Assembly: GCA_021779195.1 (NCBI GenBank)
Contig: JAJYBB010000027.1
Coordinates: 1 to 41,656 of the forward strand
Origin: Bacteroidota bacterium
Lineage (GTDB): Bacteria; Bacteroidota; Bacteroidia; Bacteroidales; Paludibacteraceae
Length of the DNA stretch: 41,656 bases
Reading direction: 5' to 3'
Positions 1 to 41,656 of the stretch are shown piece after piece. The position numbers and the translations under genes are program-made. The stretch's first letter is position 1, and each line of letters opens with the position of its first letter. Under the pieces are notes generated by a model. That model searched no databases, was not told where the DNA came from, and saw nothing but the letters and a program-made list of their open reading frames with translations.

Positions 1-1
1 C

Positions 2-118
2 GCCAAATGGAATGGTTCAGAGTTTGAATATGATTCAGACCCGAATGGAACTTTCAACGAATACGTTATCGCTTTCATGCCTCTAAATTCGGACGGAATT
101 CCTGTTTTTTTAAACTGA
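2..118 (+). CDS. 3' end of an unidentified protein (partial)
   Basis: An open frame runs in from the window edge and stops at a TGA at 116-118, giving 38 C-terminal residues that end ...GIPVFLN. The composition (many N, D, G, F and aromatic residues) suits the C-terminal beta-strands of a secreted or surface protein, but nothing identifies a family. It converges on the recombinase gene that follows. It may be chance open frame, although amino-acid content and length to the edge favour a real gene end. Confidence 0.45.
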   Translation, partial: AKWNGSEFEYDSDPNGTFNEYVIAFMPLNSDGIPVFLN

Positions 119-272
119 CGGATAACAATTTATATCGTCACTTTGGTGACCTTATATGAACTTTAGTCATTAACCATTTTATTATTAATCATCTATAAAT
201 TAGTACTTTATAATTATAGTACCAATTTAACATAGGTGCTCATATATATTTTAACCTATCCGTCATTTGCCT
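119..272. other. Convergent intergenic spacer with short inverted repeats
   Basis: This spacer lies between the 3' ends of two convergent genes. It holds a 5-bp inverted repeat GTCAC/GTGAC at 138-151 with a 4-nt loop, and an AT-rich near-palindrome around 210-231 flanked by GTACT and AGTAC. Neither has a clear T-tract, so neither is called as a terminator. The AT-rich palindrome beside a recombinase gene could be a recombination site, but this is speculation. Confidence 0.3.
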
Positions 273-1931
273 TCATTTAATATTCAATCTATCCAACGGA
301 TTCTTTATCTGGTCAAAACCTTTTATGGTTATATGCGTATATATTTCGGTGGTTTTCGAACTCTGATGTCCCAGTAAACTTTGAATATAACGTAAATCTG
401 TACCCATTTCCAGCAAGTGAGTAGCAAAACTGTGTCGCAAAGTATGTGGAGATACATGTTTTGTAATCTTTGTCTTTTCGATTGCTATACGTAAAGCTTT
501 TTTAATACTCGCTTCTGAATATGGGCCATTATTCAGCCCTTCAAACAACCATTCGCGGGGTTGATACTGCTTTACATAACTTCTCAATACTTCCAACGTT
601 TTTTGTCCTAATAATGTATATCGATCTTTTTTGCCTTTTGCCTGTTCAATGCGAATTTGCATCCTGTCACTATCAATATCCTTTATTTTTAAATTAATCA
701 ACTCACTTATTCGCAAACCACCCGAATAGATGGTCATCAGTACTGCTTTATGTTTTATATTATCCGTAGCATTGATAATTGCGGTAACTTCGTCCTGACT
801 CAGTACTTCGGGTAAAAACTTTTCTTCCCTTGGTCGTTCTATCAAATAAACTTTGCGCCGTCCACCCATCACCCGTTCGTAATAGAATTTTATGGCATTA
901 ATAGCTTGATTCTGATACGAAGTAGATACTTTTCGCTCTGTAACCAAATACTGCAAATACAATACAATTTCTTCTTCGGTTATATCGGTCAACTCTTTTT
1001 CATCATAATAATTGATAAACTCCCGAAACATAAAGGTATACGAATCAATCGTGTTCGAACTGTAACGCAACTCGCGCAATTTTGCCACGTACGATTCCGG
1101 ATTTGTCCGCATCATCGCTTTGCTTCGGTTTCCAGGCAATATTTTCTGTTTCAGTTCCTCCCTGTAAATCCATTCCAATCCGTTTGCCACCACAAACTCA
1201 CGTATATATTTTAGTGATGGTTCGGTGTAGGGTAATGTCCAGCAATTATCTGTTCCGTTCCACTTGCACAATGTAAGGCGTTTGATAGCTTCAATCAGAG
1301 CCTTGTTATAACCAAAATACAATTTCAGTGTACGGTTATGTACGTTCACTGCCAAAAACTGCCCTTTATCAACGATTGGCTGATCCGATTCATTCGCTAT
1401 CCTCAGCGAAACTTTTTCATTCACCTGCAACCGGCGTCCTTCGAAAAACGACTGCAATAAGCTTAGATTCCGCTTGTAATTTGGAACCACCCATTGATAA
1501 TTTGCATTATCCCACTTAGCATATCTGAATGATTTCAAAAACTGAATATCGGTTTCATTTCGAGGCAACTTCACATAAAGATGTTGGTGAGTCACAGTAA
1601 TCTCCACCTCAGGCTTCAAATTATCATGCAATTTCACCGCCTTTTTCAAAACAAGTTTGCTGTCTGCCTTTATTTCTTCAACCGCCTTTACAGCCTTTAT
1701 TTCTTCTATTTCTTTTATTTCCTCTACCGCCTTTCCCTCATATTCCACCTCCGGAAACAACTCCTTCAATTGCCCAAATGCGTCTTTCGTATACGGTATA
1801 TGCCATGCCCCTAACGTTTTGCTCCAGCGTGCATCGGGTATTTGGCGCAGTTTCGAAATCATTTCCGCTTGATAGGGGAAGTCCACACGAATACGGGTTT
1901 CATTGCCGTGGATGATTTTCGTGGCTTTCAT
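273..1931 (-). CDS. Tyrosine recombinase/integrase with three N-terminal HARP-like modules
   Basis: Site-specific recombinase of the tyrosine (phage integrase/Xer) family, 552 aa, which would cut and rejoin DNA through a 3'-phosphotyrosine. The catalytic set is complete: R407 (SGGLR), K434/435 (AKGKKDR), H496-x2-R499 (HTLRH), H522 (LLGH) and Y531 (EIYTH). A SAM-like core-binding domain spans about 280-355. The first 250 residues are unusual: three copies of a roughly 50-residue module, each with the same W-x6-W-x2-P signature (W36/W43/P46, W140/W147/P150, W224/W231/P234). These resemble the HARP domain of SMARCAL1-type annealing helicases, which suggests binding to branched or single-stranded DNA (inference). 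A low-complexity Glu-Ile-Lys/Ala-Val-Lys linker covers about 66-90. The start is the first ATG, about 14 nt below the predicted transcription start. It is longer than plain XerC/D (about 300 aa) and lacks the insert typical of integron integrases. No cassette array or paired att sites were found. Confidence 0.9.
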   Translation of the reverse strand: MKATKIIHGNETRIRVDFPYQAEMISKLRQIPDARWSKTLGAWHIPYTKDAFGQLKELFPEVEYEGKAVEEIKEIEEIKAVKAVEEIKADSKLVLKKAVKLHDNLKPEVEITVTHQHLYVKLPRNETDIQFLKSFRYAKWDNANYQWVVPNYKRNLSLLQSFFEGRRLQVNEKVSLRIANESDQPIVDKGQFLAVNVHNRTLKLYFGYNKALIEAIKRLTLCKWNGTDNCWTLPYTEPSLKYIREFVVANGLEWIYREELKQKILPGNRSKAMMRTNPESYVAKLRELRYSSNTIDSYTFMFREFINYYDEKELTDITEEEIVLYLQYLVTERKVSTSYQNQAINAIKFYYERVMGGRRKVYLIERPREEKFLPEVLSQDEVTAIINATDNIKHKAVLMTIYSGGLRISELINLKIKDIDSDRMQIRIEQAKGKKDRYTLLGQKTLEVLRSYVKQYQPREWLFEGLNNGPYSEASIKKALRIAIEKTKITKHVSPHTLRHSFATHLLEMGTDLRYIQSLLGHQSSKTTEIYTHITIKGFDQIKNPLDRLNIK

Positions 1932-1951
1932 AGTCCTTTCAGATTTGGATT

Positions 1952-1986
1952 CAAAGATAAAAACTATTATTCACATTAACAACAAA
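1952..1986 (-). promoter_or_regulatory. Predicted promoter of the recombinase gene
   Basis: On the minus strand the -7 element reads TATCTTTG (plus positions 1952-1959), an exact TAnnTTTG match. A TTG lies 20 nt upstream and a TTTG 23 nt upstream (plus 1980-1986). The implied transcript start is about 14 nt before the ATG. Confidence 0.55.
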
Positions 1987-2440
1987 TTATTTGATATATT
2001 TTCAAAAAAAAATATACATGGTTATTAATGCAACATAAATTTCCGATTCGGGGAGGTGTGTTTTGTGGGATGGATAGGGAAAAATCGAGGATAGATCTAC
2101 TATTAGGTGTTGTACTTCAGTGTAGAAAAGTTGGAAATGGTTCAATTTTAAAATTTGATAGTTGAGTTCACTTCGAATAGCACTTTTTTAACGCAAAGAT
2201 GCAATATGGTACATGCCGAGTATCGGTAATTGCTAAACTTGTCCAGCAATGGGGGAAGTACAACGCATACTGAATGTTGTATTTCGAAGCTTTGAGAGTT
2301 TGTGTCGTAACGTTCAAATCAAAAAAAATTGATTTTTCGGAGGAGATTCTAAAAATTTTTTTGAACTGCTTTGCATGTTGACGCATCGTTGAAAATAATT
2401 GGTGCATTTCAGTACAATAAAGAGGTGTTTTTTCTCCTTC

Positions 2441-2617
2441 TTATTCTTTAGGAGATATACGTTTAAGCCGAATGGTATTGTATTCCGGAATCAGATACTT
2501 ATAATACTGCTGATTTTTCACTTCTTCCCATGTGTAAGTTCGATACATCCATTCGGCGCCAGCATGGCGATAATTTATTGATACGCGAATCGATTCTGTT
2601 TTTTTTAATGTAATCTG
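2441..2617 (-). pseudogene. Possible decayed gene fragment (58 codons)
   Basis: A 58-codon open stretch on the minus strand ends at a TAA (plus 2441-2443). Its composition is protein-like, rich in Y, W, R, K and E (for example HAGAEWMYRTYTWEEV), but it has no start codon before codon 24 (ATG at plus 2546-2548). Upstream, another frame is also open with plausible residues, which would fit a frameshift. I do not recognise the family. It could be the 3' remnant of a gene disrupted during recombinase or mobile-element activity, or a 35-residue ORF from the internal ATG. Confidence 0.25.
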
Positions 2618-2803
2618 TCAAACAAGATTTAAGCTTAACTTCAATTGGGTGCGAAATTAACCGAAGATGAAATCCTTAATTATTAGTGAAGTTGATCGAT
2701 TGTACTTTTGATTCGAAATAAGTGTATGTGATTTTATATCAATGATATAAAAGTGTAAACAAATCATTTTGGAAGATAATTATAAAAAAAATAATCGATA
2801 ACA

Positions 2804-2835
2804 TTGATAACTATTGAAAATTGTAACTATTTTTG
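2804..2835 (+). promoter_or_regulatory. Predicted promoter of the MarR-RND operon
   Basis: TTG at 2804-2806, a 21-nt spacer, then TATTTTTG at 2828-2835, an exact TAnnTTTG match. The predicted transcript start is near 2841-2843. This argues against translation from the TTG at 2804 and favours the ATG at 2876 (or 2846). Confidence 0.5.
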
Positions 2836-2875
2836 CAGTTCAAAAATGTTCAATATCGAAATAGCCGAGTATAAA

Positions 2876-3319
2876 ATGAGAGAACCGATAGGACGCATTA
2901 TGTCAAAAATCAGTAAGTCGTTGCAATACAATTTACAGACAAATTTGAATCATTTAGATATTGACCGCTCCTTTTATCCATTGTGGTTGATTTATTCACA
3001 ACCCGGAATGACGCAGCAACAACTTGCCAATGAATTAGGTTGTAACAAAGTGCAGGTAGTCAGAATTATTGATTATTTATCGGATCATGGTTATGTAGAT
3101 CGAATACAACATGCCGACGATCGCCGCAAATACGAACTAATTATTACCGATAAAACGGAATTACATATAAACGAGATTAAAGCGGCATTGGAACACACTT
3201 CCCAAGCCGGATTGAGGGGTTTAACGGCAGCTCAAACCAATGCATTGTATAACTTGTTATATCTTATTCAAAATAACTTGAATAATATAAATAAAAACAA
3301 CTTGAAAACAGACGAATGA
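2876..3319 (+). CDS. MarR-family transcriptional regulator
   Basis: Small dimeric winged-helix DNA-binding protein (147 aa from the chosen ATG), probably the local regulator of the RND efflux genes behind it. It has the MarR layout: an N-terminal dimerisation helix, a helix-turn-helix around TQQQLANELGCNKVQVVRIIDYL, and the wing signature ADDRRKYELIITDK. The frame is also open from a TTG at 2804 and an ATG at 2846, but a good promoter covers 2804-2835, so 2876 fits best. Its 3' end overlaps the adaptor gene by four bases (ATGA), showing translational coupling. MarR proteins usually repress such operons until a phenolic or other toxic ligand binds. The ligand cannot be read from the sequence. 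Confidence 0.85.
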   Translation: MREPIGRIMSKISKSLQYNLQTNLNHLDIDRSFYPLWLIYSQPGMTQQQLANELGCNKVQVVRIIDYLSDHGYVDRIQHADDRRKYELIITDKTELHINEIKAALEHTSQAGLRGLTAAQTNALYNLLYLIQNNLNNINKNNLKTDE

Positions 3320-4380
3320 AAAGAAAGAAAACCATTTGGATTGCTATCGTGTTTATTGCTTTAGCTGCATTTTTTCTCAAAATAGGGTTTAGCAAACCCG
3401 ATCAAAAAGATAAGAAGTCATCTCTAAAAGAGAAATCAATAAAGAAGGTAGATGCCATTATTGTTAAAAAATCTTTATTGATCAATGATATAACGGTAAC
3501 AGGCTCTTTGAAGTCGTATGATGAAACCGCTTTGCAGAATGAGGTAGCCGGTCGGGTAGTGCTGATCAATCTCCCCGAAGGAAAATTTGTAAAGAAAGGA
3601 ACGGTATTGGTCAAGCTTTTCGATGATGATTTACAGGCAACATTAAAAAAACTTTATGCTCAATTGGCTGTACAACAACAAATCGCGAAGCGTCAATCGG
3701 AATTGTTGAAGGTAAACGGAATAAGTCAGAACGATTATGATCAGACAGTTTTGCAAATTAATTCGATAAAAGCCGATATTGAAGTTGAAAAAACCATGAT
3801 TCGAAAAACAGAGGTTTTGGCTCCTTTTGACGGTGTGATCGGATTGCGAAACATAAGTTTGGGTGCTATTGTTAATCCGTCGACCTTGCTGGCTACCATT
3901 CGTACACCCGATAAACTAAAACTTGATTTCTATGTGCCCGAAAAATATAGTTCTGAAATAAAACCGGGAATGCAAGTAAAATTCAGTTTGTATAATACTG
4001 ACAAACAATATACTGCCACCGTATTTGCTACCGAAAGGAATATCGATAATGCTACTCGTAATCTGAAGGTTCGGGCGATGGTTCATTCACATGCCCCTGA
4101 ATTGATTTCGGGAGCATTTGCAAATGTAATTTTGAGAATGAGCGAAAATTCGGAGGCATTGTTGATTCCTACCCAAGCGCTTATTCCAAACGAAGAAACA
4201 AACAGTGTGATTGTAGCCCGACATGGAAAAGCACATTTCAGTAAAGTGATAACCGGTATCCGCAAAACAAATACGATCGAAATTACCAGTGGAGTCGAAG
4301 CCGGCGACACCATTATCACGACCGGAATTTTATTCCTGACCGAAGGTTCTATTTTGTATTATTCCACCGTAAAAAACTGA
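3316..4380 (+). CDS. RND efflux periplasmic adaptor (membrane fusion protein)
   Basis: Periplasmic adaptor of 354 aa that links the inner-membrane RND pump to the outer-membrane channel. An N-terminal membrane anchor lies at about 6-25 and has no lipobox. A lipoyl/barrel-sandwich half follows (VAGRVVLINLPEGKFVKKG), then a short alpha-hairpin (about 105-155), the second lipoyl half (APFDGVIGLRNISLGAIV), a beta-barrel and a membrane-proximal domain. The domain order is that of MexA/AcrA/HlyD_D23 adaptors. It overlaps the MarR gene by four bases and sits 2 bp before the pump gene, so the three are one operon. Substrate is unknown; hydrophobic drugs or bile-like compounds would be typical. Confidence 0.9.
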   Translation: MKRKKTIWIAIVFIALAAFFLKIGFSKPDQKDKKSSLKEKSIKKVDAIIVKKSLLINDITVTGSLKSYDETALQNEVAGRVVLINLPEGKFVKKGTVLVKLFDDDLQATLKKLYAQLAVQQQIAKRQSELLKVNGISQNDYDQTVLQINSIKADIEVEKTMIRKTEVLAPFDGVIGLRNISLGAIVNPSTLLATIRTPDKLKLDFYVPEKYSSEIKPGMQVKFSLYNTDKQYTATVFATERNIDNATRNLKVRAMVHSHAPELISGAFANVILRMSENSEALLIPTQALIPNEETNSVIVARHGKAHFSKVITGIRKTNTIEITSGVEAGDTIITTGILFLTEGSILYYSTVKN

Positions 4381-4382
4381 TT

Positions 4383-7300
4383 ATGACAATTTCAGATATA
4401 GCTATTAGACGCCCTGTCGGGTCTATTGTCATCAGTTTAATCATTATTTTGATGGGAATAGTCGGGTTTAATTTTCTTGGTGTCCGGCTTTATCCTGCCA
4501 TCGATCCGCCAATCATAACCGTTCAGACTTCGTATACCGGAGCAAATGCCGAAATTGTAGAATCGCAAATTACCGAGCCATTAGAAAAAACCATAAATGG
4601 GATTGAAGGTGTAAAATCGATTTCATCAACTTCGGCTATCGGCTCGAGCAGTATAACCGTGGAATTCAATTTAGGCGCCGATTTGGAAAAAGCAGCCAAC
4701 GACGTTCGCGACAAAGTGTCGCAAGCAATGCGATTACTTCCACAGGATATTGATGCAGCTCCTACCGTAACAAAAGCCGATGCAAACAGCGATCCGATTA
4801 TTATGCTCACGGCTCAAAGCAGCCGAATGAACGATCTGGAGTTAAGTGATTATGCTGAAAATGTTCTTCAGGAACGCTTGCAAACTATTCCGGGTATCAG
4901 TTCGATACAGATTTACGGGCAGCAAAAACCGGCGATGCGCTTATGGATGGATCCGAATAAACTGGCAGCGTACCAGTTGACGGCAGCTGATGTAAATGCG
5001 GCACTTGCAAAAGAAAATATTGAGATGCCCGGCGGAAAAATTCGTGGAGGGAAAACAGAATTGATTATCAATACAGAAGGAAAGCTCGTAACAGAAGATG
5101 ATTTCAATAACATGATAATCAAGCAATCGGATAATCAGGTCGTGCGGTTTAAAGACATTGGGGAGGCTATGCTTGGTCCGCAAATGGAAGAATCGGGAGC
5201 TACAATCAACGGGAATACCGGTGTGGTGTTGGCACTTATACCTCTCCCCGGCGCCAATGATATTCAGATTGCCAATGAATTCTATAAACGACTTTCACAA
5301 ATTAAAAAAACTATGCCACAGGGCATGGAACTGAATATAGGTCGCGATAAGTCAGTTTTTGTACGTCAATCGGTACAGGATGTTTTAGAAACCTTGTTAA
5401 TTGCCATTTTTTTAGTGGTAATTATTATCTTTTTATTCTTCCGAAATTGGATTATTGCCCTACGTCCTTTGTTGGATATACCGGTTTCGTTGATCGGAAC
5501 TTTTTTTGTAATGTATATTCTCGGATTCTCAATCAATGTTTTAACCTTACTGGGTATCGTTTTAGCAACCGGTTTAGTGGTAGATGACGGAATTGTGGTT
5601 ACTGAGAATATCTTTAAGCGGATCGAACAAGGCAAAAATAAATGGCAGGCTGCTTTTGAGGGTACCCGCGAAATATTTTTCGCTGTAATTTCAACCTCAC
5701 TTACGTTAGCAATTGTATTTATTCCTGTAATTTTTCTGCAAGGATTCACCGGAAGATTATTTCGTGAGTTTGGTATTGTGGTGGCAACGGCAGTATTAAT
5801 TTCGGCTTTTGTATCATTAACTTTAACCCCTGTATTAAATGTTTTGCTGGGAGGTTCGGCTTCACATCATTCACGTTTTTATGTAGCTACCGAACCGTTT
5901 TTTAACGGCATGGAGAAAGGCTATCGTCGCTGGCTTGCGTTTTTTATTCAAAATCGCTGGATATCTTATTCTATTTTAGCCTTTTGTGTTGTTGTTATTT
6001 TTAGTCTTTCAAGAGCGTTGCAGTCTGAATTGGCACCGATCGAAGATCATAGTTTTATACGAACCTCGTTGACAGCACCCGAAGGAACTGAATACAGTAC
6101 GACGCAACATATGTTAGATAAAGTGGCGCGTATCAGCATGGATTCTGTCCCACAAGCTAAATACGTACTGGCACGGTATGGTTTGGGAACAAGTGTGAAC
6201 ACTGGTTTCGTGATCACTTTTTTAAAAGATCCTGCCCAACGTAATTTAAGTCAACAGCAAATTTATGATAAGTTGACGCGTATTTATCAACACATTCCCG
6301 ATGCCCGCATTATCGCAAGTCAGGAACCGACCATCGCAACTTCAAGTTCACACGGTTTGCCGGTGCAATTTGTTATACAAAATCTGGATTTTGAGAAAAT
6401 ACGCAGCGTATTGCCTAAATTTATGAATGAAGCGCAAAATAGCCCTGTATTCAGTAATGTGGATGTGGATTTAAAATTCAATAAACCTGAACTCGATGTG
6501 CAAGTCGATCGATTGAAAGCCAATACGTTGGGCGTAAATGAGAAGGATGTTTCAAGTGCATTGGATTTGGCTTTGAGTGGTAGCCGATACGGATATTTTT
6601 TAAGAAATAATAAACAATATTACGTGATAGGACAATTAGCCCGCAGGGATCGAAGTCAACCGGCTGATATCGCCTCACTGTATGTTCGTTCGGCAAATGG
6701 GAATATGATTCAGCTGGATAACCTTGTAAAAACAACTGAGAATAGCAATCCGCCAACCTTGTATCATTACAATCGCTACAAATCGGCTACCATATCGGCA
6801 AATTTAGCCAAAGGAAAAACCTTAGGGCAAGGTATTGCCGAAATGCAGCGTATTGCCAATAAACTGCTTGATGATTCATTTACAACTGCTTTGGCAGGTT
6901 CGTCGCGCGATTTTGCCGAAAGTAATTCAAATATTTCATTTGCATTGATACTGGCATTATTGTTAATCTATTTGATACTGGCTGCACAGTTCGAAAGTTT
7001 CCGCGATCCTTTTATTATCATGCTTACCGTGCCGTTAGCTATCGCCGGAGCAATGCTTTCGTTGTGGGTTTTTGGTCAAACCTTGAATATTTTTTCAGAA
7101 ATCGGTATGATACTTTTGATTGGAATCGTAACCAAAAATGGGATATTAATCGTTGAATTTGCAAATCAAAAGCGAAAATTAGGTATGAACAAACGGGTAG
7201 CGGCTTTTGAAGCAGCATCTGCCCGTTTCCGTCCGATCCTGATGACTTCACTTGCCACTATTTTTGGTGCTTTGCCTATTGCCTTAGCGTTGGGCGCGGG

Positions 7301-7436
7301 TTCCACAAGCCGCATCCCATTGGGAATTGTAGTTGTGGGCGGGTTGGTTTTTTCGCTTATGCTGACTTTGTTTGTTATTCCCGTAACCTATATTTTGATG
7401 TCGTCAAAGAAAAGAGCTGAACAAATGCCTGAATAA
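4383..7436 (+). CDS. RND efflux pump, inner-membrane permease (system 1)
   Basis: Proton-driven RND transporter of 1017 aa, the AcrB/MexB-type motor of a tripartite pump. It begins with the usual ...IRRPVGSIVISLIII first membrane helix, followed by a periplasmic porter domain with the PxIxxPxIxVxTxYxGA pattern. The proton-relay residues are present: D401-D402 in TM4 (LVVDDGIVV) and K918 in TM10 (IVTKNGILIV). Two pseudo-repeats with twelve helices are evident, and the length matches the HAE-1/MMPL-like drug efflux class (about 1020-1050). The neighbours supply adaptor and TolC partners. Homology does not fix the substrate; the relay residues argue for a hydrophobe/amphiphile pump rather than a CzcA-type heavy-metal pump, though this is only moderately sure. 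Confidence 0.93.
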   Translation: MTISDIAIRRPVGSIVISLIIILMGIVGFNFLGVRLYPAIDPPIITVQTSYTGANAEIVESQITEPLEKTINGIEGVKSISSTSAIGSSSITVEFNLGADLEKAANDVRDKVSQAMRLLPQDIDAAPTVTKADANSDPIIMLTAQSSRMNDLELSDYAENVLQERLQTIPGISSIQIYGQQKPAMRLWMDPNKLAAYQLTAADVNAALAKENIEMPGGKIRGGKTELIINTEGKLVTEDDFNNMIIKQSDNQVVRFKDIGEAMLGPQMEESGATINGNTGVVLALIPLPGANDIQIANEFYKRLSQIKKTMPQGMELNIGRDKSVFVRQSVQDVLETLLIAIFLVVIIIFLFFRNWIIALRPLLDIPVSLIGTFFVMYILGFSINVLTLLGIVLATGLVVDDGIVVTENIFKRIEQGKNKWQAAFEGTREIFFAVISTSLTLAIVFIPVIFLQGFTGRLFREFGIVVATAVLISAFVSLTLTPVLNVLLGGSASHHSRFYVATEPFFNGMEKGYRRWLAFFIQNRWISYSILAFCVVVIFSLSRALQSELAPIEDHSFIRTSLTAPEGTEYSTTQHMLDKVARISMDSVPQAKYVLARYGLGTSVNTGFVITFLKDPAQRNLSQQQIYDKLTRIYQHIPDARIIASQEPTIATSSSHGLPVQFVIQNLDFEKIRSVLPKFMNEAQNSPVFSNVDVDLKFNKPELDVQVDRLKANTLGVNEKDVSSALDLALSGSRYGYFLRNNKQYYVIGQLARRDRSQPADIASLYVRSANGNMIQLDNLVKTTENSNPPTLYHYNRYKSATISANLAKGKTLGQGIAEMQRIANKLLDDSFTTALAGSSRDFAESNSNISFALILALLLIYLILAAQFESFRDPFIIMLTVPLAIAGAMLSLWVFGQTLNIFSEIGMILLIGIVTKNGILIVEFANQKRKLGMNKRVAAFEAASARFRPILMTSLATIFGALPIALALGAGSTSRIPLGIVVVGGLVFSLMLTLFVIPVTYILMSSKKRAEQMPE

Positions 7437-7520
7437 GTTTTTTTTCATTCCGATAAATGATTGATTTTCCCTTCAAGCAGACTTCTTTTTGTTGTATTAT
7501 TGATTTAATTTATTAGAAAT

Positions 7521-8828
7521 ATGATAACTAATCATCTTAAAATTAATGTATTATTGTTTTTTACATGCTCAATTCTTGCAGTTTCTGCACAACAAAAATT
7601 AAGCTTAGCTGATGCTATGGGTATTGCGTTGAAAAATAATTATGATATTCGGCTTGCCCAAAATGATGCGGACATTTCAAGAATTAACAATACCTTGGGC
7701 AATGCAGGGATGTTGCCTGCCGTTCAGCTTATTGGCTCAGTAAATCGTGCTTTGAATAATGTGAATCAGCAACTTTCGTCTGGTCCTTCCAATTTTTATC
7801 CTTCTCAAAATTCTTCAACGTTGAATGCCGGAGCTGAATTGTCGTGGACTTTGTTTGACGGTGGAAAAATGTTCGTAACTAAAAGTAAGCTTGATGAAAT
7901 TCAACGTCTTGGCGATTTACAGTTTAGAGCAAAAGTGCTACAGACGCAGGCAGAAGTAATCGCCGCATATTATAACGTTGTTTCACAGAAACAGCAACTG
8001 ATTTCGATCAACGAAGTGATAAATTATAACCGTGATCGTGTAAAAATAATTCAAACCGGTTTTGATCATGGATATTATATTAAATCCGATTTGTTTCAAG
8101 CTCAGATTGATCTAAATGTTGCGCTGGAAAATGCGATCAATCAAAAGTTTGCAATTCAATTGGCTTTAAGAAATTTGAATCTTTTGTTGGCTCAGCCTAC
8201 TGATGTTAATTTTGAGGTTGACGATTCGATTCCGTTGAATTACAATCCAAATCGGGACAAATTGACACACCAGTTATTGACTAATAACACGGATATTCTT
8301 TCCTTGCAAAAGCAGAAAGAGATAGCGTTGCTCGTTTTGAAGGAAAATGAAAGTTTATATTTACCGAAGCTAAATTTTAATGCCGGATATATTTATAATA
8401 AAAATATTAGTTCTCAGGGAAGTGTGTTGCAAAATCAGAGTTTTGGTCCAGAATTGGGTGGAACTTTGACGATTCCATTGTACAGTGCCGGCGAAAACAA
8501 GCGTAAAGTTGCAGGAGCTAAGATTCAATTACAATCGGCTGATTTCCAGTTGAAAAATTTACAATTACAGACGACTACGGCACTTGAAAATGCATTGACT
8601 GATTTTGAAAATCAGCGTGAACTCTTACATATCGAACAACAAAACCACCAACTTACCAAGCAAAACCTTGAAATAAGCTTAAATAGGCTTGCGCAGGGAC
8701 AAACCACTTCGATCGAAGTTCATCTAGCTCAGGAATCTTTTGCCCAGTCTGTTACAAGGTTGATTAATTTTGAATATAACCTAAAAATGGCTGAAACGAA
8801 CATTCGTCGGTTAGTGGCTGAAATGTAA
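7521..8828 (+). CDS. TolC-family outer-membrane efflux protein (system 1)
   Basis: Outer-membrane channel of 435 aa that completes the first RND pump. A signal peptide of about 23 residues ends VSA-Q. Two OEP repeats follow, with the LSLADAMGIALKNNYDIRLA pattern near the start and the related helix-rich half near 255 onward, plus many Q/N/L heptads forming the periplasmic tunnel. The 84-bp gap after the pump gene has no terminator, so readthrough is likely. Trimer assembly and export across the outer membrane follow from the family. Confidence 0.9.
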   Translation: MITNHLKINVLLFFTCSILAVSAQQKLSLADAMGIALKNNYDIRLAQNDADISRINNTLGNAGMLPAVQLIGSVNRALNNVNQQLSSGPSNFYPSQNSSTLNAGAELSWTLFDGGKMFVTKSKLDEIQRLGDLQFRAKVLQTQAEVIAAYYNVVSQKQQLISINEVINYNRDRVKIIQTGFDHGYYIKSDLFQAQIDLNVALENAINQKFAIQLALRNLNLLLAQPTDVNFEVDDSIPLNYNPNRDKLTHQLLTNNTDILSLQKQKEIALLVLKENESLYLPKLNFNAGYIYNKNISSQGSVLQNQSFGPELGGTLTIPLYSAGENKRKVAGAKIQLQSADFQLKNLQLQTTTALENALTDFENQRELLHIEQQNHQLTKQNLEISLNRLAQGQTTSIEVHLAQESFAQSVTRLINFEYNLKMAETNIRRLVAEM

Positions 8829-8961
8829 ATCGGTATTTTATTTTATTGACTTTTCGTTAAATGTTAAATTTAAATTTGAACAACACTTCCGGTCTCCCGG
8901 ATTTACGGTTAAATGTTTGCGTTGTTTGACGGGAATCAGCGGTAACGATCAAAGGGAGTAA

Positions 8962-9130
8962 TTTTGGAATCCCCTCGTAACCTTTTTATTAGCATTTTTA
9001 ATGCGGACTTCAAGTCCTTATAATACATTACGGTGTGATTAAAATGAAAATCCCACCAACCAGCACCGCCATTTTTTCATGTAATAAACCTATCCGCATG
9101 GACAGGTAAAGTTACGGTTGGATTCCAAAA
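8962..9130. repeat. 169-nt imperfect palindrome (REP-like or structured RNA)
   Basis: The ends pair perfectly over 11 bp: TTTTGGAATCC at 8962-8972 and GGATTCCAAAA at 9120-9130. Just inside, after a 3-nt gap on each side, CGTAAC pairs with GTTACG. Deeper pairing is suggested by ATGCGGA on the left and its complement TCCGCAT on the right. A small perfect hairpin, GGACTT-C-AAGTCC, lies at 9005-9017. A further stem GGTTGG/CCAACC at 9116-9121 and 9137-9142 competes with the right arm. The nested pairing is unlikely to be chance. It may be a REP/MITE remnant or a folded RNA. Confidence 0.5.
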
Positions 9131-9191
9131 ATTCTACCAACCAGACACCAACTTTTACTTATTTAATGATGGATATATCCGACTCTACAGG

Positions 9192-9226
9192 ACATTTGAA
9201 ATGTGCTTACTTTCAATTAAGTAAGC
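9192..9226. repeat. Twin adjacent hairpins
   Basis: Two perfect inverted repeats abut: ACATTT-G-AAATGT at 9192-9204 and GCTTACTT-TCAATT-AAGTAAGC at 9205-9226 (8-bp stem). There is no T-run after either, so they do not look like intrinsic terminators. They sit at the left edge of the MITE-like unit. Confidence 0.5.
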
Positions 9227-9416
9227 GTTCATAATTAATTGATATAATCAGTTTACCAGGAAAGGTCAAAAAAGTAAATTTTCAACGCAAAGAACGCAAT
9301 GTAATTAAGTCGCAAAGTATTGATAGATCATAATTATATTTCATAGCGTCTTTGCAACTTTGCAACTTTGCGTTCATGGAAATGGTATAAACTAATTATG
9401 AATAGCTACTTAATAA
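9214..9416. mobile_element. MITE-like element with terminal inverted repeats
   Basis: A unit of about 200 bp bounded by imperfect inverted repeats: 18 of 23 aligned bases match between the left arm (from about 9217, ATTAAGTAAGCGTTCATAAT) and the complement of the right arm (ending at about 9414). Inside it a second inverted pair, AACGCAAAG at 9284-9292 and CTTTGCGTT at 9366-9374, flanks a tandem CTTTGCAA repeat at about 9350-9366. It is non-coding. I saw no clean target-site duplication, so the call as a transposed element is tentative. Confidence 0.4.
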
Positions 9417-9741
9417 TATAAACTTACAGTATCAAATCTAACCCAAGGCTTTGCTATTGGGCGGGATTAGCTTTGGCTTACAACCAAAAAATCATTGGAC
9501 GGTCAAAATGCCTATACCAATAAATTGATTTTTCGGAAAAGTTTTATCCGTACTATTTTCTTACTGTGTTTGTTGAAATATAGAATAGTGCATCATTTGA
9601 TTATGCTTTAATTTGTCTCAAGTTAAAGTTATGTTTATCATCTGTAAAATAATGGAATTTTAAAGGTATAGTTGATACGTGATTGGAAAATATTTCTTTC
9701 CTTTGCACATATTTAATAATGCTATTAAATAAATTTATTAG

Positions 9742-10365
9742 ATGGATGCACAAAAGGATAAATCAATGGAGCAACTTATTCTTGAAGCAGCTGAAGTGCT
9801 GTTTTTAGAAAAAGGTTTTTCATTGACATCGACGACAGAAATCGCAAAAACAGTTGGATGTAATCAAGCGTTGGTACATTATTATTATCGAACAAAAGAG
9901 CATCTTTTTAATGTCATTTTCGAACAAAAATTTATGCAATTTTTTCAATCTGTATTTGATAATAACAGCTTGCTCGATTTGGCATTTGAAGATAAAATCA
10001 AGTTGATCATGAATTCCCACTTTGATATGTTGCAAATTAATCCGAGATTACCTCAGCTTATAATCAATGAATTAGCGCGTCAACCGGAAAGAATTGATAG
10101 GTTGAAAGAAAAATTACGATCATATCCTGAAAAAGTATTTGCCGAGTTAAACCAAAATTTGCAAACTGAAATTTTGGAAGGAAAAGTTCGAAACATCAAC
10201 TTGTTGGATTTGTTTATTACTATTGTAACCCTCAATGTATCACTTTTTATGTATTTGCCCCTTATGCAGCAGATATTTGGCTTGAACGAAGATCAAAAAT
10301 CCGAGTTTTTAGCCCATCGAAGGATCGAAAATATTGATTTTGTTCTTAATAGTATCAGACCTTGA
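9742..10365 (+). CDS. TetR/AcrR-family transcriptional regulator (system 2)
   Basis: Transcriptional regulator of 207 aa with an N-terminal TetR helix-turn-helix (about 12-58: AAEVLFLEKGFSLTSTTEIA, then VGCNQALVHYYYRTKEHLF) and an all-helical ligand-binding C-terminal domain with no recognised ligand motif. It is encoded directly before a TolC gene and an ABC-2 exporter, the same arrangement as E. coli CecR (YbiH) before ybhGFSR, so it probably represses this cluster. The operator could not be identified; the cluster's only clear small palindrome in a promoter-like position is at 11808-11827. Confidence 0.88.
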   Translation: MDAQKDKSMEQLILEAAEVLFLEKGFSLTSTTEIAKTVGCNQALVHYYYRTKEHLFNVIFEQKFMQFFQSVFDNNSLLDLAFEDKIKLIMNSHFDMLQINPRLPQLIINELARQPERIDRLKEKLRSYPEKVFAELNQNLQTEILEGKVRNINLLDLFITIVTLNVSLFMYLPLMQQIFGLNEDQKSEFLAHRRIENIDFVLNSIRP

Positions 10366-10397
10366 AAATCAATTTATTAATATAATTTACTTCATTT

Positions 10398-10405
10398 TAT
10401 TTTTG
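10398..10405 (+). promoter_or_regulatory. Possible -7 element before the system 2 TolC gene
   Basis: TATTTTTG matches TAnnTTTG exactly, but no TTTG is found at the expected distance upstream. If used, transcription would start at about 10411-10413, on top of the ATG at 10412. That would imply a leaderless message or a start at the second ATG (10445). Confidence 0.3.
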
Positions 10406-10411
10406 TAAGTT

Positions 10412-11737
10412 ATGAAAAAAGTATTTTTCAGTAATTTATTTTGTATGTCAGTCGGTAGTTGGATATTACTCATGGCTTTGTTGCCTGCAGCAGTTGTGTC
10501 TGCACAAACATTGACTATCGATTCGTGCCAATCGAAAGCTTTTGCCAATTATCCGCTTGTAAAACAATATGGTATCATTGAGATTGCACGTAAATATACC
10601 ATCGATAATATCAATAAAGGATATTTTCCCCAGTTGACACTTGGTGTCAAGGCAAGTTATCAGTCGGATGTTACTCAAATTCCTTCATCGTTGGGAAATG
10701 CGATTTCGCAACTGACCCACCAACCTTTTACGTTTCCTTCATTGTCGAAAGATCAATACCAAGCTATGCTTGATGCCAACCAACTTATATGGGATGGCGG
10801 GGTACTATCCGCTCAAAAGAAAATTGCCAATCAAAATGCTGAAGTTGAACACGAAAAACTGACGGTTGATCTGTATGGGTTCAGAGATCAGGTGAACCGC
10901 TTATTTTTTGGGACTTTGCTTTTTAACGAACAATTAAAGCAAACTCAAATCTTGATTAATGATTTGCAAACAAATTATGATAAATTATTGGCATACAAAG
11001 ATAACGGGTTGCTTCATCAAGCCGATCTGGATGTTTTGCGCGTGGAGCAACTGAATGCGGAACAGCACAAAGCCGATTTGATAAATTCACGAAATACTTT
11101 TCTAATATTGCTTTCGGCGGTAACAGGAATGAAAATTGATGAAAATACCATATTGAAAAAACCAACAATTGATTTAAACCAGCTCTCTGATACCACAAAC
11201 CATCGGCCAGAATTGAATCTTTTCGATGCTCAAAATAAAATGTATCAACGTGAGATCGGGTTGCAAGTTGCCGGTACAATGCCTCGCTTGAGTCTTTTTG
11301 GACAAGCAGGGTATGGAAAACCCGGTTTGAATATGTTTACCAATGCTTTTTCTGATTTTTATCTTGGTGGAGTCAAATTAGCTTGGAATATAAGCAGTTT
11401 GTACAGTCTAAAAAATAATATTATTAAGTTGGAACTGAATAGGAAATCGGTTGATATTCAGAAAGAAACATTTTTATTTAATAACAACATTGTAAGCAAG
11501 CAGCAAAGAAATGAAATTTTGAATCTTCAACAATCGATACTCAACGATGATGAAATTATCGGACTAAGACATAACATTAAGACTGCGACGGAAGCAAAAG
11601 TTCAAAACGGTGCGGCAAATGTGAATGATTTGATTCGCGATGTAAACGCCGAAAATCAGGCTCGACAGAATAAATCGTTACATGAAATTCAACTTTTGAC
11701 AGACATATATCAACTCAAAAATACGGTAAACAATTAA
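10412..11737 (+). CDS. TolC-family outer-membrane efflux protein (system 2)
   Basis: Outer-membrane channel protein of 441 aa, the probable exit duct for the ABC exporter downstream. A hydrophobic signal sequence ends VVSAQ at about residue 32, and then come the OEP repeats (DSCQSKAFANYPLVKQY). Starting at the in-frame ATG at 10445 would give a signal peptide of more usual length (MSVGSWILLMALLPAAVVSA); a possible promoter at 10398-10405 supports that choice, but 10412 is kept as the longest form. It is separated from the HlyD adaptor gene by a 558-bp gap that holds a dead gene, so co-transcription with the rest is uncertain. Confidence 0.87.
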   Translation: MKKVFFSNLFCMSVGSWILLMALLPAAVVSAQTLTIDSCQSKAFANYPLVKQYGIIEIARKYTIDNINKGYFPQLTLGVKASYQSDVTQIPSSLGNAISQLTHQPFTFPSLSKDQYQAMLDANQLIWDGGVLSAQKKIANQNAEVEHEKLTVDLYGFRDQVNRLFFGTLLFNEQLKQTQILINDLQTNYDKLLAYKDNGLLHQADLDVLRVEQLNAEQHKADLINSRNTFLILLSAVTGMKIDENTILKKPTIDLNQLSDTTNHRPELNLFDAQNKMYQREIGLQVAGTMPRLSLFGQAGYGKPGLNMFTNAFSDFYLGGVKLAWNISSLYSLKNNIIKLELNRKSVDIQKETFLFNNNIVSKQQRNEILNLQQSILNDDEIIGLRHNIKTATEAKVQNGAANVNDLIRDVNAENQARQNKSLHEIQLLTDIYQLKNTVNN

Positions 11738-11862
11738 TGGTTATTTTATTTTTTGAGGTGCTAAAATTTTACTTAATGTAACTTTGTGCAAATATTTTGT
11801 GAAGCTGTGTGTAATAGCTGTTACACAAAAAATCAACGATCATACACAAAAAACACAAAATC
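11738..11862 (+). promoter_or_regulatory. Promoter-like site and palindrome before the GxxExxY remnant
   Basis: TTTG at 11752-11755 and TAACTTTG at 11779-11786 (23-nt spacer) form a candidate promoter. Just downstream, TGTGTAA at 11808-11814 and TTACACA at 11821-11827 make a perfect 7-bp inverted repeat with a 6-nt centre, an operator-like site near +15. It could drive and regulate the dead gene, or now serve the HlyD-ABC genes that follow. Confidence 0.45.
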
Positions 11863-12247
11863 GCCATAGATTATTCAGTAGAAAATGAGTTGTCAAAAAT
11901 TATTTTTGGTTGTGCCATTGAAGTTTACAAACAATCATGTCCGGGATTATTAGAGTCAGCTTACCAAGAATGTTTATTATATGAACTATCAAAAGTCGGA
12001 TTAGAAGTAGTTAAGAAAATGCCAATGCCAATCATATAAAAAGATGTAAAATTAGATCACGGATATAGGATTGATTTTTTTGGTAAACAATCAGGTTGTA
12101 ATTGAAATAAAAACCGTTGAACAATTTACAGAAGTACATACGGCTCAAGTATTAAAATATTTGAAATCAGGTAATTATAAACTTCGACTATTATTGAATT
12201 TCTAAGAAACTACACTGTAAAATGGTATAAAAAGAGTGATTAATTAA
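11863..12247 (+). pseudogene. GxxExxY-family protein gene, inactivated
   Basis: The translation clearly shows the GxxExxY family (PD-(D/E)XK-like fold, common in Bacteroidota): the name motif G-L-L-E-S-A-Y, then GYRIDF, VVIEIKTVE, HTAQVLKYLK and a C-terminal NGIKRVIN. It is broken in several places. A TAA at 12037-12039 stands where the family usually has a Tyr codon. One extra T in a T-run near 12073-12081 shifts the frame. Two more TAA codons follow, at 12203-12205 and 12218-12220. No ATG was found at the expected start. It sits between tolC and the HlyD gene of an otherwise intact exporter cluster, so it is probably an old insertion. Confidence 0.85.
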
Positions 12248-12295
12248 TAATAGAACCTCAAAAAATGAAATAACCCAATAAATATTACATTAAAT

Positions 12296-13213
12296 ATGAA
12301 AACAGTTGTAAAACAAAGTTTTAACTATAAAATCGGCTTTGGAATTTTGATTTTAATCGGATTTATTTCGTGTAAAAAGGCGGATAATCAATATGATGCT
12401 GCAGGAAGTTTTGAAGCTACCGAAATCACTGTATCATCAGAAGTTTCAGGAAAAATTATTCGATTTGATGTGGAAGAAGGTCAGGTGTTACAAGCCCATC
12501 AAATTGTGGGGGCGATTGATAGTGTTCAACTTTATTTACGTGAACAACAGTTGCTCGCAACCTTGCAATCGGTTCAAGCCCGACGGCCGGATGTAAAAAA
12601 ACAAATTGCAGCGCTTAAAGAACAAATTGTATCAGCTAAAGTGGAACAACGAAGAATTATAAATTTGTTGAAAGCGAATGCTGCCAATCAAAAACAAAAG
12701 GACGACATTGATGCACAAATTGCGATACTTGAGAAACAATTGGATGCTCAAGAAAACACATTGCAGAATACAAACCAAGGCATTTCTGAAGATTCTAAAA
12801 GCATTCGTTTGCAAGTTGAACAAATTCAGGATCAATTGAATAAGTGCAAAATCGAAAGTCCAATTACCGGAACTGTATTGGATAAATATGTTGAACCCAC
12901 TGAATTGGCTGCCCCTGGAAAAGCGTTGTTTAAAATTGCCGATACCGATCATTTGATTCTGCGTGCTTACGTTACTTCGGATCAACTGAGTAAAATAAAA
13001 ATTGGACAACAAGTGAAAGTAAGTGCCGATTTCGGTTCGAAGCAATACCGGCAGTACGTCGGTACGATTGCTTGGGTTTCAAGTCAGTCGGAATTTACCC
13101 CTAAAACCATTGAAACACGCGATGAACGGGCTAACTTAGTATATGCAATTAAAATTAATGTGAAAAATGATGGATATCTCAAAATCGGGATGTACGGCAA
13201 TGTAAAATTCTAA
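12296..13213 (+). CDS. HlyD/YbhG-like periplasmic adaptor lipoprotein
   Basis: Adaptor subunit of 305 aa for the ABC-2 exporter encoded after it. The N-terminus is a lipoprotein signal with lipobox FISC (Cys26), so it is probably anchored in a membrane by lipid. The lipoyl halves (VSGKIIRFDVEEGQVL and ESPITGTVLDKYVEPTEL) flank a long coiled-coil hairpin at about 85-185. The C-terminal barrel holds a stretch, SEFTPKTIETRDERANLVY, that I recognise from YbhG-type adaptors. Gene order (adaptor, two ATPases, two permeases) supports this. The 55-bp gap to the first ATPase suggests one transcript. Confidence 0.88.
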   Translation: MKTVVKQSFNYKIGFGILILIGFISCKKADNQYDAAGSFEATEITVSSEVSGKIIRFDVEEGQVLQAHQIVGAIDSVQLYLREQQLLATLQSVQARRPDVKKQIAALKEQIVSAKVEQRRIINLLKANAANQKQKDDIDAQIAILEKQLDAQENTLQNTNQGISEDSKSIRLQVEQIQDQLNKCKIESPITGTVLDKYVEPTELAAPGKALFKIADTDHLILRAYVTSDQLSKIKIGQQVKVSADFGSKQYRQYVGTIAWVSSQSEFTPKTIETRDERANLVYAIKINVKNDGYLKIGMYGNVKF

Positions 13214-13268
13214 TCGATCCATAGCAATATTAAAAGTGTTCGGTCTAAACATATAAATATGATTCTGA

Positions 13269-14243
13269 ATGATTGAAGTTAAGAATTTATCTAAAAATTA
13301 CTTTTCATCTACTTCGGGCAAATTTGCCGGAATTGGATTTCCTGAAAACAGGGCAGGAGTTTATCCAGATAAAAATTCAGGACTCACTTTTAATGTGAAC
13401 GAAGGTGAGATTTTTGGATTAATTGGACCCGATGGAGCCGGAAAAACTACGTTGTTTAGGATCCTGACTACATTAATTTTGCCGGATAGCGGAACGGCTT
13501 CGGTTGCAGGATGGGATGTGGTGAAAGATTATAAAGAAATTCGCAAAAAAGTTGGGTATATGCCTGGACGATTTTCGCTCTATCAAGATTTGACGGTTCA
13601 GGAAAATCTGGAATTTTTTGCCACCGTATTTAATACAACGATAGCCGAAAATTATGAGTTGATTAAAGATATTTATATTCAAATTGAACCTTTTAAAAAC
13701 CGGCGTGCGGGTAAATTATCCGGCGGAATGAAACAAAAATTGGCTTTAAGTTGTGCGCTGATACATAAGCCATTGGTTTTATTTCTCGATGAACCTACCA
13801 CTGGAGTTGATCCGGTTTCGAGAAAAGAATTCTGGGGAATGCTTCATAAATTAAAATTGCAAGGTATTACAATTTTAGTCTCTACACCTTATATGGATGA
13901 AGCTGCTTTATGCGATCGGATTGCTTTGATTCAAGATGGGCATTTTTTGAATATCGATACGCCAACTAATATTGTAAAACAATTTAATCGTGAATTATGG
14001 GCAGCCAAAAGTAACAGAATGCATTATTTGCTGACCGATTTAAGAAATTCTGATTTAATTGATAGTAGTTTTGCGTTTGGCGATTCGATTCATTTTACAA
14101 TTAAAAATGAAAAAGAGTTTATCGCTGAAAAATTACAACTTTATTTAGAAAACAGAGATCATACACACGTTGATATTCACATTATTGAACCTAATGTTGA
14201 AGATTGTTTCATGCAACTAAGTCAGGAAAAATCAATCATTTGA
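13269..14243 (+). CDS. ABC exporter ATPase 1 (YbhF N-half-like, degenerate site)
   Basis: Cytoplasmic ATP-binding subunit, 324 aa, corresponding to the N-terminal half of E. coli YbhF. Walker A is GPDGAGKT (53-60), the signature is intact (LSGGMKQ, 150-156) and Walker B is LFLDEPT with D174 and E175. Two residues are missing: the Q-loop glutamine is replaced by Gly100 (GYMPGRFSLY), and the H-switch histidine by Pro207 (VSTPYMDEA). An insertion of about 20 residues follows the first beta-strand (about 12-36). E. coli YbhF also lacks the histidine in its first half (from memory), so this is probably a family trait rather than damage. It would pair with the next gene's product as a heterodimer, leaving one weak and one active ATP site. 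Confidence 0.9.
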   Translation: MIEVKNLSKNYFSSTSGKFAGIGFPENRAGVYPDKNSGLTFNVNEGEIFGLIGPDGAGKTTLFRILTTLILPDSGTASVAGWDVVKDYKEIRKKVGYMPGRFSLYQDLTVQENLEFFATVFNTTIAENYELIKDIYIQIEPFKNRRAGKLSGGMKQKLALSCALIHKPLVLFLDEPTTGVDPVSRKEFWGMLHKLKLQGITILVSTPYMDEAALCDRIALIQDGHFLNIDTPTNIVKQFNRELWAAKSNRMHYLLTDLRNSDLIDSSFAFGDSIHFTIKNEKEFIAEKLQLYLENRDHTHVDIHIIEPNVEDCFMQLSQEKSII

Positions 14244-14255
14244 AACGAAAACAAG

Positions 14256-15020
14256 ATGAATGGAATGCACGATGCAACAACCGATATCGTAATAAAAGCC
14301 GAAAACCTTACCAAACGCTTTGGTCATTTCACGGCGGTAGATCAAATCAGTTTTGAAGTAAAACGCGGTGAAATTTTCGGATTTCTTGGTGCCAACGGTG
14401 CCGGAAAGACTACTGCTATGCGAATGTTATCCGGTTTGTTAATTCCAACTTCGGGAACAGGAATGGTAGCCGGTTTCGACATAACACATCAATCGGAATT
14501 AGTGAAACGAAATATTGGCTATATGAGCCAGCGATTTTCGTTGTATGACGATTTAAAAGTATGGGAAAATATTGAACTTTTCGGCGGAATTTATGGATTA
14601 AATGATGCACAAATTCGATTAAAAACGGATGAGTTAATGGCACGGCTGAATTTCGAAGACGAACGAAATAAGTTTGTAAAATCCTTGCCATTAGGGTTTA
14701 AACAAAAACTGGCATTTGCAGTTTCCATTATTCATCATCCACAGGTTGTTTTTCTTGACGAACCAACCGGAGGAGTTGATCCGATTACTCGAAGAAAATT
14801 CTGGGAAATGATTTATGAAGCAGCCACCGAGGGAATCACAGTTTTTGTAACCACACATTACATGGATGAAGCAGAATATTGTAATCGGGTATGTATATTA
14901 GTGGATGGACGAATCGAAGCTTTAGATAAACCCGATCAACTTAAAATTAACTTTAAGGCTCAATCAATGGATGATGTTTTTTTGCATTTGGCACGCAAAG
15001 CAACTCGTGTTGATGGTTGA
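14256..15020 (+). CDS. ABC exporter ATPase 2 (YbhF C-half-like)
   Basis: Second ATP-binding subunit, 254 aa, 12 bp after ATPase 1. Walker A is GANGAGKT (45-52), the Q-loop Q92 is present (GYMSQRFSLY), Walker B is VVFLDEPT (D168, E169) and the H-switch His201 is intact (VTTHYMDEAEYC). The signature motif is non-canonical, LPLGFKQ (144-150) in place of LSGGQ, as in the C-terminal half of YbhF. Its own Walker/Q/H residues pair with the intact LSGGM of ATPase 1 to form the canonical composite site. In E. coli the two halves are one polypeptide; here they are separate genes. Confidence 0.9.
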   Translation: MNGMHDATTDIVIKAENLTKRFGHFTAVDQISFEVKRGEIFGFLGANGAGKTTAMRMLSGLLIPTSGTGMVAGFDITHQSELVKRNIGYMSQRFSLYDDLKVWENIELFGGIYGLNDAQIRLKTDELMARLNFEDERNKFVKSLPLGFKQKLAFAVSIIHHPQVVFLDEPTGGVDPITRRKFWEMIYEAATEGITVFVTTHYMDEAEYCNRVCILVDGRIEALDKPDQLKINFKAQSMDDVFLHLARKATRVDG

Positions 15021-15052
15021 TTATTACTAATTATTGATTTTACGCTCTTATT

Positions 15053-16159
15053 ATGAAGCAGTTAATGTCGTTTATTCGAAAGGAATTTCATCATATCTTA
15101 CGCGATAAGCCTACCATCATGATTTTATTGATGATGCCTATTATTCAGATATTATTGTTTGGTTTTGCATTATCCACTGAGGTAAAAAATACAAATGTGG
15201 TGGTTTTAACACCTCAATCTGACGTTGAAACGCAGCGCATTATTAATCGAGTGAATGCCAGCGATTATTTTGATGTAGTGGGAATGGTTCACAATTCGAG
15301 TGAAATTGATAATGCCTTTAGGGATGGGAAAGCCCAATTAGCAATGGTTTTCGAAAATAATTTTTCCGATAACTTAAAACATAATGGAGTAGCTCATGTT
15401 CAACTCATTGCTGATGCATCAGATGCAAATACCGCCAAAACTTTTACATTTTATGCTACCAATATTATTTTAAATTCACAACGTGATTTAACAGCTCAGC
15501 AATCTTCAGGCGGAATAATTCAACCGGAAGTAAAAATGCTTTATAATCCCCAAATGAAGAGTGCATTTAATTTTGTCCCGGGGGTTTTGGGAATGATTAT
15601 GATGCTAATTTGTGCCATGATGACCTCAGTTTCGATTGTACGCGAAAAGGAAATGGGTACGATGGAAGTATTGTTGGTTTCGCCCATGCATCCCATTTAT
15701 ACGATTCTGTCTAAAATTACGCCTTATTTTTTACTTTCTTTAGTTAATTTTACCACGATTATACTGCTTTCGGTTTTTGTACTCAAGGTTCCTATAATGG
15801 GTAGTCTTTTAAGTTTGATAGCTGTCTCGGTATTATTTATTTTCGTGGCTTTATCCATGGGATTGTTTATTTCTACAATTACCAGCTCCCAACTTGTTGC
15901 GTTGTTAATTGCCGGAATGGGTATGATGCTTCCGGCTACGCTTCTTTCGGGGATGATTTATCCGGTTGAAAATATGCCTTTTGTGCTTCGGCTTTTATCC
16001 GATATTGTGCCGGCTCGTTGGTATATTGCAGCTGTAAAAGATATTATGATTAAGGGTTTGAGCATTGGAGATGTAATGAACGAAGTCGGCGTTTTGGTGT
16101 TTATGGCCGTGTTTTTTGTTACGATTAGTCTTAAAAAATTTAAAGTAAGGTTGGAATAG
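15053..16159 (+). CDS. ABC-2 exporter permease (YbhS-like)
   Basis: Inner-membrane permease of 368 aa with the ABC-2/DrrB topology: one N-terminal helix (about 20-40, following FIRKEFHHILRDKPT), a large external domain of about 130 residues, then five C-terminal helices. The motif EKEMGTMEVLLVSPMHP before the third helix is typical of this permease class (YhiN/YbhS/YbhR). It would form a heterodimer with the next permease, powered by the two ATPases. It starts 32 bp after ATPase 2. For E. coli YbhFSR, cefoperazone/chloramphenicol and sodium/lithium export have been proposed, but the substrate here is unknown. Confidence 0.9.
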   Translation: MKQLMSFIRKEFHHILRDKPTIMILLMMPIIQILLFGFALSTEVKNTNVVVLTPQSDVETQRIINRVNASDYFDVVGMVHNSSEIDNAFRDGKAQLAMVFENNFSDNLKHNGVAHVQLIADASDANTAKTFTFYATNIILNSQRDLTAQQSSGGIIQPEVKMLYNPQMKSAFNFVPGVLGMIMMLICAMMTSVSIVREKEMGTMEVLLVSPMHPIYTILSKITPYFLLSLVNFTTIILLSVFVLKVPIMGSLLSLIAVSVLFIFVALSMGLFISTITSSQLVALLIAGMGMMLPATLLSGMIYPVENMPFVLRLLSDIVPARWYIAAVKDIMIKGLSIGDVMNEVGVLVFMAVFFVTISLKKFKVRLE

Positions 16160-16207
16160 ACTGCTTAAAATGAGCAATGAATATGCAGTCGATAAATTGG
16201 AAAAATT

Positions 16208-17323
16208 ATGATAAAATATCTTTTAAAAAAGGAATTCAAGCAACTCTTCCGGAATCGGTTTATTCCGATTATGATTGTAATGTTTCCGTCAGTGGTATTG
16301 CTTGTGTTTCCATGGGCTGCCAACTATGAAATTAAAAATCTGAATGTTAGTATAATAGATAATGATCATACTTTCCTTTCGCGAAGATTGATTGATGACA
16401 TTGTTTCTTCCAATTATTTCCGTTTTACAAATTATGCTGTTTCATACGAAAAGGCGATTCATAGCATCGAAAAGGGAAAATCAGATGTTATTGTTGAAAT
16501 TCCCCATAATTTTGAAAAGAACATTATTAATCAAAGAGGTTCAAAAATAATGCTCTCTGCCGATGCTGTAAATGGAATGAAAGCAGGAATTGCAGTAACT
16601 TATTTATCGAGTGTCGTTCTTGGATTTAATAATTCAATGCTTTCAGAACTTCATCCAGAGGCGCTTAAGAATAATACTTCATCAGTGATTGAAATAGATC
16701 CTCAATATAGATTCAACAAGAATCTGAATTATCAAGTTTTTATGGTTCCGGCATTAATGGTAATGATTCTAACTTTGTTGACCGGTTTTTTGCCGGCTGC
16801 ATCGATCGTGTTGGAAAAAGAATCAGGAACAATGGAACAAATTAATGTTACTCCGGTCTCAAAATTTACTTTTGTTTTGGCAAAACTTATCCCTTTCTGG
16901 ATTATTGGTTTTATTGCTATCAGCATTGGATTTTTAGTAGCATGGCTTGATTATAGTCTGATTCCTTTGGGTCATTTTTGGACCATTTATATTTTTGCAG
17001 CCATTTATATTTTGGCTATTTCAGGATTTGGACTGGTAATTTCGAATTACGCTCAAACCATGCAACAAGCGTTTTTTATCATTTTTTTCTTTATGATGTT
17101 GTTTATCATGCTGAGCGGACTTTATACTTCAATCAACAGTATGCCTGAATGGGCAAAATGGATTGCCGCTTTTGATCCATTAAAATATCTCACCATCGTA
17201 ATGCGGTCTATTTATTTGAAAGGAAGTAATATAAATCAATTATTACCTGAATTATATGTTTTATCAGGATTTGCTTTGCTTTTCAATAGTTGGGCGGTCA
17301 TCAGTTACAGGAAAAACAGTTGA
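16208..17323 (+). CDS. ABC-2 exporter permease (YbhR-like)
   Basis: Second permease, 371 aa, same topology as the preceding one: LLKKEFKQLFRNRFIPIM leads into the first helix, then an external domain, then five membrane helices, with EKESGTMEQINVTPVS as the coupling-helix region. It is 48 bp after its partner and ends the operon; the next gene is convergent. The 72-bp spacer to that gene shows no strong terminator. Confidence 0.9.
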   Translation: MIKYLLKKEFKQLFRNRFIPIMIVMFPSVVLLVFPWAANYEIKNLNVSIIDNDHTFLSRRLIDDIVSSNYFRFTNYAVSYEKAIHSIEKGKSDVIVEIPHNFEKNIINQRGSKIMLSADAVNGMKAGIAVTYLSSVVLGFNNSMLSELHPEALKNNTSSVIEIDPQYRFNKNLNYQVFMVPALMVMILTLLTGFLPAASIVLEKESGTMEQINVTPVSKFTFVLAKLIPFWIIGFIAISIGFLVAWLDYSLIPLGHFWTIYIFAAIYILAISGFGLVISNYAQTMQQAFFIIFFFMMLFIMLSGLYTSINSMPEWAKWIAAFDPLKYLTIVMRSIYLKGSNINQLLPELYVLSGFALLFNSWAVISYRKNS

Positions 17324-17395
17324 TATCGATTTTTGAAGCGCGAGTATGATTAACATAATAAAATAAATCGAAGCTTACGATTAAATTGACCTAAT

Positions 17396-18175
17396 TTATG
17401 TTTCTCTCATTTTTTTTCGAGCGAAAGCCGTTACAACTTTGCGTGGGACAAACCGAACTAAAAAGGCCAATGCACGATTACTAAATCCGTATATAGCAAC
17501 GGTTTTACCTTTCATCATAGCCCGATAACCGAACTCGGCAACGGTTTTTGCATCAACAATGTTTTTGTCCTGAAATAATGGGTTGGTCATTAATTTTGCA
17601 GTAGTTTTAAAGTCTGTATCGGTAGGACCAGGACACAAAGCGGTTGCAGTAACGCATTTTCCTTTCAGTTCATTGGCAAGTGCTTCGGTGAAACTTAATA
17701 CATACGATTTTGTTGCGAAATAAACAGCCATGGTTGGACCAGGTTGAAATGCAGCTGTTGAAGCCACATTCAGAATTTTTCCACATCGTGTATTTACCAT
17801 TTCGGGCAAAAATAATCGGGTCAAATACGTTAATGTAACAATGTTAACACTAAGCATATCTAACATAGTTTTTTCATCCATTTTTACGAAAAAACCATAA
17901 TCTCCAAAGCCGGCATTATTGATCAAATAATCAATTTTAATGTTTTTGGCATGCAAATCATCGTAAATATCTTTTGCCGCACGCTTGTGCGATAAATCCT
18001 TTTCGATGATATACACCGTTACACCATATTTTGCAATTAGTTCACGCCTGAGATAAAGCATTTTCTCTTTATTGCGTGCCACTAATATAACATTGTCCCC
18101 CTTCGAAGCATGAATGTAGGCAAATTGAAGTCCCAAACCGCCAGAAGCGCCAGTAATTAATGCTACTTTGTTCAT
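17396..18175 (-). CDS. Short-chain dehydrogenase/reductase (SDR)
   Basis: Classical SDR, 259 aa, an NAD(P)-dependent oxidoreductase with a Rossmann fold. The cofactor motif TGASGGLG lies at about 8-15, NNAG at about 86-89, and the catalytic Ser and Tyr-x3-Lys in ILNVAST...VYFATKS. The Arg after the second strand (VARNKEK) suggests NADP(H) preference (inference). The C-terminal part resembles the DltE/YqjQ-like group of cytoplasmic SDRs. Substrate is unknown. The neighbouring minus-strand oxidoreductase may or may not be linked in function; the 117-bp gap holds a 10-bp inverted repeat. Confidence 0.9.
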   Translation of the reverse strand: MNKVALITGASGGLGLQFAYIHASKGDNVILVARNKEKMLYLRRELIAKYGVTVYIIEKDLSHKRAAKDIYDDLHAKNIKIDYLINNAGFGDYGFFVKMDEKTMLDMLSVNIVTLTYLTRLFLPEMVNTRCGKILNVASTAAFQPGPTMAVYFATKSYVLSFTEALANELKGKCVTATALCPGPTDTDFKTTAKLMTNPLFQDKNIVDAKTVAEFGYRAMMKGKTVAIYGFSNRALAFLVRFVPRKVVTAFARKKMRET

Positions 18176-18220
18176 GTTATTTTAATTTTAAATAAGTATA
18201 GAGAAACAAATTCATATTAA

Positions 18221-18249
18221 AATAACAATTGAAAGGATAAATTGTTATT
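18221..18249. promoter_or_regulatory. 10-bp perfect inverted repeat between two oxidoreductase genes
   Basis: AATAACAATT at 18221-18230 and AATTGTTATT at 18240-18249 are exact complements around a 9-nt loop. The site is 44 nt downstream of the Gfo/Idh gene and 46 nt upstream of the SDR start. On the minus strand it is followed by TTAATATG, a poor T-tract, so it could be a weak terminator or an operator. Confidence 0.4.
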
Positions 18250-18292
18250 GATTCCAAAAATCGCTTCGTAAAATTAACTTAATCAATCGGTT

Positions 18293-19270
18293 TTATTTAT
18301 CGTGTTTAGGATAAATGATGTTACACTGGTTTCGGATTATATCCATTGTTTCTACCAGTTGCAAGCTATCATTCCAATTCCACAGGTTACTTTGAGTTTT
18401 TCCTTCAAGTATGCATTTTTGAACTTCAATGGCTTCATACTGATAACCATTGTTTTTTTCTTCAAATGTAAAGGTCTGTTTTTTTCCATTTAAATCTGTG
18501 AGCAATACTGATCCGGGTGTAAACCATCTATGTTCAAGCGAAATGGAACCTTTACTTCCGTAAATATTCGCGATTATGGGTGCATCGGCAAGAAATGACG
18601 AGTACATTACAGCCATTTGTTGCCGTGGATATTTAAAATTGTAGCTGCAGGTGGTATCGACGCCTTGTTCGCTCAGTGTAGCCATTGAATTTATCGAAAG
18701 GGGCTTTCCTAAAAGCAATTGAGCTAAAAAAATATTGTAAATACCGATGTCTAAAATAGTTCCACCACACAAATCAATATTGAAGTGTCTATGTTCCGAA
18801 CCATTTTTCGATAAAAATGAAAAATTAGCTGTCAGCAAATTAACATTCCCAATAATGCCGCTTGCTACCAATTCTTTGGTTTTGATTATATTTGGTAAAA
18901 AACGACTCCACAAAGCTTCCATTAGAAATAATTTCTTTGAAGCCGCTTTTTCTATTACTGAAATTACTTCTTTCTGATTCACGCCCAAAGGTTTTTCGCA
19001 GAGCACATGTTTGCCATGTTCTAAAGCAAGCATCGAGTTTTCTAAATGCAAATGATGCGGTGTAGCAATGTAAATCACCTTAATTTCAGGATCGCACATT
19101 AATGCTTCGTAATTATCATAAAAACAAGGTATTCCGAATTCTTCCGCAAACTTTTGCCCTTTTTCTTTTGATCGTGAACCGACGGCATATAACTGTGCAT
19201 CATCTACCGATTGCAAGGCTGTTGCAAATACATGAGCAATTCTTCCTGTCCCTAAAATTCCCCATTTCAT
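18293..19270 (-). CDS. Gfo/Idh/MocA-family oxidoreductase
   Basis: NAD(P)-dependent oxidoreductase, about 325 aa from the chosen start. The N-terminus is a Rossmann strand plus GTGRIAHVF, and the family's catalytic EKPLG motif appears as CEKPLGVNQ, with a C-terminal alpha/beta sugar-binding-type domain. The group closest by eye is the dimeric dihydrodiol dehydrogenase-like set. The open frame extends further upstream (to 19414), but those 48 residues do not look like the family, so the ATG at 19270, right before MKWGILGTGR, is preferred; an ATG at 19312 is a second choice. The substrate, probably a sugar or polyol, is not known. Confidence 0.85.
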   Translation of the reverse strand: MKWGILGTGRIAHVFATALQSVDDAQLYAVGSRSKEKGQKFAEEFGIPCFYDNYEALMCDPEIKVIYIATPHHLHLENSMLALEHGKHVLCEKPLGVNQKEVISVIEKAASKKLFLMEALWSRFLPNIIKTKELVASGIIGNVNLLTANFSFLSKNGSEHRHFNIDLCGGTILDIGIYNIFLAQLLLGKPLSINSMATLSEQGVDTTCSYNFKYPRQQMAVMYSSFLADAPIIANIYGSKGSISLEHRWFTPGSVLLTDLNGKKQTFTFEEKNNGYQYEAIEVQKCILEGKTQSNLWNWNDSLQLVETMDIIRNQCNIIYPKHDK

Positions 19271-19505
19271 TGTTTCATTTTTTTTTGTCGAAAGTTTGTT
19301 ATTTTCATTCATTTTGTTTGCATATTTAAACGATTCATCTGCTAATTTGAAATTTTTCAAATATCTGTTTAGAAATGATATAAACGAAAAATATTTCACT
19401 TGATTTAAGCTCACATACCTTAACTATCTACTTATGTAAAGCAGCTTTGGGTGTTCTAAATTAATCGTATTTTTTTGATTTAATCATTTTCAACGTAGCA
19501 ATACA

Positions 19506-21260
19506 CTAATTATTTTCAAAATTATTTGTACTTCGTTGTGAGTTAAATATTTGAACATACTCAGGGCTGGATTTCATAAGTTCATTATGAGTTCCAATTC
19601 CAAGAATTTCACCTTCTTCTATTAATATAATTTGTTCATAATCAATTATAGAATCAATTTTTTGAGTCACCGAAATTAATGTTATATCGGGGAAATTTCG
19701 TTTTACATTTTTCAAAATCTTTTGTTCGGTTTGTGGATCTACTCTTGAAGTAAAATCGTCTAACAATAAGATTCTCGGTTGAATAGCCAATGCCCGGGCT
19801 AACATGATGCGTTGCTTTTGTCCACCCGAAAGATTGTTGCCCCGTTCACTAATTTCTGTATCAAGCCCCAGCGGTAATCCATTCACAAAATCTTGTAATT
19901 CAGCAGTTTCGATAGCTAAATTGACCATCTTTTCTGTAACTTTGCCATTGAAAGCAATATTTTCGCGTAAACTCATATTGAAAATAATACTGTCTTGAAA
20001 AACAAACCCGATTTGATTTTGAAAATACTCTTTTTTATATAGGTTTACATCAATTCCATCAAAAAGTACTTCTCCGGCATCAGGATGTGTAAGGCTTGCA
20101 AATATATATAAAAGTTGCGTTTTACCGGCAGCCGTAGGTCCAATAATTGCAGTTTTACTGCCCGGTTTTATTTGAAATGATATATTTTTCAAAATCGGTT
20201 TTTCACCATAATGAATATTTATGTTTTTTACTTCGATATTTCCTTTCAGATCAGCAGTTAAGATGCCCATTTCTGTCGATTCGGGTGCAGAAAGAATGTT
20301 GTAAATTCGGTTATATGACACTGATGCCTGCACCATAAAATTACTGATGAAGCCAATAATAATAATCGGGAAAATTAAAATTACCAAATAAGAATTGAAT
20401 GCTGCAAAATTTCCGAGTGAAAGAGTACCCAAAATTACGAAATGTCCACCTAAGGCTAAAATTACCAATGTAGCCAAATTTCCGATAAACACAATAATAG
20501 GCATTAGCGTAGCAAAAAGTTTTAATATAGAAATGCCGATATTTTTGGCTTGCGTATTGGCATCTAAGAATTTGTTGTATTCTATAATTTGAGCATTCAA
20601 AACACGAACTAATGCTGCTGCAATGATACTTTCGTTAATAATTCGGTTTAAATTATCGATAATTTCACGATTTTTCTTAAAAAGAACGCGCACTTTTCTG
20701 AAAATAAGAAAAAAGGTGATACCAATTAGGGGAATGATAAGCAAGACAGCAATTGCTAATCTCCAATTAATCGCGATCAGAAATGCACTTGCTCCTAAAA
20801 TGATGAAAACCGATGAAACAAGTGAAACAACTGATAATGAGACAAACATTTTAATCGAATCGATATCTGATGTAAGATAAGTAAGTAATTTTGATGGGTT
20901 TGATTGTTGAATAAAGGCATAACGCTGAATAGAAATCTTGTTGATTAATTTTGTGCGAAAATCGCGTGCAACTCGCTCTGAAGCAATTGTTTGAAGAATT
21001 CCCTGTGAAAATGTAAATATAAAAATGAAAAAGGCAGCAATTGAAAATTCTAAAATTAATTGCTGATATGAAAAGTTGCCGTGCGAAAAGTTGTCAATTG
21101 CTTGCGATATAATTTTGGGAATAATCAAATTGATGCCGCTACTTAACAAAGCAAATAGTATTAAACCAGCAATCATTTTCCGGTAAGATGTGAGAATTGA
21201 AAATATATTTGGTTTTGGAACTGAATCCTTTGACGATGTTTTTTTAGTTTTACCTTTCAT
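19506..21260 (-). CDS. Half ABC exporter with degenerate ATP site (TM287-like)
   Basis: Type IV (MsbA-like) ABC half-transporter, 584 aa: a six-helix domain (about 25-310), then an ATPase domain. Walker A is GPTAAGKT (374-381), Q422 and LSGGQKQR (477-484) are present. Two key catalytic residues differ: the glutamate after Walker B is Asp (LLLDD, D502), and the H-switch histidine is Gln (SVTQKID, Q533). This is the pattern of the degenerate subunit of heterodimeric exporters such as T. maritima TM287, so it likely needs a partner with the complete site. No partner is next to it: a terminator and a small membrane-protein gene lie upstream, and a Gfo/Idh gene downstream. Confidence 0.88.
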   Translation of the reverse strand: MKGKTKKTSSKDSVPKPNIFSILTSYRKMIAGLILFALLSSGINLIIPKIISQAIDNFSHGNFSYQQLILEFSIAAFFIFIFTFSQGILQTIASERVARDFRTKLINKISIQRYAFIQQSNPSKLLTYLTSDIDSIKMFVSLSVVSLVSSVFIILGASAFLIAINWRLAIAVLLIIPLIGITFFLIFRKVRVLFKKNREIIDNLNRIINESIIAAALVRVLNAQIIEYNKFLDANTQAKNIGISILKLFATLMPIIVFIGNLATLVILALGGHFVILGTLSLGNFAAFNSYLVILIFPIIIIGFISNFMVQASVSYNRIYNILSAPESTEMGILTADLKGNIEVKNINIHYGEKPILKNISFQIKPGSKTAIIGPTAAGKTQLLYIFASLTHPDAGEVLFDGIDVNLYKKEYFQNQIGFVFQDSIIFNMSLRENIAFNGKVTEKMVNLAIETAELQDFVNGLPLGLDTEISERGNNLSGGQKQRIMLARALAIQPRILLLDDFTSRVDPQTEQKILKNVKRNFPDITLISVTQKIDSIIDYEQIILIEEGEILGIGTHNELMKSSPEYVQIFNSQRSTNNFENN

Positions 21261-21362
21261 TGTTCGAAAAAAATGCTATTTGTGGTTGTTTAAAACAAGC
21301 TGAAGAAACAATTTTAAAAATGGTTTTGTTTGGCAACGATTCGTCCTTTCAACTAAATCCTT

Positions 21363-21509
21363 AAACGCAAAGTTTGCAAAGCAAAATGAAACTATTAAAT
21401 ATGAGTCATTAAATATGCATAAAGTGCTCAAAATGATAAATCTATAAGTTTTCATTCGATTCTCGGATTGTTCCAGTAACTGTTTTGTAACGGAGTTATC
21501 TTTGCGTTT
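21363..21509. repeat. AACGCAAAG inverted-repeat unit
   Basis: AAACGCAAAG at 21363-21372 and CTTTGCGTTT at 21500-21509 are perfect 10-bp complements 147 nt end to end, upstream of the ABC exporter gene. The same 9-bp core occurs as an inverted pair at 9284-9292/9366-9374 and singly at 2190-2198. It is probably a dispersed intergenic repeat of this genome. A weak open frame across it on the minus strand is not considered a gene. Confidence 0.45.
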
Positions 21510-21568
21510 CAAAAAAAATGTTGCAGAACATCTAACTGATATTATGACAAATGAATTTATTAAATAAA

Positions 21569-21621
21569 AAATCTGCCTTTAAATATTTTGCCTCGGTAAA
21601 GGTAAACTTAAAGGTAGATTT
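21569..21621 (-). terminator. Intrinsic terminator downstream of the membrane-protein gene
   Basis: Arms AAATCTGCCTTTAA (21569-21582) and TTAAAGGTAGATTT (21608-21621) pair at 13 of 14 positions. Read on the minus strand, the stem is followed by TTTTTATTTAA, a good T-tract. It lies about 150 nt after the stop at 21775 and before the ABC exporter gene, so it separates these transcripts. Confidence 0.65.
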
Positions 21622-21774
21622 CTGCAAAAATAAACGCTCTAACAAGCTTAAATATCTGTTATTTATTTCTAATTAATTGTTTTACTGATAAATCAGTCGT
21701 ATCAAATCGGTAGATCAATTCACAATTTTGACGAATGAGAATATTCAGTCGTAATTTTCTTAATTTTTTATGGA

Positions 21775-22323
21775 TTATTTTCCGGTGATGACTAAAACTC
21801 CTAATTTTGTATTCAAACCCATAATTGGAATAACGATTGTTGCAACGTTATTTTGTTTAAATATCGCTGGTTCATCTTTCATTAAAAGAACAGCATTTGG
21901 AAAAGCCTGACCGATTTCTTTTTGATTGGTTGATTTGAGAATGAGTTGCGAAGTTGGGTTGATAAGTTTTACATTCTCAATATTAGGCTCTTTCACAAAT
22001 GCGAAAAAGAGCTGATCTACTTGTTCTAAATTATCACGCATCATTTCGATCCTGATCGACCAAGAAAATACTTTGCTGATTTCGAGTAAATTAGCATTCT
22101 TAATACTGTCAATTTTTATGTTTAAGGTTTGCTCAAGACGTGTTTTCTGTAGGGTTGCGTCTTTGGTCATTAAATATATTTTGATTTCTGTCCAAGCTGA
22201 TCCTACAAAAATAATGAGAAGTAATAAAAATACGAACTTATGTTTCCAAATATATCTACGAACTTGGTGTTTCTTTTTTAGTTTTGTATTCACATCGGGT
22301 GTGTCAATTTGTTTTTCGATCAT
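21775..22323 (-). CDS. One-span membrane protein with a possible periplasmic sensor domain
   Basis: 182 aa. A basic N-terminus (KKKHQVRRYIWKHK) leads into one membrane helix at about 29-48, so the remaining 130 residues should be periplasmic. That part has a long helix (about 55-105) and then a mixed alpha/beta piece (NVKLINPTSQLILKST, then VATIVIPIMGLNTKLGVLVI) reminiscent of a single Cache/PAS-like sensory domain. There is no cytoplasmic output domain (no HAMP, kinase or GGDEF). I do not recognise a named family. It may be a membrane-anchored ligand-binding partner for another protein. It is divergent from the large receiver/ATP-grasp gene and closed by its own terminator. Confidence 0.7.
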   Translation of the reverse strand: MIEKQIDTPDVNTKLKKKHQVRRYIWKHKFVFLLLLIIFVGSAWTEIKIYLMTKDATLQKTRLEQTLNIKIDSIKNANLLEISKVFSWSIRIEMMRDNLEQVDQLFFAFVKEPNIENVKLINPTSQLILKSTNQKEIGQAFPNAVLLMKDEPAIFKQNNVATIVIPIMGLNTKLGVLVITGK

Positions 22324-22871
22324 AATTATTCAAATTTTTGTTTTATCAGATTTGTTGAAGGGTAAAAATGTAAATTATATTTAAATATTCTGATTTATAA
22401 CAATTTGGTTTGATCATTTGTTCAAATTATATCGATTTGAAAAATGCTGGAATTAGTATTGCGTGCTTTTATATTCGGGTAGTGAATTTAAATGATATGC
22501 ATTATAAAAATTTCTCGACTTTGTATGTTTATATAAAATGTTGATATACAGAATAAATAATATTTCACACAGTCATTCATACACGAATAACTGGTTGCGA
22601 GAGTTGAATAATTTATAATACAATGGAGTAGGGGATTTCGTTGTTGTTGCAATTGATGATCAAATTGTAATAAGTTCGTTGATTGAGAATAAATTATCTT
22701 CGTTTTTATTGAAATATCTATAGCGTTTGATTTTGGAGAATTTTAATTCAAATTTTAAAATTATGCTTATCGACCGATTTATAGTGATTTCATTCCATAA
22801 AATGCGATGGTTTTATTACTTTTGTTTTTTATGAGTTTTAATCTAATTTTATACGAAATTTTTAGAAGGGC
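22324..22871. other. Divergent intergenic region
   Basis: 548 bp, strongly AT-rich, between divergent genes. On the plus strand TACTTTTG at 22817-22824 is an exact TAnnTTTG -7 match about 50 nt before the ATG at 22872, though a -33 TTTG at the right spacing is lacking. A short open stretch near 22620-22720 has plausible residues but no start. Nothing else is seen. Confidence 0.4.
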
Positions 22872-25841
22872 ATGAATACTCCAAGTATAAAAAAACTGTA
22901 TTTTAAAGACACTTCATTTGCCAATTTAATGCGCCATCGCATTTACAATGTTTTATTATTTGCCAGTAAATACGATGCTTTTGTATTGGAAGAAGATGGC
23001 CGAATTGATGAGCAAATTTTTAATGAATATACTTCGTTAAATTTACGCTATCCGCCTCGATTCACTTTGGTTTCTACTGAAGAAGAAGCAAATATTCAAC
23101 TTCAGGAGCGTGCTTTTGAGCTGATTATTTCGATGCCCAGTGGCGATAGTATCAATCCTTTTGAATGGGCAAAAAAAGTCAAAAAACGGCTTCCTGACAT
23201 ACCCATTGTAGTGCTGACCCCTTTTTGTAATTCAGTTTCGCAACGAATATCCAACGAGGATTTAAGTGCCATCGATTATGTATTTAGTTGGCTTGGCAAT
23301 TCCGATATTTTGCTTGCAATAATTAAGCTGATCGAAGATCGAATGAATCTTGACGAAGATGTACATTCTGTTGGTGTACAGATAATTATGTTTGTAGAAG
23401 ATTCAATACGATGGTATTCATCCATTGTGCCACATTTGTATAAATTTGTTTTCACTCAGTCGCGTTCGTTTATGACCGAAGCTTTAAACGAACATGAACA
23501 AATGCTTCGAATGCGCGGTCGACCTAAAATTGTGTTGGCAAGATCGTTCGAAGAAGCCATGGAAATCTATAAAACTTTCAAAAAAAACATGTTGGGGGTA
23601 ATAACCGATGTGAGTTTTCCACATCATGGAGAAAAGGATAAAACCGCAGGAATCGATTTGTGTCGAGAAATCCGAAAATTCGATACGTACATTCCGTTGA
23701 TTGTTCAATCGACTGAAGATGCAAATAAAGTAGCTGCGGATGAAGTTAAAGCTGCTTTTATCAGTAAAAATTCTAAGACTTTAATGTTGGAACTTCGCGA
23801 GAAAATTATCAATAATTTTGGTTTTGGAGATTTTGTTTTCATTCATCCGACAACAGGAGTGGAAGAGGCTCGAATTCACAACTTACGAGGACTTCAGGAT
23901 ATTTTATTTAAAATCAGTGATGAGTCGTTGTTTTTTCATGTTTCGCGCAATAATATTTCACGATGGTTGTATTCAAGAGCCATGTTTCCGCTGGCGGAGT
24001 TTTTAAAAAATATTCAAGTCGATAACACCTTTGTAACCGACTTGCAAAAAGTGCGTCAAATTATTTTTGATGCCATCGTACAATATAGAAAAGTGAAAAA
24101 TCGTGGTGTTGTCGCTGTTTTTCAGCGTGATAGATTTGATCAATATTCAAATTTTGCCCGAATTGGCGAAGGTTCTTTGGGTGGAAAGGGACGTGGTTTG
24201 GCATTTATCGATGCTATGATTAAACGACATGATGTTTTTGAACATTTTGAAAACACCCAAATTACAATTCCGAAAACAGTTGTTCTGTGTACAGATAATT
24301 TTTCGGAATTTATGGAGATGAACCAGCTTTATCCTTTGGCGTTGAGCGATTTGATGGATGAAGACATCTTAGCTAAATTTCTGAATGCTAGACTCCCACA
24401 GCATCTTCTCGCCGATTTGCATGCCTTTTTAAGTGTAGTTAATTCTCCGATTGCCGTTCGTTCGTCAAGTTTATTGGAGGATTCACATTATCAACCTTTT
24501 GCCGGGATTTACACTACTTATATGGTGCCCTATGATGGTGAAAGTAAAACACATATGCTCGAAATGGTTGTTGAAGCTATTAAAGCAGTGTATGCATCTG
24601 TTTTTTTTCAGGCCAGTAAAATGTATATAACAGCCACCAAAAATATAATCGATGAAGAAAAGATGGCGATTGTTTTACAGGAAATATGTGGAAATCAATA
24701 TAATGATCGTTACTATCCTTCTTTTTCGGGCGTGGCTCGCTCGTTAAATTATTATCCGATCGGAAATGAAAAACCTGAAGATGGAGTTGCCAATGTGGCT
24801 ATGGGTTTAGGAAAATATATTGTCGACGGTGGATTAAGTCTTCGCTTTTCACCAGCCCATCCACACAATATTTTGCAAATTAGTACAAGAGATTTGACAT
24901 TACGTGAAACACAAACCTATTTTAATGCGTTGGATTTAAGTAAAAATCAATTTATACCACAAGTAGATGATGGATTTAATTTGTTGAAAATTAATGTTCA
25001 GGATGCACTCCCTGATGGAACTTTGCATTTGCTGGCATCAACTTATAATTTGCAGGATGATGTTATTGAAGATGGCATTTATGATGATGGTCGTAAAGTA
25101 ATAACTTTTGCCAATATATTGAAACACAACGCATTTCCGCTTGCTGCAATTTTAAAAGATGTTTTACATATTTCTCATTCTGAGATGGGACGTCCCATTG
25201 AAATTGAATTTGCAGTAAATCTTGACTATTCTTCTAAAAATCAGCATATTTTTTATTTGTTGCAGATTCGTCCAATTGTTGATAGCAGAGAAATGATAAA
25301 TGAAGATATAGATTCAATCTCGGATAGTAATGCGATAATTACTTGTAAAAATGCCTTGGGACACGGTATTACCTCGAATATTTTCGATTTGGTATATGTA
25401 AAACCTGAGAAATTTAATGCTGCGAATAATCAAAAAATTGCCATGGAACTTGAAAAATTGAATAAGGAATTTTTCTTACAAAATCGCCAATATATTCTCG
25501 TCGGACCTGGTCGTTGGGGTTCAGCTGATCCGTGGTTGGGTATTCCCGTGAAATGGCAGGCAATAAGCCAAGCACGTGTAATTGTCGAATCAGGTCTTGC
25601 AACTTATCGGATTGAACCAAGTCAAGGCACCCATTTTTTTCAAAATCTGACTTCATTCGGAGTTGTTTTTTTTACCATTAACCCTTATCAAAATGATGGA
25701 AGTTATGATACTCAATTTCTTAACGATCAACCTGCTACGTTTGAAACTGATTTTATTCGTCATGTTCAATTTAATGCGCCTTTGGTTATCAAAGTAGATG
25801 GACGCAAAAATGTTGGGGTCATTCTTAAACCAGGTACTTAA
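22872..25841 (+). CDS. Dual receiver-like plus PEP-synthase-type ATP-grasp protein
   Basis: A cytoplasmic 989-aa protein. Residues about 62-160 look like a receiver domain that has lost its phospho-acceptor (LIISMPS where Asp is expected). Residues about 168-315 form a second receiver with the acidic pair E176-D177, acceptor D246 (GVITDVS), S280/T281 and K299, with an insertion after the first helix. Residues about 430-805 match the ATP-grasp domain of PEP synthase/pyruvate phosphate dikinase: RIGEGSLGGKGRGL, AVRSSSLLEDS (R530) and a closing FYLLQIRPIV. The swivelling phospho-His domain and the PEP-binding barrel of those enzymes are absent; instead there is a tail of about 180 residues with GPGRWGSADPWLG. 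So it should bind ATP and may transfer phosphate, but it is not a complete PEP synthase. Related Bacteroidota proteins are often labelled PEP synthase, which is probably misleading. It lies 3 bp before the cyclophilin gene, so the two are likely coupled. Confidence 0.85.
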   Translation: MNTPSIKKLYFKDTSFANLMRHRIYNVLLFASKYDAFVLEEDGRIDEQIFNEYTSLNLRYPPRFTLVSTEEEANIQLQERAFELIISMPSGDSINPFEWAKKVKKRLPDIPIVVLTPFCNSVSQRISNEDLSAIDYVFSWLGNSDILLAIIKLIEDRMNLDEDVHSVGVQIIMFVEDSIRWYSSIVPHLYKFVFTQSRSFMTEALNEHEQMLRMRGRPKIVLARSFEEAMEIYKTFKKNMLGVITDVSFPHHGEKDKTAGIDLCREIRKFDTYIPLIVQSTEDANKVAADEVKAAFISKNSKTLMLELREKIINNFGFGDFVFIHPTTGVEEARIHNLRGLQDILFKISDESLFFHVSRNNISRWLYSRAMFPLAEFLKNIQVDNTFVTDLQKVRQIIFDAIVQYRKVKNRGVVAVFQRDRFDQYSNFARIGEGSLGGKGRGLAFIDAMIKRHDVFEHFENTQITIPKTVVLCTDNFSEFMEMNQLYPLALSDLMDEDILAKFLNARLPQHLLADLHAFLSVVNSPIAVRSSSLLEDSHYQPFAGIYTTYMVPYDGESKTHMLEMVVEAIKAVYASVFFQASKMYITATKNIIDEEKMAIVLQEICGNQYNDRYYPSFSGVARSLNYYPIGNEKPEDGVANVAMGLGKYIVDGGLSLRFSPAHPHNILQISTRDLTLRETQTYFNALDLSKNQFIPQVDDGFNLLKINVQDALPDGTLHLLASTYNLQDDVIEDGIYDDGRKVITFANILKHNAFPLAAILKDVLHISHSEMGRPIEIEFAVNLDYSSKNQHIFYLLQIRPIVDSREMINEDIDSISDSNAIITCKNALGHGITSNIFDLVYVKPEKFNAANNQKIAMELEKLNKEFFLQNRQYILVGPGRWGSADPWLGIPVKWQAISQARVIVESGLATYRIEPSQGTHFFQNLTSFGVVFFTINPYQNDGSYDTQFLNDQPATFETDFIRHVQFNAPLVIKVDGRKNVGVILKPGT

Positions 25842-25844
25842 AAA

Positions 25845-26672
25845 ATGAGATTTATGAAATTAATTGGTATTTTATTTGTTTTTACTTTGTTAATTTGTTC
25901 ATCGTGTTCTTCGCCTAAGCCCATTGAACAAACCGTAGTTTTTGAAACAAATTATGGAAATATTACGTTAAAACTTTATCCGGAAACGGTAAAACACCGT
26001 CAAAATTTCCTCAAATTAGTAAATTCGGGTTTTTACAACGGACTTTTGTTTCATCGCGTAATTGCAGGTTTCATGATTCAGGGTGGCGATCCAACTTCAA
26101 AGAATGCAGCATCGGGAGTTATGCTTGGTTCCGGAGGTACAGGTTATAATATTCCATCGGAAATATTATTTCCAAAATATTATCATAAGAGAGGGGCATT
26201 GGCTGCTGCCCGAGAAGGTGATCAAGTCAATCCGTTACGCGCATCTTCTGGATGTCAGTTCTATATTGTTCAGGGTAAAACCTTTACTGACCTTGAACTG
26301 GATAGTATTGAACAAGTTAATATATTGAAATTTCAGGATAAAATTTTGAAGAAAATTTTGAAAACGAAGAAAGGAGAAATTATTGAGTTTCATAAATATC
26401 ATCAAAATTCCAAATTGAAACTACTGCAAGATAGCATTTTAGCTGAAGTTCAGGCTCAAATGAAAAAGCATCTACCCTTTCAGTTCACAGCTCAACAAAG
26501 AAATGATTACAAAACGATAGGAGGAGCACCACATTTGGATGGTGAATATACTGTTTTTGGTCAGGTAGTCAATGGAATGGATATTGTGGATAAAATTTCG
26601 AATGCCGCAACGGATGAAAATGATCGCCCATTACGAAATATTCGAATTTTAAAGGCGTATATTAAAAAATAA
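25845..26672 (+). CDS. Cyclophilin-type peptidyl-prolyl isomerase, lipoprotein
   Basis: Periplasmic prolyl isomerase, 275 aa, aiding protein folding in the envelope. The signal ends in a lipobox region (LLICSSC; Cys18 or Cys21 is lipidated). The cyclophilin core shows FHRVIAGFMIQGGDP (about 69-83, with catalytic R71 and Q79), SGCQFYIV (about 135-142) and a final HLDGEYTVFGQVVNGMDIVD (about 231-250). A helix-rich insert at about 146-222 splits the domain after the SGCQFYIV strand. The start could also be ATG 25854 (MKLIG), which gives a tidier signal peptide. It starts 3 bp after the large ATP-grasp gene. Confidence 0.9.
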   Translation: MRFMKLIGILFVFTLLICSSCSSPKPIEQTVVFETNYGNITLKLYPETVKHRQNFLKLVNSGFYNGLLFHRVIAGFMIQGGDPTSKNAASGVMLGSGGTGYNIPSEILFPKYYHKRGALAAAREGDQVNPLRASSGCQFYIVQGKTFTDLELDSIEQVNILKFQDKILKKILKTKKGEIIEFHKYHQNSKLKLLQDSILAEVQAQMKKHLPFQFTAQQRNDYKTIGGAPHLDGEYTVFGQVVNGMDIVDKISNAATDENDRPLRNIRILKAYIKK

Positions 26673-26704
26673 CCCGTTTCGATCATTCGAATCGTCACAG
26701 GTTA
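26670..26704. terminator. Stem-loop between convergent genes
   Basis: TAACC (26670-26674) pairs with GGTTA (26700-26704), and inside this CGTTTCGA (26675-26682) pairs with TCGAATCG (26687-26694) at 7 of 8 positions. On the plus strand AT-rich sequence follows, but only short T-runs, so this is a probable rather than a certain terminator. Its left arm starts inside the stop codon of the cyclophilin gene. Confidence 0.4.
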
Positions 26705-26727
26705 AAATTCAATTTGAAAAAATTATA

Positions 26728-28245
26728 TTATTGATGCTCAGTACGTAATAAATCATTAATTGTTTTCACGGGATTAAATGTCAGGATAGGAACTTCTATA
26801 AAAATGGTGTTCCAATCGCTCATGGCTCCATTCCAAAGCCCGGGTAATTCTAATGCTTTCAGGGTTTTACCATTTTTTGATTTTATAGAAATAAAGCCGG
26901 TATTTTTATCGACAAATTGTAATAAATCAAACTTTTCGCCTTTGTAATTTTTTACACCACAAACCAAATCCACAGGATTAAAATGGGTTGATTGCTGCAT
27001 TTTCAATTTGTCTTCAGGATTATTCACATTGATTTGTGAACTTTCTAAAATTTGTAACGAAAGCGTGCCATCATTATTTCTGACTAAAAATGGACCACCA
27101 CCAGGTTCACCAACATTTTTCACCATACCGCATACCCGAATAGGGCGATTCAACTTTTGAATTAAAAATTGGCGTAAAGCTTCTGTTGAAAATGAATGAA
27201 TGGTTGAAAAATGGTTGTTGAGCTCATTTTCACAAAAATGACTTATTTCAAGTAATTTAGCATCTGAAATCATGTGATTTTCCAACAATTTTAAGTATTC
27301 AAAACTTTTTTGCTGTAATTCGATTAGCTTGCCTGCAATAATTTTTTTAAATGTTACAGTTGTCGGCTTGAGTGAGTCGGGCACTACATTATCAATATTT
27401 TTTATAAATATGATATCATAGTTTAAATCGTTCAAATTTTCAATCAACGCTCCATGACCACCTGGACGAAAAACTAATTTTCCGTTTTCTCGAAAAGGTT
27501 CATTGTTTTGATCGGCAGCTAAGGTATCTGTTGATGGCTTTTGTTCTGAGAAACCTACACCGATTTTCACCTGTAATGTGTTCTCGTAATCGGTTTTACA
27601 CGCGTCCAAATGGTTTTGAAATAAATCGCGATGTTCTTGGGAAACGGTAAAATGTATATTCACTTCCCGTTTTCCATTGGCTGCATACATGGCTCCTTCC
27701 ACCAAATGTTCCTGCATGGGTGTTCGATTTTCGGTTAAGTATCGGTGAAATTTCAATAGCCCTTTTGGTAAAGCACCATAATTTAAGCCTTTTTCTAAAA
27801 GTAAATTTGTAACAATTGCGTTGTAATTTTTGGATTGTTTCAGAGATGTAATATTTTCACCTTCATTTTCAATGCATTTTTTATTCAAGTCATCATAAAA
27901 AGCAAAATTTTCAATCTGTTCAAAAAAACTTTTTTCAAAATCGGTTAAACACTCGGTACTTGGTTTATTCATAAATTCAAACAAATCTTTAAACATTCGG
28001 CTGGCTGCACCCGAAGCAGGAACAAATTTAAGAATTGAAGCCGATGTATTTAAATAGCTGTCCCATTGTTTTAAAAGAGATGTTTCTTCTTCTGGGCTAA
28101 CCTGAATGATGCCTTTTCCTGGCTTGGCAACTGAAATAATTTCTAAAAAGGGAAAGCCTGTTTTAAATGAATTGAGCTGATGTTCGGCATTTTTGAAAGT
28201 GATACCTCGTTCATTTAATGTTAATGCATCGTTTTGTGTCAACAT
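26728..28245 (-). CDS. DUF4301-family protein
   Basis: About 505 aa from the chosen start. I recognise the DUF4301 family, which is confined mainly to Bacteroidota and has no established function. Visible family-like pieces are LKFVPASGAASRMFKDLFEF (about 70-90), HFTVSQEHRDLF, LVFRPGGHGALIENLNDLNYDIIFIKNIDNVVPD and GMVKNVGEPGGGPFLVRN. The glycine-rich, nucleotide-sugar-transferase-like strings (PASGAASRM, RPGGHGALI, FIKNIDN) hint at a nucleotidyltransferase fold, which is inference. The open frame begins at 28293, but the ATG at 28245 (MLTQNDALTL) fits better. It is followed on the same strand by the lipoprotein gene upstream, with a gap of about 50 bp. Confidence 0.85.
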   Translation of the reverse strand: MLTQNDALTLNERGITFKNAEHQLNSFKTGFPFLEIISVAKPGKGIIQVSPEEETSLLKQWDSYLNTSASILKFVPASGAASRMFKDLFEFMNKPSTECLTDFEKSFFEQIENFAFYDDLNKKCIENEGENITSLKQSKNYNAIVTNLLLEKGLNYGALPKGLLKFHRYLTENRTPMQEHLVEGAMYAANGKREVNIHFTVSQEHRDLFQNHLDACKTDYENTLQVKIGVGFSEQKPSTDTLAADQNNEPFRENGKLVFRPGGHGALIENLNDLNYDIIFIKNIDNVVPDSLKPTTVTFKKIIAGKLIELQQKSFEYLKLLENHMISDAKLLEISHFCENELNNHFSTIHSFSTEALRQFLIQKLNRPIRVCGMVKNVGEPGGGPFLVRNNDGTLSLQILESSQINVNNPEDKLKMQQSTHFNPVDLVCGVKNYKGEKFDLLQFVDKNTGFISIKSKNGKTLKALELPGLWNGAMSDWNTIFIEVPILTFNPVKTINDLLRTEHQ

Positions 28246-28297
28246 ATTATTTTCTTTGTAATTAATAATCTGAAATTCGGGTTTTTGAAACATGATT

Positions 28298-29344
28298 TTA
28301 CTCGCCTAATTGTGTTTTTAAAATTGCAACTTCACGTTTTCGTTGGTTAAGTTCTAAAATGTATTCCTCTATTCTGCTGTAAGTTTGATAATTCACGAAA
28401 TTTATTTGTCCCATGAGATAATATGAAATATTAGCATATTCAATTGATTTGTCGAAATTTCCTAAAATTTCATACCCAATGGCAATATTGTTGGCAGCCT
28501 GCGCCTGAAGCCAACTGTTTTTTGTATTATTGTAAGCCTTTTGCCAAAGAGTTACAGCGGCAGTCCAATTTTTTACATATACTGAATCCATTCCCTGCTT
28601 CATTATTTTATTAGTTGGGTTGAAAAAATATCGATCCGCTTTTTCCCAATAGGGAATGAATCGATTCACCATTTTATGACCAACATTCAATGCTCCATCA
28701 ACAAAAGCATCTTTACGAAGCGGAATCTCAGCCATCGCTTTTTTTCGTGAATAATCTTCTGATTGCCAAAATACTGTGTCATTGAATTGAATGGCTTTTA
28801 TTTCGGGATGATTGAGGTAATGAATACTCCAGGTCGTTTCGAATCTCAGTTCCAGCGTACCGAGAAACAATGCCGATTCATTTAAATAATATTCTGATAA
28901 CTCATCGTTTAACTTTATTTTGTCGAGCGATAAAATCACATTTGAGTTATTTAACGTACAAAGACGTTTTACCGTATCAGTCGAAAGCGGGTAACTTGAA
29001 AAGAAATTATACCCGTGGTTGATTGATTTTGGTAATAATTTTACAGTCGAAAAGAAATCTTTTGACTGAATATCTTCATTCAATGCTTCAATGCAAAACA
29101 GTGGTAAACTGTCAGTTGGGAAACTAATATTTTTCGGATCTTGGTTTATCAAAATGTTTTTGTGTCCGAAGTTATTGGGTTGTTTAATTGTATTGTTAAC
29201 TATTAATAAGTTGTTAGCATCCTGAATGAAATTCACTTTTGCGGGACGTAATACATCGATAGTTGTATACAATAAACTTGTACACGAATTGAAGATCAAT
29301 GTTCCGAAAATCAATAGTCCAAATTTATAAACTTGAGTTTTCAT
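28298..29344 (-). CDS. DUF6340-like lipoprotein with TPR-type C-terminus
   Basis: About 348 aa. The signal peptide ends in lipobox IFNSC, so it should be an envelope lipoprotein. After the Cys comes a domain of about 200 residues with alternating hydrophobic strands, including LPLFCIEALNEDIQS and NVILSLDKIKL. The C-terminal 100 residues hold TPR-like helix pairs (AVTLWQKAYNNTKNSWLQAQAANNIAIGYEILGNFDKSIEYA). This layout matches the DUF6340 lipoproteins of Bacteroidota; function is unknown. The frame extends to 29371, but the ATG at 29344 (MKTQVYKFG) gives a normal signal peptide. Confidence 0.8.
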   Translation of the reverse strand: MKTQVYKFGLLIFGTLIFNSCTSLLYTTIDVLRPAKVNFIQDANNLLIVNNTIKQPNNFGHKNILINQDPKNISFPTDSLPLFCIEALNEDIQSKDFFSTVKLLPKSINHGYNFFSSYPLSTDTVKRLCTLNNSNVILSLDKIKLNDELSEYYLNESALFLGTLELRFETTWSIHYLNHPEIKAIQFNDTVFWQSEDYSRKKAMAEIPLRKDAFVDGALNVGHKMVNRFIPYWEKADRYFFNPTNKIMKQGMDSVYVKNWTAAVTLWQKAYNNTKNSWLQAQAANNIAIGYEILGNFDKSIEYANISYYLMGQINFVNYQTYSRIEEYILELNQRKREVAILKTQLGE

Positions 29345-29436
29345 AAAGATGATTTTTAAATTGTAAAACAAAAAAGTCTTAAAATATATAAGTTTAAAAA
29401 AGAATATTCTTACTCATGTTCTAATTCTAATTCTTA

Positions 29437-30183
29437 TTAGAGGTCGTAACTCAACCCATCATAACTTAATCTGATTCTGGGTGGCAACGATGCATTTATT
29501 TCATCGTGTAATCCCATGTCGTGGCTAATATGAGTAAAAAATGTTTGTCGTGCATCGATTATTTGGGCTAAAATAATTGATTCTTTTAGCGATAAATGTG
29601 AAATATGCGGTTCAATTCTTAATGCATTTATAATTAATAAATCTAAACCTGAAAGCTGCTCTATTGCTCTTTCGTCTAAAGTTTTAATGTCGGTAAGGTA
29701 AGCCGCCTTTCCAATTCTGAAACCCAAAATGGGTAAATGTGCATGCATTACCCGAATGGGTTGAATATTGATATGATTAATTTCAAAGCTGTTTTCGTCG
29801 ATTACATTAAGATTAATTTTCGGAACTCCGGGGTAATTTTTTTCATTAAAACAATAGGGCATATTTTGTTTAATTACATCAAGGACACGCTGTTCGGCAT
29901 ACACCGGCATATTTCCCAATGGTCGAATATCATCAAGTCCTCCGATATGATCATAATGTTCATGTGATAGTAAAACGCCTGATAACCAATCAATATTATT
30001 GTTCAATAACTGAAGCCTTAAATCGGGACCCGAATCAATCAACAAGCGCGTGTTGTATTCGGTTATCATTACGGATGCACGTAAGCGATGATTTTTTTTA
30101 TCTTTCGAATTACACACTTTACAATGACATCCAATTTGTGGAACTCCAGTTGAAGTCCCTGTGCCTAAGAAAAGAAAATTCAT
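29437..30183 (-). CDS. PhnP-like MBL-fold metal-dependent hydrolase
   Basis: Cytoplasmic metallo-beta-lactamase-fold hydrolase, 248 aa. The metal site HEHYDH is at 74-79, with later ligands in VMHAHLPILGFR, YLTDIK and FTHISHDMG. A structural zinc motif, C19-x-C21-x2-C24 after GTGTSTGVPQIG, is the mark of the PhnP/RNase Z-related subgroup. PhnP acts on 5-phosphoribosyl 1,2-cyclic phosphate in phosphonate breakdown, but no other phn genes are present, so this homolog probably acts on another phosphodiester. It is located upstream of the DUF6340-like gene on the same strand, with a 92-bp gap. Confidence 0.85.
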   Translation of the reverse strand: MNFLFLGTGTSTGVPQIGCHCKVCNSKDKKNHRLRASVMITEYNTRLLIDSGPDLRLQLLNNNIDWLSGVLLSHEHYDHIGGLDDIRPLGNMPVYAEQRVLDVIKQNMPYCFNEKNYPGVPKINLNVIDENSFEINHINIQPIRVMHAHLPILGFRIGKAAYLTDIKTLDERAIEQLSGLDLLIINALRIEPHISHLSLKESIILAQIIDARQTFFTHISHDMGLHDEINASLPPRIRLSYDGLSYDL

Positions 30184-30376
30184 TTTAATGTTTTAGTGTA
30201 TGTTTAGTCTGTTTCTGGGTTTTGAATTTATTCTAAATTGTTGGTAATATGAATTTTAAAATAACTATAAAAAGTTGTTTTTCAAATTTTAAAATGATGT
30301 TGTTATTTAATAAAACAGAAATCATTTTATTCATATTAATTCATTTATAATCAATTATATGTAATAATTATGAGCC

Positions 30377-31705
30377 TTAAATTTTCATTCTAATTTTCCA
30401 ATTCTTCGGATAAAGATTATTGCTACGATTACCAACGTTTTTCACCCAGCCTAAGGCAATTTTATTATGAATAATTAACAAAAAGCCTCGCTTATATTCA
30501 GGAAGATTTAGTGTTTCGTTCCGTAAAAATCGAATGGCGGTTTGGTAATCTACATCGACAATTTCGCAGGATTCGTGGTTTAGGACTTTTGATAATGCAA
30601 GCGCAGGCGATGGAATAAAATCTTTCCCTTTCATTTCACCGCAAAAAATACCGCTATATATCACCTTGAGCCTATTCTGAAGTATAAGTACATCTTTTTC
30701 GAAACTTTTGTCGAAGGCTGAAATCCCATTTTTGTCGTCAATATAATAGCCTTGATTTTTTTCATTCAGAAGAAAAGGATGAATAATATCAGATTTGACA
30801 GAAATTATTTTTTTTGTATCAATTTTACTTTTTTGAAAATGACTTATTCCTGTAGTTTTTTGAAGTACAGCAATAAATAGACCTTCGCCTTTAATTTTAT
30901 GGGGATAAAATCGATATCCAACATCCGAAATTACAATTCCCTGATAATTATCAATCTTTACGGGTAATAATTTAGCCCCTAATTCTTCGCAAATCCATTT
31001 CACATTTTCTTCATTTTCTAAGCGATTGAATGTACATGTGCTGTAAATCAGAATGCCATCAGTTTTTAAAGCCTCCCAAACATCTTGCAGAATTTGCCGT
31101 TGACGTTCGGCACACATTTTAACATTATTTTCTGACCATTCACTGATCGCATTTGGGTCTTTGCGAAACATGCCTTCTCCAGAACAGGGAGCATCGATTA
31201 ACATGGCATCAAAATAACCGGATAAATTTTTAAATTCATGAGGTTCGTTATTGGTTACCAATACATTGGGATTTCCCCATTTTATAATATTTTCTGCCAG
31301 AATATTTGCACGCGAACTTACAATTTCGTTGCTTACCAGTAGGCTTTTGGTGGATAAATGCTGTAATAACAACGTACTTTTACCTCCCGGAGCTGCACAT
31401 AAATCAAGCATTTTTTCAACATTGGTTAAGTACTGTTCGGCTATTGCGCAAAGGAACATAGAACTTGCCTCCTGTACGTAATAAGCACCGGCATGAAAAA
31501 GTGGATCGGCAGTAAAAAGTGGACGCTCCTGTAAATAATATCCTGATGAGCACCAATCTACTTGATTTTCGGACGGGATATATTCAATTTTGTCGTTTGA
31601 CCGAATGCTGGTTGGAGGTGTTTGCTGCAGTGCTGCAATAAGTGCATCAAATTCTTCACCGAGTATTTCACGGGTGCGGATAACGAATGGATGTGGTAAA
31701 TTCAT
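30377..31705 (-). CDS. RsmF-like rRNA cytosine-C5 methyltransferase
   Basis: SAM-dependent RNA methyltransferase of the NOL1/NOP2/sun family, about 442 aa. It shows DLCAAPGGKST (SAM loop), DAPCSGEGMFRKDP with one catalytic Cys, and STCTFNRLENE with the nucleophilic Cys. The RMF-type C-terminal extension, about 150 residues with a PUA-like region (HNKIALGWVKN), is that of E. coli RsmF (YebU), which makes m5C1407 of 16S rRNA. The target here is inferred to be the same or a nearby site. The frame reaches 31738, but ATG 31705 (MNLPHPFVIRTREILG) matches the family start. Confidence 0.88.
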   Translation of the reverse strand: MNLPHPFVIRTREILGEEFDALIAALQQTPPTSIRSNDKIEYIPSENQVDWCSSGYYLQERPLFTADPLFHAGAYYVQEASSMFLCAIAEQYLTNVEKMLDLCAAPGGKSTLLLQHLSTKSLLVSNEIVSSRANILAENIIKWGNPNVLVTNNEPHEFKNLSGYFDAMLIDAPCSGEGMFRKDPNAISEWSENNVKMCAERQRQILQDVWEALKTDGILIYSTCTFNRLENEENVKWICEELGAKLLPVKIDNYQGIVISDVGYRFYPHKIKGEGLFIAVLQKTTGISHFQKSKIDTKKIISVKSDIIHPFLLNEKNQGYYIDDKNGISAFDKSFEKDVLILQNRLKVIYSGIFCGEMKGKDFIPSPALALSKVLNHESCEIVDVDYQTAIRFLRNETLNLPEYKRGFLLIIHNKIALGWVKNVGNRSNNLYPKNWKIRMKI

Positions 31706-31796
31706 CGGGATGAAAGGTCGAAAATTTGTTCCGTCCAATAAAAACTACTTAATTCAATAAATCATTGGTTACTAATAATATAAATTCTTTGTTTTA

Positions 31797-32228
31797 TTAC
31801 ATTTCAGTTAATTCTGTTTTTATTTTTTGTATCATCTCATGATATTTTTCTTCAGAAAGATAATTTTTTTTCGGATTCATTTCGAATGTTCCTCCAAAAC
31901 CATATTCGTCTTCATATTTCGGCACAATGTGAAAATGTAAATGAGCTAATTTATCGGAATATGCTCCATAATTGATTTTGGATGCTTGAAATGTTTTTTG
32001 CAATACAGATGCAACTTTGCAAACGTCATCCATAAATAAATTACGCTCAGTTTTGGACAATTCAAATAATTCATTGATATGCTGTTTATAAGCAACCACG
32101 CATCTTCCTCGATAAGTTTGTTCGCGAAATAAAAACAGGGTAGAAACCTGTAAATCACAAATTTCAATCATTAAGCTCTTTTGCAAATCGTTACAACTGC
32201 AATATAAGCAATCAGTATTATTAGTCAT
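31797..32228 (-). CDS. HIT-family nucleotide hydrolase/transferase
   Basis: Histidine-triad protein of 143 aa with the active-site H-x-H-x-H-x2-P (HLHFHIVPK) near residue 100. An N-terminal pair C-x2-C-x-C may bind zinc, as in many HIT proteins. HIT proteins act on nucleoside monophosphate derivatives such as AMP-amino conjugates or dinucleoside polyphosphates. It lies 91 bp upstream of the methyltransferase on the same strand; co-transcription is plausible. Confidence 0.88.
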   Translation of the reverse strand: MTNNTDCLYCSCNDLQKSLMIEICDLQVSTLFLFREQTYRGRCVVAYKQHINELFELSKTERNLFMDDVCKVASVLQKTFQASKINYGAYSDKLAHLHFHIVPKYEDEYGFGGTFEMNPKKNYLSEEKYHEMIQKIKTELTEM

Positions 32229-32276
32229 ATGATTAGGCTAAATTATTTATTAAAAATAGAAATCAAATTAAAAAAG

Positions 32277-32306
32277 AAAGCAGTATCAATTTTAAGGTAC
32301 TGCTTT
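32277..32306 (-). terminator. Intrinsic terminator after the small HTH gene
   Basis: AAAGCAGTA (32277-32285) and TACTGCTTT (32298-32306) are perfect complements with a 12-nt loop. Read on the minus strand, the stem is followed by CTTTTTTAATTT, a good T-tract. It is 14 nt after the stop of the 89-aa gene. Confidence 0.7.
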
Positions 32307-32319
32307 GGGAATATCTGGT

Positions 32320-32589
32320 TTAAAATTTATGTTCTTCGATTTTTTGCTCTTCAATAATACGTTGTGCAACCTCTAATATTAACGTGTCGTCAAGCATTAC
32401 CAATCCACCATCAGGTCCTGGTTCAATATGCACTCCTATACTTTTACCATCTTTATAATTATGACCACCAAAATAATTGCGTACTGTTTCTTTATCAAGA
32501 CCAAGTTCTTCGGCGATCTTGGTCATACTGCCGCTTGGGAGTGCATCTTTCACCCTCCGTAGTTCATTAAATGTTATTGTTTTAGTCAT
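32320..32589 (-). CDS. Small Bacteroidota HTH DNA-binding protein
   Basis: 89 aa. It has a helix-turn-helix at about 15-40 (SGSMTKIAEELGLDKETVRNYF) followed by a glycine-rich strand region (HNYKDGKSIGVHIEPGPDGGLV) and a C-terminal helix. I recognise this as a short DNA-binding protein widely conserved in Bacteroidota, but I know of no established role. It has its own promoter and terminator, so it is a single-gene unit. The fixed GGHNYKDG...HIEPGPDGG stretch suggests a DNA or metal contact. Confidence 0.8.
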   Translation of the reverse strand: MTKTITFNELRRVKDALPSGSMTKIAEELGLDKETVRNYFGGHNYKDGKSIGVHIEPGPDGGLVMLDDTLILEVAQRIIEEQKIEEHKF

Positions 32590-32637
32590 GACATTAAAAT
32601 TTTAAGTTGTTATTAAAAGGGTTTCTTAAAAGTGCAA

Positions 32638-32668
32638 TAAACATACTGCATTCTTTTTAAATAGCAAA
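32638..32668 (-). promoter_or_regulatory. Predicted promoter of the small HTH gene
   Basis: On the minus strand TTTG (plus 32665-32668), a 19-nt spacer, then TATGTTTA (plus 32638-32645), one mismatch to TAnnTTTG. The implied 5' leader is about 40 nt. Confidence 0.5.
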
Positions 32669-33059
32669 ACTTTTTCATCGTTTTTTTTGGTGTTCGATTG
32701 CGATTTTTTTTTGAATAGAATAATTTGTTGATAATCAATTTATTATGAATTCAAAAAAATGACCAATTTTCAAACAATAAAAGCCTAAATTCAAAATATT
32801 TAGAATTTCATAGATTGATCCGGTTTATAAATTGACCTTAGTCCTTTGCATCAAATATTTTCATTGAAAAAATTGTATTAACTTAAATAGTAGGGTCACG
32901 GAAAATTTTGAAAACAATTTGAATGAATATTTTGTTGTTTAAATCGATACTTGGAAACTATGAAACTTCATAAGTTTCCAATTGCATAACGTAAATAACA
33001 TTAATACAATAGATTACATGTATTTATAAAAATAATATGAAAAATAATGTGATTTTTTA
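32669..33059. other. Divergent intergenic region, non-coding
   Basis: AT-rich spacer between the small HTH gene and the TetR gene, without open frames of note. It is flanked by the two promoters listed. No repeat or structured element was found apart from homopolymer A/T runs. Confidence 0.5.
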
Positions 33060-33090
33060 TTTGAAATTTATTTTATTCCTACTAACTTTG
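33060..33090 (+). promoter_or_regulatory. Predicted promoter of the TetR-RND operon (system 3)
   Basis: TTTG at 33060-33063, a 19-nt spacer, then TAACTTTG at 33083-33090: a full match to the Bacteroidota primary-sigma consensus. The ATG follows 27 nt later. It is the best promoter in the window. Confidence 0.7.
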
Positions 33091-33116
33091 CAGCGATTAT
33101 TTATTATTTAAATTTC

Positions 33117-33731
33117 ATGGAAAATTTACGTGATTCAATTATAGTTACAGCCGATCGCATGTTTCAGCAATTTGGGATAAGAAGTGTCTCTATTGATAAT
33201 GTGTGTACTGAACTGCGGATTTCAAAAAAAACCTTTTACACTTATTTTACTCAAAAAGAGGATTTGATTGATTCTGTTTTGACTTTTCAACGGGAACAAA
33301 ACATCGATAAATATGATAAACTATTTAAAAACAGAAATGCAATTGATTCATTAATTATCATTATCAGAGAGATTAAACGCAATACTGATCATGAGTCACA
33401 ACGCATGTGTCGTGATTTGGAAAAATATTATCCCAAAATAAATGCAAAATATGAGCTTCATCAAAGGGAAATTATTCGGCTTGGTTTTGAGAAAAATCTC
33501 CTTCAGGGAATTACCGAGGGATATTATCGTGAGGATTTGGACGTGGAACTGATTTCCTATTTTCATTCCATTCAAATTAAAATGATGTTTGAACAAATGA
33601 GCCAGGATGTGAAGAAATTTTCAAAAAAAAGGGTAGTCGATTTTATAATTGATTTAATCATTCATTTAATTGCAAATGAAAAGGGATTGAAATATATCGA
33701 AGAACAAGCAGCCCATGATAATGAAAAGTAA
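33117..33731 (+). CDS. TetR/AcrR-family regulator (system 3)
   Basis: 204 aa. An N-terminal TetR HTH (TADRMFQQFGIRSVSIDNVC, LRISKKTFYTYFTQKEDLI) is followed by a helical ligand domain. It begins the third efflux cluster with a strong promoter, so it probably controls itself and the TolC-adaptor-pump genes. The 172-bp gap to tolC contains TATTTTTG at 33823-33830, a possible second -7 element without a good -33. Confidence 0.88.
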   Translation: MENLRDSIIVTADRMFQQFGIRSVSIDNVCTELRISKKTFYTYFTQKEDLIDSVLTFQREQNIDKYDKLFKNRNAIDSLIIIIREIKRNTDHESQRMCRDLEKYYPKINAKYELHQREIIRLGFEKNLLQGITEGYYREDLDVELISYFHSIQIKMMFEQMSQDVKKFSKKRVVDFIIDLIIHLIANEKGLKYIEEQAAHDNEK

Positions 33732-33903
33732 TGGTTTTAATTTTTATCGTTTTTTTCATTGTTTCGACGGGATGAAGTATGCTGTTTATCGATTTTTAGA
33801 AGTTTTAAATATTGAACAATATTATTTTTGTCATCTATTTGAATATCATTTGAACAGAAGAGATTGAAAAATTTATATTAACTATTTTAATAATGCAAGT
33901 ATT

Positions 33904-35259
33904 GTGAACCGACTTAAAAAAATGAATGTATTGGCTGCAACTCTGGTGGGGTTGCTGTCGGTAGGAGTGCTTCACGCACAAGATACTTTAAAAGTGTCCT
34001 TATCCAAAGCGTTAGAAATTTCGTTAAGTGAAAACCCAACCATCAAAGTTGCCAATAAAGAAATAACGCGGGTGGATTATTCGAAAAAAGAACGAATTGC
34101 CGGATTATTTCCCACTATTTCGGCTTCTGGGGCTTATCAACGGACTTTGAAAAAACAAAAAATGTATTTTTCAATACCTGGTGTGCCCTCTAATCCGAAT
34201 GGATTTGAAGTAGGACAGGATAATACTTATTCCGGCGGAATTTCAGCATCACTGCCTTTAATTGCTCCCACACTCTGGGCTACGCTCGGTATGTCGGCAT
34301 TGGATGCTCAAATGGCGTACGAAAATTCAAGAGCATCGAAACAATCGCTTATTAATCAGGTAACGAAAGCTTATTACACGGTTTTATTAGCCCAGGATTC
34401 ATACAATGTTTTCAAACACAGTTATGATAATACGAAGGAAAATGCTCGAATCATTCAGGACAAGTATAAACAGGGTACCGTTTCGGAATTTGAGTGGATT
34501 CGGGCTGATGTACAGGTACGAAACGCACAATCAAATCTTGTTTCAGCGGAAAGTGCTGTTAATATGGCTAAATTGCAATTAAAGATGCTCATGGGTATTT
34601 CCATGTCGACTGAAATTAAGGTGGAAGGCAGCTTATCTGATTTTGAAGCAAATATGTACCACGATGTTTTAGCCATTGATACGACCGGATTGAGAAACAA
34701 CTCTGATTTAATACAATTTGACCTAAAAGCCAAACAATTAGACAATACCCTTAAAATTCAAAAAGCTTCCTGGTGGCCGGTTTTGGCTGCAAGTTTTAAT
34801 TATCAATATATGGCAATGGCAAATGACGATGTGAAAATTGCCGATTATAAATGGTTCCCTTATTCCACTGCTGGTTTGTCCTTGTCAATTCCGTTGTTTC
34901 AGGGAGGCGCCCGATTGTACAAACAAAAACAGTTAAGCATTCAACTTGATGAGCTAAAGGATCAACGCGAAAACCTCCGACACAATTTGGAACTTCAAAC
35001 TCTCAGTTATTTAGATAATATTAAAAAGGCTATAGAAAAAATTGGATCTAACAAGGAAGGAGTTCGTCAGGCAGAAAAAGCTGTAGTAATTTCACAAAAA
35101 CGTTATGAAGTAGGTTCGGGTACATATTTAGATATTACCAATTCGGAACTTGCATATATTCAGGCAGGATTGTCGTATAATCAGTCAATCTTTGACTATT
35201 TATCAGCTAAATCTGATTTAGAGAAATTATTAGGGAAAGATTCTCCAATTTACAAATAA
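33904..35259 (+). CDS. TolC-family outer-membrane efflux protein (system 3)
   Basis: 451 aa. Outer-membrane channel with a signal peptide ending LHAQ and two OEP repeats (VSLSKALEISLSENPTIKVA at the start, with the typical YDNTKENARIIQDKYKQGTVSEFEWI helix). The start is GTG at 33904, chosen over ATG 33922 because it supplies the basic N-region RLKK of the signal peptide. It is 30 bp before the adaptor gene. The order TolC, adaptor, pump is the usual Bacteroidota RND order and differs from system 1. Confidence 0.9.
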   Translation: MNRLKKMNVLAATLVGLLSVGVLHAQDTLKVSLSKALEISLSENPTIKVANKEITRVDYSKKERIAGLFPTISASGAYQRTLKKQKMYFSIPGVPSNPNGFEVGQDNTYSGGISASLPLIAPTLWATLGMSALDAQMAYENSRASKQSLINQVTKAYYTVLLAQDSYNVFKHSYDNTKENARIIQDKYKQGTVSEFEWIRADVQVRNAQSNLVSAESAVNMAKLQLKMLMGISMSTEIKVEGSLSDFEANMYHDVLAIDTTGLRNNSDLIQFDLKAKQLDNTLKIQKASWWPVLAASFNYQYMAMANDDVKIADYKWFPYSTAGLSLSIPLFQGGARLYKQKQLSIQLDELKDQRENLRHNLELQTLSYLDNIKKAIEKIGSNKEGVRQAEKAVVISQKRYEVGSGTYLDITNSELAYIQAGLSYNQSIFDYLSAKSDLEKLLGKDSPIYK

Positions 35260-35289
35260 ATATAAATCAACATATTAATAATAAACAAT

Positions 35290-36306
35290 ATGAAAAAGAT
35301 AAAATCATCCGCTATTTTGATGTTAGCTCTTACGATGGGATTGGTTTCGTGCAACAAAACTGCTAAAACAAATGATTCGCAGGATAAAATACCCAATGTA
35401 ACCATTAAAAAGGTAGTGGAACAAGATGTAGAACAAAAGTTAGAATTGACTGCCACTATTCAACCTGAATTTAAAAATAGTATTGCTCCTTCCACCCCGG
35501 GGCGAATTCGCCAAATTTTGGTTGATGTGGGTCAACACGTAACAAAAGGACAAAAACTTGCCCAAATGGATGCAGCAAATTTATCGAATTCGGAAACCCA
35601 GATTGATAATTTAAAGCGCGTTTATAAACGTACTCTTGAATTATTTAATGTTGGCGGAGCTTCGCAACAGGACTTAGACAATGCTAAGTTACAGCTTGAT
35701 GTAGCTCAAACAAGTTTCAAAAACCTGAATGAAAACACTTTTCTTATAAGTCCGATAAGTGGTATTATTACGGCTAAAAATTATGACAACGGAGATATGT
35801 ACGGAGCTCAAATGCCGATTTTAACGGTAATGAGCATTAATCCGGTGAAAGTAGTAGTGAATGTATCGGAAACGTTTTATTCTAAAGTTAAAATCGGAAT
35901 GCCCGTTAAAATCAACTTTGATATTTTCCCTGGCGATACATTTTATGGAAAAGTAAGTCTGATTTACCCAACAATTGATGACAAGTCGAGAACTTTTGCG
36001 GTAGAAATCAAAATGAATAATGCAAATAATAAAGTTCGACCAGGGATGTTTGCCCGCGTAATTATGGGTTTTGGAACTGTTAAACATGTGGTTGTACCCG
36101 ATCAATCAATTGTAAAACAGGTGGGTTCGGGTGCACGGTTTGTATTTGTGTATGTTAATGGAAAAGTAGAGTATAGGCAAGTTGAACTGGGCCAGCGTTT
36201 AGGAAATGAATATGAATTGATCTCCGGCGTTGATAGCGGATCCGAAGTTGTGGTTGATGGACAGGGAAATCTGGTGGATGGTTGTGCTGTTCGGGTTGTT
36301 AAATAA
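35290..36306 (+). CDS. RND efflux periplasmic adaptor lipoprotein (system 3)
   Basis: 338 aa. The signal peptide has lipobox LVSC (Cys21), so it is a lipid-anchored adaptor, unlike the helix-anchored one of system 1. The lipoyl halves (PGRIRQILVDVGQHVTKGQKL and SPISGIITAKNYDNGDM) are joined by a short hairpin (about 95-145); then come a beta-barrel (VVVNVSETFYSKVKIGMPV) and a membrane-proximal domain (VVVPDQSIVK). It joins the TolC channel and the RND pump in one operon. Confidence 0.92.
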   Translation: MKKIKSSAILMLALTMGLVSCNKTAKTNDSQDKIPNVTIKKVVEQDVEQKLELTATIQPEFKNSIAPSTPGRIRQILVDVGQHVTKGQKLAQMDAANLSNSETQIDNLKRVYKRTLELFNVGGASQQDLDNAKLQLDVAQTSFKNLNENTFLISPISGIITAKNYDNGDMYGAQMPILTVMSINPVKVVVNVSETFYSKVKIGMPVKINFDIFPGDTFYGKVSLIYPTIDDKSRTFAVEIKMNNANNKVRPGMFARVIMGFGTVKHVVVPDQSIVKQVGSGARFVFVYVNGKVEYRQVELGQRLGNEYELISGVDSGSEVVVDGQGNLVDGCAVRVVK

Positions 36307-36325
36307 AAGGAAAGGCGAGTTTATG

Positions 36326-36359
36326 ATTATCTTCTTAGATTTTTTTAGCCGAAGATAAT
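36326..36359. other. Intercistronic hairpin between adaptor and RND pump
   Basis: ATTATCTTC at 36326-36334 and GAAGATAAT at 36351-36359 are perfect 9-bp complements with a 16-nt loop including seven T. It sits in the 94-bp gap between the two genes and has no T-tract on the plus strand after it, so an mRNA processing or stability element is more likely than a terminator. Confidence 0.5.
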
Positions 36360-36400
36360 TGTTAATAAAATATTAGTAATCAAATAGAAATTATAATTAT

Positions 36401-39400
36401 ATGAGTCTTTACGAAAGTTCAGTAAGAAGACCGGTAATGACCTCTCTGATTTTTATCGGGGTGATTGTTTTAGGGTTATTTTCTTTAAATAAGTTACCTA
36501 TTGATTTGTTGCCGAAAATTGAAACAAATACAATTATGGTGATGACCACGTATGATGGTGCCAGTGCACAGGACATTGAAATGAACGTTACAAAACCGTT
36601 GGAAAGTTTACTGAATACGGTTGCCAACCTGAAAAGTATAAAATCAACTTCAAAGGAAAACCGTTCAATTATTACACTTGAATTTAACTATGGGAATAAT
36701 ATTGATGAAATAACAAATGATATTCGCGACAAACTTGATTTAGCAAGTTCCTATTTGCCTTCAGGCGTATCAAAACCCATTATCTTCAAGTTTAGTACTG
36801 ATATGATTCCGGTCATCATGATTTCGGCCACAGCCAATCAAAGTTTACCGGCGTTGTACAGGATATTGGATGATAAAGTTTCAAACCCATTGGCACGTAT
36901 TAATGGTGTAGGATCTGTTTCAATTACCGGAGCACCGCAACGCGAAATTCAGGTTTACGTTGATCCAATCAAATTAGAAGCCTATCATCTTACCGTTGAG
37001 GCGATCGGACAATATATAAGGATGGAAAATGTAAATACCCCTGCCGGATCAATGGATATCGGGAACCAGACTTATTCTTTGCGTGTACAGGGAGAATTTA
37101 AGGATGCTACCGAATTAAACAAAATTGTTGTTGGTGCTTACAATGGACGAACTGTATATCTTTCGGATGTAGCTGTGGTGAATGATGGTCTGGAAGAACG
37201 TGTTCAACAAAGTTATACCAATGGAAAGCAGGGAGCTACTTTGATTGTTCAAAAACAGTCGGGCGCCAACACGGTTCAGATTGCAGATGCCATCAAAAAA
37301 GTTTTGCCCGATATTCAAAAAACCTTGCCATCGGATATTAAATTAAGTGTCATTATGGACACTTCCGATAATATAAAACAAACTATAAATGGTTTAACAG
37401 AGACAGTTATCTATGCGTTCTTGTTTGTAATTCTGGTGGTTCTATTTTTCCTTGGTAGATGGCGAGCAACGGTAATCATTATCCTGACTATACCCATTTC
37501 ATTAATATCGGCGTTCATTTTCTTGGGAGCCACGGGTGGTTCGCTTAATATTATAACTTTAAGCTCTCTGTCGTTAGCCATAGGTATGGTGGTGGACGAT
37601 GCGATTGTAGTTTTGGAGAATATCACCACTCATATTGAGCGAGGTAGCCGTCCTAAGAGTGCAGCAGTTCATGGAACAAACGAAGTGGCAGTATCAATTA
37701 TCGCATCTACACTTACAATTATCGCCGTATTTTTCCCGATGACTTTAATCAGTGGAATGGCCGGTGTAATGTTTGGTCAATTGGGTTGGATGGTAACTAT
37801 AATTATCTCAGTTTCGATGATTTGTGCTTTAACACTCACCCCAATGTTATCTTCTCAGTTATTGCGGTTAGATCCAAAACGTTCAAAGATATTCAATATT
37901 ATGTATTCCCCAATTGAACGTTTCCTGAATAAATTAGATTTAGCTTATGCAAAATTGGTAAACTGGGCTGTACGACACAAAGTGAAGGTAGTTATTTATG
38001 TGTCTGTATTTTTTATCCTAAGCTTGATTCCGGCTAAATTTATAGGCACTGAGTTTTATCCCGCACAGGATAATGGTCGTATTGCTGCAACCATACAATT
38101 GGCTGTGGGCACACGTCAGGAAATCACCCAGGATGCAGCAAATTATTTAACTAATTTATGGAAAAAGAAATACCCCGAAATGAAAATGATAAACTATTCG
38201 GTAGGGCAAGCAAGCAGCTCAAATACCTGGGGAGCTTTTCAAACCAATGGAAGTAATATTGCTACTTTCTCCATAGGGCTGACCGATTTGAAAAACCGCA
38301 AACGTTCGATGTTTCAACTCTCCGATAGTATTCGACAAGATATAAGCCGAATGCCGGAGATTCACAAATCAAATGTTATCGCTGGCGGTGGAATGAATAT
38401 GATGGGCGGGCAATCGACTCTTGATGTTGAAATTTACGGTTATGATTTTGCTGAAACCGATCGAGTAGCTGCCGATTTAGCCAAACGCCTCAAAAAAATT
38501 CCCGGATTAGTGAATACCTTGATAAGTAGAGAGGAATATACTCCTGAATTTCAGGTTGTTTTCGATAGAGATAAATTAGCTTTAAATGGGTTAAATTTAG
38601 CCACAGCATCGAATTATCTCCGAAATCGAATTAATGGGTTAACTGCTTCACTTTTCCGTGAGGATGGAGATGAGTATAATATTAATGTTATTTACGATCC
38701 TAAATATCGTCAATCGATAGATGATATTGAAAATATCCTGATTTACAATAATTCAGGACAAGCCATTCATTTGCGTGATGTTGGCAAGGTCGTTGAACGA
38801 TTCACTCCGCCAACTATTGAACACAAAAGTCGTCAAAGGGTAATCACCGTTTCATCCACTGTTTCGGGAACCACGCTCGACAAAGCAGTTGCAGCTATTA
38901 ATGCCCAAATAGTTAAAGCTAAAATTCCATCAGACGTATATACACTGATTGGAGGATCGTACAAAGATCAACAAGAATCATTTAGCGATTTGGGTAGTTT
39001 ATTGTTAATTATTGTCTTGTTAGTATTTATCGTAATGGCTTCCCAGTTCGAATCACTTACTTCTCCTTTTATCATCATGTTTGCTATTCTATTTGCTTTT
39101 TCGGGTGTTATTCTTGCATTAAGCATGACCGGTAGTACGCTGAATATGATGTCGTTTGTGGGAGTAATTATGTTGATTGGTATTGTGGTGAAAAACGGTA
39201 TTGTGATGGTGGATTACATTAACCTGAACCGCGAACGTGGAATGGGTGTTATCAGGGCAGTGGTTCATGGCGGTCAGTCGCGTTTACGACCGGTGTTAAT
39301 GACAACTGCTACTACCATTTTGGGTATGTTGCCATTGGCAATTAGTCATTCTCAGGGTTCTGAGCTTTGGAGACCGATGGCAATTACCGTGATTGGTGGC

Positions 39401-39526
39401 TTAACAGTTTCTACCATATTGACGCTGGTTATCGTACCGACTTTGTATACAATATTTGCAGCTAATGGTGTTAAGCGTCGCCATCATCATTTACAGAAAC
39501 TTCAAAATGAAAAAGAACAAGCGTAA
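36401..39526 (+). CDS. RND efflux pump, inner-membrane permease (system 3)
   Basis: 1041 aa. Proton-driven RND transporter that starts with the SSVRRPVMTSLIFIGV first helix and the usual porter pattern (DLLPKIETNTIMVMTTYDGA). The relay residues D399-D400 (MVVDDAIVV, TM4) and K931 (IVVKNGIVM, TM10) are present. The C-terminus is a charged tail with several His (RRHHHLQKL). It is only distantly similar to the system 1 pump and closer to the HAE-1 group common in Bacteroidota. Adaptor and TolC partners are in the same operon. Substrate is unknown. Confidence 0.93.
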   Translation: MSLYESSVRRPVMTSLIFIGVIVLGLFSLNKLPIDLLPKIETNTIMVMTTYDGASAQDIEMNVTKPLESLLNTVANLKSIKSTSKENRSIITLEFNYGNNIDEITNDIRDKLDLASSYLPSGVSKPIIFKFSTDMIPVIMISATANQSLPALYRILDDKVSNPLARINGVGSVSITGAPQREIQVYVDPIKLEAYHLTVEAIGQYIRMENVNTPAGSMDIGNQTYSLRVQGEFKDATELNKIVVGAYNGRTVYLSDVAVVNDGLEERVQQSYTNGKQGATLIVQKQSGANTVQIADAIKKVLPDIQKTLPSDIKLSVIMDTSDNIKQTINGLTETVIYAFLFVILVVLFFLGRWRATVIIILTIPISLISAFIFLGATGGSLNIITLSSLSLAIGMVVDDAIVVLENITTHIERGSRPKSAAVHGTNEVAVSIIASTLTIIAVFFPMTLISGMAGVMFGQLGWMVTIIISVSMICALTLTPMLSSQLLRLDPKRSKIFNIMYSPIERFLNKLDLAYAKLVNWAVRHKVKVVIYVSVFFILSLIPAKFIGTEFYPAQDNGRIAATIQLAVGTRQEITQDAANYLTNLWKKKYPEMKMINYSVGQASSSNTWGAFQTNGSNIATFSIGLTDLKNRKRSMFQLSDSIRQDISRMPEIHKSNVIAGGGMNMMGGQSTLDVEIYGYDFAETDRVAADLAKRLKKIPGLVNTLISREEYTPEFQVVFDRDKLALNGLNLATASNYLRNRINGLTASLFREDGDEYNINVIYDPKYRQSIDDIENILIYNNSGQAIHLRDVGKVVERFTPPTIEHKSRQRVITVSSTVSGTTLDKAVAAINAQIVKAKIPSDVYTLIGGSYKDQQESFSDLGSLLLIIVLLVFIVMASQFESLTSPFIIMFAILFAFSGVILALSMTGSTLNMMSFVGVIMLIGIVVKNGIVMVDYINLNRERGMGVIRAVVHGGQSRLRPVLMTTATTILGMLPLAISHSQGSELWRPMAITVIGGLTVSTILTLVIVPTLYTIFAANGVKRRHHHLQKLQNEKEQA

Positions 39527-39560
39527 ATTATATGGAATATCTATCCTGATAATTTCTAAA

Positions 39561-39584
39561 GAATTTAATAAAGGAATTAAATTC
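39561..39584. other. Intercistronic hairpin before the PII-like gene
   Basis: GAATTTAAT at 39561-39569 and ATTAAATTC at 39576-39584 are perfect complements with a 6-nt loop. The stem is only A/T-rich, and no T-tract follows. It lies 48 nt before the PII-like gene and resembles in position the hairpin at 36326-36359. Confidence 0.4.
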
Positions 39585-39631
39585 TCAATTTTAGATGCTC
39601 AAAGAAAAATTAATTTATAAATTCATATTCA

Positions 39632-39925
39632 ATGAAATCAATATTCATCGCTTTCGATCAAGCTTATACTGATCAAATTGTAGATTTGCTGAGTACCAAC
39701 CATGTTCGTGGTTTTACCCGCTGGGAAGAAGTGCACGGACGGGGAAGCAAAGCCGGTCAACCACATTATGGCAGTCATGCCTGGCCTACGGTTAATTCGG
39801 CAATGATAACTGTAGTGGATGACCATAAAGTTAAGAAAATTTTAGAAGATCTTCGTCAGTTGGATTTAACTTCTCACCAAATGGGCATTAGGGCGTTTGT
39901 GTGGAATGTGGAAGATGTTATGTAA
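39632..39925 (+). CDS. PII-like small protein at the end of an RND operon
   Basis: 97 aa, cytoplasmic, with the ferredoxin-like beta-alpha-beta-beta-alpha-beta pattern of PII-related proteins: strand MKSIFIAFD, helix YTDQIVDLLSTN, strand GFTRWEEVHG, loop GRGSKAGQPHYG in the T-loop position, strand AMITVVDDHKV, helix KKILEDLRQLD, strand MGIRAFVWNVEDV. It lacks the uridylylation Tyr motif of GlnB/GlnK. Small PII-like proteins (for example DUF3240 next to metal RND pumps) occur at the ends of RND operons, so it may sense a ligand and adjust pump activity or expression; that role is inference. It is 105 bp downstream of the pump gene, with the shared terminator after it. Confidence 0.75.
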   Translation: MKSIFIAFDQAYTDQIVDLLSTNHVRGFTRWEEVHGRGSKAGQPHYGSHAWPTVNSAMITVVDDHKVKKILEDLRQLDLTSHQMGIRAFVWNVEDVM

Positions 39926-39954
39926 TATGTTGTAATTCAAAGATCAAAATGTGT

Positions 39955-39997
39955 AAAAACGGCTATTCAATTTTCAAACTGAATAGCCGTTTTTTTA
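39955..39997. terminator. Strong bidirectional intrinsic terminator
   Basis: A 15-bp perfect stem, AAAAACGGCTATTCA (39955-39969) with TGAATAGCCGTTTTT (39980-39994), a 10-nt loop, and a T-run to 39997 on the plus strand; the A-run on the other side gives a T-run on the minus strand. It serves both the PII-like gene and the convergent PspC/GIN gene. Confidence 0.9.
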
Positions 39998-40011
39998 AAT
40001 TGTCAATAAAT

Positions 40012-41656
40012 CTATTTTACATGAATGGAGGAACCGATGGTAGCGGTTTTCGATACCACTTTAGGACTTCCATCGCAATCAATTTCACTGGCACCGTTTG
40101 CTTCTGCTTTTAAATGTTGACTAACAAACAGATGGAGGTGACTTGCACCCGAAGCATTCACATCAGCATCTTTTGTGATTAAATTTTTTGCTTCAGTTTC
40201 GCTTGCACCCAGACAGCTTAATTTTAATGATGTTGAAGTGCCGTATAACTTCATTGTTGAAGCCCCTTTGATATCAACGTTCAGTAATTCCTGTATGTCA
40301 AGATTCATGTCAGCTGTACTTGCTCCCCAAAGTTCAATTTTCAGGTTTTTTGATTTTAGCGGTGCTGTGGTTTTAACTGTGCAAGCTCCTTTTGCCTGAA
40401 TACTTTGAATACTGTCAACATAAATATGCAATTTGATGGGTTTATTTATAAAAATCTGATTGGTATATACTTTCAAAACGCCATCTTGAACCTCGGTTAT
40501 AACTTTTTGCTGAAACTCCTCGGGGCATGAAACACTCACCTGTTGAATGCTATCCTGCACGATACTCAATTCCATGTTTCCTGATATCTCAATGGCATGA
40601 AATGGTTGGCAATTTCTTACCTGATCAACATAAGATGAGCTATCGTCGGTCCAAGAAAGGGTAAAAGGATGCCCATCGTGATTAAATGAAAATAATGTAC
40701 CTGGTTTTAAACTATAAAACATAAATATTCCTGCAAACCAGAGAATCAGTACTATTAAGGTGGTTCCATGATTGGTTTGTTGATGATTACGACGGGAAAT
40801 CAACTTGATTGCCCAGTAAACAATCAGAAATATCGGAGCACCAATAATTAGCAACATTGAAATACTCAATAATACAATTTTTTCGGGAGAAAGTAGATTC
40901 CAGTTTGAGAACAAATCAGGGGCAAAAATATTTAGTATTGATGGCTCAAAAATTAAAAAGAACAATACCATAACAAGTGCAAATACTAAAACTATGCCCA
41001 CAAAACCTAAAATACCACCAATAAATCCAAAAATCACTTTAAAAACTATCCGAAAAATTTCGAGCATTTTTTCACCGAAAGAGTTGGCAGTTTGCTTAAA
41101 ACGATCACTTTCGACAAAGCTTTTCACGTTATTTACTTCCGATTTTATATTTTCAATGGTTACATCTTCGCCTTGCATTTCAAGTCGTTGGGCTGCTGTT
41201 ACAGCTTGAGGAGCCACAAACCACACGACAATATAAATTGGAATGATAAACCCGACTCCTAAAAATACCAGTAATACCAATAGTATTCGAATCAGGGTTA
41301 CGTCCCATCCGATATACGAGGCTAACCCACCGGCAATTCCACCAAGCACTGCGTTTTCGGGATCTCGATAAAAACGACGAGCTTTCGATTGCTTTTTATC
41401 TTTCGGCGTTTTTTTTGTTTCTTCTTCTTCATCTTCCTCTGCAAATTGATTGGGTTTTCCTAGAATTTCAATAATTTCCTCAACATCAATAATGTTAATG
41501 ACATTCTTGTTTTTTTGAAGTTTTTCAGAAAAAAGCTCTGCAATACGGGCTTCGATATCGTTCATTATTTCTTTACGTTCGTCTTCCGACTTGAAATGTT
41601 CAGAAATTTCGGATAGATAGGTTTGAAGCATTTCATAGGCATCATCATCGATATGA
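40012..41656 (-). CDS. PspC-domain/GIN-domain (DUF2807) membrane protein, 5' end cut
   Basis: At least 547 aa; the frame stays open past the first internal ATG (41631) to the window edge, adding HIDDDAYE in front, which matches how this family begins, so the true start lies outside. Domains in order: acidic N-terminus with an EERKEIMNDIEARIAEL-like helix (about 15-40), PspC domain (RDPENAVLGGIAGGLASYIG and one membrane helix), several more membrane helices (about 195-305), and a C-terminal DUF2807/GIN beta-helix with repeated GAS triplets (GASTADM, GASTMKL, GASETEA, GASHLHL, GASEIDC). Bacteroidota PspC proteins are linked to envelope stress and often follow a PadR-type regulator, which would lie beyond the window. 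Confidence 0.88.
   Translation of the reverse strand, partial: HIDDDAYEMLQTYLSEISEHFKSEDERKEIMNDIEARIAELFSEKLQKNKNVINIIDVEEIIEILGKPNQFAEEDEEEETKKTPKDKKQSKARRFYRDPENAVLGGIAGGLASYIGWDVTLIRILLVLLVFLGVGFIIPIYIVVWFVAPQAVTAAQRLEMQGEDVTIENIKSEVNNVKSFVESDRFKQTANSFGEKMLEIFRIVFKVIFGFIGGILGFVGIVLVFALVMVLFFLIFEPSILNIFAPDLFSNWNLLSPEKIVLLSISMLLIIGAPIFLIVYWAIKLISRRNHQQTNHGTTLIVLILWFAGIFMFYSLKPGTLFSFNHDGHPFTLSWTDDSSSYVDQVRNCQPFHAIEISGNMELSIVQDSIQQVSVSCPEEFQQKVITEVQDGVLKVYTNQIFINKPIKLHIYVDSIQSIQAKGACTVKTTAPLKSKNLKIELWGASTADMNLDIQELLNVDIKGASTMKLYGTSTSLKLSCLGASETEAKNLITKDADVNASGASHLHLFVSQHLKAEANGASEIDCDGSPKVVSKTATIGSSIHVK

Follow-up and report, generated by a model that had tools for sequence, protein, structure and literature searches.

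A tandem-receiver ATP-grasp protein of Bacteroidota that recurs beside glutamate dehydrogenase genes and may control the enzyme

Introduction

The question raised by this locus is what a protein would act on that joins two receiver domains to an ATP-grasp of the phosphoenolpyruvate (PEP) synthase type. The protein is encoded in the window, by which we mean the whole stretch of 41,656 nucleotides that was analysed. A sequence-only reading had taken it for a signal-controlled, ATP-using enzyme that lacks the usual PEP synthase domains, and had left its acceptor unnamed. The acceptor can be narrowed to glutamate dehydrogenase (GDH), as a putative target, because the gene recurs beside GDH genes across Bacteroidota. 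Bacteroidota are a dominant group of the human gut, and GDH is a main route of ammonia assimilation in them. GDHs are fundamental to nitrogen assimilation in B. fragilis, as described in an excerpt of PMC4539542. Since the gene often adjoins GDH, the protein is probably a switch over ammonia uptake.

Results

The features of the gene are given below in window coordinates. The opposite strand of 22872-25841, translated in a single frame of the reverse complement, is abundant in stops.

22872..25841, plus strand: whole gene, an ORF with an ATG start, 989 amino acids, receiver-receiver-linker-ATP-grasp-tail
23049..23366, plus strand: first receiver (REC1), about residues 60-165, S87 in the acceptor place; from AlphaFold2 secondary structure, PleD matches and hhalign against REC2
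23367..23825, plus strand: second receiver (REC2), about residues 166-318, with E176, D177, D246, S280 and K299; from a Pfam match below cut-off and from invariance
23607..23609, plus strand: codon of D246, the predicted phosphorylation site; Asp in 81/81 sequences and in 41/41 full forms of the broad alignment
23826..24146, plus strand: linker, residues 319-425, largely helical by AlphaFold2, with weak, sub-cut-off similarity to DUF5752
24174..25310, plus strand: PPDK_N ATP-grasp, residues 435-813, with K439, R530, E779, Q798 and R800; Pfam, 132.9 bits against a cut-off of 27
25278..25838, plus strand: C-terminal tail, modelled as residues 803-989, with a confident AlphaFold2 fold
25503..25523, plus strand: GPGRWGS motif in the tail, residues 878-884, R881 invariant in the alignments
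25632..25634, plus strand: H921 codon, within the SQGTHFF motif; the residue is unchanged in 63/63 and also in 51/51 of the broad set

An AlphaFold model had been suggested as a check on the receivers, and in the full-length AlphaFold2 model (mean pLDDT 81.1, pTM 0.65) strands and helices alternate in a receiver-like way twice over. When the complete model is compared with the PDB, PleD chains with tandem receivers take the first ten places (E 2.8e-6 to 1.2e-4), the profiles of REC1 and REC2 align with an hhalign probability of 93%, and Pfam places Response_reg at residues 207-294 just under its threshold (27.6 bits vs 30.2). Conservation was counted over 81 sequences, the window protein and 80 orthologues. 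Position 87, which on our own reading of the model would be the acceptor site of REC1, is C in 33, S in 29, T in 5, M in 4, V in 3 and other residues in 7, with Asp in 0/81. REC1 thus has a receiver fold from which the acceptor aspartate is absent, as had been described. The set of residues claimed for the second receiver is well preserved, with D246, K299 and E176 each in 81/81 and D177 in 77/81, and REC2 combines a receiver fold, an acceptor Asp and a conserved Lys in the manner of a response regulator. Genes for a sensor kinase and a NarL-type regulator lie beside full-form genes in four distant clusters only.

The ATP-grasp with R530 (81/81) stands as the sequence-only reading gave it, and the histidine and PEP domains were not detected. 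Neither a PEP-utilizer nor a PEP-barrel domain is listed by Pfam at E<=1, and a tail of 187 residues is all that follows the ATP-grasp. The swivelling phospho-histidine domain PF00391 was found neither in the whole protein at E<=1 nor in the tail at E<=10 (Pfam). Compared with 21 PPDK/PEPS-type proteins, the ATP-grasp of the window aligns with a probability of 96%, over part of the domain only. The best PDB sequence matches are entries titled phosphoenolpyruvate synthase (E 0.08-0.6), which we take to be rifampin phosphotransferases. By sequence the nearest curated models are PEP synthase and the prodigiosin ligase PigC, while the top NCBIfam score of 57 bits does not reach the PEP synthase/PPDK equivalog level of 883.

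Most known PPDK_N enzymes have small-molecule substrates. Together with the closest curated models, this would fit a metabolic enzyme working in parallel to GDH, one that spends ATP on glutamate, 2-oxoglutarate, ammonia or a nicotinamide cofactor and that is paired with GDH through a common pathway rather than through control of it. We regard such an enzyme as improbable, as the N-terminal receivers point to regulation and no substrate domain was recognised by Pfam in the whole protein or the tail.

The tail, GPGRWGSADPWLG, which had been called novel, is real: it is modelled with a pLDDT of 90.6 and a pTM of 0.89, and its window sequence has no Pfam match at E<=10. No PDB match to its fold was found (Foldseek top E 5e-3, PDB profile search top E 0.47), nor any to viral structures (top E 1.3e-2). 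A Pol-beta nucleotidyltransferase domain is absent from the window protein by Pfam. On visual inspection the tail resembles a phospho-histidine domain in how its elements follow one another and in its invariant histidine. That the tail is a diverged form of this domain is speculation only and was set aside, since hhalign gave 0.1-0.2% against 20 histidine-domain sequences (those that contain the motif and cover all 150 residues of the segment) and no PPDK/PEPS protein is among the best 50 Foldseek matches. Neither method recognised a carrier-histidine fold in the tail. From its conservation H921 is a candidate catalytic or phospho-carrier histidine.

K439, R530, E779, Q798 and R800, with R881 and H921 of the tail, are invariant in 51/51 sequences of the broad alignment. 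This bears on a second alternative, a non-catalytic allosteric partner in which the ATP-grasp senses ATP/ADP and the protein serves as a regulatory subunit of GDH with no phosphate transfer. Thermus has a GDH with regulatory partner subunits, which is a precedent, and the absence of a recognised carrier histidine, acceptor domain or known tail fold would suit such a partner; so would the genomic pairing described below. The invariant residues seem to go beyond the needs of a nucleotide sensor, and we consider this partner unlikely, if somewhat less so than the parallel enzyme.

Of the 295 genomes sampled from the window's order, taken as Bacteroidales from named relatives, 257 have a family match at E<=0.001. 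The REC-REC-ATP-grasp protein is widespread in gut and environmental Bacteroidota and so far unstudied. Outside the phylum, a plasmid search returned only short PPDK_N matches (Deinococcus, Thioclava). Some family proteins are currently annotated merely as 'PEP/pyruvate-binding domain-containing protein', and two of four long relatives tested carry a C-terminal Pol-beta nucleotidyltransferase domain (Pfam).

The pairing with GDH, whose identity is backed by NCBIfam, was judged in 110 of the 295 order genomes, those with both genes placed among the matches listed, genomes with lower-scoring copies being excluded. Among these matches GDH lies within 3 kb of the family gene in 37/110, downstream and co-directional in 23 and upstream and divergent in 14; random placement would give about 0.2% per genome. 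Divergent GDH is also the most frequent immediate neighbour in 120 order loci (36, the runner-up having 8). Within one genus, a first GDH type lies within 5 kb of 35/57 family genes and a second, convergent downstream, within 5 kb of 10/57. The 40 regions with the top family matches, one of which duplicates a locus of the 80 orthologues, have GDH in the flanks examined in 9 cases and not in 31. Over 17 adjacent pairs, family and GDH distances correlate with an r of 0.72, a value that includes shared species history and was equalled in 0/10000 permutations.

In the phylum sample 184/198 genomes match GDH and 36 match the family query, so that many genomes have GDH but not the family gene; all 34 genomes with a real family match also match GDH. 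Judged from the GDH matches of family-bearing genomes, among those listed, GDH lies within 5 kb of at least 28/33 full-form genes (mainly in a third arrangement), at least 8/9 short-form genes and at least 13/18 long-form or other genes. The GDH family tends to differ with the form: GDH-B, a second and distinct family, adjoins short or long forms in 20/21 adjacent cases (among the matches listed), and GDH-A is an immediate neighbour of 19/20 full-form genes in the contexts examined. In the same contexts GDH-B is an immediate neighbour of 3/20 full-form genes and within 5 kb of 7/20, and because of this the pairing of forms with GDH classes is a tendency and not strict. The looseness would suit the parallel enzyme, whereas the tendency of relatives with other attached domains towards separate GDH families argues against it.

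The genomic association expected of a GDH regulator is therefore found, though not in the window's own genome, where GDH is on a different contig and unlinked. This case, the 73/110 order genomes without GDH within 3 kb (among the matches listed) and the 8/257 family-bearing genomes without a GDH match (three rated 97% complete) could mean that the link is accidental or reflects a mere common regulon, the protein controlling something else. We give this very little weight, given several gene arrangements, two GDH families and 37 close pairs where about 0.2% per genome is expected. Of the 38 order genomes without a family gene, 32 do have GDH.

The neighbour singled out earlier was a cyclophilin. 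Its ORF indeed begins 3 bases downstream of the family-gene stop, but a relative is present in 0/80 orthologue loci (flanks examined, some short). It was therefore rejected as a partner, the neighbour being local.

The title of Baggio and Morrison (1996) reports a dependence of B. thetaiotaomicron GDH activity on trans-acting gene(s) that lie downstream of gdhA, and synteny makes the family gene a candidate for these. Genome G503, of the same genus as G362, has the order malic enzyme-GDH-catalase-family gene-GDH, and papers on B. thetaiotaomicron give malic enzyme as BT1969 and catalase as BT1971, so that BT1972 may be the counterpart, on synteny alone. This order matches the BT1969-BT1971 surroundings, whereas other members of the genus are ordered differently. 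BT1971 itself was discarded as counterpart, as two papers identify it as a catalase. In the open literature we found no later identification of the trans-acting gene(s), and the sole match for BT1972 concerns BT1969; the part of PMC5552732 that was available contains neither 'trans-acting' nor 'inactivat'.

Discussion

We favour the reading of an ATP-dependent regulator of GDH that is itself under two-component control, where the pairing is what we observe and the regulation is what we infer from it. A signal-controlled ATP-using enzyme, as first proposed, fits both the architecture and the invariant REC2 and ATP-grasp residues. In the mechanism we envisage, a histidine kinase would phosphorylate D246 of REC2 upon a nitrogen or energy signal, with REC1, having no acceptor, perhaps partnering it in structure or dimerisation. 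Once phosphorylated, the receivers would free the PPDK_N ATP-grasp, which would bind ATP, and the ATP-grasp and tail (R881, H921) could then act on GDH and switch its activity. The most likely chemistry would be an ATP-dependent phosphoryl transfer, possibly via H921.

If this is true, it would give a function to proteins named just for a PEP/pyruvate-binding domain, and a new partner domain of the ATP-grasp would be defined. It would also provide a candidate, with specific residues named and matches in 257/295 order genomes, for the trans-acting gene(s) of B. thetaiotaomicron. More tentatively, and with somewhat less than even confidence, PPDK_N proteins could have in their tail a new catalytic domain (invariant R881 and H921), form dedicated pairs with GDHs across Bacteroidota and so represent an unrecognised post-translational control of GDH. 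Different forms would tend to different GDH families, some being receiver-gated and others having a different N-terminal region and a nucleotidyltransferase domain, much as GlnE/GlnD serve glutamine synthetase.

The domain combination itself is already published; the pairing with GDH is new. The REC-PPDK response regulators called 'Bacteroides-like' in PMC5847659 have the identical combination, named in the excerpt at hand with no function or partner, and our search of the open literature found no GDH link for it. Pyruvate phosphate dikinases are listed by Maule et al. 2015 (PMC4395418, in part) among the enzymatic domains highly associated with aspartate-less receivers (ALRs), and REC1 of the window likewise has no acceptor. 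The cited part ties that link to plant C4 metabolism, whereas the window protein has a complete second receiver after REC1. With PEP synthase, pyruvate phosphate dikinase, rifampin phosphotransferase and PigC the protein shares the PPDK_N ATP-grasp and its AVRSS.LED and LLQ.RP motifs, but it differs in its N-terminal receivers, in a tail that has no PDB match and in that neither PF00391 nor a PEP barrel was found. The nucleotidyltransferases GlnE and GlnD control glutamine synthetase. The window protein differs from them in having no nucleotidyltransferase domain, whereas some of its long relatives do carry one, and the analogy would lie in controlling an enzyme of ammonia assimilation covalently.

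The protein and its family

The family gene of the window encodes a protein of 989 residues, whose domain borders are approximate. The features of the gene and its downstream neighbour are as follows.

22872-25841, forward strand: family gene
residues 207-294 of its product: receiver domain (Pfam, sub-threshold)
residues 435-813 of its product: PPDK_N ATP-grasp domain (Pfam, 132.9 bits)
25845-26672: cyclophilin-type open reading frame

The AlphaFold2 model of the full protein, with 63 aligned sequences, has a mean pLDDT of 81.1 and a pTM of 0.65, and contains low-confidence loops at residues 39-59, 535-546 and 915-922. When this model is compared with the PDB by Foldseek, tandem-receiver PleD chains take the top ten places (E 2.8e-6 to 1.2e-4); in 13th place is maize PPDK (E 1.8e-3). 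Additionally, the profiles of the first and second receivers (REC1 and REC2) match each other at 93%, and taken together with the model and the PleD matches this supports the receiver fold of the sequence-only reading. That reading also held that the His and PEP domains are missing, which agrees with Pfam finding neither PF00391 nor a PEP-barrel in the window protein and with a profile comparison of the C-terminal tail to 20 histidine-domain sequences giving just 0.1-0.2%. Modelled alone, the tail folds confidently (pLDDT 90.6, pTM 0.89). Its best matches are at E 5e-3 by structure against the PDB (TM at most 0.33 among the 50 matches listed), E 0.47 by profile search against the PDB and E 1.3e-2 against a viral structure library, and Pfam gives no match to the tail of the window sequence. 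At the sensitivity used, the tail is a conserved domain that matches no known fold.

Family matches occur at E<=0.001 in 257 of 295 sampled genomes of the window's order, one of them weak (G268). We took this order to be Bacteroidales, judging from named records among the relatives in the genome scan. In the phylum sample 36 of 198 genomes match the query, and since two of these (G056 and G129) match by receivers only, 34 are real family matches. There are three main forms: a full form of about 1000 residues, a short form of about 580 with the ATP-grasp and tail only, and a long form of 1010-1065 (six examined) in which another N-terminal region precedes the ATP-grasp and tail. A nucleotidyltransferase-like GS...SDID motif is found in four of the six long forms, and Pfam places a nucleotidyltransferase domain in two of four long proteins scanned (L113 and L114).

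At least 573 stretches in the genome scan encode a relative, of which the best 80 were used as orthologues (59-80% identity to the window protein). Across these and the window protein D246, K299, E176 and R530 are each present in 81 of 81 sequences, D177 is present in 77, and Asp is found in none at position 87, which we read as the REC1 acceptor site; the proposed residue set and the proposed receiver without acceptor Asp both hold up. A broader set of 51 sequences joins the window protein and 20 of the orthologues with 20 full forms that are more distant and 10 relatives of the short and long kinds; across it K439, R530, E779, Q798, R800, R881 and H921 are identical throughout, and D246, S280 and K299 are identical in all 41 full forms. 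We take K439, R530, E779, Q798 and R800 to be counterparts of PPDK nucleotide-site residues; the sole alignment to a solved structure spans the R530 region and, weakly, 761-802.

Glutamate dehydrogenase as a genomic neighbour

Immediate neighbours were counted at 120 loci of the order (80 orthologue loci and 40 others, one repeated). A divergent glutamate dehydrogenase (GDH) gene is the commonest, at 36 loci, followed by a transporter-like gene at 8. GDH lies within the available flanks at 41 of the 80 orthologue loci, many of the remainder having short flanks, and in the flanks of 9 of 40 regions from the top of the order match list. In 37 of the 110 order genomes where both genes were placed among the matches listed they are at most 3 kb apart, against some 0.2% per genome expected for randomly placed genes; GDH is downstream on the same strand in 23 of these and upstream and divergent in 14. 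Because these genomes are related, their counts lack independence; the variety of arrangements nonetheless speaks against a single inherited block. In the phylum sample, among the matches listed, GDH is within 5 kb of 28 of 33 full-form genes (21 of 26 genomes), and in 26 of the 28 it takes a third arrangement, upstream on the same strand, which is the commonest there. All 34 genomes of this sample with a real family match also match GDH.

The GDHs fall into two families, GDH-A, which scores above the cut-off of the NADP-specific GDH model, and GDH-B, which is nearest to the archaeal-type GdhA model with a score below the cut-off. In the adjacent cases among the matches listed, the nearest GDH is GDH-A for 28 of 28 full forms, and GDH-B for 7 of 8 short forms and 13 of 13 long forms; some of the 18 genes counted as long are frames that differ in length (777, 782 and 931 residues). 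The lone short-form exception, G035, has one cluster holding both GDHs and all three forms. In 20 contexts from the phylum sample (L113-L132) GDH-A directly adjoins 19 of 20 full-form genes, but GDH-B also adjoins 3 of them and is within 5 kb of 7. In the short and long forms the class pairing is thus strong; in the full forms it amounts to a tendency. A complete GDH-A is immediately upstream on the same strand at 17 of the 20. The distances of these 17 pairs correlate at r 0.72, a value reached in 0 of 10000 permutations. For 16 of the 17, the GDH-A subtype is also that of the nearest full-form relative.

There is also evidence against the link. The window's own genome carries the two genes unlinked, with GDH on contig 19, and in 73 of the 110 order genomes with both placed among the matches listed they are not within 3 kb. 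No GDH match was found in 8 of the 257 family-bearing genomes (G206, G239, G242, G266, G325, G422, G423 and G436; five are rated 65-89% complete and three 97%), and GDH is present in 32 of the 38 order genomes without the family gene. Hence the link is not an obligate one, nor is the pairing by GDH class strict.

Other neighbours were seen as well. The sequence-only reading had pointed to the cyclophilin as a close neighbour; it does start 3 bases past the family gene stop, but no relative of it occurs in the available flanks of the 80 orthologue loci. The transporter-like gene, presumably a peptide (POT) transporter, is immediately downstream at L001, L005, L006, L010 and L012-L015. Histidine biosynthesis genes, identified by eye from protein starts, flank several distant GDH clusters (L113-L116, L121 and L130).

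Discussion

The REC-PPDK combination is already in print (PMC5847659), and PPDK is listed among the enzymatic domains associated with aspartate-less receivers in an excerpt of PMC4395418. Searches confined to the open literature showed no link of this family to GDH. We regard the GDH link as a strong functional prediction for a domain combination that is itself known.

Of 57 family genes in the genus to which G362 belongs, 35 have a GDH of one type no more than 5 kb away, and 10 have a second type within the same distance, convergent downstream. Genome G503 has the order malic enzyme, GDH, catalase, family gene, GDH, and NCBIfam supports the names of GDH and its neighbours at L251 and L262. 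Given this order, and with BT1969 of B. thetaiotaomicron named as malic enzyme (excerpt of PMC8865466) and BT1971 as catalase (excerpts of PMC12596196 and PMC4595636), BT1972 is probably the counterpart of the family gene by synteny. The title of Baggio and Morrison (1996), as cited in an excerpt of PMC4539542, states that GDH activity in this species depends on trans-acting gene(s) downstream of gdhA. Some other members of this genus depart from the G503 order: in G557 the two GDHs lie about 48 and 75 kb from the family gene; in G547 one GDH is about 44 kb away and the other on another contig; and G523 has catalase after a GDH, with the family gene some 22 kb away. In P. distasonis gdhA is divergent to the family gene with another GDH about 3.5 kb past the gene end, and in Phocaeicola massiliensis GDH is divergent. 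The abstract of the 1996 study reportedly describes a 3-kb downstream segment that, supplied in trans, brought back GDH activity in E. coli; a segment of that size would fit the family gene, which is a lead and not evidence. In G553 (C74:19505-22446) the family gene is in two adjacent pieces and a nearby GDH is also in pieces, through either gene disruption or sequencing error.

Domains, residues and genomic pairing are what has been observed, and the scheme that joins them is a probable one. A kinase would phosphorylate D246, the receivers would control the ATP-grasp, and ATP would be used to change GDH, perhaps via H921 of the SQGTHFF loop, which at 915-922 has low pLDDT in the full model. 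Candidate kinases for D246 are the sensor kinases which, by eye, lie with NarL-type regulator genes after a full-form gene beside GDH; Pfam confirms kinase and regulator domains at L121 and the kinase at L129.

Sensor kinase and NarL-type regulator genes:
L121: 11322-13397
L122: 9673-12425
L129: 9953-12875
L130: 10785-12858

Long relatives near GDH genes in distant Bacteroidota, with a C-terminal nucleotidyltransferase-like motif:
L113: 4805-7987
L114: 6374-9565
L115: 8646-11837
L116: 4960-8157

The nucleotidyltransferase-like C-terminus of these long relatives, found near GDH, recalls the control of glutamine synthetase by GlnE and GlnD.
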